DNA of 64,000 nt from Larkinella humicola (GTDB taxonomy: Bacteria > Bacteroidota > Bacteroidia > Cytophagales > Spirosomataceae): assembly GCF_008727875.1 (NCBI RefSeq), contig NZ_VTWS01000003.1, positions 558,001 through 622,000 on the forward strand. Direction: 5' to 3'. The translations under genes and the position numbers were made by a program. The notes below the pieces were generated by a model. It did no database searches and had not been told where the DNA came from. It worked only from the letters and a program-made list of their open reading frames with translations. How positions within the stretch are numbered: position 1 is the first letter of the stretch; the number at the start of each line of letters is the position of its first letter. This document shows positions 1-64,000 of this stretch, in pieces.

Positions 1-1365
1 CCGCTGGCTGGCCGACACCAGATACTGGGGCAGGTAAACGCTGCTGTTGTTGAGGCCCAGATCCACCCCGAAGCTGGAGCGCACAGTGAACGATTTCAGA
101 AAGTCGAGTTCGCCATAGATATTCCCGACCAGTTGGCCGCTTTTGGCAATGTCGTCGGTTTGATACGCCAAAACCGCTGCCGGATTCGCTACGGTGCTGA
201 CACTCGAAAAACCGTAGGTCCCATTGGCATTGACCGGCGTGATGGTCGGGTCGGCATTATAAGCCGTTTGGACAATCCCGCCCGGGATGTTGTTGGACTG
301 CGCTCGTGAGAACGCCAGGTTGTTCCCAAGCCGGAAATTTCCCGTCAGTTTGTAGGTGTTGTTTAAACGGAAAGTCAGGCGGTTATACGCCGATTTGTCA
401 ACAATTCCCTTTTCGTCGTAATAACTGCCACTGACGTTGAAGGTAACCCGCTCGTTGCCGCCCGAAGCTGTAATCTGGTGACTCTGGACACTGCCGTTGC
501 GGAAGATATAATCGAACCAGTCCGTTCCGGCCCCAAACGAGCTCGGATTCGGAAATTTAATGGCTCCGCCTTCGCTGACGGCCACTTCGTTCACCAGCGT
601 GGCAAACTCGCTGGCATTGGTCATATCAAGCTTTTTACTAAGCTGCGTAACCCCGCCAAAGCCTTCGTAATTAAACACAGTACGACCGGATTTACCGCTT
701 TTCGTCGTTACCAACACCACCCCATTCGCTCCGCGAACCCCGTAGATAGCCAGCGAGGACGCATCTTTCAGCACATCGATGGTTTGGATGTCGGAGGGGT
801 TCAAAAACCGGATGTCATCGACAAACATACCATCGACCACATACAGCGGATTGCTGTTTCCCACCGTGCCAACCCCCCGAATCCGGACGTTTGGTGCTGC
901 GCCCGGCAAACCCTGGTTGGTAGTAATCAACACCCCGGCCGCTTTGCCCTGCAAGGCCTGCGTCGCATTCGCAACCGGACGGCTGGCAATGTCCTGGGCT
1001 TTCACGGTAGAAATAGACCCGGTCACATCCGCCTTTCGCTGCACGCCGTATCCGACCGCTACCACTTCGGTCAGCGTAGTGACATCTTCTTCTAATTGTG
1101 CGTCTACGGTTGGGCCGTTCACCGTGCGTTCCGTCGGCTTCATGCCAATAAAACTGAAAACCAAAACATCACCCTGATTAGCCTCGATGCTGTACTGACC
1201 ATTGGCGTCGGTATTGGCTCCTTTCGTTGTATTCTTAATCTGAACACTGACACCCGGTAATACCGAACCGTCGATCGCTGTCACTTTCCCGTTGACTCGT
1301 TGCTGCGCCCAGGCCGTAGCCGTCAGCAGCAGCAATGCCATTAAACTGAGTAAACCCCTCTCCAT
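1..1365 (-). CDS. SusC/RagA-family TonB-linked outer membrane protein, N-terminal part
   Basis: This is the first 455 codons of a TonB-dependent outer membrane transporter; the rest lies beyond the left edge. A signal peptide (about residues 1-21, ending AWAQQ) is followed by a carboxypeptidase-D-like beta-sandwich domain (about 23-90). The linker EVVAVGYG and a TonB plug domain (about 112-225) come next, with the SusC-typical LKDASSLAIYGVRGANG stretch and the start of the barrel. There is no STN domain, so it is unlikely to signal directly to a FecR-type anti-sigma factor. SusC proteins import glycans or peptides with a SusD lipoprotein. The SusD partner would be downstream, outside the window, so the substrate cannot be guessed. 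Confidence 0.95.
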   Translation of the reverse strand, partial: MERGLLSLMALLLLTATAWAQQRVNGKVTAIDGSVLPGVSVQIKNTTKGANTDANGQYSIEANQGDVLVFSFIGMKPTERTVNGPTVDAQLEEDVTTLTEVVAVGYGVQRKADVTGSISTVKAQDIASRPVANATQALQGKAAGVLITTNQGLPGAAPNVRIRGVGTVGNSNPLYVVDGMFVDDIRFLNPSDIQTIDVLKDASSLAIYGVRGANGVVLVTTKSGKSGRTVFNYEGFGGVTQLSKKLDMTNASEFATLVNEVAVSEGGAIKFPNPSSFGAGTDWFDYIFRNGSVQSHQITASGGNERVTFNVSGSYYDEKGIVDKSAYNRLTFRLNNTYKLTGNFRLGNNLAFSRAQSNNIPGGIVQTAYNADPTITPVNANGTYGFSSVSTVANPAAVLAYQTDDIAKSGQLVGNIYGELDFLKSFTVRSSFGVDLGLNNSSVYLPQYLVSASQR

Positions 1366-1400
1366 AATTTTTCTGATAAATTGTTTGCTTATTCTTAGCT

Positions 1401-1408
1401 CAAATGTA
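1401..1408 (-). promoter_or_regulatory. Candidate -7 box of the susC-like gene
   Basis: On the minus strand TACATTTG matches the Bacteroidota -7 consensus TAnnTTTG, 36 bases upstream of the susC-like ATG. I see no good TTG about 19 bases further upstream, so the call is tentative. Confidence 0.4.
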
Positions 1409-1575
1409 AACGAACTCCAACCAGATTCTGTTAAAATGGGGTACATCACTACTACATCATTTTAACTACACAATTAGTTTTCAACTTAAAAACAGCCTAT
1501 AACCCTATGATAGTGTTCTGTAAATGAGTTTGTTACATTTTTAATAACTTTTCACATTACTTGTGCTTACCCATC

Positions 1576-4359
1576 ATGCCAAGGTGCTTTCAACGAATAA
1601 AGGGGTTTATTCATCTTCCAATCTGGTTACTTCTTGTATCCGATTTGATGTCGGCTCCTACTTCCCAAAATCCGTTTCTGGCGCCCTACATCCGAAATTT
1701 TCCGAAACAGGAATACCAGGCCTATAATCAAAACTGGTCGCTTTGTCAGGACAAGGTTACCGGTTTCCTGTATGCTGCTAACTCTAAGGGCTTGCTGGAA
1801 TACGACGGAACGCGCTGGCAAACCTATCGATTGCCCAAACGGCAGATTGTTCGGTCGGTGGCTATCGATCCACAAGGACGCATTTATACCGGCGGTTTGG
1901 GTGAGATTGGCTATTGGCAGCCCAATGCTGCCGGTGTGCTTCACTATCGTTCACTCAGCGGACGGATTCCCGGCAAGCTTTTCCCGAAAGAAGAAATCTG
2001 GAATATTGTCATTGGCGCTGACTTCGTGTTTTTCCAGTCTTTTTCGACCGGTTTTTTATACCGCAACGGGCGGGTTTCCGAGGTGCGTTTACCGGGCAAT
2101 GTGCTTTTTCTCTACGGAGTTCGTAACCGCTATTATCTCCAATCCATCGGAAACGGTTTGTATGAACTGGTGAATGGAAAATTCGTTTCCCTTCCCAATA
2201 CGGAGCCGTTGGGTTCCACGGCGGTTCATGCGATTCTCCCGTACGGGCTGAAAGGGCTGCTGATCGGCACCCGCGATCACGGTTTATTCATCTATGAAAA
2301 TGGACGTCTTTCCCGGTCGAATCACCCTGCCAGCCAGTTTTTGCAGCGGTACCAGTGCAATAAAGGGCTGGCGTTGTCGGATGGCCGGTATGCTTTCGGT
2401 ACGATTCTCAACGGGATGATTGTCACTGATACGACCGGCACTCTATTGTATTCCGTCAATCAGCGGCAGGGCCTGCAGAACAATACTGTCCTCTCGCTGG
2501 CTCTCGACCTCAAAGGAAACGTCTGGGCCGGACTCGATGACGGCATCGATGCCATAGCGTTCAGTTACCCGCTGAAGTATTTTACGGATCCAAACGGTCA
2601 ACTAGGAACGCCCTACGATGCGGTTCTTTACCATAAAAAGCTGTATTTAGGCACCAACCATGGCGTATACTGGTGCGATTTCCCCACATCCGGTGTACCG
2701 GTTTACCATCTGGTGGAGGGCTCACAGGGGCAGGTCTGGGATTTGACCGTACTCGACGGGCAGTTGCTTTGTGGTCACAACGCCGGTACGTTTCGGATAA
2801 CGCCTGCCGATGGGTGGGAGTCCCTTTTCACGCAAACCGGTGGCTGGAGTTTACGGGCGTTGTCTTCACAGCCCGGTTTTGCGCTACAGGGAACGTACAC
2901 GGGCTTGTGTGTTTATCGCCGTGACCCGAACGGCAAATGGCAATTCAGCCATTCGATCACAGGGTTTAGCGAACCCATTCGGCAGGTTTGGGAAGATGCG
3001 GAGGGACAAATCTGGCTGCGTCACGCCCACAATGGGGTGTATTCGGTCCAGTTATCCGCGGATTTACGGAAAATTAGTCACCTCAACTGGGTAGCTTCCT
3101 ATTCCCAAGAGGCCGGTTTGAAAAAGCAGTTTGGGGTTTCAGGATCGATTCGGCGAATTTTCGGTGGCTGGAACGATGAACAGCTCTTCTTGCGGCAGGA
3201 TGGCAGTCTTCTGGTGGCCAAACCGGACGGCTTAAAAGCGGAATTTTCCATCAGCCACTTCGCCTGGATGGATGATTATGAGAACATTGTCCCACTGGAC
3301 TCGGTGTATTACTTGCTCTGCTTTGAGAAAGGCTATGCGCTTTTGCCCCGGCAGGAGTTGTCAGCGGTAAGCAATCAACAACAGACCAGCAAACCCCTGA
3401 TCCGGCAGTTGGCCGTTCTGAATGGAAACGACAGCCGGAATTTTACCTTTCGTAGTGCTTCATTCCTGGCATCCTTTTCTCCGGTTCTGAAAGCCAGAGA
3501 AAACCACCTGGTCTTTCATTTTAGCACGCCCGAATCCATTCAGGAGCCTTTATTCAGCTACCGTCTGGCCGGATTAGATGAGGACTGGTCGGATTTCAGC
3601 CCGCTGGCCGAAAAAGAGTATGCCAGTCTGCGGCCGGGCACCTACGAATTTCAGGTGCGTTCTACTTCGGAAGGTTCCGTTACCTCGTTTCCGTTTGAGA
3701 TTTTGCCGCCCTGGTACCAGAGCGTCTGGGCTTATCTGACCTACTTTCTGATTGGGTGCGGTTTGATTGGTGGCAGCTTTTACGTTCACCGGCGGCAGGT
3801 GGCGACTCATCAAACCAAAGTCCGGCAGCAAATGGAGGATAAACTGGCCCGGGAACAGGAAAAGCACCGGCAGCAACTGATGCAGGTTCAGAAAGAAAAA
3901 CTGGAACAGGACGTCATCGGCAAGTCGGAGGAGCTGGCCAACACCACCATGAACCTGATTCACAAAAATGACCTGCTGCTCAAACTGAAAGGAGAAGTTG
4001 AGAAATTAAAAGATGAGGTTCAACAACGGCAAACCATCGATCAGGCAACGGGACACATCAACCAGCTCGTCAAACTGATCGATTCCAATATTTCAAGCCG
4101 GCACGACTGGAAGGTTTTCGAGAAGAACTTTAACAAAGTTCACGAACAGTTCTTCAAGCGGTTATTGAGCCAGTACGACGGTTTGACGCCCGACGACATG
4201 CGGCTGGCGGCTTACCTGCGGATGAATCTTTCGAGTAAAGAAGTGGCTAAATTGCTCAACATTACCGTCCGGAGCGTCGAACTGAAACGGTATCGCTTGC
4301 GAAAACGATTGAATTTGCCACAGGAAGCGAATCTGAACGAGTTTATGATGGCCTTTTAA
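1576..4359 (+). CDS. Membrane-tethered sensor/regulator: beta-propeller, Y_Y_Y, TM, coiled coil, HTH
   Basis: I chose the ATG at 1576 (MPRCFQRIKGF) over an in-frame TTG at 1561 because it directly precedes a hydrophobic signal or anchor. The 927-residue protein has a long N-terminal region of two-component-regulator-type propeller repeats (for example GNVWAGLDDGID and GQIWLRHAHNGVY). A Y_Y_Y domain follows (about 635-712), then one transmembrane helix (about 718-738), a charged coiled coil (about 745-830) and a C-terminal LuxR-like helix-turn-helix (about 863-920, LSSKEVAKLLNITVRSVELK). There is no histidine kinase or receiver domain, so this is not a hybrid two-component regulator. The architecture implies periplasmic sensing and cytoplasmic DNA binding in one chain. 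Divergence from a susC gene suggests it controls that locus; this is inference. Confidence 0.85.
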   Translation: MPRCFQRIKGFIHLPIWLLLVSDLMSAPTSQNPFLAPYIRNFPKQEYQAYNQNWSLCQDKVTGFLYAANSKGLLEYDGTRWQTYRLPKRQIVRSVAIDPQGRIYTGGLGEIGYWQPNAAGVLHYRSLSGRIPGKLFPKEEIWNIVIGADFVFFQSFSTGFLYRNGRVSEVRLPGNVLFLYGVRNRYYLQSIGNGLYELVNGKFVSLPNTEPLGSTAVHAILPYGLKGLLIGTRDHGLFIYENGRLSRSNHPASQFLQRYQCNKGLALSDGRYAFGTILNGMIVTDTTGTLLYSVNQRQGLQNNTVLSLALDLKGNVWAGLDDGIDAIAFSYPLKYFTDPNGQLGTPYDAVLYHKKLYLGTNHGVYWCDFPTSGVPVYHLVEGSQGQVWDLTVLDGQLLCGHNAGTFRITPADGWESLFTQTGGWSLRALSSQPGFALQGTYTGLCVYRRDPNGKWQFSHSITGFSEPIRQVWEDAEGQIWLRHAHNGVYSVQLSADLRKISHLNWVASYSQEAGLKKQFGVSGSIRRIFGGWNDEQLFLRQDGSLLVAKPDGLKAEFSISHFAWMDDYENIVPLDSVYYLLCFEKGYALLPRQELSAVSNQQQTSKPLIRQLAVLNGNDSRNFTFRSASFLASFSPVLKARENHLVFHFSTPESIQEPLFSYRLAGLDEDWSDFSPLAEKEYASLRPGTYEFQVRSTSEGSVTSFPFEILPPWYQSVWAYLTYFLIGCGLIGGSFYVHRRQVATHQTKVRQQMEDKLAREQEKHRQQLMQVQKEKLEQDVIGKSEELANTTMNLIHKNDLLLKLKGEVEKLKDEVQQRQTIDQATGHINQLVKLIDSNISSRHDWKVFEKNFNKVHEQFFKRLLSQYDGLTPDDMRLAAYLRMNLSSKEVAKLLNITVRSVELKRYRLRKRLNLPQEANLNEFMMAF

Positions 4360-4364
4360 ACAAA

Positions 4365-4393
4365 AAAAGACCTCCTTGTTCGGGAGGTCTTTT
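4365..4393. terminator. Bidirectional terminator between the regulator and rpsG
   Basis: AAAAGACCTCC (4365-4375) pairs perfectly with GGAGGTCTTTT (4383-4393), an 11-bp stem with a 7-base loop and A/T flanks on both sides. It serves both convergent genes. Confidence 0.9.
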
Positions 4394-4413
4394 CAATACT
4401 GACTTGGTTCGGA

Positions 4414-4881
4414 TTAGAACCGGAAGTGGGAGAATGCCTTGTTGGCTTCGGCCATCCGGTGGGTGTCATCCTTTTTCTTGACGGCAGCGCCTTCACCTTT
4501 TGCTGCTGCTACGATTTCCGCTGCCAAACGATCGACCATGGTTTTTTCACCACGTGAACGGGCATACTTGATCAGCCATTTCATGCCTACTGATACTTTA
4601 CGATCAGGACGTACTTCCGTCGGAACCTGGAATGTGGCACCACCTACCCGGCGGCTTTTCACCTCAACTGAAGGCATTACGTTGTTCAACGCCTTTTTCC
4701 AAACGTCTAAGCCGTTGTCGTTGGTTTTTTTCTCAACCAGCGCCAGTGCGTCGTAGAAAATGGAGTACGAAAGGCTCTTTTTACCTTCGTACATGAGGTT
4801 GTTCACAAATTTCGTTACCAGCGTCTCCTTGTATTTAGGATCGGGTAAAACGTATCTTTTCTTTGGTTTTGCTTTTCTCAT
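4414..4881 (-). CDS. rpsG: 30S ribosomal protein S7
   Basis: S7 nucleates assembly of the 30S head by binding the 3' major domain of 16S rRNA. The 155-residue product starts [19 protein letters not shown] and has the usual S7 length. It carries the conserved [13 protein letters not shown] and [14 protein letters not shown] segments. It is the second gene of an rpsL-rpsG pair, 75 bases after rpsL, and ends just before a strong terminator. The fusA gene that usually follows rpsG is absent. Confidence 0.98.
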
Positions 4882-4956
4882 GATCTTCAGATGATAAATC
4901 TTACTCTAAACGTTGTGCATCGTTGGCAACGCTCAGTCAATTAAATCCGGGAGCTA

Positions 4957-5379
4957 TTATTTTTTCTTTTTAGCGGGAGCTCCCTTCGTCGGTGCAGCCA
5001 CCTGACCCGGTTTCGGACGTTTCGTACCGTATTTCGAGCGGGCTTGTTTCCGACCGCTTACGCCAGCCGTATCAAGTGCTCCACGAACGATGTGATAACG
5101 CACACCCGGAAGGTCTTTCACCCGACCACCCCGTACCAGAACAATCGAGTGCTCCTGCAGGTTGTGGCCTTCGCCCGGAATATAGGCGTTAACTTCTTTG
5201 CCATGTGACAGACGCACACGGGCTACTTTACGCAAAGCCGAGTTTGGCTTTTTGGGGGTGGTTGTGTACACACGCGTACACACACCACGGCGTTGTGGGC
5301 AAGAGTCCAATGCCGGCGACTTTGATTTAAAAGTCAGCTTTTCACGGCCCTTGCGTACTAATTGTTGTATCGTAGGCAT
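4957..5379 (-). CDS. rpsL: 30S ribosomal protein S12
   Basis: S12 sits at the decoding centre of the 30S subunit. The 140-residue protein begins [14 protein letters not shown] and contains [12 protein letters not shown] and [13 protein letters not shown]. These are the two loops where streptomycin-resistance changes arise in other bacteria, and both are wild type here. The C-terminus is a Lys-rich tail (PAKKKK) slightly longer than in E. coli. It is first in the rpsL-rpsG unit and has its own consensus promoter at 5426-5456. Confidence 0.98.
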
Positions 5380-5425
5380 TGTATCAGAATTGGTATTACT
5401 ACAGTCCTCTGGAAAAATAGGAGTG

Positions 5426-5456
5426 CAAAATTAGCTAAATCGGCTGGAAAACCAAA
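5426..5456 (-). promoter_or_regulatory. Promoter of rpsL-rpsG
   Basis: On the minus strand TTTG (5456-5453) is followed after exactly 19 bases by TAATTTTG (5433-5426), a full match to the Bacteroidota -33/-7 consensus. It lies in the rpsL-DUF3467 gap, so rpsL-rpsG can be transcribed apart from rpoBC. Confidence 0.85.
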
Positions 5457-5501
5457 GTGACTGGCGAATTAATTTTCAGTAATTTCTTGTCCATTACCGG
5501 A

Positions 5502-5828
5502 TTAGGCTTCACCGATCGGGCCGCCAAACTGGGTCGGAAACCGAAACGCATCTTCAGCGCCGTTGATATCTCCATACGTATCTTCAAATTTCCGGATGTT
5601 ATCTTTCAGGGCCGTCAACAACCGCTTGGCGTGTTCGGGGGTCAGAATGATCCGGGATTTCACCTTGGCTTTGGGAATACCGGGCATCAAACGAATGAAA
5701 TCGATGATGAACTCGCTGTTGGAATGCGCAATCATGGCGAGATTGGCGTAGATTCCTTCCGCAATTTCTTCCGTTAATTCGATGTTGATCTGTGCGTCCT
5801 GATCAGGTAACTGGTTTTCCATAGTCAT
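5502..5828 (-). CDS. DUF3467 domain protein
   Basis: This 108-residue acidic protein has unknown function. It matches the DUF3467 family, which is commonly found next to rpoC in Bacteroidota. Visible features are an acidic N-terminus (LPDQDAQINIELTEEIAEG) and the conserved core GIPKAKVKSRIILTPEHAK. No catalytic motif or membrane segment is seen. Two starts are possible, ATG at 5828 or ATG at 5822. A -7 box TATCTTTG lies at 5842-5849, so the leader would be very short. The rpoC terminator lies upstream, so it need not be co-transcribed with rpoBC. Confidence 0.85.
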   Translation of the reverse strand: MTMENQLPDQDAQINIELTEEIAEGIYANLAMIAHSNSEFIIDFIRLMPGIPKAKVKSRIILTPEHAKRLLTALKDNIRKFEDTYGDINGAEDAFRFPTQFGGPIGEA

Positions 5829-5841
5829 TTGGTGTAAGAAT

Positions 5842-5849
5842 CAAAGATA
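5842..5849 (-). promoter_or_regulatory. Candidate -7 box for the DUF3467 gene
   Basis: TATCTTTG on the minus strand ends only 14 bases before the first ATG, which would give a nearly leaderless mRNA. No clear -33 box is seen at the normal distance. Confidence 0.4.
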
Positions 5850-5976
5850 AAGAACTCTCTGCGGTTTTCCGTAGTTCAAAAAAACTGTGGGTATTTTTAT
5901 CCACCTGACCAACAACTTATTGACTATGCGGTATCAGATTGCAGGTGGATTCTGGATTGACCCGGCCTTTGCCTAT

Positions 5977-6013
5977 ACAAAAACAGGGCCAGACCGAATG
6001 GCCTGACCCTGTT
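5977..6013 (-). terminator. Intrinsic terminator after rpoC
   Basis: Read on the minus strand, AACAGGGTCAG (6013-6003) pairs with CTGGCCCTGTT (5992-5982) through 11 bp including one U-G wobble. Five T residues follow. It lies 24 bases past the rpoC stop. Confidence 0.85.
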
Positions 6014-6036
6014 CACTTTTCATGTATGGATCGAGA

Positions 6037-9000
6037 CTAAACCGTCTCGCGTTTTTTGCTGCGCGTAAATTTCTCACGCGTTTCAACGAACGATTCGTAT
6101 TCTTCTTTCGAGTTGACAATGATGTTGGCGTACCGGCGCGTTCCCGTACCAGCCGGGATCAGGTGGCCTACCAACACGTTTTCTTTCAAGCCTTCGAGGT
6201 AATCGGCTTTTCCACGGATCGACGCTTCGCTCAACACCTTGGTCGTTTCCTGGAATGAAGCTGCCGACAGGAAGCTTTCCGTACCCAACGACGCCTGTGT
6301 GATCCCCTGCAGGGTCGGTTGTGAAACCGCCGGCATGGCATCACGAACATCGACCAGTTTCATATCCCGACGTTTCAGGCTCGAATTTTCATCGCGCAGA
6401 CGACGTACAGAAATGATCTGACCGGCTTTCAGCGTTTCAGAATCACCCGGATCCATGACGACTTTCATGTTCATGATTTTGTCGTTTTCGGTCCGGAAAC
6501 TCCATTTGTCAACCGATTGCATATCCAGGAAGATCGTGTCGCCAGCGTCCATAATCTCAACTTTCTGCATCATCTGACGAACAATCGCTTCGATGTGCTT
6601 ATCATTGATCTTCACACCCTGCAGACGGTATACCTCCTGAATTTCATTCACCAGGTACTCCTGCACCGCGGTTGGTCCTTTGATCGACAGAATATCCGAC
6701 GGCGTAATGGCGCCATCCGACAGCGGATCACCCGCCCGAACGAAGTCATTGTCCTGAACCAGAATGTGTTTCGACAACGGCACCAGGTATTTCTTCTTCG
6801 TTCCGTCTTTCGACTCGATATAAATTTCGCGGTTACCGCGTTTGATCGTACCGTAGGTAACAACACCGTCGATTTCGCTCACAACCGCCGGGTTCGACGG
6901 GTTACGCGCTTCGAACAATTCCGTTACCCGGGGCAGACCACCCGTGATGTCGCGGGTTTTACCAACGTTACGCGGAATTTTCGCCACCGGCTGACCGGCC
7001 TTGATCGACTGACCGTTTTTCACAACCAGACGGGCACTCACCGGCAGGTTATAGCTTTTCTCAGTGGTGTCTTCCAGCAGGATACTGGTTCCTTTCACCA
7101 TAATCGCCGGGTTTTTGGTCTTATCCCGGCTTTCGATGATCACCATTTCCTGGAAGCCCGTTTGTTCGTCAAACTCTTCGCGATAGGTAATGGCTTCTTC
7201 GATGGCTTCGAATTCCAGTTTACCCGTTATTTCGGACAAGATAACGGCGTTGTACGGATCCCAGGCGCAAAGTTCGTCTCCCTTCTTCACGAGTTGGTTT
7301 TCCTTGACCCGCATGAAAGCACCGTAAGGCACGTTGTTGCTGATCAACACCAGATTCGGATTAGCCGGATCGACAATTTTAACTTCACCGGAACGACCCA
7401 TCACGACCGTAATCGGGTTTCCTTCGTTATCAACGGATTCAACTGTCCGCATTTCTTCAAACTGAACCATCCCGTCGAATTTCGCCCGAATGGACGCATC
7501 GACTGCGATGTTTGAAGCCGTACCCCCAACGTGGAAGGTCCGAAGCGTCAACTGCGTACCCGGTTCACCGATGGACTGCGAAGCAATTACGCCCACTGCC
7601 TCACCAATGTCGACCATGCGACCCGTTGCCAGGTTCCGACCGTAGCATTTCGCGCAAACCCCTTTCTTGGCTTCGCACGTTAACACCGACCGGATTTCGA
7701 CGGTTTCAATGCTGGTTTCGTCAATAGCAGCCGCGATTTCTTCGTTGATTTCGCTACCACCCGCCACTATCAGCTCTTTCGTCAACGGATTATACACATC
7801 GTGTACCGTAACCCGACCCAGAATCCGCTCTGACAATGGTTCAACGATGTCCTCGTTGTCTTTCAATGCCGAGATCTGGAGACCGCGCAACGTACCGCAA
7901 TCGTCTTCCGTAATAATGACATCCTGCGCCACGTCGTGCAAACGACGGGTCAGGTAACCGGCATCCGCTGTTTTCAAAGCGGTATCAGCCAAACCTTTCC
8001 GCGCACCGTGCGTCGAGATGAAGTACTCGAGTACGTCCAGACCTTCTTTAAAGTTCGACAGAATCGGGTTTTCGATGATCTCGCCGACTGAACCTTGCAG
8101 GTTCTTCTGTGGCTTGGCCATCAACCCCCGCATACCGCCCAACTGACGAATCTGTTCGCGTGAACCCCGGGCTCCGGAGTGCATCATCATAAAGATCGAG
8201 TTGAATCCTTGCTGATCGGCTTCCAACTGCTTCATCAGGGTTTCGGTGATCCGGCTGTTGACGCGCGTCCAGATGTCAATCACCTGGTTGTAGCGTTCAT
8301 TTTCCGTAATCAGACCCATCAGATAGTTGTTCCAAACCGACTCAACTTCCTGTTTGGCTTCACCAATCAGTTTTTCTTTCGCATCAGGAACCTTCACGTC
8401 ACTCAAACCGATTGACAAACCGCCTTTGAAGGCCATTTGGAAACCGAGTTCTTTGATGTCGTCCAGGAACTGAGCGGTTTTCGATACACCTGAAATTTTG
8501 AAAATGTACGAAATAATCTGCTGCAGTTTTTTCTTCGTCAGCAGTTCATTGATATACCCAACCTCTTCCGGTACGGACTGATTGAACAGCACCCGACCAG
8601 CTACGGTATCGATAATCTTCGTTTCCAGTTCGCCTTTTTCGTTCCGAACCTTCGTCCGAACGTTGACATTCGCATGCTTCGAGACTTTGCCTTCATTGAT
8701 GGCAATGATCACCTCTTCCGCGCCATAGAACGTCATGCCTTCGCCGATGATCGGATATTCGGGCGTACTCTTGCGACCTTTCGTCACGTAGTACAAGCCC
8801 AAAACCATGTCCTGCGACGGTACCGTAATGGGCGCGCCGTTGGCCGGGTTCAGAATGTTGTGCGACGCCAGCATCAGCATCGAGGCTTCCAAAATGGCTT
8901 CCTGTCCCAGCGGAACGTGAACGGCCATCTGGTCACCGTCAAAGTCAGCGTTGAATGCTGTACAGACGAGTGGGTGCAACTGGATTGCTTTTCCTTCAAT

Positions 9001-10365
9001 CAGTTTCGGCTGGAACGCCTGAATACCCAAACGGTGCAGCGTTGGAGCCCGGTTCAACAGAACGGGGTGACCTTTCAATACGTTTTCCAGAATATCCCAG
9101 ATAATCGGGTCTTTCCGGTCAACGATTTTCTTCGCCGATTTCACGGTTTTTACAATACCGCGCTCGATCAGTTTCCGAATAATAAACGGCTTGAAAAGCT
9201 CAGCCGCCATATCTTTCGGCAGACCGCATTCGTGCAGTTTCAATTCGGGTCCAACAACGATTACGGAACGACCCGAATAATCGACCCGCTTACCGAGCAA
9301 GTTTTGACGGAACCGGCCCTGCTTTCCTTTCAGCATGTCCGACAACGACTTCAGTGCCCGGTTTCCTTCCGAACGAACCGCGTTGACTTTCCGGGAGTTG
9401 TCAAACAAGGAGTCGACCGCTTCCTGCAACATCCGCTTTTCGTTCCGCAGAATTACCTCCGGCGCCTTGATTTCAATCAGACGCTTCAGACGGTTGTTCC
9501 GGATAATCACCCGGCGATACAAGTCGTTCAAGTCAGACGTAGCAAAACGACCACCATCCAGAGGCACCAGCGGACGCAATTCCGGCGGAATCACCGGCAC
9601 CATGCGAATCACCATCCACTCGGGGCGGTTTTCAACGCGGGTGTTGGCATCCCGGAAGGCTTCAACGACTTTCAGTCGCTTTAGGGCTTCCGCTTTCCGT
9701 TGTTGCGATGTATCCGTTGCCGCAGCGTGGCGCAGGTTGTACGACAGTTCGTCCAACTTCACCCGTGATAGCAACATTTCGAGGGCTTCAGCCCCCATTT
9801 TGGCGATAAACTTCTGCGGATCAGAATCCGGCAAAAGCTGGTTGCCACTCGGCAGTTTATCAACAATGTCCAGGTATTCGTCTTCCGTTAAGAAGTCGAG
9901 TTCCTGAATACCGTCTTCCCCCTTGATACCGGTTTGAACGACAACGTAGCGTTCGTAATAAATAATCTGATCGAGCTTCTTGGTAGAAAGACCGAGCAGA
10001 TACCCAATTTTATTCGGAAGACTCCGGAAGTACCAGATGTGGGCAACCGGAACCACCAGTTCGATGTGTCCCATCCGTTCCCGGCGCACCTTTTTCTCCG
10101 TTACTTCCACCCCACAGCGATCGCAAATAATGCCCTTGTAGCGAATCCGTTTGTACTTCCCGCAATGGCATTCCCAGTCTTTGACCGGCCCAAAGATCCG
10201 CTCACAGAACAAACCGCCCATCTCAGGCTTGTAAGTCCGGTAGTTGATCGTTTCAGGTTGGGTCACTTCCCCGTACGAACTCTCCAGAATGGACTCAGGC
10301 GAAGCCAGGCTTATCAGCACCCTGGAAAAGTCGCTGTTGAGTTTTTTGTTCTTCTTAAAGGACAT
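6037..10365 (-). CDS. rpoC: DNA-directed RNA polymerase subunit beta'
   Basis: This is the 1442-residue beta' subunit, of normal length for the phylum. An N-terminal zinc-binding domain (CHCGKYKR and CDRCGVEV, about 60-85) is visible. The catalytic [12 protein letters not shown] loop that binds Mg2+ lies near residue 470, and a second zinc site ([14 protein letters not shown]) near 895. The C-terminal [12 protein letters not shown]-type segment appears here as [14 protein letters not shown]. The gene follows rpoB after an unusually long 326-base spacer that holds a terminator-like hairpin, so separate control from rpoB is possible. Confidence 0.99.
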
Positions 10366-10691
10366 ACTTGTATGGATTTTTTAAAAGCTAACCACCACTA
10401 GACTAAACAACTTTTACGCAACTATCATTCACGGGTGTGATTGCCCGCACACCCTGTACACGTTATGTAGCTGATCGCAAATCATCCTGCGCTTCTTAGG
10501 AAGAGAAAGAAAACCGGTTTTGGCAATGTAAAAGCGCATATGCATAAAAAACAAGCACGTAGGTTGAGGATTTCAACCGTGTACTTGTAGCTTTTCAGAA
10601 ATATATGAGTTTTGGCGTCACACCGGAAAATCCGTTTAGCGAATTAGTACTACCGGTCGATTCGACTGAACCGACCGGTAAACCATTTTTA
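10366..10691 (-). promoter_or_regulatory. Structured rpoB-rpoC spacer (326 bases, no gene)
   Basis: No open reading frame is apparent. On the minus strand the spacer holds three hairpins. The first, just after the rpoB stop, is a 9-bp stem (10680-10672 with 10659-10651) without a T run. The second is terminator-like, at 10546-10587. The third, in the rpoC leader, is a 7-bp stem (10454-10448 with 10439-10433). A 12-base palindrome AAAACCGGTTTT lies at 10510-10521. A weak promoter-like TTG-N21-TACATTG sits just after the second hairpin. Confidence 0.6.
10546..10587 (-). terminator. Terminator-like hairpin inside the rpoB-rpoC spacer
   Basis: On the minus strand CAAGTAC (10587-10581) pairs with GTGCTTG (10558-10552, one wobble), and GGTTGA (10578-10573) pairs with TCAACC (10567-10562). 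A short internal loop separates the two helices and the apical loop is small. Six T residues follow directly (10551-10546). This is the form of an intrinsic terminator, in a position where one is not expected. Confidence 0.7.
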
Positions 10692-13600
10692 TTAATCCAT
10701 CGTCACCTCAAGGGCCAGACCGCGTAGCTCGTGTACCAACACGTTGAACGATTCCGGAATATTCGGTTTCGGCAGATTTTCGCCTTTTACGATGGCTTCG
10801 TATGCTTTAGCCCGGCCCACGACATCGTCGGATTTAACGGTCAGGATTTCCTGAAGAATGTGCGATGCCCCGAATGCTTCGAGCGCCCAAACTTCCATTT
10901 CACCAAACCGCTGACCTCCAAACTGTGCCTTACCACCCAACGGCTGTTGCGTAATGAGTGAGTACGGTCCAATCGAACGGGCGTGCATTTTATCATCCAC
11001 TAAGTGACCCAGTTTCAGCATGTAAATAACACCCACGGTAACCTTCTGATCGAAACGTTCGCCCGACAACCCGTCGTGGAGATACGTACGGCCAAACGAA
11101 GGCAACCCGGCATCATTCAGTTCCGAAACCACCTGGTCTTCCGTTGCTCCGTCGAAAATGGGCGTAGCGTATTTGCGACCCAATTTCAAACCGGCCCAAC
11201 CGAGTACGGTTTCGTAAATCTGACCCAAGTTCATCCGGGAAGGTACACCCAGGGGGTTCAGAACGATGTCGACCGGCGATCCATCAGAGAGGAACGGCAT
11301 GTCCTCATCCCGAACGATCCGGGCTACAACCCCTTTGTTCCCGTGACGACCGGCCATCTTGTCACCCACTTTCAGCTTGCGCTTCTTGGCAACATAGACT
11401 TTTGCCAGCTTCACAATACCGGCCGGTAGTTCGTCACCCACTTCGAGCGTAAAACGTTCGCGCTTGAAGCGTCCGGTGATTTCGTTCCGACGGTTGTTGT
11501 AATTTTTAACCATCTGGGTCAGCAACTTGTTCGTATGCGGATCATCGGTCCATCCTTCGATCAACAGGTCACCCAACAGGTTCACTTCTTCCGGAACGGA
11601 ATAGCTGCTTTCGTCACGATACGGGTTTTTGTCCGGGAACAGGTTATCCGTGATGTTCTTCCGGGTAAACTTAACGCCTTTGCTCGTGATGTTATCGCCG
11701 AATTTGTGGTTGATTCCCTGCGAAGTCTTCCCTTCCAGCAACGTCGACATCTTGTTGATCATGCGCTCGCGCACACCGACCAACTCCCGGCTATACCGTT
11801 TCATCAACGCCTTAATCTCATCCTTGTGCTTCGAGCGTTCGTCTTTGTTCGGACGCGAGAACAGCTTCGTATCAATGACGACACCTTTCAGCGACGGCGG
11901 TGCTTTTTTGGAAGCATCCTTCACGTCACCGGCTTTGTCACCAAAAATAGCACGGAGCAGTTTTTCTTCCGGCGTCGGATCGCTTTCTCCTTTTGGCGTA
12001 ATTTTACCAATCAGAATATCGCCTTCCTTCACTTCCGTACCGACGCGAACAATCCCGTTTTCGTCGAGGTTCTTCACGGTTTCTTCCGAAACGTTCGGAA
12101 TTTCAGCCGTCAGTTCCTCTTCACCACGCTTGGTATCACGAACTTCGAGTTCGAACTCTTCAATGTGGATCGACGTAAAGATGTCTTCGCGAACAACGCG
12201 CTCCGAAATCACAATCGCATCCTCAAAGTTATAGCCCTGCCAAGGCATGAAGGCCACCTTCATGTTCCGGCCCAGCGCCAGCTCACCACCTTCGGTTGCG
12301 TATCCTTCGCAAAGCGGTTCGCCTTTTTTCACTTTCTGACCTTTCAGAACCATCGGCCGCAGGTTGATACAGGTATCCTGGTTCGTCCGGCGGAATTTAA
12401 TCAGGTTGTAGGTCTTCAGATCATCATCAAAGCTGATCAACCGCTGATCGTCGGCCAGATCGTAGCGAACCACAATTTTGGTCGAATCCACAAACTCGAT
12501 CACCCCGTTTTCTTCGGCAATAACCAGAGCACGGGAGTCGATCGCAACGCGTCCTTCCAGACCGGTTCCGACAATCGGTGCCTGCGGGCGGAGCAGCGGA
12601 ACTGCCTGCCGTTGCATGTTCGATCCCATCAGGGCCCGGTTGGCATCATCGTGTTCCAGGAACGGAATCATCGAAGCGGCCACCGAGACAATCTGGTTCG
12701 GCGCAATATCCATATAGGTAATGCTCGACGGTTCCGAGATGGGGAAGTCACCTTCAAAACGTGACTTGATCCGGTCGCCCGTCAGCACTCCTTTCGTATC
12801 GACCTGCGTATTCGCCTGGGCAATGTAGTGCGTATCTTCTTCTTCGGCAGTCAGGTATTTCACCGGGATATCGGGCACGACTTTACCGCTGTCAATAATG
12901 CGGTAAGGCGTTTCGATGAAGCCCATACTGTTTACCTTCGCGTAGACGCAAAGCGACGAAATCAAACCGATGTTCGGTCCTTCCGGCGTTTCAATCGTAC
13001 ACAGGCGACCGTAGTGCGTATAGTGAACGTCACGTACCTCAAAACCGGCCCGCTCGCGCGACAGGCCACCGGGTCCGAGTGCCGACATCCGGCGTTTGTG
13101 CGTCACTTCGGCCAGCGGGTTTGTCTGGTCCATGAACTGCGACAACTGGTTCGTACCGAAGAACGAGTTGATGACCGAGGACAAGGTCCGGGCATTGATC
13201 AAATCGACCGGTTTGAAATCTTCGTTGTCCCGAACGTTCATCCGTTCTTTGATCGTCCGCGCCATCCGGGCCAGACCGACACCAAATTGGGCGTACAATT
13301 GCTCACCGACCGTCCGGACGCGCCGGTTGCTCAAGTGGTCAATGTCATCGACAACGGCTTTGGAGTTGATCAGACCGATCAGGTATTTCACGATGGAAAC
13401 GATATCCTCCGTCGTCAGTACCTTCGTATCGGGCGCTACATCCAGACCCAGTTTTTTATTGATCCGATACCGTCCAACATCGCCCAAATCATAGCGTTTG
13501 TCCGAGAAGAACAAACTTTGAATGATTTCACGGGCGGTTTGCTCATCCGGAGCCTCGGTGTTCCGAAGCTGACGGTAGATTTGCTCAACGGCTTCTTTCT

Positions 13601-14555
13601 CCGAGTTGGAGCTATCTTTCTGCAGGGTGTTGTAGATGATGTTGTAATCAGCGACGTTCATATCCTCCTTGTGCAGGATGATCGACTTCTGTCCTGAATC
13701 AGTAATGGTGTCGATGTGATCAGCCGCGATGACGGAATCACGCTCCATCAATACCTCATTCCGGCTGATTGACACCACTTCTCCCGTATCTTCATCCACA
13801 AAATCTTCCGTCCACGTCCGCAAAACCCGGGCAGCTAGCCGACGGCCCACTACTTTTTTCAGGTTTGCCGGCGTTGCCGGTATTTCTTCAGATAAACCGA
13901 ACAAGTCCAGGATTTCCTTATCCGAACCAAAGCCAATGGCACGCAGCAACGTCGTTACCGGAAATTTCTTTTTCCGGTCGATGTAAGCATACATGACGTT
14001 GTTGACATCAGTCGAGAATTCAATCCACGATCCTTTGAACGGAATGATCCGTGCTGAATACAGTTTCGTACCGTTGGTGTGCTTGCTCATCGAGAAGAAC
14101 ACACCCGGTGAACGGTGTAATTGAGAAACAATTACGCGTTCGGCTCCGTTGATGACAAACGAACCTTTCGCGGTCATATACGGAATATTTCCTAAAAATA
14201 CTTCCTGCTCAATGGTTTCGAAGTCTTCGTTATCCGCATCGTTACAGGAAAGTCGTAATTTTGCCTTCAGGGGCACCGAATACGTCAAACCCCGGTCGAT
14301 ACACTCATCGACCGAATATTTCGGGGGATCCACCGAATAATCGATAAACTCCAGCACGAAATTCTCGCGGGAATCAGAAATCGGAAAATTTTCTTGAAAA
14401 ACTTTAAACAAACCTTCTTTCGAACGATTATCAGAAGGGGTGTCTAACTGAAAAAAATCTTGGAAAGATTGTATCTGAACATCCAAAAAATCCGGATATT
14501 CGATCACTGGTTTGATTTTCGCAAAGCTTATACGCGTGGTTGTTTTCGTAGCCAA
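10692..14555 (-). CDS. rpoB: DNA-directed RNA polymerase subunit beta
   Basis: This is the 1287-residue beta subunit of the core polymerase. It starts [20 protein letters not shown]. The rifampicin pocket is intact ([20 protein letters not shown], then [16 protein letters not shown]), with the Asp, His and Ser whose changes give resistance all wild type. Other landmarks are [29 protein letters not shown] and the C-terminal [20 protein letters not shown]. It lies 200 bases after rplL, behind the rplL terminator and a long leader hairpin. Confidence 0.99.
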
Positions 14556-14594
14556 GACTTCGTTGCGTTTAGTGATAGTGATCGAGATTGACTC

Positions 14595-14633
14595 GTCCGC
14601 TTACTTTTGGTACACAAAAGGGCGTAAACGGAC
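14595..14633 (-). promoter_or_regulatory. Leader hairpin upstream of rpoB
   Basis: GTCCGCTTAC (14595-14604) pairs with GTAAACGGAC (14624-14633) through 10 bp (one U-G wobble in the minus RNA). TTTTG/CAAAA inside extends it by 5 bp past a small bulge. It lies 40 bases before the rpoB ATG with no T run, so it may be a regulatory or RNA-processing structure rather than a terminator. Confidence 0.5.
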
Positions 14634-14697
14634 AACGTAATATACAGGAAAATAGTTTGCTTTCCCGTGTGTACAGCGCAAAACTCCCCAAACAGGA

Positions 14698-14721
14698 AAA
14701 GACCTGACAGATGCCAGGCCT
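14698..14721 (-). terminator. Probable (attenuating) terminator after rplL
   Basis: On the minus strand AGGCCTG (14721-14715) pairs with CAGGTCT (14706-14700), with one wobble and an 8-base loop. T residues follow. It lies between rplL and rpoB, where partial termination is known in other bacteria. Confidence 0.65.
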
Positions 14722-14755
14722 ATTCCCGGGGGAGAATGTGATGCCCCAAGCAGGG

Positions 14756-15136
14756 TTATTTCACTTCAACTTCTGCTCCGGCTTCTTCCAGTTGCTTGCG
14801 CAGCGCTTCGGCTTCGTCTTTTGCAACACCTTCTTTCACTGGTTTTGGAGCTGTGTCAACCAATTCCTTGGCTTCTTTCAGGCCCAGACCGGTCAGGTCT
14901 TTCACCAATTTCACAACGGCCAGTTTGCTGGCGCCTGCTGCTTTCAGGATCACGTCAAAAGACGTTTTCTCAGGAGCGGCTGCCACTTCTTCACCGCCAC
15001 CACCACCGGCTACCATTACTGGTGCTGCTGCTGCTGGTTCGATGCCGTATTCATCTTTCAGAATAGCAGCCAGTTCGTTAACTTCTTTTACCGTCAGGTT
15101 GACAAGCTGCTCCGCGAACGCTTTCAAATCTGCCAT
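14756..15136 (-). CDS. rplL: 50S ribosomal protein L7/L12
   Basis: L7/L12 forms the flexible ribosomal stalk that recruits translation factors, binding as dimers to L10. The 126-residue acidic protein has an N-terminal dimerisation helix ([19 protein letters not shown]), an Ala/Gly-rich hinge (about 38-55) and a conserved C-terminal domain with [19 protein letters not shown]. It is last in the rplK-rplA-rplJ-rplL series, about 95 bases after rplJ, and is followed by a probable terminator. Confidence 0.99.
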
Positions 15137-15230
15137 TTTCGTATTCTTGATTAGATTGTTACAAAATTGATTTAAAACTGTACCCAGGGACCGGGGCGAT
15201 TAGCCGTTAATCCGTGAGCATTGTATTGCG

Positions 15231-15767
15231 TCAGGCGGCTTCCCGCTCCGACAGTGTTTTGAGGATACCGGCCAGTTTGTTGCCACCACTCTGCAAACCA
15301 GAAATAACATTCTTGGCAGGTGATTGCAGCAAGGCGATAACGTCGCCGATGAGTTCGTTCTTGGTTTTCAGTGTCAACAGCGTCTCTAATTGGTCGTGAC
15401 CAATAAACAGGCTGTAATCGACCGATGCGCCTTTCAGCTTCAGCTTGTCATTACCGGCTTCTTTGCGGTATTGTTTGATCAGCTTGGCTGGAACTTTACC
15501 CGATTCTGCGTGGAACATGACACCGGAGAATCCCGTTAATACAGCCTCATCAAAGGAAGCATAGTCGGTTTCCAGCGTTTCCAGTGCTTTCCGGATCAGT
15601 GTGTTTTTGATAACCCGGTATTCGATACCCTGGTCGAAACACATCCGACGCAGTTTGTTTACTTCGGCAACCGACATGCCACTGGCATCGGTGATATAGA
15701 AGTAGGGAACCGTCTTGAACTTCTCGCTCAGTTCCTCAATAATCGCTCCTTTTTCTTCCCGTGTCAT
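15231..15767 (-). CDS. rplJ: 50S ribosomal protein L10
   Basis: L10 anchors the L7/L12 dimers at the stalk base. I place the start at the ATG at 15767 (MTREEKGAIIEELSEKF), giving 178 residues and a start one base after the rplA stop. A start at 15797 would overlap rplA and add ten atypical residues. The family segments YRVIKNTLIRKALE and GFSGVMFHAESGKVPAK are present. No room is left upstream for a classical L10 leader, so autoregulation, if any, must act elsewhere in the transcript. Confidence 0.97.
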   Translation of the reverse strand: MTREEKGAIIEELSEKFKTVPYFYITDASGMSVAEVNKLRRMCFDQGIEYRVIKNTLIRKALETLETDYASFDEAVLTGFSGVMFHAESGKVPAKLIKQYRKEAGNDKLKLKGASVDYSLFIGHDQLETLLTLKTKNELIGDVIALLQSPAKNVISGLQSGGNKLAGILKTLSEREAA

Positions 15768-15768
15768 G

Positions 15769-16467
15769 TTACAGTCCTGATACCGTCGTTTTATCAATTA
15801 CTACACTCGGACTCATCGTGCTTGACAAATGAATCGTTCTTACATACGTACCTTTTGAGGACGATGGCTTCAGGCGCAGCAGGGTTGCAATAATTTCCTG
15901 TGCGTTTTCGGCCAGTTTGTCCGGGTCGAACGACACTTTACCAATACCGGCGTGAATGATTCCGAATTTATCGACTTTGAAGTCGATTTTACCGGCTTTC
16001 ACTTCACGAACCGCCTTGCCTACTTCCGGCGTTACCGTACCCGATTTCGGGTTTGGCATCAAACCGCGCGGCCCCAGAACCCGGCCCAGTTTACCAACTT
16101 TAGCCATAACGTTCGGCATAGTGATGATCACGTCGACGTCCGTCCAGCCTTGTTCGATTTTGGTAATGTACTCGTCCAGCCCCACGAAATCAGCACCCGC
16201 TTCTTTCGCTTCAGCTTCTTTATCCGGTGTGCACAGTACCAATACACGAACGGTTTTACCCGTACCGTGAGGCAGTGTAGCTACACCCCGTACCATTTGA
16301 TCCGCTTTCCGGGGGTCAACGCCCAAACGAACGTCGATGTCTACGGAAGCGTCAAACTTCGTATACGAGATTGTCTTTAAAATCTCGGCAGCCTGCGCCA
16401 ATGAGTACTCTTTCGCAACTTCGTATTTGCTCAGAGCATCCTTTTGTTTTTTAGTCAATTTTCCCAT
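15769..16467 (-). CDS. rplA: 50S ribosomal protein L1
   Basis: L1 forms the mobile L1 stalk near the E site and in many bacteria represses its own operon. The 232-residue protein has normal length. It begins [20 protein letters not shown] and contains [19 protein letters not shown] and [18 protein letters not shown], both diagnostic. It follows rplK by 27 bases and abuts rplJ. Confidence 0.99.
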
Positions 16468-16494
16468 TATCTTCTCTGAATTTGACTGCTGAAA

Positions 16495-16938
16495 TTAATT
16501 GTCCCAGGGAGCTTTCCCCGATACCGTGATGCCCATACTCCGGGCGGTACCGGCAATCATCTTCATCGCTGATTCGATGGTAAAGGCGTTCAGATCCGGC
16601 ATTTTCGTTTCAGCAATCTGCCGAACTTGATCCCAGGTTACTGAGCCAACTTTATTCCGGTTCGGCTGGGCCGACGCGGTTTTGACTTTGGCAGCCTCCA
16701 TCAACAGGATGGGTGCAGGCGGTGTTTTGATGACAAATTCAAACGATTTGTCTTTGTAGTACGTGATCAGTACCGGAAGGACCATGCCTGCCTTGTCCTG
16801 CGTCCGTCCGTTGAACTGCTTGCAGAATTCCATGATGTTCAAACCCTTGGAACCCAACGCTGGTCCGATCGGAGGAGAGGGATTGGCAGCACCACCCTTC
16901 ACCTGCAATTTCACGTAGCCAACTACTTCTTTTGCCAT
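16495..16938 (-). CDS. rplK: 50S ribosomal protein L11
   Basis: L11 binds the GTPase-associated region of 23S rRNA and is the target region of thiostrepton. The 147-residue protein shows [20 protein letters not shown] at the N-terminal domain, including the proline-rich hinge. The C-terminal RNA-binding part includes [12 protein letters not shown]. It follows nusG by 85 bases in the conserved order nusG-rplK-rplA. Confidence 0.99.
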
Positions 16939-17023
16939 TGCTTCTGGTTTGTTACGCTAAGCCCTGCGAATGACTGTCCGTCCAGTGGGAAGCATACGAC
17001 GGCATGGTCTCGGGCATAGCCAG

Positions 17024-17581
17024 TTAATTTTCCTTTTCTACTTGTGCGTAACTCAGCTCTACAGGGGTATTTCTGCCGAAAATTTTGACCACCACATTCA
17101 GCTTCTTCCGTTCGTCGAACACTTCTTCGACGGTTCCGATAAACCCACTGAACGGGCCATCAACCACTTTTACCGACTCTCCTTTAATAAACGATACCGT
17201 AGGGGTTGTCACTTCCTGAGTTACCTCATCGACTTTCCCTAAAATACGGTTTACCTCAGCCTGTCGCAACGGAACCGGTATTTTGGTCGGGCCGTTGGCA
17301 TTTCCCAGAAAACCCAGAACACCAGGCATGCTGGTAATCAAGTGGGAAACTTCGCCGTTGGAGAGATCGGCTGAAATTAAAATATAGCCCGGAAAGAACG
17401 TTTTCTCACGAACCCGCTTTTTTCCGTTCCGCATTTCGTATACTTTTTCAGACGGGATCAGAATCTGAGGAACAAAGTCACCCAATCCTTGTCTGGCAAT
17501 TTCATTTTCCAGATAAGACTTGACTTTCTTTTCCTGGCCAGAAATGGCCCGGACGACATACCATTTGATTCCGCTTTCCAT
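17024..17581 (-). CDS. nusG: Transcription termination/antitermination factor NusG
   Basis: NusG binds the polymerase clamp, aids processivity and couples transcription to Rho and the ribosome. The 185-residue protein starts MESGIKWYVVRAISGQEKKV (NGN domain), includes FFPGYILI, and ends with a KOW domain (SFIKGESVKVVDGPFSGFIG). Length and domains are normal. It sits between secE and rplK as in most bacteria. Confidence 0.98.
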   Translation of the reverse strand: MESGIKWYVVRAISGQEKKVKSYLENEIARQGLGDFVPQILIPSEKVYEMRNGKKRVREKTFFPGYILISADLSNGEVSHLITSMPGVLGFLGNANGPTKIPVPLRQAEVNRILGKVDEVTQEVTTPTVSFIKGESVKVVDGPFSGFIGTVEEVFDERKKLNVVVKIFGRNTPVELSYAQVEKEN

Positions 17582-17659
17582 CGTGAATTCGTTACGAATT
17601 GTAATTGTTGCTGAATGATTACCAACTCCGAATCACACAGAGACAATTATGACCTGGCA

Positions 17660-17851
17660 TCAAAACGACTGATAAAAAAGATTCAGCGCATTTTCAAACA
17701 AAAAATCGATGCCTCCTACCAGCAGTGCAAAAATCAGCGATGCAATCAAGACCAATGTTGAGCTGGCTTGCAAATCGCCAAACTTTGGCCATGTAACATT
17801 GTGCTGAACCTCCTCTAGGGAGTCTTTCAGAAATGAGGTAACCTTGTCCAT
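17660..17851 (-). CDS. secE: Preprotein translocase subunit SecE
   Basis: SecE clamps the SecY channel at the cytoplasmic membrane. I set the start at the ATG at 17851 (MDKVTSFLKDSLEEVQHNVT); extending upstream would run into the tRNA-Trp gene. The 63-residue protein has an amphipathic N-terminal helix, the conserved NVTWPKF-type motif and a single transmembrane helix (about 30-55). This is the short one-helix SecE form. It lies 13 bases after tRNA-Trp and 78 bases before nusG. Confidence 0.95.
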   Translation of the reverse strand: MDKVTSFLKDSLEEVQHNVTWPKFGDLQASSTLVLIASLIFALLVGGIDFLFENALNLFYQSF

Positions 17852-17863
17852 CTGTGATGTGAT

Positions 17864-17937
17864 TGGCACGGGTGGAGAGATTCGAACTCCCATCAACGGT
17901 TTTGGAGACCGCTATTCTACCCTTGAACTACACCCGT
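17864..17937 (-). tRNA. tRNA-Trp (anticodon CCA)
   Basis: The cloverleaf is complete. The acceptor ACGGGTG pairs with CACCCGT, the discriminator is G and the 3' CCA is encoded. The anticodon loop reads CTCCAAA and the T-arm GTTCGAATC. It is placed directly upstream of secE. Confidence 0.97.
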
Positions 17938-18041
17938 GTTTAGTTAGAAGAAAGAGAAAAGAAGTAAGACAAAAGATGCGAATCAGGCCTTTTATCTTAG
18001 CTCTTTTCTCTTTGTTCCGGTTTGCCCGCCGAAACGGACTG

Positions 18042-18070
18042 CAAAGTTACTAAATATTCAGAAAAAACAA
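18042..18070 (-). promoter_or_regulatory. Promoter of tRNA-Trp-secE-nusG
   Basis: On the minus strand TTG (18070-18068) is followed after 18 bases by TAACTTTG (18049-18042). The -33 TTG lies within the 3' arm of the tuf terminator stem. Confidence 0.7.
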
Positions 18071-18098
18071 GTGCATTCCCCGAAAGAAATGCACCTGT
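18062..18098 (-). terminator. Terminator after tuf
   Basis: On the minus strand ACAGGTGCATT (18098-18088) pairs with AATGCACTTGT (18077-18067) through 11 bp with one wobble. A T run follows. It lies 15 bases past the tuf stop. Confidence 0.88.
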
Positions 18099-18113
18099 TT
18101 TAATAGCCTTGTA

Positions 18114-19301
18114 TTAGTCGAGGATTTCTGTTACCTGACCTGCACCAACCGTCCGGCCACCTTCGCGAATAGCGAAACGAAGACCTTTCTCCATGGCGAT
18201 TTTGTTGATCAGGACAACTTCAATCGTGATGTTATCACCGGGCATAACCATCTCAACGTTTGCAGGCAGAGAGATCTCACCCGTTACGTCCGTGGTACGG
18301 AAGTAGAACTGTGGACGGTATTTGTTAAAGAACGGCGTGTGACGGCCACCTTCTTCTTTCGACAGAACGTAAACCTCCGCTTTGAATTTAGCGTGTGGTT
18401 TTACGGAGCCTGGCTTGCAAATAACCATACCACGACGGATATCGGTTTTTTCAATACCACGCAACAGCAAACCTACGTTGTCACCGGCTTCACCACGGTC
18501 CAGAATTTTCCGGAACATTTCAACCCCCGTAACAACTGATTTCATGTTTTCGGCACCCATACCCAGAATCTCAACCTGCTCGCCAGAGTTGATGATTCCG
18601 CGTTCGATCCGACCTGTAGCCACCGTACCACGACCTGTGATGGAGAACACGTCTTCCACCGGCATCAGGAACGGAAGTTCGGTCTGACGTGGAGGCAGCG
18701 GAATGTAGCTGTCAACGTTAGACATCAGATCTTCGATGGTAGCCACCCATTTGGCATCGCCATTCAGACCACCCAAAGCAGAACCCTGGATCACCGGAAT
18801 GTTGTCACCATCGTATTCGTAGAAGCTCAGCAGTTCGCGGATTTCCATTTCAACGAGTTCCAGAAGTTCCGGATCGTCGACCATGTCCACTTTGTTCATG
18901 AAAACAACCAGCTGAGGTACACCTACCTGACGAGCCAGCAGAATGTGCTCGCGGGTCTGGGGCATTGGGCCGTCTGTGGCGGCTACAACAAGAATCGCAC
19001 CGTCCATCTGAGCAGCACCCGTAACCATGTTTTTCACATAGTCAGCGTGGCCCGGACAGTCAACGTGTGCGTAGTGACGATTTGCCGTCGAATATTCTAC
19101 GTGCGAGGTATTGATGGTAATACCACGCTCTCTTTCTTCCGGTGCGTTGTCGATGGACGAGAAGTCGCGTTTTTCGGCCAAACCTTTTTCTGACAACACT
19201 TTCGTGATGGCAGCGGTCAGGGTTGTTTTACCGTGGTCAACGTGACCAATCGTACCAATATTGACGTGCGGCTTGGAACGGTCAAAATTTTCTTTAGCCA
19301 T
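18114..19301 (-). CDS. tuf: Elongation factor Tu
   Basis: EF-Tu is the GTPase that delivers aminoacyl-tRNA to the ribosomal A site. The 395-residue protein has the P-loop [10 protein letters not shown], switch [15 protein letters not shown], the guanine-binding NKVDM and a normal three-domain length. It follows three tRNA genes (Tyr, Gly, Thr) that share its upstream promoter, and precedes tRNA-Trp-secE. This linkage of tRNAs with tuf is also known from proteobacterial tufB. Confidence 0.99.
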
Positions 19302-19357
19302 TGTTGGAAAAGCTTAAATTGAACTGGTTATTAATTGATTGAAATTTGGCGTTTCTG

Positions 19358-19429
<72 letters not shown>

Positions 19430-19453
19430 TTTTCTTCACTTATAACTAAGAAA

Positions 19454-19511
19454 AATGAATAATGCAGAATGAAAATGATTGACTCGTCACGTTCATTATA
19501 CACTATTCATT
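19454..19511. repeat. Imperfect inverted repeat between tRNA-Thr and tRNA-Gly
   Basis: Two 20-base arms (19454-19473 and 19492-19511) match as inverted copies at 17 of 20 positions around an 18-base spacer containing GACTCGTCA. The arms are A/T-rich and built from near-repeats of AATGAAT. It resembles the other intergenic inverted repeats in this window in layout, not in sequence. Confidence 0.55.
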
Positions 19512-19514
19512 ATC

Positions 19515-19590
19515 TGGAGCGGGAGACCGGGCTCGAACCGGCCACCTGAAGCTTGGAAGGCTACCGCTCTACCAAATGAGCTACTCCCGC
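19515..19590 (-). tRNA. tRNA-Gly (anticodon TCC)
   Basis: The acceptor GCGGGAG pairs with CTCCCGC, the discriminator is T and CCA is encoded. The anticodon loop is CTTCCAA. The anticodon stem GTAGC/GCTTC has a U-U mismatch at its second pair. The D-arm and T-arm are normal. Confidence 0.95.
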
Positions 19591-19666
19591 TTTTTGTCGG
19601 TTTATGAGTTTATTATTCCTGATCAAACCGGTAAACTCAAACCTATGCACTATTTACACTTTTACT

Positions 19667-19752
19667 TGGTGGGGAGTGGAGGATTCGAACCTCCGAAGGC
19701 GTACGCCAGCAGATTTACAGTCTGATCCATTTGGCCACTCTGGAAACTCCCC
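19667..19752 (-). tRNA. tRNA-Tyr (anticodon GTA)
   Basis: This is a class II tRNA with a long variable arm. The acceptor GGGGAGT pairs with ACTCCCC, the discriminator is A and CCA is encoded. The anticodon loop contains TGTAAA and the T-arm GGTTCGAATC. It is the first gene of the tRNA-Tyr, Gly, Thr, tuf unit. Confidence 0.96.
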
Positions 19753-19813
19753 TTTCAGTCCTTAAAAAGTACTTTTTGATGTCACTCAACCAGCACTTCT
19801 GCCAACGGAGTTG

Positions 19814-19843
19814 CAAAATTACATGCTTTTTTTGCTAAGTCAA
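19814..19843 (-). promoter_or_regulatory. Promoter of the tRNA-Tyr-Gly-Thr-tuf unit
   Basis: On the minus strand TTG (19843-19841) is followed after 19 bases by TAATTTTG (19821-19814). It lies about 60 bases upstream of tRNA-Tyr, matching the phylum consensus. Confidence 0.85.
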
Positions 19844-19888
19844 CTATTCGCTTAAAATAAATTTAGCTGAACCAATTTAGTAACAAAC

Positions 19889-19924
19889 AAAAACCGCCAC
19901 TGGCCTGCGCCAACGACGGTTTTT
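19889..19924. terminator. Terminator after the ECF/anti-sigma/barrel operon
   Basis: AAAAACCG (19889-19896) pairs with CGGTTTTT (19917-19924), with a GC-rich loop that can pair further. It lies 15 bases past the barrel-protein stop and could work in both directions. Confidence 0.75.
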
Positions 19925-19939
19925 GTCCCTCAGAAATTC

Positions 19940-20956
19940 TTACAAACCAATTCCGAAACTCAACGCCCGAACGTTCGGCCCTTTGTTGTCCTGGAACATT
20001 GGATTCAGATCGTACTTGATAAAGAAGTTCGTACGGGCAATGCCAATGTGGGCAATGAGGCCGTAGCGAAAATCATTCAGGTAAAAATTCGAGTGCTGCC
20101 GTTCTTTGTTGCTATCCTGCTCTTTGATTTTCGTGTAGCTATCGACCCGGTACCCCGCGTAACCACCGAAACCCAAATGGCCCATCTTACGGCCACTGCT
20201 GTTGTAAAAACTGAGCCGTGGCACCACCGGCAGATTCACCGAACAAACCGTCAGTTTGCTTTTCTTTAAATCCCGTCCGGCATCCGCAAATACGATTCCC
20301 TCAGCCCCTTTCTGCGCAATAACATCGTTTTCGAACATGTAGTTGTTCCACGACACTTCTATTCCGTAATAGAGTTTGAAACCTACGTGCTGGCTCCGGG
20401 CAAGGGTCGGCATCTGGCTCAAAGCCAGGCTGATGTAACGGGAACCCAACGGCCGCAGCCGGTAGCTTTCGGCGGGATAATTCGGATTGGCGCTTTTCTC
20501 AACCAGGCTGTTCAACCCAATGCCGCCCCCCTCGGCGCCCACTTCCCAGTTGTCTTTTTTCCGACGGCGGCTGTGGTTCCGGCTCGACCAGTCCGAGTCA
20601 CTATCCGAACGCTCATAACGCCGATCATCCGATTCTTTGATCGTCACGCTCACCTCGCCATCCCGCTGGGTCACAATCAAAACCGTATCCTGCAAATACC
20701 GCTGCACCCGGTTTTCGTCGATGACAATGAACGTCTCCCCCGCTTTGGCCGAATCGAGCTTCATGCCCATGTCGCGGATAATTTTATTGATGTCATAATT
20801 GGACAACTGCCGGATTCCTTCTTTATCGTTGGAGTGGATAACCAGCCGGGTTTTGTTGCCGAATAGAATAACCAGCGAATCGGCTTTCAGACTTTCGGGA
20901 GCGGCCCACGCCAGGCTACCGAACAGGATCAGGAGGGTGGTGAATACGGATTTCAT
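19940..20956 (-). CDS. Putative outer-membrane beta-barrel protein
   Basis: I chose the ATG at 20956 (MKSVFTTLLILFGSLAWA), which opens a clear signal peptide and starts 4 bases after the upstream stop; a start at 20992 would overlap that gene. The 338-residue protein has an N-terminal region (about 20-120) with charged, beta-rich sequence ending in an Arg/Ser/Asp stretch (DSDSDWSSRNHSRRRKKD). Alternating hydrophobic/aromatic strands then run to a terminal SFGIGL, as in small porin-like barrels. I recognise no named family. Its position after an ECF sigma factor and a one-TM protein suggests it is an envelope output of that system. Confidence 0.7.
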   Translation of the reverse strand: MKSVFTTLLILFGSLAWAAPESLKADSLVILFGNKTRLVIHSNDKEGIRQLSNYDINKIIRDMGMKLDSAKAGETFIVIDENRVQRYLQDTVLIVTQRDGEVSVTIKESDDRRYERSDSDSDWSSRNHSRRRKKDNWEVGAEGGGIGLNSLVEKSANPNYPAESYRLRPLGSRYISLALSQMPTLARSQHVGFKLYYGIEVSWNNYMFENDVIAQKGAEGIVFADAGRDLKKSKLTVCSVNLPVVPRLSFYNSSGRKMGHLGFGGYAGYRVDSYTKIKEQDSNKERQHSNFYLNDFRYGLIAHIGIARTNFFIKYDLNPMFQDNKGPNVRALSFGIGL

Positions 20957-20960
20957 GGTT

Positions 20961-21806
20961 CTATTTGTTGTTTGGATTTTTCTTGAATGCATTGTAGCGC
21001 AGGTTCTCGTACGAATTGGAAATCTTCTCTTTTCCTTCCTGAACCCGCTCCGACGCTCGGGCCAGCAACGCCCCCGGCTGAACGCCTACTTCTTCCCATT
21101 CGACGGGTTCACCGGATTTTATCTTGTTGAACTGGCGCAGCACGCGTCCCAGACGGAAGCGTTTTTTCTTCGGCTGATCCTCACCATTGCGTTCTGTAAA
21201 CGCAGCGTTTTCTGATTCCGTTGATGCGACCAAAGCCGTTGGTTTGATTTCCGGAGCCGCCATCTGAACCACCAATGTTCGCTCGGCCTGCTTAGGAGTT
21301 TCTTCGGCCGCAAGCAACACTTCCGGTTTCCGAACCTCTTCCTGCGGAATTGAAATAGGCGGTTTTTCAGTGATTACCAGTTCCTCAGCGGCATGTGGAG
21401 CCCGTTTTACAACCTGATGGCTGTCTTCGTTCTGGCTGTTGCTTCGGCGAACCGCCGGTTTTTCAAACGCGATGACCGGTTTTTCCGCTTCGTCCATCGC
21501 TGACGGCAGGTCGGTTTTTGATGGTATAGGTTTTTGGCCCGGTACCGACTTTCTCGGTGTCTGCTTCGCTATTCGGGTGGTTGCCGGATCGGTTTTGACG
21601 GTTTCATCGCCCGACCACAACCACCACGACGCCAACAGCAGTACGGCTACGCTGGCGGCCGACGCATACCACCAGACAAACGGTGATTTGCGCTCCTCTT
21701 TCGCGTTCATTCGGCGCTGTAACTCTTCCCACGTAGCCCGTTCCGGTTTTACCCTGTGGTCCCTTAACTGGCTGGAAAACAGATCGTCAATAGGATGCTG
21801 GCTCAT
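20961..21806 (-). CDS. Putative anti-sigma factor, single-pass membrane protein
   Basis: The 281-residue protein begins MSQHPIDDLFSSQLRDHRVK, a soluble N-terminal segment of about 45 residues. A strong transmembrane helix follows (about 46-65, YASAASVAVLLLASWWLWSG), then a long low-complexity periplasmic part rich in Pro, Glu, Lys and Thr. The start overlaps the end of the ECF sigma gene by 20 bases. Overlap with sigma, a short cytoplasmic head and one TM helix are typical of anti-sigma factors in this phylum. No ZAS zinc motif is seen, so the role is inferred from context. Confidence 0.65.
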   Translation of the reverse strand: MSQHPIDDLFSSQLRDHRVKPERATWEELQRRMNAKEERKSPFVWWYASAASVAVLLLASWWLWSGDETVKTDPATTRIAKQTPRKSVPGQKPIPSKTDLPSAMDEAEKPVIAFEKPAVRRSNSQNEDSHQVVKRAPHAAEELVITEKPPISIPQEEVRKPEVLLAAEETPKQAERTLVVQMAAPEIKPTALVASTESENAAFTERNGEDQPKKKRFRLGRVLRQFNKIKSGEPVEWEEVGVQPGALLARASERVQEGKEKISNSYENLRYNAFKKNPNNK

Positions 21807-22374
21807 AACTTATTGATTTTTTTTTTACGTCCAACTGCGTCAGCAACCGTTGCAGGAGAGCCCGTGCGCGGTGCAGTTGCGATTTGGAGGTACTTTCGGT
21901 AATTCCCAATGATTCGGCTATTTCGGCATGGCTGTACCCTTCGATGGCGTACAGATTGAATACGGTTTTGTAGCCGGCTGGCAATTGTTCGAGCAGATTC
22001 ATCAGGTCTTCAGCCATCAAATCCTGATCGGCAAACGTGGTATCGGCTTCCGGTGCGGCATCTTCCAGCGCAATTTCGGCCCGCCATTGTTTGTTCTTTC
22101 GCAGATACATCAGGGATTCATTCACCATGATCCGCCGGATCCAGCCTTCAAAACTACCTTCGCTTTTATACTGCCCGATTTTTTCAAAAACCCGCATAAA
22201 ACCGTCCATCAGAATCTCCTCCGCTTCGTAGCGGTTGGAGACGTAGCGGACGCAGATCGTCAGCATTTTCGAAGAATACCGCTCAAACAACGCCTTCTGC
22301 GCCCGGCTGTCCGCCCGTTGCAGTGCCGTTATGAGCTGCATTTCCGTTGAATAGCCGAGTAATCGTCGAATCAT
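21787..22374 (-). CDS. ECF-type RNA polymerase sigma-70 factor
   Basis: The 195-residue protein has region 2 (RYSSKMLTICVRYVSNRYEA and GSFEGWIRRIMVNESL) and region 4 with its helix-turn-helix (EGYSHAEIAESLGITESTSK). The length is normal for an extracytoplasmic-function sigma factor. It is the first gene of a three-gene operon with a putative membrane anti-sigma factor and a barrel protein, and is probably held inactive at the membrane until an envelope signal. A second start, the Met at position 12, is possible. Confidence 0.93.
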   Translation of the reverse strand: MIRRLLGYSTEMQLITALQRADSRAQKALFERYSSKMLTICVRYVSNRYEAEEILMDGFMRVFEKIGQYKSEGSFEGWIRRIMVNESLMYLRKNKQWRAEIALEDAAPEADTTFADQDLMAEDLMNLLEQLPAGYKTVFNLYAIEGYSHAEIAESLGITESTSKSQLHRARALLQRLLTQLDVKKKSISYEPASY

Positions 22375-22450
22375 GCCGGTTAAGAATCGTTTTCAGGAAC
22401 AAGATGCAAACCGGGCCGATCAGGGTTGCACGGTGGGTTGAAATTATTCA

Positions 22451-22480
22451 AAAAAGAAGCCCGGTCGACTGACCGGGCTT
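22451..22480 (-). terminator. Terminator at the end of the respiratory operon
   Basis: A perfect 10-bp stem AAGCCCGGTC (22457-22466) with GACCGGGCTT (22471-22480) has a 4-base loop. On the minus strand a T run follows. It lies 9 bases past the DUF983 stop. Confidence 0.93.
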
Positions 22481-22488
22481 GAGGAAGT

Positions 22489-22878
22489 TTAAAATTCCGA
22501 CGTTTTGCCGGGTTCGTAATAGATCCCCGATACAAAATGAAGCCAGACAATGCGGGAAATGCGGAAGTTGATGGGAGTAATCAGAACCAGTGCCGGACAA
22601 ATGATCAGCACGTAGGTCCAACCGCCCGGGTCGTTGAGTCCGTAGAAAATCAAAAAGCCGAGTAGAAGGGCAATACCGGCCGACAAAACATAACTGACAA
22701 ACATGGCCCCCCAAAAATAACCGGGTTCAATTTCGTACCGCAAACCGCAGTGCGGACAATGCTCATACATTTCATCAAACCGCCGGAGGTTGTAAACCGC
22801 GTATTGGAAAACCTTGCCCTGTCTACATCTGGGACATAGCCCCCCGGACACGGCTTGCAATTGCGAGACGTTTGCCAT
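22489..22878 (-). CDS. DUF983 family membrane protein with zinc-ribbon-like head
   Basis: The 129-residue protein has two CxxC pairs (CPRCRQGK and CPHCGLRYE), probably a metal-binding ribbon, followed by two transmembrane helices (about 55-78 and 86-106). DUF983 proteins are often linked to cytochrome oxidase genes; their biochemical role is not established. It is the last gene of the operon. Its start overlaps the preceding small gene by 56 bases, and the overlap is hard to avoid because the first CxxC lies close to the start. Confidence 0.88.
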   Translation of the reverse strand: MANVSQLQAVSGGLCPRCRQGKVFQYAVYNLRRFDEMYEHCPHCGLRYEIEPGYFWGAMFVSYVLSAGIALLLGFLIFYGLNDPGGWTYVLIICPALVLITPINFRISRIVWLHFVSGIYYEPGKTSEF

Positions 22879-23107
22879 GTTCTTTTTTGCTGGTTCTTAT
22901 CCAAAGAAAGATGATGATGGCTACCAGCAGATACGGCGTTACCAACAAATAGAGAATACCAGTATTTAAGCCCACCGCAACCTGGTTACGACCGTTGCTC
23001 ATCGTGCTTTCCACCGTTCCCCGACACATGGCACATTGGGCAAAGGTGTTGGTGAGGGTGAGCATATACAGTACACTAAGTGCCAAAAAGCTTTTCAAGG
23101 TTTTCAT
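22823..23107 (-). CDS. Small membrane protein with CxxC, oxidase-cluster associated
   Basis: I set the start at the ATG at 23107 (MKTLKSFLALSVLYMLTLTN), giving 94 residues; longer frames upstream lack a membrane-protein start and overlap the DUF420 gene. A signal peptide ending near TFAQ is followed by CAMCRGTVES, then one transmembrane helix (about 48-69) and a basic tail. It looks like a conserved Bacteroidota protein of unknown function near oxidase genes. The exported CxxC could bind copper or act as a thiol pair in oxidase assembly; this is inference. Confidence 0.8.
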   Translation of the reverse strand: MKTLKSFLALSVLYMLTLTNTFAQCAMCRGTVESTMSNGRNQVAVGLNTGILYLLVTPYLLVAIIIFLWIRTSKKEHGKRLAIASRVRGAMSQM

Positions 23108-23118
23108 AGCCCACTGGA

Positions 23119-23661
23119 TTAATGATTGTAATAAGGTGCAATCAATAAATAAACGACAACGCCGGTGATGCTGACATACAACCAGATGGGAAATGCCCAT
23201 TTCACTACGGCCTTGTGTCTGGCAATCTGCCCACTCAACGCAAAATAAACCGCCCGAAGCACAAACCACACGACGACAATGGACAAACTAATGTGGCTGA
23301 TCAGCAGAAAGTAATAAACCGGCCGAATCCAGCCTTCTCCACCGAAAGGCGTTGACTCGTTCGACAGGTGGTATAAGACATAACTCAGCAGAAAAAGAAA
23401 GCCCAGCGTAAAAGCGGCCAACATGGTTGCCCGGTGGGCTGCGATGTTCTTCTGCTTGATGAAATAAAAGCCCGCCAGCAACAAAACCGCCGTGGCCGAA
23501 TTGATGACAGCATTGATGTGCGGCAGGTAAGTTGTCCATTCGCCTAAATCCACTTTTTGGCGAATTCCCAGCAGAACGGCTACGACCACCGGGATCACAA
23601 CCGCCAGGATGTTGATCAGGCGGCTGTATTTTTTACTTTGTTCAATTTGCAAGGTTACCAT
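23119..23661 (-). CDS. DUF420 family membrane protein
   Basis: With the ATG at 23661 (MVTLQIEQSKKYSRLINILA) the protein has 180 residues and starts 13 bases after the sco stop. A longer frame to 23733 would overlap sco by 59 bases. About five transmembrane helices are visible, with conserved HRATMLAAFTLGFLFLLSY and HISLSI histidines. DUF420 proteins (CtaM/YozB-like) are linked to cytochrome oxidase maturation in Bacillus. The operon context supports an assembly role. Confidence 0.85.
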   Translation of the reverse strand: MVTLQIEQSKKYSRLINILAVVIPVVVAVLLGIRQKVDLGEWTTYLPHINAVINSATAVLLLAGFYFIKQKNIAAHRATMLAAFTLGFLFLLSYVLYHLSNESTPFGGEGWIRPVYYFLLISHISLSIVVVWFVLRAVYFALSGQIARHKAVVKWAFPIWLYVSITGVVVYLLIAPYYNH

Positions 23662-23674
23662 ACGATGCAGGAGC

Positions 23675-24364
23675 CTATTGATGGGAGTAAATATCTTGTA
23701 GAACTCTGACTTCCAGAACCAACCGATCGACATCCGCTTTATCGGTTCCGTTGTAAAAACCCCGGATGTGTCCTTCGTGGTCTATTAATACCAACCCTTC
23801 GTAGAGCGTAAAAGTTTCGTTTTTACGGCCCGTCATAGGGCGCTGTTTGATCCGATAATACTGTTCGCCCAGGAAGGCAGTTTCCAGCGAATCGGGTTTG
23901 GCAATGAGCCATTTTTCAGGCTGTACATCATTTGCTGTCATGACCTGTCTGGCCACCGAATCGGTGTCGACAAATGACACCAACATAATATCCGGTTTCT
24001 GGATAAAGATGTCCTGAACGCGATTGAGTTGGCCCGCCACCTGGCCACAGGTGCTGTCACAATTCAGACCAAAAAACGAAGCAACATAGAGTTTACCGTT
24101 GAGATCTGAGGTGGAGAATGGTTTTTTATCCGGTAAAGTCCCCACAATCCGAGGTAAGGTGTAGAAAACCGTATCCCGTGCCCCTTTTCCCCAACCCGAT
24201 CTGTCGGCGGGCCTGGTTTCAATCTGGCCGGTTTTGGCATCGATTACCGGAAAAAAGGTCTGAAGAGTAAACTGATTGCGACCAAATACCTTGAGAAAAA
24301 TAAAAACAAAAGCCGGAACCACCAACAAGAACAGGAGGATTCCGGCCTTTACAAGACGCGCCAT
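23675..24364 (-). CDS. SCO1/SenC family protein
   Basis: SCO proteins help build the CuA site of oxidase subunit II. The start at 24364 (MARLVKAGILLFLLVVPAFV) gives 229 residues, an N-terminal membrane anchor, and a start just 1 base past the preceding stop. The thioredoxin fold shows the CxxxC pair as CDSTC (about 102-106) and GLVLIDHEGHIRGFYNGT near the end. The histidine that normally completes the copper site, as I remember the family, seems to be replaced (see findings). Placement after subunit IV and before DUF420 supports an oxidase assembly role. Confidence 0.87.
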   Translation of the reverse strand: MARLVKAGILLFLLVVPAFVFIFLKVFGRNQFTLQTFFPVIDAKTGQIETRPADRSGWGKGARDTVFYTLPRIVGTLPDKKPFSTSDLNGKLYVASFFGLNCDSTCGQVAGQLNRVQDIFIQKPDIMLVSFVDTDSVARQVMTANDVQPEKWLIAKPDSLETAFLGEQYYRIKQRPMTGRKNETFTLYEGLVLIDHEGHIRGFYNGTDKADVDRLVLEVRVLQDIYSHQ

Positions 24365-24365
24365 T

Positions 24366-24695
24366 TTATCGTGCCACGAAGATGAAGCCACCCTCCATCA
24401 ACAGGGCAAGCAACAGCCAAACCACAAAAATACAAGGCAAAATAATCGCCCAGATCAGTGATTTAACTTCGTGTTTTAAGTGCATAAATTCACCGACGAT
24501 GTAGAAAGCCTTCACGATGGTCATCAGAACGAAAATCGACGTTTTCAGAAAACCAGCGTGCAACGTAAAGGCAATCAGGAATTCGAAAGCCGTTAAAACC
24601 GACAGGATGATGAACGTCCGCCAGATGGCCTTGGTTTGCGGTTCGGCAATAACGCCGGGTTCCGTATCGTGGTGATGGGAGCTATGATCTGCCAT
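24366..24695 (-). CDS. Cytochrome c oxidase subunit IV family protein
   Basis: The 109-residue protein has a His-rich N-terminal tail (MADHSSHHHDTE) and three transmembrane helices (about 27-45, 52-70 and 82-102), as in prokaryotic subunit IV (CtaF/CyoD-like). This small subunit stabilises the oxidase core. It lies 18 bases after subunit III and is nearly fused to sco. Confidence 0.87.
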   Translation of the reverse strand: MADHSSHHHDTEPGVIAEPQTKAIWRTFIILSVLTAFEFLIAFTLHAGFLKTSIFVLMTIVKAFYIVGEFMHLKHEVKSLIWAIILPCIFVVWLLLALLMEGGFIFVAR

Positions 24696-24713
24696 GATTG
24701 TATCTCAGAATTT

Positions 24714-25490
24714 TTATACCAGGTAAAAGAAGGTAAAGACAAATACCCAAACCAAATCAACAAAGTGCCAGTACAGACCTACTTTTTCAACCATCTCGTA
24801 ATGCCCGCGACGCTGGTACAAACCGAAAGAGGTGCGGTAGAAAATCAGGATGTTCAGGACAACGCCACTCAAAACGTGGGTTCCGTGAAAACCGGTGATG
24901 AAAAAGAAAAGATCGGCAAAAGCCGGAGGGCCATACTGGTTTTCAGTCAGGTTTGCTCCAAAAATGGTGCGTTCAACCCATTGCCCGTTTACGATCTCCC
25001 GGATGACCGATCCTTCTTCGGTTCCGTGGATAAAGTGCGTCCATTCCCATGCCTGGCTGCCCAGGAAAGTCAAACCACCCAAAATTGTCCACAGCATGTA
25101 CTTCTCTACTGCGGCTTTGTCCATCCGGTGACCCGCTTCTACCGCCAACACCATCGTAACCGATGAGAAAATGAGGATAAAAGTCATGATTCCGACAAAT
25201 ACCAGTGGCAATTCAACGCCATGGAGGAATGGTACGGCTTCGTAAACCTTCTCGGGAATGGGCCAGTAGAGGTTCGAGAAATGAAACTCCCCGTGAATGG
25301 CCGGATCGTATGCCTGAAAACTGAAGCGGATCAACCCGTAGGTTACCAGCAATGCAGAAAAGGTAAAGGTATCGGAAATCAGGAAGAACCACATCATGAG
25401 CTTACCGTAGCTCACTTTCATTGGTTCTACACCGCCCATCCAGGTTTTCTTGTCGAACACCGGTGCTTCGGTTGTTGCAGTAGCAGCCAT
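24714..25490 (-). CDS. ctaE: Cytochrome c oxidase subunit III (copy 1, longer)
   Basis: The 258-residue heme-copper oxidase subunit III has about five to six transmembrane helices, an internal soluble insert (about 145-180) and the conserved FFITGFHGTHVLSGVV and YWHFVDLVWVFVFTFFYL. Subunit III carries no metal but supports proton entry and stability. It follows a second, shorter subunit III gene by 17 bases; the two are clearly divergent paralogues. Confidence 0.93.
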   Translation of the reverse strand: MAATATTEAPVFDKKTWMGGVEPMKVSYGKLMMWFFLISDTFTFSALLVTYGLIRFSFQAYDPAIHGEFHFSNLYWPIPEKVYEAVPFLHGVELPLVFVGIMTFILIFSSVTMVLAVEAGHRMDKAAVEKYMLWTILGGLTFLGSQAWEWTHFIHGTEEGSVIREIVNGQWVERTIFGANLTENQYGPPAFADLFFFITGFHGTHVLSGVVLNILIFYRTSFGLYQRRGHYEMVEKVGLYWHFVDLVWVFVFTFFYLV

Positions 25491-25507
25491 GCTTTACGGA
25501 AATTGAA

Positions 25508-26098
25508 TCAATTAAAATACAATAAAAAGCCAAACAGATAGACCCACAAGATATCTAAAAAATGCCAGTAGGTCATGCAAACTTCAAGTTGGGTCAAATT
25601 TTTAGCGTGAATCTTCAACTGGAAGGAAGCCCGCAGTGCGTAAAGAAGCACAATCAAGCCACTAATCAGGTGAAAAGCATGAAGTCCGGTGAAAACGTAC
25701 ATAAATGAGCCGGACGGATTGCCGACAAAATATACATTCTGAGCCACCAGATCTTTCCAGCCTAGCAATTGCATGACTAAAAAGGCCAGCCCAAACGCAA
25801 AAGTAATAGAAATTGCTGTTCTCAGGGTTCCAAAATCATCTTTTTTTGCGGCCCGGTACGCCCAGTGCATGGAAACGCTGCTGATGAGCAACACCACTGT
25901 GCTGTACATGAAAATAGCGGGCATTTCGAACTCCAGCCAGTTTCCTTCCGCCCGACGAACCAGATAGGCACTCGTCATTGCGGCAAACAACATCACAATA
26001 CTGACCACGAACATCCAGACGATGAACTTCCTGGGGTTCATCGATAAGGTTTCTTCGGGTTCCTCCGCCATTGGCAATATTTTAACTAGTTCGCTCAT
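25508..26098 (-). CDS. Cytochrome c oxidase subunit III family protein (copy 2, shorter)
   Basis: The 196-residue protein has five transmembrane helices and the family segments FTGLHAFHLISGLIVLLY and YWHFLDILWVYLFGFLLY. It lacks the soluble insert of copy 1. It starts 6 bases after ctaB. Tandem subunit III genes occur in oxidase clusters of this phylum. Whether both are in one complex cannot be seen from sequence. Confidence 0.9.
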   Translation of the reverse strand: MSELVKILPMAEEPEETLSMNPRKFIVWMFVVSIVMLFAAMTSAYLVRRAEGNWLEFEMPAIFMYSTVVLLISSVSMHWAYRAAKKDDFGTLRTAISITFAFGLAFLVMQLLGWKDLVAQNVYFVGNPSGSFMYVFTGLHAFHLISGLIVLLYALRASFQLKIHAKNLTQLEVCMTYWHFLDILWVYLFGFLLYFN

Positions 26099-26104
26099 AG
26101 TTTG

Positions 26105-26992
26105 TTACAATTTGTCTAACAAGAAGGCAATTTGAACAATCGGCAAATACAGGAATGATCCAAACATAATCTGTAAAGCCGCCTTGTCCGTCCGTTTTCT
26201 CATTAAGTAAAACGTCTGAGTCAGAAATAGAATTCCGCAAACCATGGCAACAATCGCCGAGTTGATCCCCGTCATGCCCAGTTCGTAAGGCAACCAGCCA
26301 ACCGGCAACAGAAACAGAGTATAAATCATGATTTGCAGGGCGGTTTTTTCATCCTTGCCGCCCGTTGAAGGCAACAGTTTGAACCCGGCTTTTTTGTAAT
26401 CGTTGTCGGCCACCCAGGCAATGGCCCAGAAATGTGGAAACTGCCAGAAAAACTGAATGGCAAACAGAATGCCGGGTTCCAAACCGTAGTGGTTCGTGGC
26501 AGCAACCCAGCCAATCATGGGTGGAAATGCACCGGGCAAAGCACCTACAAAAACCGCGATCGGGCCGACCCGCTTCAAGGGCGTGTAAACAAACCCATAA
26601 AGCAATAATGAAAGGACCGAGAGAGCACACGCCCGCAGGTTAAAAACGACAATAAACAGATAGCAGGCAACGACGAAAAGGACAAACGCGAAAATGGCGG
26701 CTTCCTGAACCGTTAGCCGACCGGTTGGCAAAGGCCGACCTGCCGTCCGTTTCATCAATTTATCATACTCTTTCTCGATAATCTGGTTGATGATGTTCGC
26801 CGAACCAGTCATCGCCAGCGAAGCAACGAACAACAATCCCAGCTTTAGCCAATCAATCCGGGTGACCGCGAGGCTGTAGCCAAACATGCCGGACAAAGCG
26901 ACAAAAGCTGATAAACGGAATTTCAGCAAATCGAAGTACGCTTTTCCTTTTAATGCAAACGCACTGATACCAATGGTTTTGGTTTGTTGCAT
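26105..26992 (-). CDS. ctaB: Protoheme IX farnesyltransferase (heme O synthase)
   Basis: CtaB adds a farnesyl group to heme B to make heme O, the precursor of heme A. The 295-residue membrane protein has about eight to nine helices and the UbiA-family motifs NIINQIIEKEYDKLMKRT (Asp-rich prenyl-diphosphate site) and YKKAGFKLLPS. It lies one base after ctaA, the next enzyme of the pathway, so the two are translationally coupled. Confidence 0.96.
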   Translation of the reverse strand: MQQTKTIGISAFALKGKAYFDLLKFRLSAFVALSGMFGYSLAVTRIDWLKLGLLFVASLAMTGSANIINQIIEKEYDKLMKRTAGRPLPTGRLTVQEAAIFAFVLFVVACYLFIVVFNLRACALSVLSLLLYGFVYTPLKRVGPIAVFVGALPGAFPPMIGWVAATNHYGLEPGILFAIQFFWQFPHFWAIAWVADNDYKKAGFKLLPSTGGKDEKTALQIMIYTLFLLPVGWLPYELGMTGINSAIVAMVCGILFLTQTFYLMRKRTDKAALQIMFGSFLYLPIVQIAFLLDKL

Positions 26993-26993
26993 T

Positions 26994-28016
26994 CTATAAT
27001 TTTGAATAAATAGGCTGTTGAACAGCCCGATTTCTTAACAATTGGTTGGCATTCAACACCAAAAGTGCAATAAACTGCAGACCCAGTATTATAATAGCCA
27101 ACGTCAGGTGGATGGGCTGAGCCGCTGCAGGAACTGCGAAATAAGCCAATATAATGCCCGTCAGAATCTCAACGACAACCATGATCATCAAAGCGGTAAT
27201 CAGTTGAGAAAGGAGCCCTTTAGTGGTTGCATGTTTGCGCAACTGGTAAATAACCGCCACGTGAAACACCAGAATGACCAATGAGAAAGACCGGTGAATG
27301 TAAAAACGAAAATCCAGGCTATCCATCCACCGATACCGCTCACTGTAACCAATTCGCTGAATGACTTCATCAATGGATTCGCGCACCTGCGTCCCGATCA
27401 ACACCTGAACCACAGAAAGAACCATAGCCCAGAGTAAAATCTGATTAATCACCCGTTTCTTCTTACTAATCGGTTCTACATGAACACGACCGGTATAAGA
27501 AATTGCCATGACATACAGTAAGGCAAAGACCACCAGGATGGCCAACAGCATGTGCAAGGTGACCAGATAGGGTGCCAATTCCGTTGCGACGACGCGTGAT
27601 CCCAGCCAGCCGTTCAGGCCGATCAGAACGAACGAGATGAAGCTCCAGTAAAAAACACGTTTATCGCTTTTCAGGTAAGGAATCGAAACCAGGAGCAGGG
27701 CAAAAACCAGTAAACCGGCAAAAGCACCCAGCAAACGGTTGACGTACTCGATCCAGGTTTTAACCGGATTAAACTCAACTTCTCCTTTCAGTTTGGCTCC
27801 GTAGATTTCCTGATAGTTGAGAGGGAGTTGGGATACTTCGGTGGGTGGAATCCATCGTCCGAAACACCGGGGCCAATCTGGACAACCCATTCCGGAGCCG
27901 GTACTTCTGACAATCCCTCCCGCCAGAATGAGCAGGTAAATGGTGATGACGGTCAGAAGGGCCAGGCGCCGGAACAGGTGCTCACGTTGATTAGTGAGGC
28001 TGCTTGAACTGGTCAT
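26994..28016 (-). CDS. ctaA: Heme A synthase, COX15/CtaA family
   Basis: CtaA oxidises the C8 methyl of heme O to a formyl group, giving heme A. I chose the ATG at 28016 (MTSSSSLTNQREHLFRRLAL); one at 28034 is also possible. Both overlap the end of ctaD. The 340-residue protein has eight helices, the paired Cys segment GMGCPDWPRCFG, and heme-ligand histidines in LHMLLAI and HRSFSLVILVFH. It contains the YWSFISFVLIGLNGWLGSR motif typical of the longer COX15-like form. Confidence 0.94.
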   Translation of the reverse strand: MTSSSSLTNQREHLFRRLALLTVITIYLLILAGGIVRSTGSGMGCPDWPRCFGRWIPPTEVSQLPLNYQEIYGAKLKGEVEFNPVKTWIEYVNRLLGAFAGLLVFALLLVSIPYLKSDKRVFYWSFISFVLIGLNGWLGSRVVATELAPYLVTLHMLLAILVVFALLYVMAISYTGRVHVEPISKKKRVINQILLWAMVLSVVQVLIGTQVRESIDEVIQRIGYSERYRWMDSLDFRFYIHRSFSLVILVFHVAVIYQLRKHATTKGLLSQLITALMIMVVVEILTGIILAYFAVPAAAQPIHLTLAIIILGLQFIALLVLNANQLLRNRAVQQPIYSKL

Positions 28017-29874
28017 TGTAGTTCTGAGCCTCAATCTCTTTCTCCAAGGCGATCAGCGCATTTTCGTGCGGCAGATTCGACTCCGGCGTTTGAGAGTAGG
28101 GGACATTCTGCGGAATGAAATCGCTGGTTGCACCCGGTTTGCTGTAATCATAAGGCCAGCGATAAACCGGCGGGATTTCGCCCGGCCAGTTGCCGTGCCC
28201 CGGATGCAGCGGAGTCGTCCACTCCAGTGTGTTCGAATTCCACGGATTCTGTGCGGCCTTCCTCCCCTTGAAAATACTGTAGAAGAAATTCCAGAGGAAA
28301 ATAAACTGCGCCGTGAAGGTGAAAATCGCTGCGATACTCACAAACATATTCAAATCACCAAACGTGCGGAAGGCTTCATAAGTGGTGAATGAATAATACC
28401 GACGTGGAAACCCGGCAATCCCAATGTAATGCAACGGGAAGAATACGAGGTAAATTCCGATAAATGTAAGCCAGAAGTGGATATGACCCAATGTCGGGTT
28501 CATCATCCGTCCGAAGAATTTCGGGAACCAGTGGTAAACCCCCGCCAGGAATCCGAAGGCCGAAGCCGCTCCCATCACCAGGTGAAAGTGAGCAACTACG
28601 AAATACGTATCGTGCAACTGAATATCCAATGCGCTGTTTCCGAGAATAATACCAGTCAAACCGCCTGAGATAAAGAAGGATACCAGACCGATTGAGAACA
28701 ACATGGCCGGTGTGAAAACGATATTACCGCGCCACAAGGTTGTGATGTAGTTGAACGCTTTTACCGCCGATGGAACGGCAATGATCAGTGTTAGGAACAT
28801 GAAGATCGATCCCAGGAATGGATTCATCCCGGTTACGAACATGTGGTGAGCCCAGACTATGAATGCCAGGAAGGCAATACCGATCATGGAGGCAATCATA
28901 GCCCGATAGCCAAAAATCGGTTTGCGGGAATTCGTAGCGATAATTTCGGAAGTGATCCCGAGTGCCGGGAGCAGTACGATGTATACTTCCGGGTGCCCCA
29001 GAAACCAGAATAAGTGCTGAAACAGAATCGGGCTACCACCAATGTTCGGCAGCGCTTCTCCACCAATGTAAATTTCGGAGAGGTAAAAGCTGGTTCCCAT
29101 GCTCCGGTCGAAGATCAGCAGCAGGGCTGCCGACAACAATACCGGGAAGGAAATCAAACCCAGAATAGCCGTCAATAAGAATGCCCAGATGGTCAGCGGC
29201 ATTTTGCTGAATGACATACCGCGTGTCCGCAGGTTAATAACCGTGGTGATGTAATTGATCCCACCCAATAATTGCGAGACGATAAAAATCGCCATACTCA
29301 TCAACCAGAGCGTCATCCCCAGACCGGAGCCGGACATGGCCTGTGGTAAGGCACTCAAAGGGGGGTAAATCACCCAGCCACCAGATGCCGGCCCTGTTTC
29401 GATGAACAGTGACGAGAACATTAGAACGCTGGACAGGAAGAAAAACCAGTAGGAAAGCATGTTCAGGAAGCCTGAGGCCATGTCGCGGGCGCCTACCTGC
29501 AAGGGAATCAGGAAGTTACTGAACGTACCACTCAACCCGGCGGTCAACACGAAGAATACCATGATGGTACCGTGCATGGTTACCATAGCCAGATAAAATT
29601 CTTTATCGAGCTTACCGGATTCATCGATCCAGCCGCCCAGAATGGGACGAAGCCACTCCAGCGTCATGTTCGGAAATCCCAATTGCAACCGGAACAGAAC
29701 GGAAAGCGATGCGCCAATGATCGCCCAGAAAATGCCCGAAAACATGTATTGTTTTGCAATCGTTTTGTGGTCTTCCGAGAACACATATTTCCTCAGGAAA
29801 CTTAGCTCTTCGTGGTGGTCATGTTCTTCAACATGAACCGCCGATGATGCTGCGTTCGTTTCAACGGTTGCCAT
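27991..29874 (-). CDS. ctaD: Cytochrome c oxidase subunit I
   Basis: This is the catalytic subunit holding heme a and the heme a3-CuB site. The 627-residue protein has 12 core helices. The ligands are visible in MHGTIMVFFVLTAGLSG, GHPEVYIVLLPALG (His-Tyr cross-link, about 291), WAHHMFVTG (CuB, about 343) and HFHLVMGAASAFGF (about 430). The HPEVY tyrosine indicates an A-type oxidase. It lies 35 bases after ctaC. Confidence 0.98.
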   Translation of the reverse strand: MATVETNAASSAVHVEEHDHHEELSFLRKYVFSEDHKTIAKQYMFSGIFWAIIGASLSVLFRLQLGFPNMTLEWLRPILGGWIDESGKLDKEFYLAMVTMHGTIMVFFVLTAGLSGTFSNFLIPLQVGARDMASGFLNMLSYWFFFLSSVLMFSSLFIETGPASGGWVIYPPLSALPQAMSGSGLGMTLWLMSMAIFIVSQLLGGINYITTVINLRTRGMSFSKMPLTIWAFLLTAILGLISFPVLLSAALLLIFDRSMGTSFYLSEIYIGGEALPNIGGSPILFQHLFWFLGHPEVYIVLLPALGITSEIIATNSRKPIFGYRAMIASMIGIAFLAFIVWAHHMFVTGMNPFLGSIFMFLTLIIAVPSAVKAFNYITTLWRGNIVFTPAMLFSIGLVSFFISGGLTGIILGNSALDIQLHDTYFVVAHFHLVMGAASAFGFLAGVYHWFPKFFGRMMNPTLGHIHFWLTFIGIYLVFFPLHYIGIAGFPRRYYSFTTYEAFRTFGDLNMFVSIAAIFTFTAQFIFLWNFFYSIFKGRKAAQNPWNSNTLEWTTPLHPGHGNWPGEIPPVYRWPYDYSKPGATSDFIPQNVPYSQTPESNLPHENALIALEKEIEAQNYNDQFKQPH

Positions 29875-29909
29875 AGTGTATGGTTTTATAGAATCTTTAG
29901 GTTAATTGG

Positions 29910-31034
29910 TTATCGCAACGATGCACTGGTTGTTGCCCCCGCTCCTTCTTCAACAGGTGCTGCTGTGCTGTCGGCTGGTGCTGCAGCATCGGCCGGTGCA
30001 TACTTGGCGGCTTTCGCTTTCAGTTTCTCCGGTACACGAGCCAGATATTCCGGGTTTTTGGTCAACCACGGTTTCTGTTCAGCCATCCATTTGTTGTAGG
30101 AGTCTTCGTCTTCAACAATCAGGGTGGTTCTCATCGAGAAGTGTCCCTGACCGCAAACTTCCGTACAGGCAATTTCATATTTGAAATTCTGATTGCCTGT
30201 TTCGTTCCGCATCTGCTCGGTGGTTTTATCCGCAACGAACCAGAACCGCGTTGGCATCCCCGGAACAGCATCCATTTTCACCCGCATGTGCGGAATGAAA
30301 ACGCTGTGCAGTACGTCTTTGGCACGAATTTTCAGCAAAACCGGGCGATTAACCGGAATGTGCATTTCGTTGGAAACCGTTACGTCATCAAACGAGGATT
30401 CATCTTCCAGGTCGATTCCCAGGCTGTTGGCAGCATCAATGAGTTTGTAATTGTAATTTCCCAGTTTGTCGTTGTCAACACCCGGATAGCGCATTTCCCA
30501 GTTAAACTGCTTGCCAACGATTTCAATGGCTAATGCGTTTTCCGGAGCTTCCTTGGTAATATCACGCCAGGCGCGCCAGCCGGTAAATACCAGCAAAGCC
30601 ATTACCACGGCCGGGATAACCGTCCAGATTAATTCCAGCTTGTGGTTTTCCGGATAGTAAGTGGCCCGGTGGTTTTTCCGGTACTGGTATTTAAAGGCAA
30701 AGTAAAACAGCAACGCGTTGGTCACCACGAATGCGATGGTAATAACCGACATCGTTAACCAAAACAGGTTATCGGTGTGCCGACCATGCGGAGAAGAGGC
30801 TTCGGGCAGAAAAAACTGTGAAGCGTGAATAAATGACCAGGCAGCAGCGATAGCACCGGCTACAAAAAAAACAAGAAATAGAAACCCGTTAACCCGGTTG
30901 CTCACGCTCGCCCCTTCGCTTTCCTGGGTAGGTGTGTCACCATTGACGCCTTTTAAAACAGAGGTCAATCGCGTCAGCACCAGAATAGCCAGTACGAGAA
31001 ATACTAACGACAACAGTCCTACAAGGTAAACCAT
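29910..31034 (-). CDS. ctaC: Cytochrome c oxidase subunit II
   Basis: Subunit II carries the CuA centre that accepts electrons from the donor cytochrome. The 374-residue protein has four predicted helices, two at the N-terminus more than the usual pair. The CuA loop CTEVCGQGHFSM lies near 285-296 and an upstream ligand His in LHSVFIPHMRVK. An Ala/Pro-rich tail ends the chain. There is no C-terminal cytochrome c domain, so this is not a classic caa3 subunit II. Electrons probably come directly from ACIII hemes. Confidence 0.96.
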   Translation of the reverse strand: MVYLVGLLSLVFLVLAILVLTRLTSVLKGVNGDTPTQESEGASVSNRVNGFLFLVFFVAGAIAAAWSFIHASQFFLPEASSPHGRHTDNLFWLTMSVITIAFVVTNALLFYFAFKYQYRKNHRATYYPENHKLELIWTVIPAVVMALLVFTGWRAWRDITKEAPENALAIEIVGKQFNWEMRYPGVDNDKLGNYNYKLIDAANSLGIDLEDESSFDDVTVSNEMHIPVNRPVLLKIRAKDVLHSVFIPHMRVKMDAVPGMPTRFWFVADKTTEQMRNETGNQNFKYEIACTEVCGQGHFSMRTTLIVEDEDSYNKWMAEQKPWLTKNPEYLARVPEKLKAKAAKYAPADAAAPADSTAAPVEEGAGATTSASLR

Positions 31035-31076
31035 AGCAATCTGTGAATGAATTTGAATACGAAAATGTACCGATTC

Positions 31077-32408
31077 TTAAATATCGTGGTGCAAAGATTC
31101 TTCCAGCATCGGGTGATTTTTGGGAATCAGGTTTGCTTTCGCCAACTGTGCAGATACTGACCATATGAAGGCACAGGCAAAAATCAGGATCATTCCGAAT
31201 TCGATCGGCCCAAATCCGCCGTGCTCTCCCACCGTTCCGGGCATGATGTTCGTGTAAAAGTCAAAATAGTGACCCACAAGAATTCCCCAGCAAGCAACTT
31301 TCAAAATGATAGGCGTCCGCTTGGCATCCCGTGTCATTAACACCAGGAATGGAAAGACAAAACAAAGGAAGATATTGATGAAAAACGGGGCCTTGTAGAT
31401 ACCGCCATACCCACTAAACCGTTCCCGGTAATAAATGGTTTCCTCTGGTAAGTTGGCGTAATAAATCAGCATGAATTGGGCAAACCACACATAGGCCCAG
31501 AAGATACTGAACGCAAACATGAACTTACCTAAATCGTGCAAGTGGCTTTCATTAACGGCTTTGAGGTAGCCTTTTTCGCGCAGGCTGACAACCACCAGGG
31601 TGATGATGGCCAGACCCGTCACGTGCCAGCTTGCCAGGGTATACCAACCGAACATCGTACTGAACCAGTGCGTATCGATGGACATGATCAAATCCCAGGC
31701 TGAAGTTGATGAGGTAACCGCAAAAACGACCAGAAAAGCGGTCGAATATTTAATGCTTTTTTCGTAGTACTCCGTTCCGCCTTCCAGATCTTCGTCCAGA
31801 GAGAATTTACGGACAATTCGCCACAAAGCATACCAGGCTACAAAGTAAAAAATCATGCGGCCTACGAAAAACGGCGTATTAAGGAATCCTTTTTTCCCGG
31901 CAATGATTGGATCGTACTCCGGTCCGCCTACTTCATAAAGTCCTTCGTGCGTCCAGTGGAACAGATCGTGCCCGGCGACAAAGAATGTGATGAGCATAAT
32001 AACACCTGTAATCGGCAGAAAGGCCGGTAAGGCTTCCGGAATGCGTTTAAAGACCGCCGACCAGCCCGCTTGCGCCAGGTAGTTGTATGCGATGAAAAAC
32101 ATACCAATGACGGCTGCTCCGGTGAAGTAAACACTATTTACCCAGACGTTGGCCCACAGACGGGTCGTCCACTTGTATTCATGATGTCCGCCAGCCGCAG
32201 CATGGGCTGCTTCGCCATGGGCCGCATGTCCTGCCGCACCGTGGGCTGCTTCGACGTGCTCGTGTCCGCCACCCCCTTTTGCCGCCAGATAAGCACCAAT
32301 GCCAACCAGTACAACCCCAGCAATGATTCCGATGGTGAGTCGGCGCTTGCTTTCGGCTGTAAATTCAAATTGTTCGTCAAGAGACGGGATTGAATGTGTA
32401 TGAGCCAT
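31077..32408 (-). CDS. actF: Alternative complex III subunit ActF (NrfD-like quinone-binding)
   Basis: ActF is the second NrfD-like membrane subunit of the quinol:electron-acceptor oxidoreductase. The 443-residue protein has about ten helices and a His/Ala-rich periplasmic-type insert (residues about 50-76, HEHVEAAHGAAGHAAHGEA). The motif FFVAGHDLFHWTHEGLYEVG is present. It is the last act gene and sits 42 bases before ctaC, which ties the complex to the oxidase. Confidence 0.93.
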   Translation of the reverse strand: MAHTHSIPSLDEQFEFTAESKRRLTIGIIAGVVLVGIGAYLAAKGGGGHEHVEAAHGAAGHAAHGEAAHAAAGGHHEYKWTTRLWANVWVNSVYFTGAAVIGMFFIAYNYLAQAGWSAVFKRIPEALPAFLPITGVIMLITFFVAGHDLFHWTHEGLYEVGGPEYDPIIAGKKGFLNTPFFVGRMIFYFVAWYALWRIVRKFSLDEDLEGGTEYYEKSIKYSTAFLVVFAVTSSTSAWDLIMSIDTHWFSTMFGWYTLASWHVTGLAIITLVVVSLREKGYLKAVNESHLHDLGKFMFAFSIFWAYVWFAQFMLIYYANLPEETIYYRERFSGYGGIYKAPFFINIFLCFVFPFLVLMTRDAKRTPIILKVACWGILVGHYFDFYTNIMPGTVGEHGGFGPIEFGMILIFACAFIWSVSAQLAKANLIPKNHPMLEESLHHDI

Positions 32409-32444
32409 TCCTTTGTGAACTATAATGAGTCTTCTATGTACAAC

Positions 32445-33053
32445 TTAACCCCCATTCTGCAATTTCTGGACATAATGCACGATTTTCCAGCGGTCTTCGG
32501 GCGTTATCTGGGAGCCGTGGGGCCACATCCGGTTTCTACCGTGGGTAATCACGTGAAAGATGTGTCCTTCTTTCATGCCCGACATGGAGGCATAATTCGG
32601 AACCCCTTTGTATTGGGCAGCCACCAGGCCATCACCTTTACCGGCTTCGCCGTGGCAATGCTGACAAAACCGGGTGTAATATTCTTTTCCTTCGGCCAGC
32701 GTCTTCTCGTTCAACGGAATGGGGTTAACCAGGGTCCGCTCGGCAATCTCGATGCTATCGGCAGGAATGTTGTAAATCATCAGGTCGCTCGTCGTACTGT
32801 CACCATCGCCGAACGTCGTATTGTAATTACGCCGGGATACGGTTCCTTTTACGGGCAGCCATAAAGCCGTACCAGTTTTACTATAAGGTGTTTTGAAACC
32901 GTCTACTTGCTTGTAGGGCTCATAACCGACCGGTTCGTACATGTTGGGGGCATATTGGCTACCCGGATTGTCGTGACCCCGCTTGCAGGCGGTTATCGTT
33001 AGCATGGCGGCTGCCATCACCAGAAGAGAGCGGTTTAGTCGCGTAAACTTCAT
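32445..33053 (-). CDS. actE: Alternative complex III subunit ActE (monoheme cytochrome c lipoprotein)
   Basis: The 202-residue protein starts with a lipoprotein signal ending LTITAC (Cys about 23), so it is probably anchored in the outer leaflet of the inner membrane. One heme motif CQHCH (about 134) is followed by GEAGKGDG and a probable Met ligand in NRMWPHGSQ. It passes electrons from ActA towards the oxidase. The order actD-actE-actF is that of known ACIII operons. Confidence 0.94.
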   Translation of the reverse strand: MKFTRLNRSLLVMAAAMLTITACKRGHDNPGSQYAPNMYEPVGYEPYKQVDGFKTPYSKTGTALWLPVKGTVSRRNYNTTFGDGDSTTSDLMIYNIPADSIEIAERTLVNPIPLNEKTLAEGKEYYTRFCQHCHGEAGKGDGLVAAQYKGVPNYASMSGMKEGHIFHVITHGRNRMWPHGSQITPEDRWKIVHYVQKLQNGG

Positions 33054-33068
33054 GTGTCGTCAGTCGGA

Positions 33069-33602
33069 TTAAAATTGTTTTACATTTACTTCTGCCGCGC
33101 CCGATGCCCGCAAAACCGAAGCAATCTCTACTTCTGATTGCTTGTTTTTGCTTAGATCGATTGCCATCACAAACTTGTTATCCGTACTGCGCAGATCAAA
33201 CATCAGTGGTTTCACTGTGGGACCTAAACCATTGGATACCAGAAACGTACCAACCATACCGAGTGCCGTAAAAAGAACCGTCAACTCAAACATGACCGGT
33301 ATGTAAGCCGGATAAGCGTAGTTGTCTTTCCCCCCAATCACCATGGGCCAGTCGTAGCCCATCGTATAATACGTCAACGACACCATCGTCAGAAAGCCCG
33401 TCAAACCAAACAGGAATGCAGCAATACCGATGCGGGTACGGGGGTGACCCAATGCGACATCAAGCCCGTGAATAGGAAAAGGGGTATAAACTTCGTGAAT
33501 CCGGACACCCGCGCTTTTGACTTCGGTAACGGCTTTCAAAACGACTTCATCGTCGTCGTAAACGCCTACCAGAAATTTTGCGCTATCGTTATGATGAGAC
33601 AT
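33069..33602 (-). CDS. actD: Alternative complex III subunit ActD (DUF3341)
   Basis: The 177-residue protein has two central transmembrane helices (about 57-80 and 97-122) flanked by soluble segments, including FLVGVYDDDEVVLKAV and the FPIHGLDVALG motif typical of DUF3341/ActD. It carries no cofactor and has a structural role next to ActC and ActF. It lies 47 bases after actC. Confidence 0.93.
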   Translation of the reverse strand: MSHHNDSAKFLVGVYDDDEVVLKAVTEVKSAGVRIHEVYTPFPIHGLDVALGHPRTRIGIAAFLFGLTGFLTMVSLTYYTMGYDWPMVIGGKDNYAYPAYIPVMFELTVLFTALGMVGTFLVSNGLGPTVKPLMFDLRSTDNKFVMAIDLSKNKQSEVEIASVLRASGAAEVNVKQF

Positions 33603-33649
33603 TGCTATAATAAAATTTGAACCAGTTCTTCAGTTAATGTGGCACCCTC

Positions 33650-35077
33650 TTACTCGACGTTTTTATTGAAGGTCGGGCTTGTCACGCTTTCGCCTTTGGC
33701 AACGCCCGATACCGATTTCGGTAGCTTTTCAGACGCCGACCGGATGATGGCTTTCACTTCAAACATGTTGATTACCGGCAGGAATTTGGCAAACAGCAGG
33801 AACAGCGTGAAGAACAATCCGAAGGAGAAAATATAATCACCAATGTCAAACATGGTTGGTGAGAACATCGCCCAGCTTGATGGCAGGTAATCGCGGTGCA
33901 GTGACGTTACGATAATTACAAACCGCTCGAACCACATCCCGATGTTTACGATGACCGACAACACGAACGTCCACGTTACACTCCGGCGGATTTTCCGTGA
34001 CCAGAACAACTGTGGAGAAATTACGTTACAGGTCATCATGGCCCAGTAAGCCCACCAGTACGGACCTAACATCCGGTTCAGGAACGCATACCGTTCGTAT
34101 TCAACACCCGAGTACCACGCAATGAAAAACTCCGTGATGTAGGCAACCCCGACGATTGAACCCGTCAGCGTGATGATTTTGTTCATCGACTCGATGTGCT
34201 CGAAGGTAATGTAGTCTTCCAGTTTGAAAACGACCCGCGTGATCAACATCAGGTTTTGCACCATGGCAAAACCGGAGAAGATAGCACCCGCAACGAAGTA
34301 GGGCGGGAAGATGGTTGTGTGCCAGCCCGGAATAACCGAGGTAGCAAAGTCCATACTAACAATGGTGTGAACCGAAAGAACGAGTGGTGTTGAGATACCG
34401 GCCAGAATCAAGCTGATGTACTCGTAGCGCGCCCAGGTTTTAGCTCCGCCATTCCAGCCCAGCGAAAAAGCACCGTAGATATAGCGGGATACTTTGCTTG
34501 TGGCCCGGTCGCGGATGGTCGCTAAATCCGGCACCAGACCCATATACCAGAAAACCAGCGATACGGTGAAGTAGGTACTGATGGCGAACACGTCCCAAAC
34601 CAGGGGCGAGTTGAAGTTTACCCAAAGTGAACCAAAAGCGTTCGGCAGCGGCAACGCCCAGTAAGCCAGCCAGGGGCGGCCCATGTGCATCAGGATAAAG
34701 CTGGCGGCACAAAGAACGGCGAAGATCGTCATGGCTTCTGCCGCCCGGTTGATCGACGTCCGGTATTTCATCCGGAACAACAGCAGAATGGCGGAAATCA
34801 GGGTACCGGCGTGACCAATACCGACCCACCACACGAAGTTGGTGATGTCCCAGGCCCAGCCTACGGTTTTGTTCAAGCCCCAGACGCCCAGACCTTCCCA
34901 CCAGGTCCAGAATACGCAACAGGTACCGTAAATCAGTACGACAAACGAAATGACAAAAGCGATCGTCCACGCGCGGGTTGGTTTTCCTTCAACCTGCTTG
35001 CAGATGTCTTCCGTCACGTCGGCATATGTCTTGCCCCCGGTTACCAGTGGGGTTCTCACGGGTGATGTAACGTGCAT
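33650..35077 (-). CDS. actC: Alternative complex III subunit ActC (NrfD-like)
   Basis: The 475-residue integral membrane protein has about ten helices, with NrfD-family segments such as WWVGIGHAGTLISAILLLFR and FILMHMGRPWLAYW. ActC forms the main quinol-oxidation site and contacts the Fe-S subunit ActB. It lies 59 bases after actB. Confidence 0.95.
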   Translation of the reverse strand: MHVTSPVRTPLVTGGKTYADVTEDICKQVEGKPTRAWTIAFVISFVVLIYGTCCVFWTWWEGLGVWGLNKTVGWAWDITNFVWWVGIGHAGTLISAILLLFRMKYRTSINRAAEAMTIFAVLCAASFILMHMGRPWLAYWALPLPNAFGSLWVNFNSPLVWDVFAISTYFTVSLVFWYMGLVPDLATIRDRATSKVSRYIYGAFSLGWNGGAKTWARYEYISLILAGISTPLVLSVHTIVSMDFATSVIPGWHTTIFPPYFVAGAIFSGFAMVQNLMLITRVVFKLEDYITFEHIESMNKIITLTGSIVGVAYITEFFIAWYSGVEYERYAFLNRMLGPYWWAYWAMMTCNVISPQLFWSRKIRRSVTWTFVLSVIVNIGMWFERFVIIVTSLHRDYLPSSWAMFSPTMFDIGDYIFSFGLFFTLFLLFAKFLPVINMFEVKAIIRSASEKLPKSVSGVAKGESVTSPTFNKNVE

Positions 35078-35136
35078 GGTAGTTAATTTTGAATGCTACT
35101 AGTTAACAAACTGGAAATACACAATCAGGGGTGACG

Positions 35137-38100
35137 TTATTCAGCGTGCTCAGCCGCAGCCGCAGCCGGTTTCGCTACTTCATCCTTGTTCCGAATTTTG
35201 GTCAGGTATGAAATCTGCGGTCTCACGTTGATTTCTTCCAGAACCTGAAAAGCCCGGGCTTCATTCTCTTCTTTCAACAGTTTTGAGATTGTGCTTTCCG
35301 GATCGTTCATATCACCAAAGATAATGCCACCGGTTGGGCAGGCTTGCGCACAGGCCACCTGAATCTCATCCGGTTTTGGTCTTCTGCGTTCTTTCTTGGC
35401 CGTCAGCTTCCCTTCCTGAATGCGTTGGACACAGAACGAACATTTCTCGATAACACCCCGTGAACGAACGGTTACATCCGGATTGATGACCATCTTTCCG
35501 AGATCGTTGTTGTAGTGGTAATCGAAGTTATCGTTATCGAAATATTTAAACCAGTTAAACCGGCGAACTTTATAAGGGCAGTTGTTGGCGCAATACCGGG
35601 TTCCTACGCACCGGTTGTAGGCCATCTGGTTCAGACCTTCCGTGCTGTGCGTTGTTGCCAGTACCGGACATACGGTTTCGCAAGGGGCATTGGAGCAATG
35701 CTGACACAGCATGGGCTGGAAGACAACTTCCGGATTGTTTGAAGCAATTTCCAGTCCTTTCCGGTCTTCGGCTTCGGCATCGCTGCTGTAATACCGGTCG
35801 ATCCGAATCCAGTGCATTTCACGGCGGTTGATAACTTCCTGCCGTCCAACAACCGGGATATTATTCTCGGCCTGACACCCCACAACACACGCGGCACAAC
35901 CCGTGCAGGAGTTGAGGTCAATGATCATCCCCCAGGAGTGGTTCGTTTTTTCGTAGCCTTTCCAGAGTGAAATATCCGTAGGCGCTACAGGTCCTTCCGA
36001 GGTAACTACTTTGGGGAAATACCGCCCGGCTTTCGGATCTTTTTTGTAAGCCGATAAGATGGTTTCCTGAATAACCGCCCGGCGACCCATCACCGTATCG
36101 TGGGTTTGAGTCTGGGCGATGGTGCGACTTCCGCTTGCTTTGGCAATTTTTACATCCGTAGCAGAAAACAACAGCGAATTTGCCGAAACTGACGCGAGCG
36201 GGTAAACATTCTTGCCAACGCCATCAGCCGATTTACCGGCTTTTTCGCGACCGTATCCGATAGCGATCGAAACCGTACCATCGGCCTGCCCGGGCTGAAC
36301 CAGAACCGGCAATTCAACGGCGGGTTTGCCCGGTACTTCAACCGAAACCAGATCAAACTGCTGAACACCAAGTTCGGTAGCGGTTTTCTGCGACAGACAC
36401 GCGTAATTATCCCAGCAGGCTTTCGACACCGGATCGGGCAATTCCTGCAACCAGGGATTGTTCGCCATGGCACCGGTTCCAATGCTCACTTTTTCGTAAA
36501 GTGACAATTCGAATCCCGTTGCGTTTGGCTTGTATTTTTGAGTAACCCCCGCGACGGCGGCTGCAACGCTTTCTGGTTTGAAAGCACTGGCTGCACCGGC
36601 TGCCGCCGAATTCACTTCCAGAACACCATTGTGCAGGGACTGAATCCAGAACTGGTCGAAGGGCAGTCCGCTACCAGCCTGTGGATAAATGGAAGTCCGC
36701 CAGTAGCTTTTGATAAAGTTTTCGTAATTCGGACTCAATCCGGCCCAGGTCAGCAGCGAAACCTGCGGCTGACGGGTTTTAAAGATCGTATTGATCGTCG
36801 GTTGGGTCAGACTGTAGAACCCGGCTTTGGGTGACGCGTCATCCCACGATTCGAGGTAATGCGACGCCGGGCAGGTGTATTTACAGAGGGAAGCGGTTTC
36901 GTCGGAACGGTCGGCAAAGGAAACCGATAAGCCGATTTTTGGCAGGGCTTCCTTCAATTCGGCACCGCGCGGGTGGTCGTAAACCGGATTAGCTGCGTAG
37001 AAAATCGCTCCCTGAATCCGTCCCGCCTTGGCATCGTTGATGAAGGCATTCATGGCCACATCATTACCCTGGCGGTAATTAACCGGCCGACTCAGATCGA
37101 TCGTAACGCCGTAGCTGCCCAACAGGTTGTTCAGCGCATTGACCAGCACCTGAACATTGGGATCATTTGAACCGGAAACGACCAGAGCGGCCCCCCGGGC
37201 AGATGCCAGATCGGCAGCGGCTTTGTCCAGATACGGAACATCCACAGCCGCCGTGCTAATCGGTGCACCACCCAATTTAGCCGCTACTTTATTATAGAGC
37301 GCGGCCACAACCAGGCCTTCCTGCGAAGGTTTGATGGGACTCCGGTAATCGGCGTTGGAACCCGTCATCGACAAACCGGTTTCAAATTGGTAATGCCGTG
37401 ACATTTCCTTTTTGTTCCCGCCGTTTGCGCCGACTTTGCGGGTTGAAATATACTGATCCGTGTATTCTAATGGAGCGATCCAACTACCCAGAAAGTCGGC
37501 TCCAATGCTGACGATCGTTTTGGCTTTGCTGAAATCGTAGGAAGGAATCACCGCCTGACCAAACGACGTCTGGTTGGCCTGCACCAATCCGGAGACGGAA
37601 TTGGCATCATACTGGATGTGCGTAGCCGTTGGGTATTTGGCAATGAAAGCCGCAATGACCGATTTGGTCGACGGACTCAACAGGGTTGATGAAACGATGC
37701 GGATGGCTCCACCCCGTTGCAACTGACCCAGAATTTCCTTGTCAATCGTTGCCCAGTCGCTGTCCGCTTCTCCGCGTTTCGGGCCTTTCAGTTTGTCGTT
37801 GTCATACAGCGACAAAACGGAAGCCTGAACCCGCGCCGACGTTCCCCCTTTGGTGATGGTCGAAGACGTATTTCCTTCAATTTTGATGGGACGACCTTCG
37901 CGGGTCTTTACCAAAACCGGAATGTAGTCGCCCCCTTCACTGTAGGTCGATGCGTAATAATCGGCAATGCCCGGAAAGGTGCTCTCCGGTTTATTAATAT
38001 AAGGTATAGCACGGTGAACCGGCGTATCGCAGGCCGCCAATGTCACGGCGGCCATGCCGAATCCCAATACTTTTAAGAAATCCCGACGGTCACTACCAAT

Positions 38101-38241
38101 TCCGTCGACAATACTTCCTGATTCGGTAGATGATTTATCACTCGTGGCTTCTGGAAACTCCTTATACGCGTTTTTTACAAAAGATTCGTCGTTTCGTAGC
38201 TCTTCCAGTCCCCTCCAATACCGTTTATTTGTACTTTCCAT
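35137..38241 (-). CDS. actB: Alternative complex III subunit ActB (Fe-S/molybdopterin-fold)
   Basis: The 1034-residue exported subunit fuses a molybdopterin-oxidoreductase fold (here without its cofactor, as known for ActB) to a ferredoxin-like domain. A Tat motif SDRRDFLKVLGFG lies near residues 50-62, followed by AAVTLAAC. Cys clusters for iron-sulfur centres are SCTGCAACVVGCQ (about 770), CQHCSNAPCETVCP (about 843), CANNCPYKVRRF, CSFCVQRI (about 933) and CAQACPTGG (about 963). It relays electrons from quinol to ActA hemes. Confidence 0.96.
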   Translation of the reverse strand: MESTNKRYWRGLEELRNDESFVKNAYKEFPEATSDKSSTESGSIVDGIGSDRRDFLKVLGFGMAAVTLAACDTPVHRAIPYINKPESTFPGIADYYASTYSEGGDYIPVLVKTREGRPIKIEGNTSSTITKGGTSARVQASVLSLYDNDKLKGPKRGEADSDWATIDKEILGQLQRGGAIRIVSSTLLSPSTKSVIAAFIAKYPTATHIQYDANSVSGLVQANQTSFGQAVIPSYDFSKAKTIVSIGADFLGSWIAPLEYTDQYISTRKVGANGGNKKEMSRHYQFETGLSMTGSNADYRSPIKPSQEGLVVAALYNKVAAKLGGAPISTAAVDVPYLDKAAADLASARGAALVVSGSNDPNVQVLVNALNNLLGSYGVTIDLSRPVNYRQGNDVAMNAFINDAKAGRIQGAIFYAANPVYDHPRGAELKEALPKIGLSVSFADRSDETASLCKYTCPASHYLESWDDASPKAGFYSLTQPTINTIFKTRQPQVSLLTWAGLSPNYENFIKSYWRTSIYPQAGSGLPFDQFWIQSLHNGVLEVNSAAAGAASAFKPESVAAAVAGVTQKYKPNATGFELSLYEKVSIGTGAMANNPWLQELPDPVSKACWDNYACLSQKTATELGVQQFDLVSVEVPGKPAVELPVLVQPGQADGTVSIAIGYGREKAGKSADGVGKNVYPLASVSANSLLFSATDVKIAKASGSRTIAQTQTHDTVMGRRAVIQETILSAYKKDPKAGRYFPKVVTSEGPVAPTDISLWKGYEKTNHSWGMIIDLNSCTGCAACVVGCQAENNIPVVGRQEVINRREMHWIRIDRYYSSDAEAEDRKGLEIASNNPEVVFQPMLCQHCSNAPCETVCPVLATTHSTEGLNQMAYNRCVGTRYCANNCPYKVRRFNWFKYFDNDNFDYHYNNDLGKMVINPDVTVRSRGVIEKCSFCVQRIQEGKLTAKKERRRPKPDEIQVACAQACPTGGIIFGDMNDPESTISKLLKEENEARAFQVLEEINVRPQISYLTKIRNKDEVAKPAAAAAEHAE

Positions 38242-38287
38242 ACAGTCCTATTGATTCAGTTCAACTGTTTAATGGGATTCGGTGTGA

Positions 38288-39526
38288 TTAATAATGGCAT
38301 TTTGAACACTCGAGGCCACCAATATTAGCCACTCGCAACGGTTCTTTGCTTCCCTTTTTGTGGAGGGCAACTAATTTATCGTAGTAGGCATTATCCTTCG
38401 TAGCAACTTCGGTTTTCCGGTGGCAATCGATACACCAGCCCATCGTCAGGGACGACCGCTGCTCGACTACTTCCATTTTCTCGATCTCGCCGTGGCAGGT
38501 CTGGCATTGCACCTGACCTACATTCGTATGCTGGGCGTGATTGAAATAGGCCAGATCCGGGAGGTTGTGAACACGCACCCATTCCACAGGACGATCTTCT
38601 TCGATGGCCTTGTAGATTTTCTGGATTTCCGGTGATTCGCGTTTGATTTCACCGTGGCAGTTCATACAGATATTAGCCGATGGAATCGTGGCCAGCTTTC
38701 CCTTGTAAACACTGGTGTGACAGTAGTTACAATTAATCTGGTATTGACCAGCGTGTAGCTTGTGCGAAAATGCGATGGGCTGCTTGGGAGCGTAGCCTTG
38801 CGAAACGCCGACACTGTACATGCCGTCGAAGGTTTGCTTGGTTACCACAAACACAAACAACCACAATACAATAGAGCGCAGGGTACTGTTGCTGGCGGCA
38901 GCCGACAGGTTGCTTTTCAGTCGCTGGAAGAACGGCGTCGATTGCCCGCCTTCAGCACCGGCGGCTGGCGCAACGGCTTTTGACAGAACCGATACCAGAA
39001 CCAATAAAACACCCAGAACCAGCAACATAACAACAAGCAGCGCAACCAGTACGGCCGTAAACAACCCGGATGGGCTTTCGCTGGCCGGTGCGGCTGTCGC
39101 CGACCCTACAGTTCCAGCCGATGCTGTTGCATCAGTCGGTGCCGGCTTTCCAGCCGCTTCTACGTGCGCCAGAATGTTCTTGATGTCATCATCGGACAAA
39201 TCCGGGAAGCTCTGCATCACCAGCGGCTGGTACTTGGCGTACAATGCCGTGGCATAGGCATCGCCACTGGAAATGACGGCTTGCGGGTTTTTCACCCACT
39301 TGATCAGCCATGCTTCATCCCGGCGGCTTTTGATTCCTTTCAATCCTGGACCGATTACTTTTTCGTCCGTTACGGCGTGGCATTGCTGGCATAAAGTCGA
39401 GAATAATTCCTTTCCTTTTGCCGCATCACCACCTGCAGCCGCGGCTTCCTGAGCCACTGACTGATAGCTGCTGAAGACTGCTATCAGTACAATTACTAAA
39501 GTACTTATTACACTTCGTGAGTACAT
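38288..39526 (-). CDS. actA: Alternative complex III subunit ActA, multiheme cytochrome c
   Basis: I place the start at the ATG at 39526 (MYSRSVISTLVIVLIAVFSS), which opens a signal peptide; 39562 is also in frame. The 412-residue protein has six CxxCH motifs. CQQCH (about 45) lies in an N-terminal class-I-like cytochrome domain. CNYCH, CMNCH, CQTCH, CIDCH and CSKCH (about 265-411) form the usual pentaheme part. Between them lie an Ala/Pro linker, two transmembrane helices (about 155-180 and 215-235) and a short loop. It heads the operon and directly follows a consensus promoter. Confidence 0.94.
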   Translation of the reverse strand: MYSRSVISTLVIVLIAVFSSYQSVAQEAAAAGGDAAKGKELFSTLCQQCHAVTDEKVIGPGLKGIKSRRDEAWLIKWVKNPQAVISSGDAYATALYAKYQPLVMQSFPDLSDDDIKNILAHVEAAGKPAPTDATASAGTVGSATAAPASESPSGLFTAVLVALLVVMLLVLGVLLVLVSVLSKAVAPAAGAEGGQSTPFFQRLKSNLSAAASNSTLRSIVLWLFVFVVTKQTFDGMYSVGVSQGYAPKQPIAFSHKLHAGQYQINCNYCHTSVYKGKLATIPSANICMNCHGEIKRESPEIQKIYKAIEEDRPVEWVRVHNLPDLAYFNHAQHTNVGQVQCQTCHGEIEKMEVVEQRSSLTMGWCIDCHRKTEVATKDNAYYDKLVALHKKGSKEPLRVANIGGLECSKCHY

Positions 39527-39589
39527 TTTAATCAATGAGAAACCGATAAAATCAGTATGCATACCTACTAATTATTTTCCATTAACGCA

Positions 39590-39620
39590 CAAAAGTAGCA
39601 CAGGAACGGTTTTAATCAAA
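39590..39620 (-). promoter_or_regulatory. Promoter of the ACIII-oxidase operon
   Basis: On the minus strand TTTG (39620-39617) is followed after exactly 19 bases by TACTTTTG (39597-39590). The gap to the actA ATG is about 64 bases. The next good terminator on this strand is at 22451, about 17 kb later. Confidence 0.88.
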
Positions 39621-39734
39621 CATCTGCGGTTTGATATTTTACCAGGGGATTTTATTTATACTTTGTCTAAGTAACTGGCTTTTCTGCGCGAATTAACCAC
39701 TTTTACCGACCCCTGCAGACCAAAATTAATTCTA

Positions 39735-39777
39735 AAAAAAATGCCATCCGGTAGGCGTTGAACCTCTTCGGATGGCA
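39735..39777 (-). terminator. Terminator after tRNA-Cys
   Basis: TGCCATCCG (39742-39750) pairs perfectly with CGGATGGCA (39769-39777). On the minus strand a run of Ts follows (39741-39734). It would end the rpsA/tRNA-Cys transcript. Confidence 0.85.
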
Positions 39778-39821
39778 ATCAGTCTTAAAATAGTACTTGT
39801 ATCGCTTGGATACACCGGAAG

Positions 39822-39892
39822 AGGTCCCGAGCGGATTCGAACCGCTGTAAAAGGTTTTGCAGACCTCTGCCTAGCCACTCGGCCACAGGACC
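39822..39892 (-). tRNA. tRNA-Cys (anticodon GCA)
   Basis: The acceptor GGTCCTG pairs with CGGGACC (one wobble) and the discriminator is T. The anticodon loop is CTGCAAA and the T-arm GGTTCGAATCC. Its 71 bases include no encoded CCA. It lies 155 bases downstream of the rpsA-like gene on the same strand. Confidence 0.96.
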
Positions 39893-39903
39893 TTTTTGGT
39901 TTC

Positions 39904-39973
39904 GGAGTTTGGAAATTTGAGGGGTGGGGAGTTCTCCTTCGAGCCTTCCTGAATTCTCAAATTCCCAAACTCC
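39904..39973. repeat. Inverted repeat between rpsA and tRNA-Cys
   Basis: Arms at 39904-39921 and 39956-39973 are inverted copies at 17 of 18 positions around a 34-base spacer. The arm sequence is not found in the other intergenic repeats here. Confidence 0.65.
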
Positions 39974-40047
39974 TCGACTGCTTATCGTGCCGCAAACTTA
40001 CTACAATATTCATTCCAGACAGCGCGGCACTTCAAAAATTTCAGAAC

Positions 40048-41835
40048 TTATTCTCCTTTCGAAGAACGACCTTCCATTTGCTCTTTCAACGCAGCCAGGG
40101 CATCGAGATCACCGAGCGTAGCCCGCTCCGGTTCTTTGCTGCTGGTGGTCGGTGCTTTGGCAACGGCCTGTCTTTTCTCCGGTTTGCGATCATCGCCTTT
40201 TTCCTGCCACGTTTTCGAGTGTGACAACATGATGCGTTTTTCGTCCTTCGAAAATTCAATCACTTTGAAGTCAACCGTTTCGCCGACATCAGCCCACGAA
40301 CCATCTTCTTTCTGCAGGTTTTTCAGGGCCGAGAAGCCTTCGATGCCATAAGGCAGTTCCAGGGTTGCAACCTTATCGTTTTTCGACAGGATCGTACACC
40401 GGTGAACGGAACCCGGAGTGAAAACGCTTTCGAACGTATCCCACGGATTTTCCTCCAGTTGTTTGTGACCCAACGCCAGACGACGGTTGTCAACATCCAG
40501 TTCCAGAACGATTACTTCCAGCTCTTCGCCCACTTTGATGAAGTCAGACGGGTGTTTGATTTTCTTCGTCCATGACAGATCCGATACGTGTACCAGACCG
40601 TCGATGCCTTCTTCCAGTTCCAGGAACAAACCGAAGTTGGTCAGGTTCCGAACGATGCCTTTGTGTTTGGTACCGATGGCGTATTTCTCCACCAGCTCCG
40701 GACGTGACCAGGGGTCAGCCGTCAGTTGCTTGATACCAAGGGACATCTTGCGATCGTTGCGATCCAGCGTCAGCACAACGGCTTCTACTTCGTCACCTAC
40801 TTTCAGGAAGTCCTGTGGATTGCGAAGATGCTGTGACCACGACATTTCAGAAACGTGAATCAGACCTTCAACACCCGGCATGATTTCCAGGAACGCGCCG
40901 TAGTCGGCGACATTGACAATCCGGCCTTTCACCTTCGAGCCAATCTGCATGCCTTCCTGCAGCGAATCCCAGGGATGCGCCTGGAGTTGCTTCATACCCA
41001 GTGAAATCCGTTTTTTGTCTTCGTCGAAATCCAGGACAACGACGTTGACTTTCTGATCGAGGTGCAACAGTTCGGACGGATGGCTGATGCGGCCCCACGA
41101 AATATCCGTGATGTGCAACAGACCATCGACCCCACCGAGGTCGATGAATACCCCGAAGTTGGTCATGTTCTTGATCACCCCTTCCAGCACCTGACCTTTT
41201 TGCAGGTTGTTCAGGATTTGCTGACGTTGTGCTTCGAGATCTTTTTCGATCAGTACTTTGTGAGAAACCACTACGTTATCGTTAGCGTAATTGATTTTCA
41301 CCACTTTCACTTCCATTTTCTTGCCGACGAACACGTCGAAATCACGAATCGGCTTCACGTCGATCTGCGATCCTGGCAAGAAAGCTTCAATGCTATAAAT
41401 ATCGACAATCAGACCGCCTTTGGTCCGGCGCTTCACGAAACCTTCGATGACCAGGTCTTCGTCCAGGGCGCGCTGAATTTTCTGCCAGGCCGTAATGACT
41501 TTGGCTTTCTTGCGCGACAACACCAGTTGACCGTTGGGGTCTTCCTGATTTTCTACGTAAACTTCTACTTCATCACCAATTTTCATATCGGGCAGATCAC
41601 GGAATTCCGAAGCCGGAACCAGACCATCCGATTTAAAACCAATGTTAAGAATCACTTCCCGGTCAGTAATACCGACAACGGTTCCGATCACTACCTCTTT
41701 CTCGTTTACTTGCGCCAGGGTGTTATCGTACAGCTCAGACAGACGATTACGTTCTTCGTCTGAATAACCGCTACCGAAACCCCGGTTGTCTGCCTTATCC
41801 CAATCAAAATCAGGCAGTGTTTGCGTTTTGCTCAT
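40048..41835 (-). CDS. rpsA: 30S ribosomal protein S1
   Basis: S1 is an RNA-binding protein that helps mRNA bind and unfold on the 30S subunit. I set the start at the ATG at 41835 (MSKTQTLPDFDWDKADNRG); the open frame to 41985 adds a non-homologous hydrophobic stretch. The 595-residue protein has an acidic N-terminus and six S1 repeats, clearest in GVIKNMTNFGVFIDLGGVDG, NVADYGAFLEIMPGVEG and NLTNFGLFLELEEGIDG. The repeats are followed by a Lys/Glu-rich tail. It is preceded by a -7 box at 41932-41939 and a leader of about 90 bases. Confidence 0.96.
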   Translation of the reverse strand: MSKTQTLPDFDWDKADNRGFGSGYSDEERNRLSELYDNTLAQVNEKEVVIGTVVGITDREVILNIGFKSDGLVPASEFRDLPDMKIGDEVEVYVENQEDPNGQLVLSRKKAKVITAWQKIQRALDEDLVIEGFVKRRTKGGLIVDIYSIEAFLPGSQIDVKPIRDFDVFVGKKMEVKVVKINYANDNVVVSHKVLIEKDLEAQRQQILNNLQKGQVLEGVIKNMTNFGVFIDLGGVDGLLHITDISWGRISHPSELLHLDQKVNVVVLDFDEDKKRISLGMKQLQAHPWDSLQEGMQIGSKVKGRIVNVADYGAFLEIMPGVEGLIHVSEMSWSQHLRNPQDFLKVGDEVEAVVLTLDRNDRKMSLGIKQLTADPWSRPELVEKYAIGTKHKGIVRNLTNFGLFLELEEGIDGLVHVSDLSWTKKIKHPSDFIKVGEELEVIVLELDVDNRRLALGHKQLEENPWDTFESVFTPGSVHRCTILSKNDKVATLELPYGIEGFSALKNLQKEDGSWADVGETVDFKVIEFSKDEKRIMLSHSKTWQEKGDDRKPEKRQAVAKAPTTSSKEPERATLGDLDALAALKEQMEGRSSKGE

Positions 41836-41931
41836 AAAAGTTTGGTTGTGGCCCATCGATACATCAGCCCCCGGGCCTTCCTGGCTGACTTTTAGTTGAT
41901 ACATGGAGACACTGCCCCAAAAAAGGAGGTG

Positions 41932-41939
41932 CAAAACTA
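41932..41939 (-). promoter_or_regulatory. Candidate -7 box of rpsA
   Basis: TAGTTTTG on the minus strand fits TAnnTTTG. The -33 position is weak. It lies about 96 bases upstream of the chosen rpsA start. Confidence 0.5.
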
Positions 41940-42019
41940 GTGAAGTTTTCTGGAAAAACATCCAGGAAAGACAAAAAAATGTCATTTCCCGTCAACGGGG
42001 CCGTTGAAGTGCAGATTGC

Positions 42020-42532
42020 TCAGTACATTTTTTCGCGCTTGGCCAGGAAAGGCACCCACGTTTCTTCGAGCGAGCCGGAAAAGTCGCGCAGAAAGACGAG
42101 AAAAGACGGTTTGAAGGGTTTCTGATACAATTTCATGCCGGCTTCCTCGGGCGTAAGGTCGCCTTTCTGGGAGTTGCAGCGTTTGCAGGCCGTGATGAGG
42201 TTGTCCCAGTTGGTTTTGCCGCCCCTCGATTTGGGCAGAACGTGGTCGAGGGTCAGGTCTTCGTGTTTGCCGCAGTACTGACACCGGTTTCCGTCGCGTT
42301 TAAAAATATTCTGACGGTTGAGCATGACCCCCTTGTAGGGGAGGTGTATGTAGCGGTGCAGGCGGATGACGGTGGGAGACGGGTACTCAACGTCCACCGT
42401 TCGCAGGACAAAACCCTGAGATTTGGCAACCAGTTCCGCTTTGTTCAGGTAGACCAACAAGAACGCTTTCGGTACAGAACAGATGCCTAATGCGCTATAG
42501 TCTTGATTAAGTACCAGGACTTTCCTACCCAT
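42020..42532 (-). CDS. HNH endonuclease family protein
   Basis: The ATG at 42532 (MGRKVLVLNQDYSALGICS) gives 170 residues; a TTG two codons upstream is less likely. A C-terminal HNH domain is clear: CQYCGKHEDLTLDHVLPKSR, then NWDNLITACKRCNSQKGD, with two zinc CxxC pairs, the catalytic DH and an Asn. The N-terminal VLNQDYSALGI module is typical of a widespread stand-alone HNH group. There is no intein, phage or restriction context, so its role (DNA or RNA nicking) is unknown. Confidence 0.88.
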   Translation of the reverse strand: MGRKVLVLNQDYSALGICSVPKAFLLVYLNKAELVAKSQGFVLRTVDVEYPSPTVIRLHRYIHLPYKGVMLNRQNIFKRDGNRCQYCGKHEDLTLDHVLPKSRGGKTNWDNLITACKRCNSQKGDLTPEEAGMKLYQKPFKPSFLVFLRDFSGSLEETWVPFLAKREKMY

Positions 42533-42662
42533 AAACAATGTATCTGACTCCTACTTTTTCAAGCAAGTTAATGATATTTCATTATAAATGACAGGTTATT
42601 CCCGGAATCGTACGTATTTTTTTAATTATCGGCGACAAGCTTGACCGTCAGGCAACTACGCA

Positions 42663-43124
42663 TCAAAACTGCTCCCGGCTCATCTCCCGCGAAACATCCC
42701 GTTCCTTGATCGAATCGCGTTTGTCGTATAATTTTTTCCCTTTGGCCAGGGCAATCTCCAGTTTGGCAAACCCCCGGTCATTGATAAAAAGCTTCGTTGG
42801 GATGATCGTCAACCCCTGATCGGTTAGTTTATTGACCAGCCGTTTCAACTCCCGCTTCTGCAAGAGCAGTTTCCGGTCGCGCAGCGGTTCGTGGTTATTG
42901 TAGGTCCCTTCGGTATACTGCGAAATGTGCATTTGTCGGACATACAACTCTTCTTTGGAAAATAAACAATAGGCATCTCCCAGGTTCACTTTTCCCTGCC
43001 GAACCGATTTGATTTCGGTACCTGTAAGCATTATCCCGGCGGTAAAAGTTTCCAGAAAAAAGTACTCAAACGAAGCCCGGCGATTCCGGATTTCGATGTG
43101 TTTGGCCAGTGTTTTATCAGACAT
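42663..43124 (-). CDS. smpB: SsrA-binding protein SmpB
   Basis: SmpB carries tmRNA to stalled ribosomes for trans-translation. The 153-residue protein has normal length. It starts MSDKTLAKHIEIRNRRASFE and contains GIMLTGTEIKSVRQGKVNLG and the basic C-terminal tail GKKLYDKRDSIKERD. I do not find the ssrA (tmRNA) gene nearby. Upstream lies a structured-RNA candidate with its terminator, then a -7 box at 43231-43238, so smpB seems to have its own promoter. Confidence 0.97.
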   Translation of the reverse strand: MSDKTLAKHIEIRNRRASFEYFFLETFTAGIMLTGTEIKSVRQGKVNLGDAYCLFSKEELYVRQMHISQYTEGTYNNHEPLRDRKLLLQKRELKRLVNKLTDQGLTIIPTKLFINDRGFAKLEIALAKGKKLYDKRDSIKERDVSREMSREQF

Positions 43125-43230
43125 ACTTATAGTGTGGTCAATGTGGTCATCGGAAAACCGCCCCTGTGTTCTTCCCGGAACATTCGCGTGTAGGAAAACG
43201 GGCTGACAAACCGACTTTTAAATACTAATT

Positions 43231-43238
43231 CAAAAGTA
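43231..43238 (-). promoter_or_regulatory. Candidate -7 box of smpB
   Basis: TACTTTTG on the minus strand lies 107 bases upstream of the smpB ATG. The expected -33 position falls at the T run of the terminator just upstream. Confidence 0.5.
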
Positions 43239-43256
43239 CCGATTTGTCAACAAAAA

Positions 43257-43282
43257 ATACCCCGAAGTAATCTCCGGGGTAT
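43257..43282 (-). terminator. Terminator between the RNA candidate and smpB
   Basis: On the minus strand ATACCCCG (43282-43275) pairs with CGGGGTAT (43264-43257), 8 bp with a 10-base loop, followed by a T run. No protein gene on this strand ends here, which points to a non-coding transcript or leader upstream. Confidence 0.85.
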
Positions 43283-43298
43283 CAAATGATTCCTGCAT

Positions 43299-43422
43299 TA
43301 TAAACATTTTCCTGGCGAAGCCGGTGTTTTAACCGCATCCAAAAAGATACGGCGTACAGCCGAATCACAGCCTCAAGACCCTTCTGTACACACCGGCATT
43401 CTCCAGGATATCTTCATTTATA
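43299..43422 (-). ncRNA. Candidate structured RNA upstream of smpB
   Basis: The 564-base gap between smpB and the ompH-like gene has no credible protein gene. Its minus-strand RNA folds by eye into nested helices. They are 43416-43422 with 43299-43305 (7 bp), 43403-43407 with 43311-43315 (CCTGG/CCAGG) and 43390-43397 with 43320-43327 (GCCGGTGT/ACACCGGC, 8 bp). The last one encloses two arms: 43384-43389 with 43354-43359 (GTACAG/CTGTAC) and 43346-43352 with 43333-43339 (7 bp). A terminator follows at 43257-43282. It does not match tmRNA, SRP RNA, RNase P RNA or the plain rod of 6S RNA. It may be a stand-alone small RNA or a smpB leader; no strong promoter is seen. Confidence 0.5.
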
Positions 43423-43637
43423 CACACCCTGAGCGTGTACTAATCGCTAAAAATTAAACCTTATCTTTCCAGACTAACTAATATTATTTAGAAAGATTAT
43501 TGCATTGGATGGACCGAAATGACTTGTCGATACATACAACATCACCCTACGTTTAACAAATTTTATGCCGTAGTGCTGCCAACCTTCTAAAAACCCGGCA
43601 TGAATCTTTATTTTGTTGGAAAAAGAACATAAAAAAA

Positions 43638-43664
43638 GCTCCACTACCGAATTGGTAGTGGAGC
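43638..43664 (-). terminator. Terminator after the ompH-like gene
   Basis: A perfect 11-bp stem, GCTCCACTACC (43638-43648) with GGTAGTGGAGC (43654-43664), has a 5-base loop. On the minus strand a T run follows. It lies 24 bases past the stop. Confidence 0.93.
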
Positions 43665-43688
43665 ATAGTTCCGGTAGGTGAAAAGGGG

Positions 43689-44285
43689 TTATTTTTTGGT
43701 CTGCTTCTGCTGGTACTCTTTGTTTAAGCCGCCGATGATCGATTTGGTTGCATCCAGCGTGGTATCTGCAAAGAGAATGCCGCCCCCTCTGGAGTAGCCC
43801 ATCACAAAGTCGTACTGATTTTGTTTGTTGACTTTCTTCAGATAATCATGAATCTGATTGTAGAGTTCTTCGTTCTTTTTTTGCTCTTCTTCTGCCAGTT
43901 GCTGAACCACCCGGTCGCGGTACGCTACCAAATCCTGTTGTTTTTTTTGCAAAGCCGCTTCCGTTGCCCGGCCCTGTTCCATCGTCATCGTTTGGGCCCG
44001 TTGCTGAAAGAAAGCCACTTCATTTTGCAGTGAACGTCCCTTGTTATTCAATTCGTTGTCAAGCTGAAACCGTTTGCTTTCCAGCACTTTCCGGGTGTCT
44101 TTAAAATAATCGTAATTGGTCAGCAGGGAGTCGACGTTGACATAAACCGTCTTGCGGACCGGCGCCGATTTCGTTGTAGTGGCAGCAACAGGGTCTGTAG
44201 TGTTTTTATCAGAGAAGTGCAGGTAGTATAAAACTGCTACAGCAACCGCCAGTACGGCGTTCAAAACAAGGGATGCGTTTTTCAC
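43689..44285 (-). CDS. OmpH/Skp family periplasmic chaperone
   Basis: The 198-residue protein has an N-terminal hydrophobic segment (about 4-22) that may act as anchor or signal. The OmpH domain (about 45-190) begins VYVNVDSLLTNYDYFKDT, followed by a long Gln/Glu/Lys-rich coiled coil and the conserved YDFVMGYSRGGGILFAD end. Skp-like proteins hold unfolded outer-membrane proteins in the periplasm. Here it stands alone, not next to bamA, with its own promoter and terminator. Confidence 0.87.
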   Translation of the reverse strand: MKNASLVLNAVLAVAVAVLYYLHFSDKNTTDPVAATTTKSAPVRKTVYVNVDSLLTNYDYFKDTRKVLESKRFQLDNELNNKGRSLQNEVAFFQQRAQTMTMEQGRATEAALQKKQQDLVAYRDRVVQQLAEEEQKKNEELYNQIHDYLKKVNKQNQYDFVMGYSRGGGILFADTTLDATKSIIGGLNKEYQQKQTKK

Positions 44286-44318
44286 AAGAAACAGTTAATT
44301 AATGGATTAATGATTTTA

Positions 44319-44348
44319 CAAAGGTACGATTTACTCGTTACGTAGCAA
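44319..44348 (-). promoter_or_regulatory. Promoter of the ompH-like gene
   Basis: On the minus strand TTG (44348-44346) is followed after 19 bases by TACCTTTG (44326-44319), about 34 bases before the ATG. Confidence 0.8.
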
Positions 44349-44371
44349 TCTGATGAAGCTCTGCGGAGCAT

Positions 44372-44722
44372 TCATTCCGGTTTAGTCGTAAAAACCGCCC
44401 GGGTCTGATGACCCGCCAAACCCGCCAGGCCGCCTGTCAAACCGCCCAGCAGGGGCGTGATGAGGAGCAGGAAAACCGGCGTTTTCGTTTTAAAAAAAAG
44501 CTCAGCCATCCGACCCGTCAGAATACCGTCCGTTTGCAGATGAATCAGGAATGCATAGACAAACCAGACCACCGCAATTCCTGAAAACCCGATCCCAAAA
44601 GCCCGCCAGCCGGTTTTGCTACGCCAGAAACAGACCCCAAACGCCACCAGGGCAATACTCCACCACGGCAAAAACAACTGCGCGACGGCACTTAACAACA
44701 CAAGTAACAAAAAGGGCATCAT
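44372..44722 (-). CDS. Small hypothetical membrane protein
   Basis: The 116-residue protein has about four hydrophobic segments (residues about 2-20, 21-34, 43-65 and 80-105), including a Gly-rich LLGGLTGGLAGLAG stretch, and a short polar tail. I recognise no family. It begins 4 bases after the penicillin acylase stop, so the two are probably co-translated. Confidence 0.65.
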   Translation of the reverse strand: MMPFLLLVLLSAVAQLFLPWWSIALVAFGVCFWRSKTGWRAFGIGFSGIAVVWFVYAFLIHLQTDGILTGRMAELFFKTKTPVFLLLITPLLGGLTGGLAGLAGHQTRAVFTTKPE

Positions 44723-44726
44723 GGTT

Positions 44727-47162
44727 TTAACGGGTCAGTTGAAGAGTCGATTGAATCCGCGGACTTTTTTCGGTTACCGATTTTAAATAAAGCAGCTCGT
44801 ACAAGTTCCCTTTTCGCCAGGTTTCGAGCATGTTCAGGTAGTAAGGACTGCCGGGATTGCCGGATTGGCCGCCCGGAAAAACACCGTAGGCCCGAACGTC
44901 GGGTCCCGTCTGGACAATCATCCGCCACGACGGCCCGGCCCGGCGCCCGGCCGCGTTGACAATGCCGCGCCCTCCGCCAATCTGCACATTCAATGCACTG
45001 AAGGCATCCAGACCCGGAATCAGGTGCCGGACGGATGTCCCTTTATGATCGGCCCAGGCCCAGGTTTTCCCCAACGGCCCGTGCTGTTTCACCAGCGAAT
45101 CGACCGCAGACCGAAAGCTGCTGGTGACGATTTCCTGAATCGTTTCTTGGCGGTTTGGCGTCTGCACGTTGTCAAACCAACGGGAAGTGGGTTCTTCGGT
45201 GACGAGTTGCAGTGTGCGGTCGGCATTCGGATACCGCAGGGGCCGGTTGGCGTTATCCGGAAAATCGTCGGCCCAGATTCCGTCTTCCAGACGGCTAATC
45301 CAATCCACGAAAATGGTGCCGGCAACTGATGCCGTATCCTGCTGGTAGTTCCACTGGCGGACGGTTTTCAGCGCCTGCTTTTGCGGATCGGAAAGGTCTT
45401 TTCCCTGAATATATGGCAGCAGAACCGGCAGAAATTTGGAAGCCTGATGATTATACACATCATTTTGTAGATGACGCAGGCTATCCACCGTCACGTTTTG
45501 CATTGCTGTCAGCCGTTGGTTGATCCGCATGCCCCGATCGGTCGTTTCAAACTCCCAATTGATGTAATAGGGATAGGTCGGATCGGTCGACGATTGGTTG
45601 GCCGAACTGACAAATCCCCTCGGCGGATTTTTGACCCGCGGATTCTGAGCCGCCGGAATCCAGCCCTGCCAGTCGTTCGCGGCCTTGGTACCGTCCAAAA
45701 GAAATTTGCCCTGATCGCGCCATTTTAACGGAAACCGTCCATTCGGCGAAATCGCGATGTCTTTGGCCGCATTGGCAAAAACGAAGTTCTGCGCGGGAGC
45801 TACGTAATACGACAAGGCCGTTACATAATCGTCGTAGGTTTTGGCCCGGTTCAGCAAATAGAAGGTCTTGATGCCATTGTCGACCTCGTGGGCAATCCAG
45901 CGAGCGGCATAGCCCGTCGGAATGTTGTTTCGGAACGGTTTGTCTTCCGGCAAATAAACCACCGGGCCGTGGTGGGTATATAATATAGTGTCGACAACCG
46001 CCGGTTTTCCTTTCACCCGAATGGTTTCAACCCGCCGACGCACCGGTTTCCACTTTTCGTCGTGCCAGTATTCCTGTCGCCGGTTATCCCGAAAACGAAT
46101 CTTGTAAAAATCCAGCACATCGGCCCCGACGTTGGTAACGCCCCAGGCCACGTCCTTGTTAAAACCGATGATGACACCGGGGGCACCGGGCAATGACACG
46201 CCGTAGACGTTCATCGTGGGCGTCACGAGTTGAACCTGATACCAGATGGAAGGCAAACTCAGCGTCAGGTGCGGGTCATTCGCCAGAATCGGGTAGCCCG
46301 TGGCGGTTTTCTCCGGACCGACGGCCCAGTTGTTACTGCCAATCCCCGGATCATGCGACTGCCAGTTCAGCGCGACGCTGCTATCGGTTTCAGTATTCGG
46401 GGGCGGATTGGGCAATTTAACCGGTTCAAAGTCCCAACGTGTACCGACCGGAATGATGGGGTCTTCTTTAAAAGGATAATCCGGAAATAAATTGGCCGTC
46501 AGGGACGGGCCGAGCTGCTGCCGGACGTTGGTCATCATCACATCGTCGGCGCCCGCTGCCAGCGTCTGGGTCATCTGCTTGAGCAGAAACGCCACTTTGA
46601 TGGGCGTCCACGGTTCGGGAGCGTATCCCAGCAGTTTGTATTCAATCGGATAATCAGCCGGTTTCAATTGGTCGATGTATGCGTTGATGCCCGCCGTGTA
46701 GGCTTCCAGCACCGATTTGGAAACCGGATCATTCGACATGCCTTCCAGCGATTTTTCGGCACCATAGGCCATGCCCAGCCGCCGGTTGTAGCGGTCGAGT
46801 TCGACCGCCCGATCACCGATTAGCTCCGAAATCCGTCCGGCAGCCGCGTGGGTTTGAAATTCCATCTGCCACAAACGGTCGCGGGCCGTAGCGTAACCCT
46901 GGGCAAAATAAGCGTCGTAATCATTGTTGGCAAAAATGTGCGGAACATGCAGATCGTCAAACAAAATGGTGACGTCCTCCTTCGCACCTTTGACGGATAT
47001 TTTTTGTTCCGAAGAGTAACCCGCGGTTTCGGCATTCTGCCAAAACCCTTCAAATGGGCTCAGCAAACGACCCAGAGCCGGAATAGCGCCCCAGGGTTGA
47101 TTGAGTGCAACCGTTACACCAATGGAAATAAGTAGGCTCAGCAGGGCTTTCAAGACTTTCAT
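44727..47162 (-). CDS. Penicillin acylase family protein (Ntn hydrolase)
   Basis: The ATG at 47162 (MKVLKALLSLLISIGVTVAL) opens a signal or anchor segment and gives 811 residues. The chain has the layout of a self-cleaving acylase: an alpha part (DVTILFDDLHVPHIFANNDY), a spacer, and a beta chain whose N-terminal Ser is in GSNNWAVGPEKTATGYP (about 276). PILANDPHLTLSLPSIWYQV follows, as in the family. It is probably periplasmic. Substrates in such proteins range from beta-lactams to acyl-homoserine lactones, and the sequence does not show which. Confidence 0.93.
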   Translation of the reverse strand: MKVLKALLSLLISIGVTVALNQPWGAIPALGRLLSPFEGFWQNAETAGYSSEQKISVKGAKEDVTILFDDLHVPHIFANNDYDAYFAQGYATARDRLWQMEFQTHAAAGRISELIGDRAVELDRYNRRLGMAYGAEKSLEGMSNDPVSKSVLEAYTAGINAYIDQLKPADYPIEYKLLGYAPEPWTPIKVAFLLKQMTQTLAAGADDVMMTNVRQQLGPSLTANLFPDYPFKEDPIIPVGTRWDFEPVKLPNPPPNTETDSSVALNWQSHDPGIGSNNWAVGPEKTATGYPILANDPHLTLSLPSIWYQVQLVTPTMNVYGVSLPGAPGVIIGFNKDVAWGVTNVGADVLDFYKIRFRDNRRQEYWHDEKWKPVRRRVETIRVKGKPAVVDTILYTHHGPVVYLPEDKPFRNNIPTGYAARWIAHEVDNGIKTFYLLNRAKTYDDYVTALSYYVAPAQNFVFANAAKDIAISPNGRFPLKWRDQGKFLLDGTKAANDWQGWIPAAQNPRVKNPPRGFVSSANQSSTDPTYPYYINWEFETTDRGMRINQRLTAMQNVTVDSLRHLQNDVYNHQASKFLPVLLPYIQGKDLSDPQKQALKTVRQWNYQQDTASVAGTIFVDWISRLEDGIWADDFPDNANRPLRYPNADRTLQLVTEEPTSRWFDNVQTPNRQETIQEIVTSSFRSAVDSLVKQHGPLGKTWAWADHKGTSVRHLIPGLDAFSALNVQIGGGRGIVNAAGRRAGPSWRMIVQTGPDVRAYGVFPGGQSGNPGSPYYLNMLETWRKGNLYELLYLKSVTEKSPRIQSTLQLTR

Positions 47163-47335
47163 ACAGGGAACGGCGTTTGCCGGATCGTTCACAAAGAAAA
47201 TTTATTCTCGCTTTTATACCAATAAAAGAGCCTAAACTCCCGGTTTTTTCAACGGTGGCAGTTAACAAAGTGCAACGAACAATATCCACCGAATCAGGTT
47301 ATGAAGCAAAGTTCTTCTAAATACAACATTTTTAG

Positions 47336-47343
47336 TAAGTTTG
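47336..47343 (+). promoter_or_regulatory. Candidate -7 box of the GH3-like gene
   Basis: TAAGTTTG fits TAnnTTTG and ends 22 bases before the ATG. No TTG is seen at the -33 position. Confidence 0.45.
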
Positions 47344-47365
47344 AATCAGAATTACCGCTCCACGT

Positions 47366-48892
47366 ATGACCCTGCTGAATACGACACTGAAATGGCTGCT
47401 GCTCCGGCGTGTGCCGCGCATCAAGGCTATGATGGCGCACCCCGGCGAGGTTCAGCAGGCGGTTTTTCAGCAGCTCATCAGCAAAGGCCGTCATACGCAA
47501 TGGGGCCGCCAACACCACTACGATTCCATTCGCACCGTCCGTGAGTACCAGGAGCGGGTGCCGGTTTCGTCCTACGAAGACCTTTTCCCGTACATTGAGC
47601 GGACGATGAAGGGTGAGCAGAAACTGCTATGGCCCTCCCGCATTCACTGGTTTTCCAAGTCGTCGGGAACCACCAACGCCCGCAGCAAGTTCATTCCGGT
47701 TTCGCAGGAATCGCTGGACGAAAGCCATTTTCGGGGTGGAAAAGACATGATGGCGCTCTACGTTGCCAATAACCCGGAAAGCAAAGCCTTCGAGGGGAAA
47801 GGGTTGTCGATTGGTGGTAGTTTACACGAAAATCCGTATGGTCAGCACGGCTACGCGGGCGATGTGTCGGCGGTGGTCATGAAAAACCTGCCGCCCTGGG
47901 CGCAATACATTCGCACCCCGCCCATTGAAGTGGCGCTGATGGACAAGTGGGAGGAAAAAATCGACCGGATGGCCGAAATTGCCGCCCGCGAAAACGTGAC
48001 GAGTATTCTGGGCGTTCCGACCTGGGCGCTGGTTTTGCTGGAAAAAGTGCTGACCCTAACCGGCAAGCAGAATATTCTGGAAGTATGGCCCAATTTTGAG
48101 GTTTTTATCCACGGTGCCGTGGCTTTTCAGCCCTATCGGGAGTTGTTTTCCAACGAAGTTTTTCCTTCCAACGACACCCGCTACCTTGAAATCTACAACG
48201 CTTCGGAGGGTTTTTTTGCGATTCAGGACGATCTGAAGCGGATCGGCGAGATGCTGATCATGCTGGACTACGGTATTTTCTACGAGTTTGTGCCGATGGA
48301 AGATGCCGACAAGCCTTTTCCAAAAGCCCTGACCATTGAAGAAGTTGAACTGAACAAGAATTACGCGCTGGTGATTACCACCAACGGCGGACTCTGGCGA
48401 TACCGCGTCGGCGACACCGTGCGGTTTACCTCAAAATACCCCTTCCGCTTGAAAGTGAGTGGCCGGACCAAGCATTTTATCAATGCGTTCGGAGAAGAAG
48501 TGATCATCGAAAACGCCGAAAACGCCATTACCCAAGCCTGCGCAGCAACCGGTGCTACCGTGAGCGATTATACCGCCGGGCCGGTTTATATGGGCAGCGG
48601 AACCAACGGCCGGCACGAATGGATCATCGAGTTTTCGAGCGAACCTGCTAATTTCGATACATTCCGCAAGGTCCTCGACCAAACGCTCCGGCAGGTTAAT
48701 TCCGACTACGACGCCAAGCGGTATAACGACATGGTGCTGCATCCGCCTATTGTCCACGCCGTTCCGCGGGGGACGTTCTACGACTGGATGAAAACCCGGG
48801 GCAAGCTGGGTGGCCAGCATAAAGTGCCGCGCCTGAGCAACAGCCGGGAGTATCTGGACGATATTCTGGGCCGTTTGACAACGCTCTCCTGA
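47366..48892 (+). CDS. GH3 family acyl-acid:amine ligase-like protein
   Basis: The 508-residue protein matches the GH3 family, known in plants for joining amino acids to jasmonate or auxin through acyl-adenylates. Family landmarks are WFSKSSGTTNARSKFIPVS (phosphate-binding region), YNASEGFFAIQ, the central GGLWRYRVGDTVRF and the C-terminal SGRTKHFINAFGEE. Members are common in Bacteroidota, but their substrates are not known to me. It has its own promoter-like site. The following ispH gene has a separate one, so they are probably not an operon. Confidence 0.92.
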   Translation: MTLLNTTLKWLLLRRVPRIKAMMAHPGEVQQAVFQQLISKGRHTQWGRQHHYDSIRTVREYQERVPVSSYEDLFPYIERTMKGEQKLLWPSRIHWFSKSSGTTNARSKFIPVSQESLDESHFRGGKDMMALYVANNPESKAFEGKGLSIGGSLHENPYGQHGYAGDVSAVVMKNLPPWAQYIRTPPIEVALMDKWEEKIDRMAEIAARENVTSILGVPTWALVLLEKVLTLTGKQNILEVWPNFEVFIHGAVAFQPYRELFSNEVFPSNDTRYLEIYNASEGFFAIQDDLKRIGEMLIMLDYGIFYEFVPMEDADKPFPKALTIEEVELNKNYALVITTNGGLWRYRVGDTVRFTSKYPFRLKVSGRTKHFINAFGEEVIIENAENAITQACAATGATVSDYTAGPVYMGSGTNGRHEWIIEFSSEPANFDTFRKVLDQTLRQVNSDYDAKRYNDMVLHPPIVHAVPRGTFYDWMKTRGKLGGQHKVPRLSNSREYLDDILGRLTTLS

Positions 48893-48932
48893 TAAGCCGG
48901 TCATTTTTAGCCGAACGAAGCGTTTGCAGCGG

Positions 48933-48963
48933 TTGTTCTTCCGATGAAGTCTGTCTAATTTTG
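48933..48963 (+). promoter_or_regulatory. Promoter of ispH, nearly leaderless
   Basis: TTG (48933-48935) and TAATTTTG (48956-48963) are separated by 20 bases. The ATG of ispH follows only 5 bases after the -7 box, so transcription would start at or within a few bases of the start codon. Confidence 0.7.
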
Positions 48964-48968
48964 CCCGA

Positions 48969-50210
48969 ATGAAATCCTTCAACATCCCGGAGTATTACCG
49001 CAGTACCATCATCAGCCCGTTGAAAGAACTTCGGCGGAAACGCGATAAGCTCAAGCGCGATTTTACGCCCACGGTTCTTGATTTTGGTCCGGTCCGCTTC
49101 CTCATTGCCCGGCATTTTGGATTCTGCTACGGCGTCGAAAACGCCATTGAAATTGCCTACAAAGCGATTGCTGAAAATACCGGAAAACGCATTTTTCTGC
49201 TCAGTGAAATGATTCACAATCCGGATGTGAACCGGGATTTGCAGGAACGTGGGGTGCAGTTTATCATGGAAACGTCCGGAAAACAGATCATTCCGTGGAC
49301 CGAACTAACCACAGATGATGTGGTGGTGATCCCGGCGTTTGGCACGACCATCGAAATTCAGCAAAGGCTGGCCGACATCGGCCTGAATGTCGAGCAATAT
49401 GACACGACCTGCCCGTTTGTCGAAAAAGTGTGGAACAAAGCCACCCAAATCGGGCAGAAGGACTATACCGTGGTGGTTCATGGAAAACCGTCGCACGAGG
49501 AAACCCGCGCTACGTTTTCGCACAGCAAAGCATCGGCTCCGACCGTGGTGGTGAAAGACATGGCACAGGCGCAACGGCTGGCGACGTACCTCACCGGCGA
49601 GTCGACCAAAGAAGCGTTTTATGCCGAATTCAACGGCCAGTTTTCGCCCGGTTTTGACCCCGAACGGGATTTGCAGCGCATCGGCGTCGTCAATCAAACC
49701 ACGATGCTGGCGTCGGATACACAGCAGATTGCCGATTTCCTGAAAACCGTCATGATCCGCCATTATCGTCTGCTGCCGGACGAGGTGGATAGTCGTTTTG
49801 CCAACACCCGCGACACGCTTTGCTATGCGACCAACGACAACCAGGATTCTACCTACGCCCTGCTGACGAATCCCGCCGATTTTGCGATTGTTGCGGGCGG
49901 CTACAACAGCTCCAATACGTTGCACATTGTGGAGTTGTGCGAAGAAAAACTGCCGACGTATTTTATTGAAACCGAACAGAAAATCCTGTCACGGGAGTTG
50001 ATCCGGCATTTTAACCTGCATTCGAAACAGGAAGTGGTCACCGAAAACTTTCTTCCGGATCAAAACCCGGTCACCGTTCTACTGACCTGCGGAGCGTCCT
50101 GCCCCGACGCAGTGGTAGAAGGTATCCTCCTCAAAATCGTCTCTTTTTTTGCCGATGCCCGCCCGATTGACGCCGTCATGGCAGAAGTCGAACAGCAGTT
50201 TGCTTCCTGA
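48969..50210 (+). CDS. ispH: 4-hydroxy-3-methylbut-2-enyl diphosphate reductase (long form)
   Basis: IspH is the [4Fe-4S] enzyme for the last step of the MEP isoprenoid pathway. At 413 residues it is about 100 longer than the E. coli enzyme and resembles the long cyanobacterial/plant type. Cluster cysteines are visible in FGFCYGVENAI (C53), TCPFVEKVW (C148) and CGASCPD (C374/C378). HGKPSHEETRATFSH and NQTTMLASD carry substrate residues. The N-terminal 40 residues before the conserved core are basic. Confidence 0.95.
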   Translation: MKSFNIPEYYRSTIISPLKELRRKRDKLKRDFTPTVLDFGPVRFLIARHFGFCYGVENAIEIAYKAIAENTGKRIFLLSEMIHNPDVNRDLQERGVQFIMETSGKQIIPWTELTTDDVVVIPAFGTTIEIQQRLADIGLNVEQYDTTCPFVEKVWNKATQIGQKDYTVVVHGKPSHEETRATFSHSKASAPTVVVKDMAQAQRLATYLTGESTKEAFYAEFNGQFSPGFDPERDLQRIGVVNQTTMLASDTQQIADFLKTVMIRHYRLLPDEVDSRFANTRDTLCYATNDNQDSTYALLTNPADFAIVAGGYNSSNTLHIVELCEEKLPTYFIETEQKILSRELIRHFNLHSKQEVVTENFLPDQNPVTVLLTCGASCPDAVVEGILLKIVSFFADARPIDAVMAEVEQQFAS

Positions 50211-50372
50211 AATCCGGCAGGAAATCGCCATAAATGTCCTGCCATGACAGTAAAAAGCACACAAACCGTCCTTTGCATTGCCTAAAAGGTAATTACCGAG
50301 ATACACCCGTTTTACAGGGCTCACTGAGGCAAAACCGCAGAAACAAGACCAGATCATAACCAATCAACCCGT

Positions 50373-51215
50373 ATGTACACCATTGGCATCAACACGTTTT
50401 TATTTACATCGCCTTTCACGAACGAAAGCGTGAAGTGGTTTTCAAAATTCGCGGAATGGGGTTTCGATACCGTCGAAATCGGTTTGGAAGAACCCTGGAA
50501 CGTTGATCCTCAATTGGTAAAAAAAGCGTTGACCGATGCCAATTTAGGCTGTAAGACGGTTTGTGCGGCCATGGGTCCGGACCGGGATTTTCGTGGAGAC
50601 GAAGAGCAGCAGCAAACGGCAATGACGTATTTGAAAGCGCTGCTGGATTTCATGGAAATCATCGGCGCCGAAATGCTGGTCGGGCCGTTGTATTCGAGTG
50701 TTGGCCGTGCCGAAGCGACCCCGAAAGAAGTGTACAAAGAGCAGGAGAAAACCGTGGTTGGGCATTTGAAAGAACTGGCGGCTTACGCTGCGGGCAAAGG
50801 GTTGAAAATTGCCCTCGAACCGCTCAACCGCTTCGAAACCGACTTTATCAATACCGCCGATCAGGCCATTCACCTGGCGGATCTGGTTGGTAACGACGCC
50901 GTTCGGCTGCACCTGGACACGTTCCACATGAACATCGAGGAGAAATTTCAGGCCGAAGCCATTCGCAAAGCCGGTTCGCGGCTGGAATTGCTGCACAGTT
51001 GCGGGTGCGACCGGGGTATTCCGGGCAACGACCACATCGACTGGGCCTCCATCCGTCAGGCGTTGAAAGACATTGATTTCAAAGGCCAACTGGTTATCGA
51101 GTCGTTTACGCCCGAGGTGAAAGCCATTGCCAAAGCCGCAGCCATCTGGCGCGACATCGAACCCTCCGGCGAAGACATTGCCGTGAAAGGACTGGCGTTT
51201 TTGAAGACGGTGTAA
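50373..51215 (+). CDS. Sugar epimerase/isomerase, D-tagatose/D-psicose 3-epimerase-like
   Basis: The 280-residue protein is a xylose-isomerase-like TIM barrel. The metal-binding quartet of the ketose 3-epimerase group is in place: Glu in LEPLNRFETDF (about 149), Asp in HLDTFHMNIEE (about 182), His in LLHSCGCDRG (about 207) and Glu in VIESFTP (about 243). It probably moves a hydroxyl at C3 of a ketose, using Mn2+ or a similar metal. It stands alone, with no sugar operon around it. A perfect 30-bp inverted repeat follows its stop. Confidence 0.88.
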   Translation: MYTIGINTFLFTSPFTNESVKWFSKFAEWGFDTVEIGLEEPWNVDPQLVKKALTDANLGCKTVCAAMGPDRDFRGDEEQQQTAMTYLKALLDFMEIIGAEMLVGPLYSSVGRAEATPKEVYKEQEKTVVGHLKELAAYAAGKGLKIALEPLNRFETDFINTADQAIHLADLVGNDAVRLHLDTFHMNIEEKFQAEAIRKAGSRLELLHSCGCDRGIPGNDHIDWASIRQALKDIDFKGQLVIESFTPEVKAIAKAAAIWRDIEPSGEDIAVKGLAFLKTV

Positions 51216-51218
51216 CGC

Positions 51219-51300
51219 TTGCCCCCGGCCCCTAAAGGGGAGAGGACGTCGCTTAATCTGGATCGTTTAGCGTCCTCTCCCCTTTAGGGGCCGGGGGCAA
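51219..51300. repeat. Perfect 30-bp inverted repeat between convergent genes
   Basis: Arms 51219-51248 and 51271-51300 are exact inverted copies (30 of 30) around a 22-base spacer. They are GC-rich and contain CCCCTAAAGGGG, itself a palindrome. It starts 4 bases after one stop and ends 9 bases before the stop of the opposite gene, so it can act as a terminator for both. Confidence 0.93.
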
Positions 51301-51308
51301 TTTATAAT

Positions 51309-52850
51309 TTACTCCTCCGGAACCCGGACATTGACCTGACTCGGCACGCTTTCGTTGTGCAACCGGTCGAGTGACGTAATCAGGTATACATACCGTCCAT
51401 CGGCTTCGGCGGTTCGGTCAATAAACCGGGTGGTTCGCTCGCCCACGCAAATCGCCAGAATGTGGGTCGGATCTTCCGTATTCACCTTGTCTTTCCGGTC
51501 AAAACGATACACCACATAATACCGGGCCTTGTCGCCGTCCGGTGCCGGGCCGGGCTCCTGCCAGAGCAGTTCGACGCCCTCGGACGTAGGCCGGGCTTTC
51601 AGGTCTTTGGGCGAAAGGGGCGGTTCGGGATCTTTCCAGGGCATTGGCGGGATCAGCGCCGGATACCGGTAGAAATTCGTCAGCAACGTATCGCGAACAC
51701 CATTCAGGTTATCCGTCAGGGATTTGGAGCTAAAGAAGATACTGCCATGAATCTGGCTGAACTGCCGGTTGTAGTTCAGTTGGGTCGTCATCTCGTTCGG
51801 ATTGTTCCAGGCCCGGTCGCGCGGGGTAGAACGGTTGATCCGAAACGCGCCCTGGCCAATGTAGAGGTGTCGGTCGAAACCGTTTTTGATCCACCAGTCG
51901 ACCAGAAGCCGGTACGGAACCTTCTGAAAATCCGTACTAAAATACACTTGTGGCGCAATGTAGTCGATCCAGCCTTCCCGAATCCATTTGCGGGTATCGG
52001 CATACAAATCAAAATAAGATGTCAAACCGCCCGTCGTGAGCGAGCCTTCGGGGTCCTGGCTGCTGTTTTTCCAGACCCCAAACGGGCTGACGCCAAACTT
52101 CACATACGGTTTCAGGGCCTGAATCGAATCCCGGAGTTGGTGTATCAACTGGTTGATGTTTTCCCGACGCCAATTCGCCAGGTTCATCCCGTTGAAATAC
52201 GTTTTATAGGTCACTTCGTCGTGAATAACCTGTCCGGCCACTCCGTACGGATAAAAATAATCGTCAAAATGAATCCCGTCTACGTCGTAGTTCCGAACGA
52301 TGTTGGTCACAATACCGGTCACATAATTGCGGACTTCGGGCAAACCCAGATTGAATAATTTTCGGCCACCGTATTGCAGCATCCATTCCGGCCGGCGGAA
52401 ACTGATGTGATCGGGCGTAACACTGGAGTTTTTACTGAACGTAGCCCGGTCGAGGTTAAACCAGGCGTGGAATTCCATGCCACGGTCGTGGGTTTCCCGG
52501 ATCATGAATTCCAGCGGATCGTAGAATGGCACCGGGGCGCGGCCCTGTTGGCCCGTTAGCCAGAACGACCAGGGTTCCGTACTTTTGGCGTAAAAGGCAT
52601 CCGCAGCCGCCCGGATCTGCACCACCACGGCGTTGATGCCCGCCCGCTGGTGCTGGTCGAGCAGGGCAATGAATTCGGCCTGCTGGTTTTCGGCGGATAG
52701 CCCCCGCACACTCGGCCAGTCGATGTTGTCCACCGTGGCAATCCAAACCGCACGAAACTCCCGCTTGGGCGGGTGCTGGGCAATCGCTTCAGACATTTCC
52801 CAAAAAAAGCAGACGAAAAAGACGAAGAAAGCCCGGTAGTGAAAGCGCAT
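51309..52850 (-). CDS. Family 10-like glycosyl hydrolase (GHL10/DUF187), secreted
   Basis: The ATG at 52850 (MRFHYRAFFVFFVCFFWEMS) opens a signal peptide and gives 513 residues. The TIM-barrel domain (about 28-350) starts REFRAVWIATVDNIDWPS and includes VDGIHFDDYFYPYG and DYIAPQVYFS, typical of GHL10 proteins. A fibronectin-III-like C-terminal domain (about 405-513) follows. Relatives are thought to act on bacterial cell-wall or other polysaccharides. The true substrate is not shown here. Confidence 0.92.
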   Translation of the reverse strand: MRFHYRAFFVFFVCFFWEMSEAIAQHPPKREFRAVWIATVDNIDWPSVRGLSAENQQAEFIALLDQHQRAGINAVVVQIRAAADAFYAKSTEPWSFWLTGQQGRAPVPFYDPLEFMIRETHDRGMEFHAWFNLDRATFSKNSSVTPDHISFRRPEWMLQYGGRKLFNLGLPEVRNYVTGIVTNIVRNYDVDGIHFDDYFYPYGVAGQVIHDEVTYKTYFNGMNLANWRRENINQLIHQLRDSIQALKPYVKFGVSPFGVWKNSSQDPEGSLTTGGLTSYFDLYADTRKWIREGWIDYIAPQVYFSTDFQKVPYRLLVDWWIKNGFDRHLYIGQGAFRINRSTPRDRAWNNPNEMTTQLNYNRQFSQIHGSIFFSSKSLTDNLNGVRDTLLTNFYRYPALIPPMPWKDPEPPLSPKDLKARPTSEGVELLWQEPGPAPDGDKARYYVVYRFDRKDKVNTEDPTHILAICVGERTTRFIDRTAEADGRYVYLITSLDRLHNESVPSQVNVRVPEE

Positions 52851-52881
52851 GCGCACGAGATTGGTCAAAAAGATTGATGCT

Positions 52882-52914
52882 CAAAGATACGGAAGAACCC
52901 TCTCCCCTTTCAAA
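52882..52914 (-). promoter_or_regulatory. Candidate promoter of the GHL10 hydrolase gene
   Basis: On the minus strand TTTG (52914-52911) is followed after 21 bases by TATCTTTG (52889-52882), about 30 bases before the ATG. The spacing is slightly long. Confidence 0.55.
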
Positions 52915-53098
52915 CTTTGTTACCAATCGGTTTATTGCGTTGCTTCTGTTGAAGTCCCCTGATATGGGGCTGCTGCGTTTTGGATTTTAAGAAGACGATT
53001 CCTTTTTTTTCGGATGCCTTTCCAGAAAACCGCTCCTATATCCACAAAATATTATTTGGAAAAAATTTAGGAACGGTTAATATTAATGTTGAACAGTA

Positions 53099-53129
53099 TT
53101 TGGTATAACTATTGTATACAGTAATTTTG
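53099..53129 (+). promoter_or_regulatory. Promoter of the Lrp/AsnC gene
   Basis: TTTG (53099-53102) and TAATTTTG (53122-53129) are separated by exactly 19 bases. The leader to the ATG is about 135 bases. It lies in a 419-base intergenic stretch that is otherwise A/T-rich with no further gene. A weaker TAGTTTTG lies at 53217-53224. Confidence 0.8.
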
Positions 53130-53158
53130 TAGCTAAAATTGGGCCGCAAAACCAATCA

Positions 53159-53181
53159 TTATTTTACATTTTAGTAAATAA
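53159..53181 (+). promoter_or_regulatory. Candidate operator in the Lrp/AsnC leader
   Basis: TTATTTTAC (53159-53167) and GTAAATAA (53174-53181) form a near-palindrome, of the TTTAC...GTAAA kind bound by some Lrp/AsnC proteins. Its place downstream of the promoter would fit autoregulation. It is weak evidence in A/T-rich DNA. Confidence 0.35.
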
Positions 53182-53269
53182 TCCATATTTTTTTATAAAA
53201 ATAAAAGGATTGTGTTTAGTTTTGCGTGATCTCATATTGGTTGGATAAAGTTTTAAGGTCATCACTATC

Positions 53270-53740
53270 ATGTCAGGAATCAAACTCGATCAGATTGATC
53301 GGAAAGTATTAGAAATTCTACAGACAAACGCTAAAATCACCAATGCTCAGCTGTCGAAGGAAATTGGTTTGTCCCCGGCACCTACCCTTGAGCGCGTTAA
53401 AAAACTGGAAACTTCGGGCATCATTCAGAGCTACCATGCTCAACTGAACCGGGACCGGGTTGGCCTGGGCGTTACCACGTTTGTGCAGGTTTCGCTGGTC
53501 GGTCACAAGAAGCAGGTAACCGAATCGTTTGTCAATGCCGTGAAGGGAATTCCGGAGATTATCGAATGCCACCACATCACGGGTTCCGGCGATTTTCTGC
53601 TGAAAGTCATCGCCAAAGACATTGCCTCGTATCAGGTTCTGATGCTGGAAAAAATCAACGAAATCGAAGAAGTCGCCAGCACCCAAACCATGGTCATTCT
53701 GTCGACGTTTAAAGAAAGTAAAGTACTTCCGATCCCCTGA
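53270..53740 (+). CDS. Lrp/AsnC family transcriptional regulator
   Basis: The 156-residue protein has an N-terminal helix-turn-helix (DRKVLEILQTNAKITNAQLS, then IGLSPAPTLERVKKLETSG). A C-terminal RAM ligand-binding domain follows (about 70-150, with CHHITGSGDFLLKVIAKD). Such proteins sense amino acids and often regulate their own gene. No target gene is adjacent on the same strand. Its long A/T-rich upstream region suggests complex control. Confidence 0.95.
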   Translation: MSGIKLDQIDRKVLEILQTNAKITNAQLSKEIGLSPAPTLERVKKLETSGIIQSYHAQLNRDRVGLGVTTFVQVSLVGHKKQVTESFVNAVKGIPEIIECHHITGSGDFLLKVIAKDIASYQVLMLEKINEIEEVASTQTMVILSTFKESKVLPIP

Positions 53741-53743
53741 AGG

Positions 53744-53815
53744 AGTTAAGAGTTATGAGTTAAGAATTATGAGTTGGCTGACGCATTCATAATTCTTAAC
53801 TCATAACTCTTAACT
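53744..53815. repeat. Perfect 29-bp inverted repeat between convergent genes
   Basis: Arms 53744-53772 and 53787-53815 are exact inverted copies (29 of 29) around a 14-base spacer containing GGCTGACGCAT. Within each arm short words (GAGTTA, AATTATGA) recur. It begins 3 bases after the Lrp stop and its right arm contains the stop codon of the opposite TPR gene. Confidence 0.93.
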
Positions 53816-55030
53816 TTTCCTCGCTTTCCTCCGCTCGTCTCTCCGCAGTTTCTTGAGTTCCTGTAGACCATCCTTCGCTTCTTTATGCTGGCTGGATTTG
53901 CGGTCGGCTTTGTCGATGACTTCCTTGTAATAGGTTTGCGCCTGATCGTAGTTTTTTTCCGCAGCCGCAATTTTTCCCAGACTCAACACCGACGCCCAGT
54001 AATAGGCCGCATCGTAGGAGTTGGTCTGCTTGGCAAACTCGATGGTTTTCAGGTAATACTGCTTCGCTTTCGCTAAATCGCGGGTATAATGCTGGTTGTT
54101 ATACGCCAGAATATAAGCCGCCGTTCGACCGCCAACCCCTTCATAACCGTCCATCCCCCGCTCGATTTTGCTCAAAATGCTGTTGGAAGCGGCAGCCGCT
54201 TCGTTGCTGTATCCGCGCACAAAAGCCGTCCGGGCATAATACCGCTCAAAATACGGATTGTCGGGATACTGTTGCCACATGTATTTGGCCAGATCATATG
54301 CCTTTTCATACTGGTTCTCCATGCTGTAGATCTGGAGCAGGAAATACCGGGCCTCGGTTCGGGTGTAAAAAGCGTTGTTGGCAGTTTTTTCCAATTGCTG
54401 AATGCCTTCCGCCTTATTGCCTTTCGGGAAAAACATCAGAATCGGTTTCAAAGCCGGGTAATTTTTCGGAATCCACTGGGCGTAATAATTGAACAAACCG
54501 TCGCCAAACAGCAGTTCGGGCGTCAAATCACCGTTGCCTTTGCACTTTTCGAAATATTTCAGGGCGTTTTTCCCGGCCCAGGTGGCCTTTGCCCATTTCT
54601 TGCGCTCCGAATACAACCGCCCTTTAAAACCGTAGCCAGCCGCCAGGAAAAACGCGGGTTCTACTTTATTCTCCTTATCGTCATACATCTTCTCCGCCTT
54701 CGTGATGGTCGTATCCAAATAGGCGATGCATTTGTCGTCGAAGTCCGTATTCTCGGTGTTCGGAACAATTTTCCACCACTCGGCAAGGGCCATCAGAAAG
54801 TACGGCATCGGGTGGTCGGGATACCTCATTTTTAGCCAACGAAACTCTTTGTCCGCTTCGTAAAATTTGTAATTATACAAGTTATTGATAGCCTCCGCCG
54901 ACTCGATCTGAACGCCGGGGTGCTTCATCAGCATATCGTATTTTTTGTCAAATTCAGCCAGTGAATAGACCTGAGCGCGAGCCGTTAAGGTCAGAAACAA
55001 GCCGATTAGAATCAGAAGGTTTTTTTTCAT
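53810..55030 (-). CDS. Exported tetratricopeptide-like repeat protein
   Basis: The 406-residue protein begins with a signal peptide (MKKNLLILIGLFLTLTARAQ), so it is probably periplasmic. Several TPR-like helical pairs are visible, for example EKAYDLAKYMWQQYPDNP, DLAKAKQYYLKTIEFAKQ and KNYDQAQTYYKEVIDKADRK. The C-terminus is very basic (LRRDERRKARKS). I recognise no named family. Its stop codon lies inside an inverted repeat. Confidence 0.8.
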   Translation of the reverse strand: MKKNLLILIGLFLTLTARAQVYSLAEFDKKYDMLMKHPGVQIESAEAINNLYNYKFYEADKEFRWLKMRYPDHPMPYFLMALAEWWKIVPNTENTDFDDKCIAYLDTTITKAEKMYDDKENKVEPAFFLAAGYGFKGRLYSERKKWAKATWAGKNALKYFEKCKGNGDLTPELLFGDGLFNYYAQWIPKNYPALKPILMFFPKGNKAEGIQQLEKTANNAFYTRTEARYFLLQIYSMENQYEKAYDLAKYMWQQYPDNPYFERYYARTAFVRGYSNEAAAASNSILSKIERGMDGYEGVGGRTAAYILAYNNQHYTRDLAKAKQYYLKTIEFAKQTNSYDAAYYWASVLSLGKIAAAEKNYDQAQTYYKEVIDKADRKSSQHKEAKDGLQELKKLRRDERRKARKS

Positions 55031-55122
55031 TTTTAAGGGACACTGGTATCGTCTTCAATCAACGAAGTTTTTGAATTTCCAGTTTACGCCACCAAAAGTT
55101 TTTACGAACCCTTTCGATGCCT

Positions 55123-55130
55123 TACCTTTG
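55123..55130 (+). promoter_or_regulatory. Candidate -7 box of hpt
   Basis: TACCTTTG fits TAnnTTTG and ends 23 bases before the ATG. The -33 position is only T-rich. Confidence 0.5.
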
Positions 55131-55153
55131 AGTTTCGCGTCAACGGGTATCCT

Positions 55154-55681
55154 ATGCTGACTATCAAAGACAAGAGTTTCGTTCCGTTTATTGATCAAAA
55201 CACGCTGAAAAACCGCATTGTTCAGTTGGCCGAACAGATTAATCAGGATTACCGGGACCGGGAGCCCATGCTGGTGGTGGTACTAAACGGTGCTTTTATC
55301 TTCGCGGCTGAACTGATGACGCATTTGACCGTTCCGTGCCGGGTTACTTTCATTCGGGTCAGTTCCTACCAGCAGACCGCTTCGTCGGGTGTTGTCAAAC
55401 ACATCCTGGGTCTGAGCGAATCGCTGGCGGGTCAGGATCTTATTCTGATTGAGGACATTATCGATACCGGTCTCACCATTCAGCAGGTATCCCAGCAGTT
55501 GCTGGAGCAGCAACCCGCATCCCTGGAAATCGCCACGATGCTATTCAAACCGGAATCCTTGCAGATCGATGTCGCCATTAAATACGTCGGTTTCGAGATT
55601 CAAAACCAGTTTGTCGTCGGCTACGGGCTGGATTACGACGGTTTTGGCCGTAATACGCAGGAAATCTTTGTATTGGCCTAA
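55154..55681 (+). CDS. hpt: Hypoxanthine phosphoribosyltransferase
   Basis: Hpt joins hypoxanthine or guanine to PRPP in purine salvage. The 175-residue protein has normal length, the PRPP-binding LILIEDIIDTGLTIQ (acidic pair near residue 100), an LVVVLNGAFIFAAEL core and C-terminal VGYGLDYDGFGRN. Its stop overlaps the stop of the convergent nuoD by 3 bases. Confidence 0.95.
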   Translation: MLTIKDKSFVPFIDQNTLKNRIVQLAEQINQDYRDREPMLVVVLNGAFIFAAELMTHLTVPCRVTFIRVSSYQQTASSGVVKHILGLSESLAGQDLILIEDIIDTGLTIQQVSQQLLEQQPASLEIATMLFKPESLQIDVAIKYVGFEIQNQFVVGYGLDYDGFGRNTQEIFVLA

Positions 55682-56913
55682 CGGTCTACTTCACCCATTA
55701 CGACATCGATTGAGCCGATAATGGCGACTAAATCGGCCATCATGGCACCTTTGGAAATTTCGCTGATGACCGACAGGTTGTGGTACGAACATGACCGCGC
55801 CCGACACCGGAAGGGCATATCGGCCCGGCCGTCGGCCCGGAAGTAGAAACCCAGTTCACCCTTCGGAATTTCGCCCCGGATGTAGAATTCCTGTGCTTTG
55901 GGACGGATTTTTTTGGGCGCCATCGCCTGCGGATCAAAATCCCGGGTGCGTTTCAGATCGCCCGTCAGCCGCGCCAGGCATTGCTCGGCAATTTTCACCG
56001 ACTCCCAGCATTCCAGCACCCGCACATAATTCCGATCCCAGCAGTCGCCGAGCGTCCCGACGGTTCCTTCGCCAATCGGAATAGCAAATTCCAGTTCAGG
56101 ATACACGGAATAGGCATCAACCCGACGCAGATCGTAGCGCAAACCCGACGCCCGCAAAACCGGCCCCGAACAGCCGTAATTGATTGCCACCGGCAACGGA
56201 AGAACGCCCACATTGGCGGTTCGTTTCACGAAAATCTTGTTTTCGATCACCAGTTGCTGCAATTCCACCAGTTTCGGTTTCAAATAGGTCAGAAACTCCT
56301 GACACCGTTCTTCAAAACCAACCGGCAAATCGTAGTATAAACCGCCAATCCAGATGTAATTATACAGCATCCGCGCTCCACTAACCCATTCCAAAAGCCG
56401 CTGAAGGTGTTCGCGGTCCCGCATCATCCACAGAAACGGCGTGTAGGCACCGATGTCCAGCGCGTAGGTTCCGATGGCCACGAAGTGCGACGCCAGCCGG
56501 TTTAGTTCCGAAACCAGCACCCGGATGTATTCGATCCGGCGGCCGTTGGGCGTCGTTAACAGTTCTTTATCGATGCCCAGCATCCGTTCCACGCCCATGC
56601 AAAAGACGTGTTCGCTGTTCATGGCGGCCATGTAATCCAGCCGGTCGACAAAGGGAAGAATCTGGTTATACGGCAAGGCTTCGGCGTGTTTCTCGAAACA
56701 GCGGTGCAGATAGCCCAAATGCGGCACCACATCGACAATGATCTCGCCATCGGTGACGATTTCCAACCGCAGAACACCGTGCGTCGAGGGGTGTTGCGGC
56801 CCCATGTTCAGAATCATCTCGCCGGAGCCGAGTTCATCGAGCGTATATTTATTGGGCTCGGAAGCCTGAAACACGCCGGGCTGGTAGTCGTATTGGATGG
56901 TTTGTGTGGTCAT
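55678..56913 (-). CDS. nuoD: NADH-quinone oxidoreductase subunit D
   Basis: NuoD is the 49-kDa-type subunit that forms much of the quinone site in the peripheral arm of complex I. The 411-residue protein is full length. GPQHPSTHGVLRLE holds the quinone-site His, LDYMAAMNSEHVFCMGVE the conserved Tyr region, and the end is IGSIDVVMGEVDR. No other nuo gene is within the window on either side, so it is separated from at least its immediate neighbours in a typical nuo operon. Confidence 0.96.
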   Translation of the reverse strand: MTTQTIQYDYQPGVFQASEPNKYTLDELGSGEMILNMGPQHPSTHGVLRLEIVTDGEIIVDVVPHLGYLHRCFEKHAEALPYNQILPFVDRLDYMAAMNSEHVFCMGVERMLGIDKELLTTPNGRRIEYIRVLVSELNRLASHFVAIGTYALDIGAYTPFLWMMRDREHLQRLLEWVSGARMLYNYIWIGGLYYDLPVGFEERCQEFLTYLKPKLVELQQLVIENKIFVKRTANVGVLPLPVAINYGCSGPVLRASGLRYDLRRVDAYSVYPELEFAIPIGEGTVGTLGDCWDRNYVRVLECWESVKIAEQCLARLTGDLKRTRDFDPQAMAPKKIRPKAQEFYIRGEIPKGELGFYFRADGRADMPFRCRARSCSYHNLSVISEISKGAMMADLVAIIGSIDVVMGEVDR

Positions 56914-56967
56914 CGTCCGTCAAAGGTCGGCAGGAGACGGTCAAAAGTCAAACCCGGCAGGGTTTTC

Positions 56968-57072
56968 GGTTTACGGTCTTCAGTTTTCGGTGCGGTTCCC
57001 CGCCGGGACTGACGCGCTGTAAAAATCGTTGAAAAGCATGCGTCAGCCACCGAAAACTGAAAACCGTAAACC
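56968..57072. repeat. Inverted repeat between nuoD and rpmG with nested inner stem
   Basis: Arms 56968-56992 and 57048-57072 are inverted copies at 24 of 25 positions. The 55-base spacer holds a nested 7-bp pair (CTGACGC at 57009-57015, GCGTCAG at 57040-57046). Minus-strand GGCTGACGCAT (57048-57038) is an exact copy of the spacer word of the repeat at 53744-53815. It lies between divergent starts, not ends. Confidence 0.85.
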
Positions 57073-57110
57073 ATAAACCAAGTTTTAAGTGCTTTTTTCA
57101 CAACCAACCA

Positions 57111-57141
57111 TTGTGGTTTTTAAGACTTTATCTTACCTTTG
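57111..57141 (+). promoter_or_regulatory. Promoter of rpmG-DUF4295
   Basis: TTG (57111-57113) and TACCTTTG (57134-57141) are separated by 20 bases. The rpmG ATG follows 29 bases later. Confidence 0.7.
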
Positions 57142-57170
57142 CGTTCCTGTTTGAGAAAATATTTACAGCA

Positions 57171-57353
57171 ATGGCTAAGAAAGGCAATAGAATTCAGGTG
57201 ATTTTGGAGTGTACGGAGCAGAAGGATACGAATGTACCGGGTACTTCACGCTACATCACCACCAAAAACCGTAAGAATACGCCAAGCCGGATCGAACTGA
57301 AAAAGTACAATCCGAACTTGAAGCGCGTAACCGTACACAAAGAAATTAAATAA
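57171..57353 (+). CDS. rpmG: 50S ribosomal protein L33
   Basis: The ATG at 57171 gives a 60-residue basic protein, [19 protein letters not shown], of L33 type. It lacks the CxxC zinc pairs, as in zinc-free L33. Upstream in-frame codons add a hydrophobic non-homologous stretch and are rejected. The usual upstream partner rpmB (L28) is missing here. DUF4295 follows by 33 bases and is probably co-transcribed. Confidence 0.96.
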
Positions 57354-57386
57354 TTGTAACCGCGGGACTGTTCCCGACGATCCAAG

Positions 57387-57542
57387 ATGGCAAAGAAAGT
57401 TGTTGCAACCCTGAAGAAGGAAGGTGGCGGTAAGAACTTCGCGAAGATTATCAAAGCCGTGAAGTCACCGAAAACCGGTGCCTACACCTTTAGAGAAGAA
57501 ATGGTCCCGCTGGAAGAAGTACAAGCCGCATTGAAAGGCTAG
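57387..57542 (+). CDS. DUF4295 family small protein
   Basis: A 51-residue basic protein begins MAKKVVATLKKEGGGKNFAK and ends EEVQAALKG. It matches the small DUF4295 family found next to rpmG in Bacteroidota. Its size, charge (many Lys) and position suggest a ribosome-associated protein, but its function is not established here. It is followed by a terminator. Confidence 0.88.
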   Translation: MAKKVVATLKKEGGGKNFAKIIKAVKSPKTGAYTFREEMVPLEEVQAALKG

Positions 57543-57566
57543 TTCTTCCGGTTTTATGGTACATCG

Positions 57567-57592
57567 AAAGTCCCCTTTGTGGGACTTTTTTG
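57567..57592 (+). terminator. Terminator after DUF4295
   Basis: AAAGTCCC (57567-57574) pairs with GGGACTTT (57581-57588), followed by T residues. It directly abuts the ftsY -7 box. Confidence 0.88.
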
Positions 57593-57596
57593 TTTG

Positions 57597-57604
57597 TATC
57601 TTTG
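57597..57604 (+). promoter_or_regulatory. Candidate -7 box of ftsY
   Basis: TATCTTTG fits TAnnTTTG. A TTTG 17 bases upstream lies inside the terminator loop/stem, so promoter and upstream terminator overlap. Confidence 0.6.
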
Positions 57605-57683
57605 TTCGACAAAACAGATACGAAGCTGTATACGTACGAATCGCCGTCTGTGGTCTGCCATCAAAAGTTCTAACGACAACGAA

Positions 57684-58643
57684 ATGGGTCTGTTTGATTT
57701 TTTCTCGAAGGAAAAAAAAGAATCACTCGATAAAGGACTGGAGAAGTCCAAAGAAAGTTTTTTCTCGAAACTCAACCGCGCCGTCGTCGGCAAATCGACG
57801 GTGGATGAGGAGGTTCTGGACGAACTGGAAGAAGTCCTGATTACCTCGGATGTGGGCGTTGGCACCACGGTGAAAATCATCCGGCGCATTGAAGACCGCG
57901 TTGCCCGGGATAAATACGTCAGCACCAGTGAACTCGATAGCATTCTGCGGGAGGAAATTGCCGCCTTGCTGGCCGAAAACAAATCCGACGATGTGGACGA
58001 TGATTTTTCGTTGCCTGCCGATAAAAAACCGTATGTGATCATGGTCGTCGGCGTCAATGGCGTCGGTAAAACCACTACCATCGGCAAACTGGCCTCGCAG
58101 TTTCACAAGCGCGGCTACAAGGTGGTATTGGGCGCGGGCGATACCTTCCGGGCGGCCGCTGTTACGCAGTTAAAACTGTGGGGCCAACGCGTCGGCGTGC
58201 CGGTGATTGAACACGGCATGAACACCGACCCGTCGGCCGTGGCTTTTGACGCCGTCAAAAAAGCCGTGGACATGAACGCCGATGTGGTGATTATCGATAC
58301 GGCGGGCCGTCTGCACACAAAGGTGAACTTGATGAACGAGTTATCGAAAATCAAGCGGGTGGTGCAGAAATTCCTGCCCGAAGCGCCCCACGAAGTGTTG
58401 CTGGTGCTCGACGGGTCGACCGGCCAGAACGCCTTTATTCAGGCGACGGAGTTTACCAAAGCGACGGATGTGACGGCCCTGGCCATCACAAAGTTAGATG
58501 GAACAGCCAAAGGCGGTGTGGTGATCGGCATTTCGGATCAATTCAAGATTCCGGTTAAATACATCGGCGTCGGCGAAAAAATCGAAGATTTGCAGACGTT
58601 CCACAAGATGGAGTTCGTGGATTCGTTTTTTAAGAAAATTTGA
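57684..58643 (+). CDS. ftsY: Signal recognition particle receptor FtsY
   Basis: FtsY is the SRP receptor GTPase that delivers ribosomes making membrane proteins to SecYEG. I chose the ATG at 57684 (MGLFDFFSKEKKESLDKGLE), a typical short amphipathic N-terminus, giving 319 residues; upstream codons to 57579 are not FtsY-like. The N domain (about 20-110) is followed by the G domain with GVNGVGKTTTIGKLA (about 123), DTFRAAAVTQL, DTAGRLHTK and TKLDGTAKGG. The long acidic A domain of E. coli is absent. Confidence 0.96.
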   Translation: MGLFDFFSKEKKESLDKGLEKSKESFFSKLNRAVVGKSTVDEEVLDELEEVLITSDVGVGTTVKIIRRIEDRVARDKYVSTSELDSILREEIAALLAENKSDDVDDDFSLPADKKPYVIMVVGVNGVGKTTTIGKLASQFHKRGYKVVLGAGDTFRAAAVTQLKLWGQRVGVPVIEHGMNTDPSAVAFDAVKKAVDMNADVVIIDTAGRLHTKVNLMNELSKIKRVVQKFLPEAPHEVLLVLDGSTGQNAFIQATEFTKATDVTALAITKLDGTAKGGVVIGISDQFKIPVKYIGVGEKIEDLQTFHKMEFVDSFFKKI

Positions 58644-58665
58644 GTGGTTAACACCTATTCGTTGG

Positions 58666-58800
58666 GTGCCAGTGGCACGTAATGTTTGTAGAAACGGCCA
58701 ATCTAGCCACTCCTCAGCGTGCCAACGGTGCGCAACTTTTACCCATATTGCGTACCGCTGGCACGCGAATCTGCTCAGACTACCGTTTTGCTACAAACAT
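58666..58800. repeat. Complex palindromic element between ftsY and the lipoprotein gene
   Basis: Outer arms (58682-58697 and 58783-58800) match as inverted copies with a 2-base gap. Inner arms (58717-58735 and 58748-58766) match at 17 of 19. A 13-base palindrome GTGCCAGTGGCAC lies at 58666-58678, and the word GTGCCA recurs in the inner left arm. The element fills most of the 196-base gap and looks like an interspersed repeat that can fold into a cruciform. Confidence 0.8.
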
Positions 58801-58839
58801 CTGTCCCCTAACAGGGCCGAAAATAGGGTCGTTCGCATT

Positions 58840-59313
58840 ATGCTTAAAAACCGTCTTTCAGCCATTCTGAAACCATCTTTGCTCCTGCTGGCATTCACCC
58901 TTTTCATCGCCTGCAAACCCAGCCAGACCAGCACGTCATTTCAGGGCATTTGCGGAACGGTTCTTTTCAAATCCGGCAACCACATGCCCGGCCCCGACCG
59001 ACCGATGCCCAAAGGCCATCCCGTCGTTCGGGAGGTTTTGATTTATGAATTGACGAAAATTGACCAGACGGAAGCTACCGACGACGGTTTTTACTCCAAA
59101 ATCAACACCCGGCTCATTAAAAAAGTAAAATCTGATCAAGACGGAAAATTTTGTATCAGTCTGCCCGCCGGTAGTTATTCCGTTTTTGTGCAGGAAGAAA
59201 AAGGCTTGTATGCCAACCTCTCCGACGGCCAAAACAACATTTTTCCGGTAACGGTGGCGAAAAACCGCCGGTCAACAATCGCATTTGATATTTCGTATCA
59301 GGCGGTATTTTAA
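58840..59313 (+). CDS. Hypothetical lipoprotein
   Basis: The ATG at 58840 (MLKNRLSAILKPSLLLLAFT) opens a lipoprotein signal ending LFIACKPS, giving 157 residues. A longer frame from 58666 would translate the palindromic element and is rejected. The mature part has a beta-rich carboxypeptidase-regulatory-like pattern (ICGTVLFKSGNHMPGP ... FCISLPAGSYSVFVQEEKG). This suggests a small Ig-like/peptidase-regulatory fold. Function is unknown. It lies 5 bases before the next membrane-protein gene. Confidence 0.75.
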   Translation: MLKNRLSAILKPSLLLLAFTLFIACKPSQTSTSFQGICGTVLFKSGNHMPGPDRPMPKGHPVVREVLIYELTKIDQTEATDDGFYSKINTRLIKKVKSDQDGKFCISLPAGSYSVFVQEEKGLYANLSDGQNNIFPVTVAKNRRSTIAFDISYQAVF

Positions 59314-59318
59314 CCGTC

Positions 59319-59960
59319 ATGAACGCTTTTTTGATTACGGTTTCGGTGCTGGCTCCCTTCGCCTGGGTCATCTACAAGTTGCTCCGCTACACCGCCAGAA
59401 CCATCGGCGACGAATCCCCACTGGTGATTGTCGTTAGTTACAAAATCGAAGACTGGGAATACTTTACGCGCTTTGATTACATTCTAAATGTGGTGATTAC
59501 CTTGCTCATGGTCTCCATGCTGTATGCGAATGTATTTCTATTTATGCCAGCCTCCAAGACCTTTTGGCACTGGATGGTCAGTTTAGGATTGTTTGCGACT
59601 TGTCTTTATACTCTGTGGTTGATTGCTTCTGTTTTTAAGCCGGATTGGCAATATTGGCTCATCACCCGAAACAAAACCGTTACGCTTGACCCAGCAGATA
59701 AAAGCCTGACAATCGATACGGCGGAGGAAATAATCCGATTTTCGGCCGATGATGTGCAGGAAATTGAAAAACACGGGTCCGGTCTAAAGTCCAGCAAAAT
59801 GGTCGCTGGCTACAGTTATCTGATTTTCAAATTGAAGAACGGCCATGCGGTTTACCTCAATCTAAACAAAAGCTACCTCGAATTTGCGCTTGAAGCCTAT
59901 TTCAAAACCGTTCCGATTCAGTATGTCCCGCATAAAATTCCGTGGATTGTTGCCCCATAA
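59319..59960 (+). CDS. Hypothetical membrane protein
   Basis: The 213-residue protein has about three transmembrane helices (residues about 3-22, 50-72 and 78-105). A soluble C-terminal domain (about 110-213) has a PH-like pattern (TRNKTVTLDPADKSLTIDT ... YSYLIFKLKNGHAVYLNL). I recognise no named family. It starts 5 bases after the lipoprotein stop and probably shares its transcript. Confidence 0.72.
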   Translation: MNAFLITVSVLAPFAWVIYKLLRYTARTIGDESPLVIVVSYKIEDWEYFTRFDYILNVVITLLMVSMLYANVFLFMPASKTFWHWMVSLGLFATCLYTLWLIASVFKPDWQYWLITRNKTVTLDPADKSLTIDTAEEIIRFSADDVQEIEKHGSGLKSSKMVAGYSYLIFKLKNGHAVYLNLNKSYLEFALEAYFKTVPIQYVPHKIPWIVAP

Positions 59961-60053
59961 CTTTCTCCTGAATTGTACTTTTCCGAACTTTGCCCAAAAT
60001 ACCGGTGTTGTGCCAGAACGGTCACCGCTCTGGGTACTTAGCATTCTACTACT

Positions 60054-61364
60054 TTGAAAACAAAAGGATTACGCACGAATAAAATCAATATCGTCACGCT
60101 GGGTTGTTCGAAAAACCTGGTGGATTCGGAAGTATTGTTTACGCAACTGAAAGGCAACGGCTACAACGTTTCGCACGAATCGAAGAAAGACGATGCCAAC
60201 ATTGTGGTCATCAATACCTGCGGTTTTATCGACAATGCAAAGGAAGAATCGATCAACACCATTCTGCGATATGTGGATGCCAAAGACGCCGGCGTGGTCG
60301 ACAAAGTATACGTAACCGGCTGTTTGTCACATCGCTACAAAGACGAACTGGAGATTGAAATGCCGACCGTCGATGCGTGGTTTGGCACCAATGAACTGCC
60401 CCGATTGCTGAAAACGCTGAAAGCCGATTACAAACACGAGCTCGTGGGCGAACGGCTTTTGACGACCCCCGCCCATTATGCGTACCTGAAAATTGCCGAA
60501 GGTTGCGACCGCCCCTGCTCGTTTTGTGCCATTCCGCTCATGCGCGGACACCATGTTTCGCGTCCGGCGGAAGAATTGATCAAGGAAGCGCAGTCGCTGG
60601 CCCGGCGCGGCACCAAAGAATTGATTCTGATTGCCCAGGATTTGACCTACTACGGGCTGGATATTTATAAAAAACGCACGTTGGCCGACCTCATCAATCG
60701 CCTGGCCGACGTCGAAGGCATTGAATGGATTCGCTTGCAGTACGCTTATCCCTCCGGTTTTCCGATGGATGTGCTCGATGTGATGCGTGAGCGGTCGAAC
60801 GTTTGTAACTACCTCGACATGCCGCTGCAAACCGGCTCGACCGAACTCCTGAAATCCATGCGCCGGGGCATTACCCGCGAGAAAACCGAAGCCCTGATCG
60901 ACACCATTCGCGAAAAAGTACCCGGTATTGCGCTCCGGACCACGTTGATTGTCGGCCATCCCGGCGAAACCGAAGCGATGTTTGACGAAACGTACGATTT
61001 TGTCGAACGGATGCGGTTCGACCGGCTGGGTGCTTTTACGTATTCCCACGAAGACAACACGCATTCCTACACGATGCCCGACGACGTGCCGGCCGACATC
61101 AAGCAGGAGCGCGCCGACGCCATCATGGATCTGCAACAGGGTATTTCGTCGGAATTGAATCAGGCCAAACTCGGTAACACCTATAAGGTGCTTTTTGACC
61201 GGAAAGAAGGCGGTTTTTTCATTGGCCGGACGGAGTTTGACTCACCCGAAGTCGATAACGAGGTGCTTGTTCCGGCAGGGCAATATGTCCGGCAGGGCGA
61301 TTTTGCCAGAGTCCGCATTACAGAAGCCCATGAGTTCGACGTATACGGCGTCGTAACCGAATAA
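60054..61364 (+). CDS. rimO: Ribosomal protein S12 methylthiotransferase RimO
   Basis: RimO adds a methylthio group to the conserved Asp of S12. The 436-residue radical-SAM protein has three domains. The N-terminal one binds a second Fe-S cluster (TLGCSKNLVDSE, NTCGFIDNAKE, TGCLSHRY). The radical-SAM domain has CDRPCSFC (C151, C155, C158), and a C-terminal TRAM domain starts near 370. The start appears to be TTG at 60054: an in-frame TAG lies at 60039-60041 and there is no ATG before the first Cys motif. Confidence 0.93.
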   Translation: MKTKGLRTNKINIVTLGCSKNLVDSEVLFTQLKGNGYNVSHESKKDDANIVVINTCGFIDNAKEESINTILRYVDAKDAGVVDKVYVTGCLSHRYKDELEIEMPTVDAWFGTNELPRLLKTLKADYKHELVGERLLTTPAHYAYLKIAEGCDRPCSFCAIPLMRGHHVSRPAEELIKEAQSLARRGTKELILIAQDLTYYGLDIYKKRTLADLINRLADVEGIEWIRLQYAYPSGFPMDVLDVMRERSNVCNYLDMPLQTGSTELLKSMRRGITREKTEALIDTIREKVPGIALRTTLIVGHPGETEAMFDETYDFVERMRFDRLGAFTYSHEDNTHSYTMPDDVPADIKQERADAIMDLQQGISSELNQAKLGNTYKVLFDRKEGGFFIGRTEFDSPEVDNEVLVPAGQYVRQGDFARVRITEAHEFDVYGVVTE

Positions 61365-61365
61365 C

Positions 61366-61402
61366 AAAAACCGCTAACTCCCTCTCAACCAAGCCGGTTT
61401 TT
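61366..61402 (+). terminator. Terminator after rimO
   Basis: AAAAACCG (61366-61373) pairs with CGGTTTTT (61395-61402), starting 2 bases past the stop. Its 3' end lies only 3 bases from the -7 box of the next gene. Confidence 0.75.
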
Positions 61403-61405
61403 CAG

Positions 61406-61413
61406 TATATTTG
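61406..61413 (+). promoter_or_regulatory. Candidate -7 box of the histidine kinase gene
   Basis: TATATTTG fits TAnnTTTG and ends 21 bases before the ATG at 61435. No -33 TTG is seen. Confidence 0.45.
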
Positions 61414-61434
61414 GGTCCGAACCTTCCCGACGGT

Positions 61435-63387
61435 ATGGCTCCTCTTTACCGGCTTGTTGTTTTTCTTGGTCTATTCTCTCCGGTTTTTGTCCGGGCAGAC
61501 CAACCCGTCATACCCGTTTCATCCGGTAATCAAACCCTGGTTATCGATCACGATCTCTGGTTCGTTCAGGATACGGCTCATCGGTTGACCATCGATCAGG
61601 TTGTGCGACCGGAAATGGCCGCAGCGTTTCAGCCCAGTTCGTCGCCCATTCCGAATTTTGGCTACAGCAGCGGCAACCAGTTTTCACACCCGGTCTGGGT
61701 GCGCTTCCGGCTGAAAAACACATCCGATCAAATTCAGGCGCTGTTTTGCGAAATCGATTTCTGGGCCTTCGACGACCTGCAACTGTTTATTACCAACGGG
61801 CAGAAGGTCGTTTATACCTCCCCTGTATACGGCTGGAAAACGCCCGTTACACAGAAAATGGTTTACCACCGGAATTACTGGTTTCCGTTCACCCTGCCCG
61901 CCGGGATGGAAGTCACTTGTTACGTTCGGTCGTTCAAAAGCCGGGGCGTCCAGGTCGTTCCGATCACCATTCGGCCACAGGGAGGGCTCGACACCTTCAT
62001 TTTGGGCGATTACGCGTTCTGGGGTGGTATTTTTGCGGTATTTCTCTTCGTCATCGCCATCAGTTTTTTCTTCTATCTGACGACATTCGACCGGATTTAT
62101 GCGAAGTATATTCTCTGCGTGATTGGCTTGGCGGGCTACTTTTTCATCAACGACGGTTTTTTATACCAGTTCTATTTCGACAGCCAGTTCCGAATGCCCA
62201 ACCGAAACATCTATTTCGTGTTTCCTTTGCTGCTCTTTTTCTTCCAACTGCTGTTCGTGCGGTCGTTTTTGTCGCTGGAAAAAACCCCCAGCCGCCTGTG
62301 GCATCGCGTAGCAACGGTGGCTCTGGTGGGTGGCGTCTTCTGTTTGACGTCCCTGCTGGTCGAATGGATCACCTACGTTCCGCCCCTGGTCGAGTTGATG
62401 GTGATGCGACTTTTCATTGTTTTTTACTGGCTGCCGATGCCGTTGATCTGGGCTTTCATCGTTATCAACCTCATCCGGGGGTATCGCGTGCAGGAAGCCT
62501 GGCTCTATCTGGTGGCCGTCAGCCCGTTTTATGCCCTCAATTTTCTGGTAATTCTGTGCAATCTCAAGTTGTTTCCGACCTACGCGTTTCTGGAAAGCTA
62601 CGAGAATTTCGCCCTGGCAGCTTTGTTTGAAGTGATGGTGCTGACTTTCGGGCTGGCGTACCGGTATAAACTCATTCGAGACCACAACGAACGACTCAGC
62701 GAAGAACGCACCCAGCAGCAACGGCTGGCGTTTGAAGCGCACGTGCAGGGGCTTCAGCTCAGAAATGAATCCTTACAGGAAAAAGAGCGCATTGCCCGCG
62801 ACTTGCACGACAACGTAGGCGCGCAATTGTCGTTTATTGTCAACAGTTTGCAGCAAATCGCTCGTCAGGCCGAAAAACAGCCGGTCGCCAACACCCGGCC
62901 GTTGTCGTCGCAGCTCCGTTCTGTCGTCGATTACACGCGCGAAGCCATCAAGATGCTCCGCGATACCATCTGGGCTATCCACCAGGAAAGTTTTACGCTG
63001 GAAGAATTTGAGGAGCGGATCAACCACTACGTCAGCCGGTATTTTCAGCAACTGGACCCGCTGCAGATTACGATCCATACCGAAGGTGAACTCGCCCAGC
63101 CGCTGACCTCGGTTCAGGCCCTGAACATGTTCCGAATCATGCAGGAAGCCTTACACAACGTGGTCAAACACGCCCACGCGACGGAAGTGACGGTTTTGCT
63201 GCTCGCCAAACCCGACGGTTCTTTCCAACTGAGTGTCAGCGATAACGGCAACGGTTTGGCCTGGAATCAGGACGAATCGCTCGACAACCATTACGGCTTA
63301 CAAAACATGAAAAAACGTGCTGAGGAGTTGGGCGGTCAGTTCCGGATTTACTCCGATCGTGGCACGGTCGTGGAAGTGGCGGTCTGA
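61435..63387 (+). CDS. 7TM-DISM sensor histidine kinase (HisKA_3 type)
   Basis: The ATG at 61435 (MAPLYRLVVFLGLFSPVFVR) opens a signal peptide and gives 650 residues; a TTG at 61411 is less likely. A periplasmic 7TMR-DISMED2-like domain (about 30-175) is followed by seven transmembrane helices (about 195-410). A coiled linker leads to a HisKA_3 domain with phospho-acceptor H458 in ERIARDLHDNVGAQLSF, then a HATPase_c domain (HNVVKHAHAT, SVSDNGNGL, YGLQNMKKRAEELGGQ). No LuxR/NarL-type response regulator is adjacent, so it is an orphan within this window. Confidence 0.93.
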   Translation: MAPLYRLVVFLGLFSPVFVRADQPVIPVSSGNQTLVIDHDLWFVQDTAHRLTIDQVVRPEMAAAFQPSSSPIPNFGYSSGNQFSHPVWVRFRLKNTSDQIQALFCEIDFWAFDDLQLFITNGQKVVYTSPVYGWKTPVTQKMVYHRNYWFPFTLPAGMEVTCYVRSFKSRGVQVVPITIRPQGGLDTFILGDYAFWGGIFAVFLFVIAISFFFYLTTFDRIYAKYILCVIGLAGYFFINDGFLYQFYFDSQFRMPNRNIYFVFPLLLFFFQLLFVRSFLSLEKTPSRLWHRVATVALVGGVFCLTSLLVEWITYVPPLVELMVMRLFIVFYWLPMPLIWAFIVINLIRGYRVQEAWLYLVAVSPFYALNFLVILCNLKLFPTYAFLESYENFALAALFEVMVLTFGLAYRYKLIRDHNERLSEERTQQQRLAFEAHVQGLQLRNESLQEKERIARDLHDNVGAQLSFIVNSLQQIARQAEKQPVANTRPLSSQLRSVVDYTREAIKMLRDTIWAIHQESFTLEEFEERINHYVSRYFQQLDPLQITIHTEGELAQPLTSVQALNMFRIMQEALHNVVKHAHATEVTVLLLAKPDGSFQLSVSDNGNGLAWNQDESLDNHYGLQNMKKRAEELGGQFRIYSDRGTVVEVAV

Positions 63388-63390
63388 TCG

Positions 63391-64000
63391 TTATTCCATC
63401 CAGACGGTTTTGATATTCAGGAATTCTTTCATCCCGACTTCCGCCAACTCCCGGCCAAATCCCGACAATTTCACCCCGCCAAACGGCACCCTAGGGTCGG
63501 AACGCATCAGCGAATTGACAAACACCGACCCGGCCTGAATCTGCCGCGCCAGCCGATCAGCCCGCTCCAGATCCCGCGTCCAGAGCGCAGATCCCAGGCC
63601 GTAGTTGGATTGATTCGCGAGCTTCACCGCATCCTGTTCGTCTTTGGCTTCAACGATAACGGCCAGCGGTCCAAACGTTTCCTGATCGAAAGCCGTCATA
63701 CCCGGTTTTACTTTATCGAGCAAAATCGGTTGCACATTGCAGCCTTCCCGGTTTCCGCTATGCAAAATCCGGGCACCCTGCCGAACGGTTTCCGCGCACT
63801 GGCTTTCAATGGTTTCGGCCAGATCGACCCGTGCTACCGGCCCCATAGTCGTGGTTTCCAGGGTCGGATCGCCCTGCTGAATGGCTTGAATATGACTGAG
63901 AACCCGTTCTGTAAATTCTTTTTTAACCGATTTTTCGACGATAAACCGCTTGGCGGCAATGCAACTTTGTCCGGCGTTCTGCATCCGCGACTGCACGGCG
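63391..64000 (-). CDS. NAD(P)-dependent aldehyde dehydrogenase, C-terminal part
   Basis: The frame stays open to the right edge, so only about the last 203 codons are visible. The catalytic Cys lies in NAGQSCIAAKRFIVE near the edge. The C-terminal part shows TFGPLAVIVEAKDEQDAVKL, NQSNYGLGSALWT and PFGGVKLSGFGRE. The layout resembles succinate-semialdehyde dehydrogenases, but substrate cannot be fixed from this half. It converges on the histidine kinase with only 3 bases between stops and no terminator. Confidence 0.93.
   Translation of the reverse strand, partial: AVQSRMQNAGQSCIAAKRFIVEKSVKKEFTERVLSHIQAIQQGDPTLETTTMGPVARVDLAETIESQCAETVRQGARILHSGNREGCNVQPILLDKVKPGMTAFDQETFGPLAVIVEAKDEQDAVKLANQSNYGLGSALWTRDLERADRLARQIQAGSVFVNSLMRSDPRVPFGGVKLSGFGRELAEVGMKEFLNIKTVWME

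Follow-up and report, generated by a model that had tools for sequence, protein, structure and literature searches.

Within the window, by which is meant the whole stretch of 64,000 nucleotides of Larkinella humicola DNA that was analysed, an ompH-like gene and smpB lie on the minus strand on either side of a gap measured at 564 bases. Read along that strand, the gap presents in turn a terminator-like site, a sigma54 element, a 9-bp hairpin, a three-way junction, a terminator, and an smpB promoter-like site. A preliminary description had reported a gap of this length containing an intrinsic minus-strand terminator, and the present analysis bore this out, placing the terminator at 43283-43256. 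The relevant features are as follows.

43689..44285, minus strand: ompH-like gene, the upstream neighbour (named as in the preliminary description)
43638..43664, minus strand: terminator-like site after the ompH-like gene and upstream of the RNA gene (terminator scan)
43556..43569, minus strand: sigma54 (RpoN) -24/-12-type site GGCATAAAATTTGT, GGCAT-N5-TTTGT (pattern match)
43420..43440, minus strand: 5' hairpin of 9 bp (folding; two copies folded)
43302..43417, minus strand: three-way junction with the nested helices of P1 (folding and models; model core 43306-43412)
43354..43389, minus strand: P2 arm, GUACAG-AA-GGGUC / GAUUC-GG-CUGUAC (folding and covariation)
43367..43376, minus strand: apical loop UUGAGGCUGU (alignment of copies)
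43332..43353, minus strand: P3 arm with U-rich loop (folding)
43256..43283, minus strand: intrinsic terminator of the RNA, with 12 pairs and a T-rich tail (scan and conservation)
43231..43250, minus strand: smpB promoter-like site, TTGACA and TACTTTTG (TAnnTTTG), after the terminator (pattern)
42663..43124, minus strand: smpB, the downstream neighbour (named as in the preliminary description; relatives found by it)

The RNA had been assigned to positions 43257..43422, where it is indeed located, but that interval stops short of both the hairpin at 43440-43420 and the promoter site at 43569-43556. Because these two elements belong to the RNA gene, the latter probably spans ~43544 to ~43253, roughly 290 nt, the predicted transcription start at ~43544 being set by the usual distance from a -12 box. 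A 56-codon open frame with a GTG start (43474-43644, minus) spans the same region as the promoter.

Folding of positions 43253-43440 gave a free energy of -84.8 kcal/mol, compared with an average of -49.5 for shuffled sequences (z -8.25, with none of 200 shuffles as good), and positions 43300-43422 folded alone gave a z-score of -7.55. The fold confirmed the three-way junction proposed beforehand, in which nested P1 helices enclose two arms, P2 (43389-43354) and P3 (43353-43332). Of these arms, the one described as a 7-bp hairpin with a U-rich loop exists, but it folds as nine pairs. The 5' hairpin also forms in the L007 copy, where it is built from different sequence. Eight further copies of the RNA, including a second copy in genome G002, folded with z-scores of -3.27 to -5.39, and for the L019 copy one of 200 shuffles folded equally well.

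Relatives of the RNA were sought by successive searches, which together placed it in 26 of 222 genomes of the family and in 5 of 36 genera, namely Larkinella, part of Spirosoma, and three genera designated g3, g9 and g43. A DNA search recovered it from eight of the nine genomes of the genus Larkinella. A first model (R1), built from nine sequences and run on 200 family genomes, matched 18, thereby adding the ninth Larkinella and nine genomes of two other genera; a second (R2), built from the eight Spirosoma copies plus the g43 copy and run on all 222 family genomes, also matched 18, and added g9 (five genomes) and g3 (two). One further g3 copy, in genome G074, was missed by the models and found by the loop pattern. 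The designations Larkinella and Spirosoma rest on identity of G004, along 3163 bases, to the RNA-bearing strain Larkinella arboricola DSM 21851, and of G149 and G235 to S. validum and a Spirosoma metagenome-assembled genome, respectively. Over 390 genomes of the order, R2 returned 12 matches, all within the family; since that model missed seven of the nine Larkinella copies in the 222-genome run and G007 in the order run, and the order was searched with R2 only, absence of the RNA outside the family is weakly shown. The loop pattern matched in 40 of the 222 genomes, 25 of them RNA-bearing, and a reversed control pattern in 10. At the 13 extra loci that were checked (in 15 other genomes plus an extra match in G074, leaving out five places: G043, G159, G063, and two in G023), smpB adjoined none, 12 had no R2 match, and the other had one of E 0.52 away from the loop.

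Two alignments were used to assess covariation. The first (A6) comprised 14 Spirosoma, g43 and g9 sequences with 20 named pairs, P3 being omitted: 98.9% of cells were paired, a figure favoured by the choice of pairs after reading the folds of the same sequences, and pairing fell to 26-42% when the partners were slid. Seven pairs had changed on both sides, a number reached by one of 500 shuffles, and the covariation score was equalled by none of 500; further pair types showed no excess over shuffles (279/500). The second (A1), with eight Larkinella sequences, the second G002 copy and 36 pairs, was 96.0% paired, and five pairs, three of them in P3, had changed on both sides (21/500 shuffles); here also the covariation score was reached by none of 500 shuffles and further pair types did not rise above them (100/500). 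Spirosoma, g9 and g43 have an arm that corresponds to P2 and covaries. P3 is the most variable part in both sequence and length, and seems dispensable, as it is missing from the g3 copies L125 and L126, which when folded kept P1, P2 and the loop. In g43, a run of U follows the P1 stem almost directly. The conservation and covariation anticipated for relatives were thus found, and conservation in several genera, covarying stems and the fold z-scores together make a chance structure in a spacer a very improbable account of the locus.

The position of the RNA is as constant as its fold. It is adjoined by smpB in all 26 genomes, and in the 25 gaps measured (nine Larkinella, eight Spirosoma, five g9, two g3 and one g43) it lies between the ompH-like gene and smpB, on their strand; G074 (L240, G074:C40:1-2500) carries smpB at 71% identity beside a copy whose P1 stem differs in sequence from the others. 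This fixed position may reflect plain inheritance of gene order. Among 36 Spirosoma genomes, smpB was found in 34 and 30 gaps were examined, the remainder comprising two loci without an ompH match and two genomes without a locus; 22 of the 30 gaps were short (150-345 bases) and kept smpB with neither the RNA nor sigma54 sites. The second G002 copy (L029, G002:C79:114274-114372, minus), 85% identical over 79 bases to that of the window, lies elsewhere, downstream of, and in opposite orientation to, a gene named by eye as a hybrid histidine kinase, and showed no convincing sigma54 site.

The element YGGCAY-N5-TTG was first noticed by eye in the gaps and tested afterwards; the sigma54 consensus itself is independent prior knowledge. 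In the strict form GGCAYN5TTGY, it stands upstream of the loop on the RNA strand in every one of the 25 measured gaps (31 sites in 7255 bases), including all nine of Larkinella, with no occurrence on the opposite strand of the same gaps and none in the 5232 bases of the 22 Spirosoma gaps that lack the RNA. Shuffles of the gaps contained a mean of 0.19 sites per set and a maximum of two in 300 sets, a figure that overstates the surprise because the RNA copies are related by descent and the pattern was seen first. G074, examined after the shuffle test, has a strict site 106 bases before the loop, and a looser form, GGCAYN5TTG, occurred in 2 of 77 regions upstream of other smpB genes (mostly of 700 bases, 52,555 in total, many reaching into other genes). 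The pattern shows no enrichment across the 64-kb window (5 matches against 2.41 expected), so that the evidence for a sigma54 site is its kept place and not a single match. An extra strict match (43768-43781, minus) inside the ompH-like gene is probably due to chance. The sigma54 (RpoN)-type site is new beyond the preliminary description.

The host genome encodes one RpoN (PF04552, E 1.6e-54), in which the RpoN box motif ARRTVAKYR is present. It also gave eight strong activator matches (PF00158) and three weak ones, the latter being left uncounted as PF00158 also matches in all 14 control genomes. In another member of the phylum, F. psychrophilum, -24/-12 sigma54 promoters have been described and one tested by mutagenesis (PMC9723704).

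The arrangement of the sites differs among genera. In Larkinella one site is present, at a distance of 69-194 bases upstream of the loop. By way of contrast, 14 of the 15 Spirosoma, g9 and g3 gaps (eight, five and one, respectively, using the relaxed pattern GGYRYN5TTG) have two sites 119-121 bases apart, or 14 of 16 copies when G074 is counted; the fifteenth gap, that of the g3 copy L126, has TGGCTC at its distal site, 120 bases away, and in G074 a distal GGCTT-N5-TTGC was seen by eye 130 bases before the proximal site. The two sites of g43 are 108 apart. Hardly a conserved column occurs in the DNA between paired sites, and in the 14 two-site gaps the remaining spacers vary, from 54 to 108 bases between the stop codon and the first site and from 95 to 108 between the last site and the loop. 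The spacings of 108, 120 and 130 are separated by steps of roughly one helical turn, which would, from few cases, point to two DNA-bound complexes in phase. On that basis it is conceivable, if somewhat doubtful, that this is a new RNA family transcribed by way of two RpoN complexes held in phase and acting together, with the ten-base loop as the working part of the RNA.

As the promoter is a predicted one, it could be argued that the small RNA is transcribed by the housekeeping sigma factor and that the GGCAY-N5-TTG elements bind another regulator; a constant distance between paired sites would be compatible with operators. We regard this as improbable: the elements match a -24/-12 promoter in both boxes and in their spacing, on the sense strand only, and the motif TAnnTTTG, the Bacteroidota -7 consensus, precedes the loop in no more than 5 of the 25 gaps.

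At the other end of the RNA, the terminator scan found eight sites over 3000 bases where 4.2 were expected, so that any one terminator site is weak evidence by itself; the conservation of this one is not. A clear terminator follows the RNA in all nine gaps of the genus Larkinella and in all five of g9, while the gaps of eight Spirosoma, two g3 and g43 gave no clear intrinsic terminator, with weak or no matches. Between the RNA and smpB, TAnnTTTG was present in 17 of the 25 RNA-bearing gaps (8/9 in Larkinella and 8/8 in Spirosoma, one g9 match being too near smpB to count), and it also preceded smpB in 11 of the 22 RNA-less gaps.

These data bear on the earlier proposal that the RNA might be an attenuating smpB leader, which would connect it with ribosome rescue, or, more generally, a 5' leader in which RpoN-dependent transcription would read through and the structure tune smpB expression. 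Although the RNA lies directly upstream of smpB in all 26 copies beside that gene (the second G002 copy does not), such a role seems unlikely overall. In Larkinella it is disfavoured by an smpB promoter-like site that follows the strong terminator, and inspection of the Larkinella sequence by eye revealed no antiterminator pairing; g9 shares the strong terminator, and in Spirosoma smpB is kept in the 22 of 30 gaps that have lost the RNA. The leader reading may still apply in Spirosoma, g3 and g43, the groups in which no clear terminator was seen. A candidate leader peptide, MKISW..., readable in L001, was rejected on finding that the in-frame ATG is missing in L004, L007 and L008.

The most constant part of the RNA is its apical loop. 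The string UGAGGCUGUG is exact in 26 of 26 copies beside smpB, a count to be read in the knowledge that gaps were sorted by this string but that 25 of the copies were found by models not requiring it, and the ten-base loop NUGAGGCUGU is kept while the surrounding stems covary. A loop preserved letter by letter on covarying stems fits either pairing with a target RNA or binding by a protein. In g9, part of the loop is hidden in the lowest-energy fold. In three of the five g9 sequences (L120-L124), TGCCTCA, complementary to UGAGGC of the loop, occurs right after the proximal sigma54 site, and the loop is also able to pair with a GCUUCA that follows it; a switch between exposed and hidden loop is possible in this genus.

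Two candidate partners were considered and rejected. The string TCACAGCCTCA was found at 15 places in eight of the nine genomes of the genus Larkinella, nine of these being the RNA itself and three of the other six being one sigma54-activator gene in three close genomes. This gene (L196/L211, G000:C2), which carries the 11-base complement of the loop, is flanked by genes that, named by eye, look like miaB and lptE. Among 29 orthologues, however, the protein motif IIHSLS is fixed and its codons wobble, the exact 11 bases being present in three only, and four RNA-less genomes have the motif with mismatches to the 11 bases, as do most RNA-bearing ones; the complementarity was accordingly dismissed as a codon coincidence. 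The second candidate, a Spirosoma downstream element AAACCTC...TTTCCGGTGTT, is also present in RNA-less Spirosoma validum, so that it more probably belongs to the promoter region of smpB.

A search of the nine Larkinella-genus genomes for the loop complement at its full length of 11 bases found no conserved mRNA site. This outcome is one of the points in favour of an RNA that binds or decoys a protein, by titration as with 6S or GlmY, in place of base-pairing; others are the strongly kept architecture and the presentation of a kept loop on a rigid arm, as would suit a protein-binding site. Against a 6S-like role, RF00013 gave no match in the window, nor in the host's own genome at E values up to 10, and the RNA, though in the same size class as 6S, forms a three-way junction and not a rod. 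Protein binding is a branch of the interpretation favoured below, with which its probability overlaps, and is rated as the less likely branch, albeit a serious one; pairing with a target RNA is slightly favoured over it.

Comparison with known families returned nothing at the RNA, in agreement with the preliminary description. Searching Rfam at the gathering score over the whole window yielded five tRNAs elsewhere; at E values up to 10 over positions 43100-43720 only sub-threshold matches were obtained (best E 0.39), and the RNA was likewise without a match in 11 relatives. The suggestion of a new small RNA is therefore well supported by occurrence at the same place in five genera, covarying stems, promoter sites, a terminator of its own in Larkinella and g9, and the lack of an Rfam family.

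Among sigma54-dependent small RNAs, Qrr and CrcZ share with this RNA the control of a regulatory RNA by RpoN, here predicted, but differ in phylum, fold and loop, and neither matched here in Rfam. The nearest working model is GlmY/GlmZ of the Enterobacteriaceae: an activator drives transcription of GlmY from a sigma54 promoter and the gene neighbourhood of GlmY is kept (PMC6075780), which parallels the predicted RpoN control and the fixed position of the RNA here, although no Rfam relation was found in the window or in 11 relatives. The same source describes for glmY three activator sites of the form TGTN12ACA together with an overlapping sigma70 promoter, whereas the present RNA shows, in three genera, a pair of sigma54 sites whose spacing is nearly constant. 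Within the Bacteroidota, Rfp18 of Flavobacterium psychrophilum is likewise a structured, conserved small RNA of a species with sigma54, and is not called sigma54-dependent in the cited part of its account (PMC9723704), the comparison being by description only. GibS of Bacteroides thetaiotaomicron is also conserved and intergenic, and acts in trans, but it is described as having little structure for the most part, a seed that is single-stranded at the 5' end, and a promoter of the -10/-30 type (PMC7366714), in contrast to the rigid junction, loop and sigma54 sites found here. No RpoN-controlled small RNA family in Bacteroidota was found described in the open-licence papers searched.

Taken as a whole, the locus probably encodes an RpoN-controlled, trans-acting small RNA that presents an invariant loop. 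RpoN polymerase would wait at the site until an enhancer-binding activator fired; once the activator was switched on, the minus strand would be transcribed from ~43544 to the terminator at ~43253. The RNA would then fold and end at the terminator, the three-way junction holding up the arm with the loop NUGAGGCUGU, through which, as the putative working part, it would act in trans, either base-pairing with one mRNA or several or acting as a protein-binding site.

If this is true, the RNA would represent an RpoN-controlled small RNA family in Bacteroidota, in which the invariant loop on covarying stems offers a direct handle for target finding, and the nearly constant spacing of the two sites, between which the DNA is hardly conserved, raises the question of how sigma54 promoters may work in pairs.
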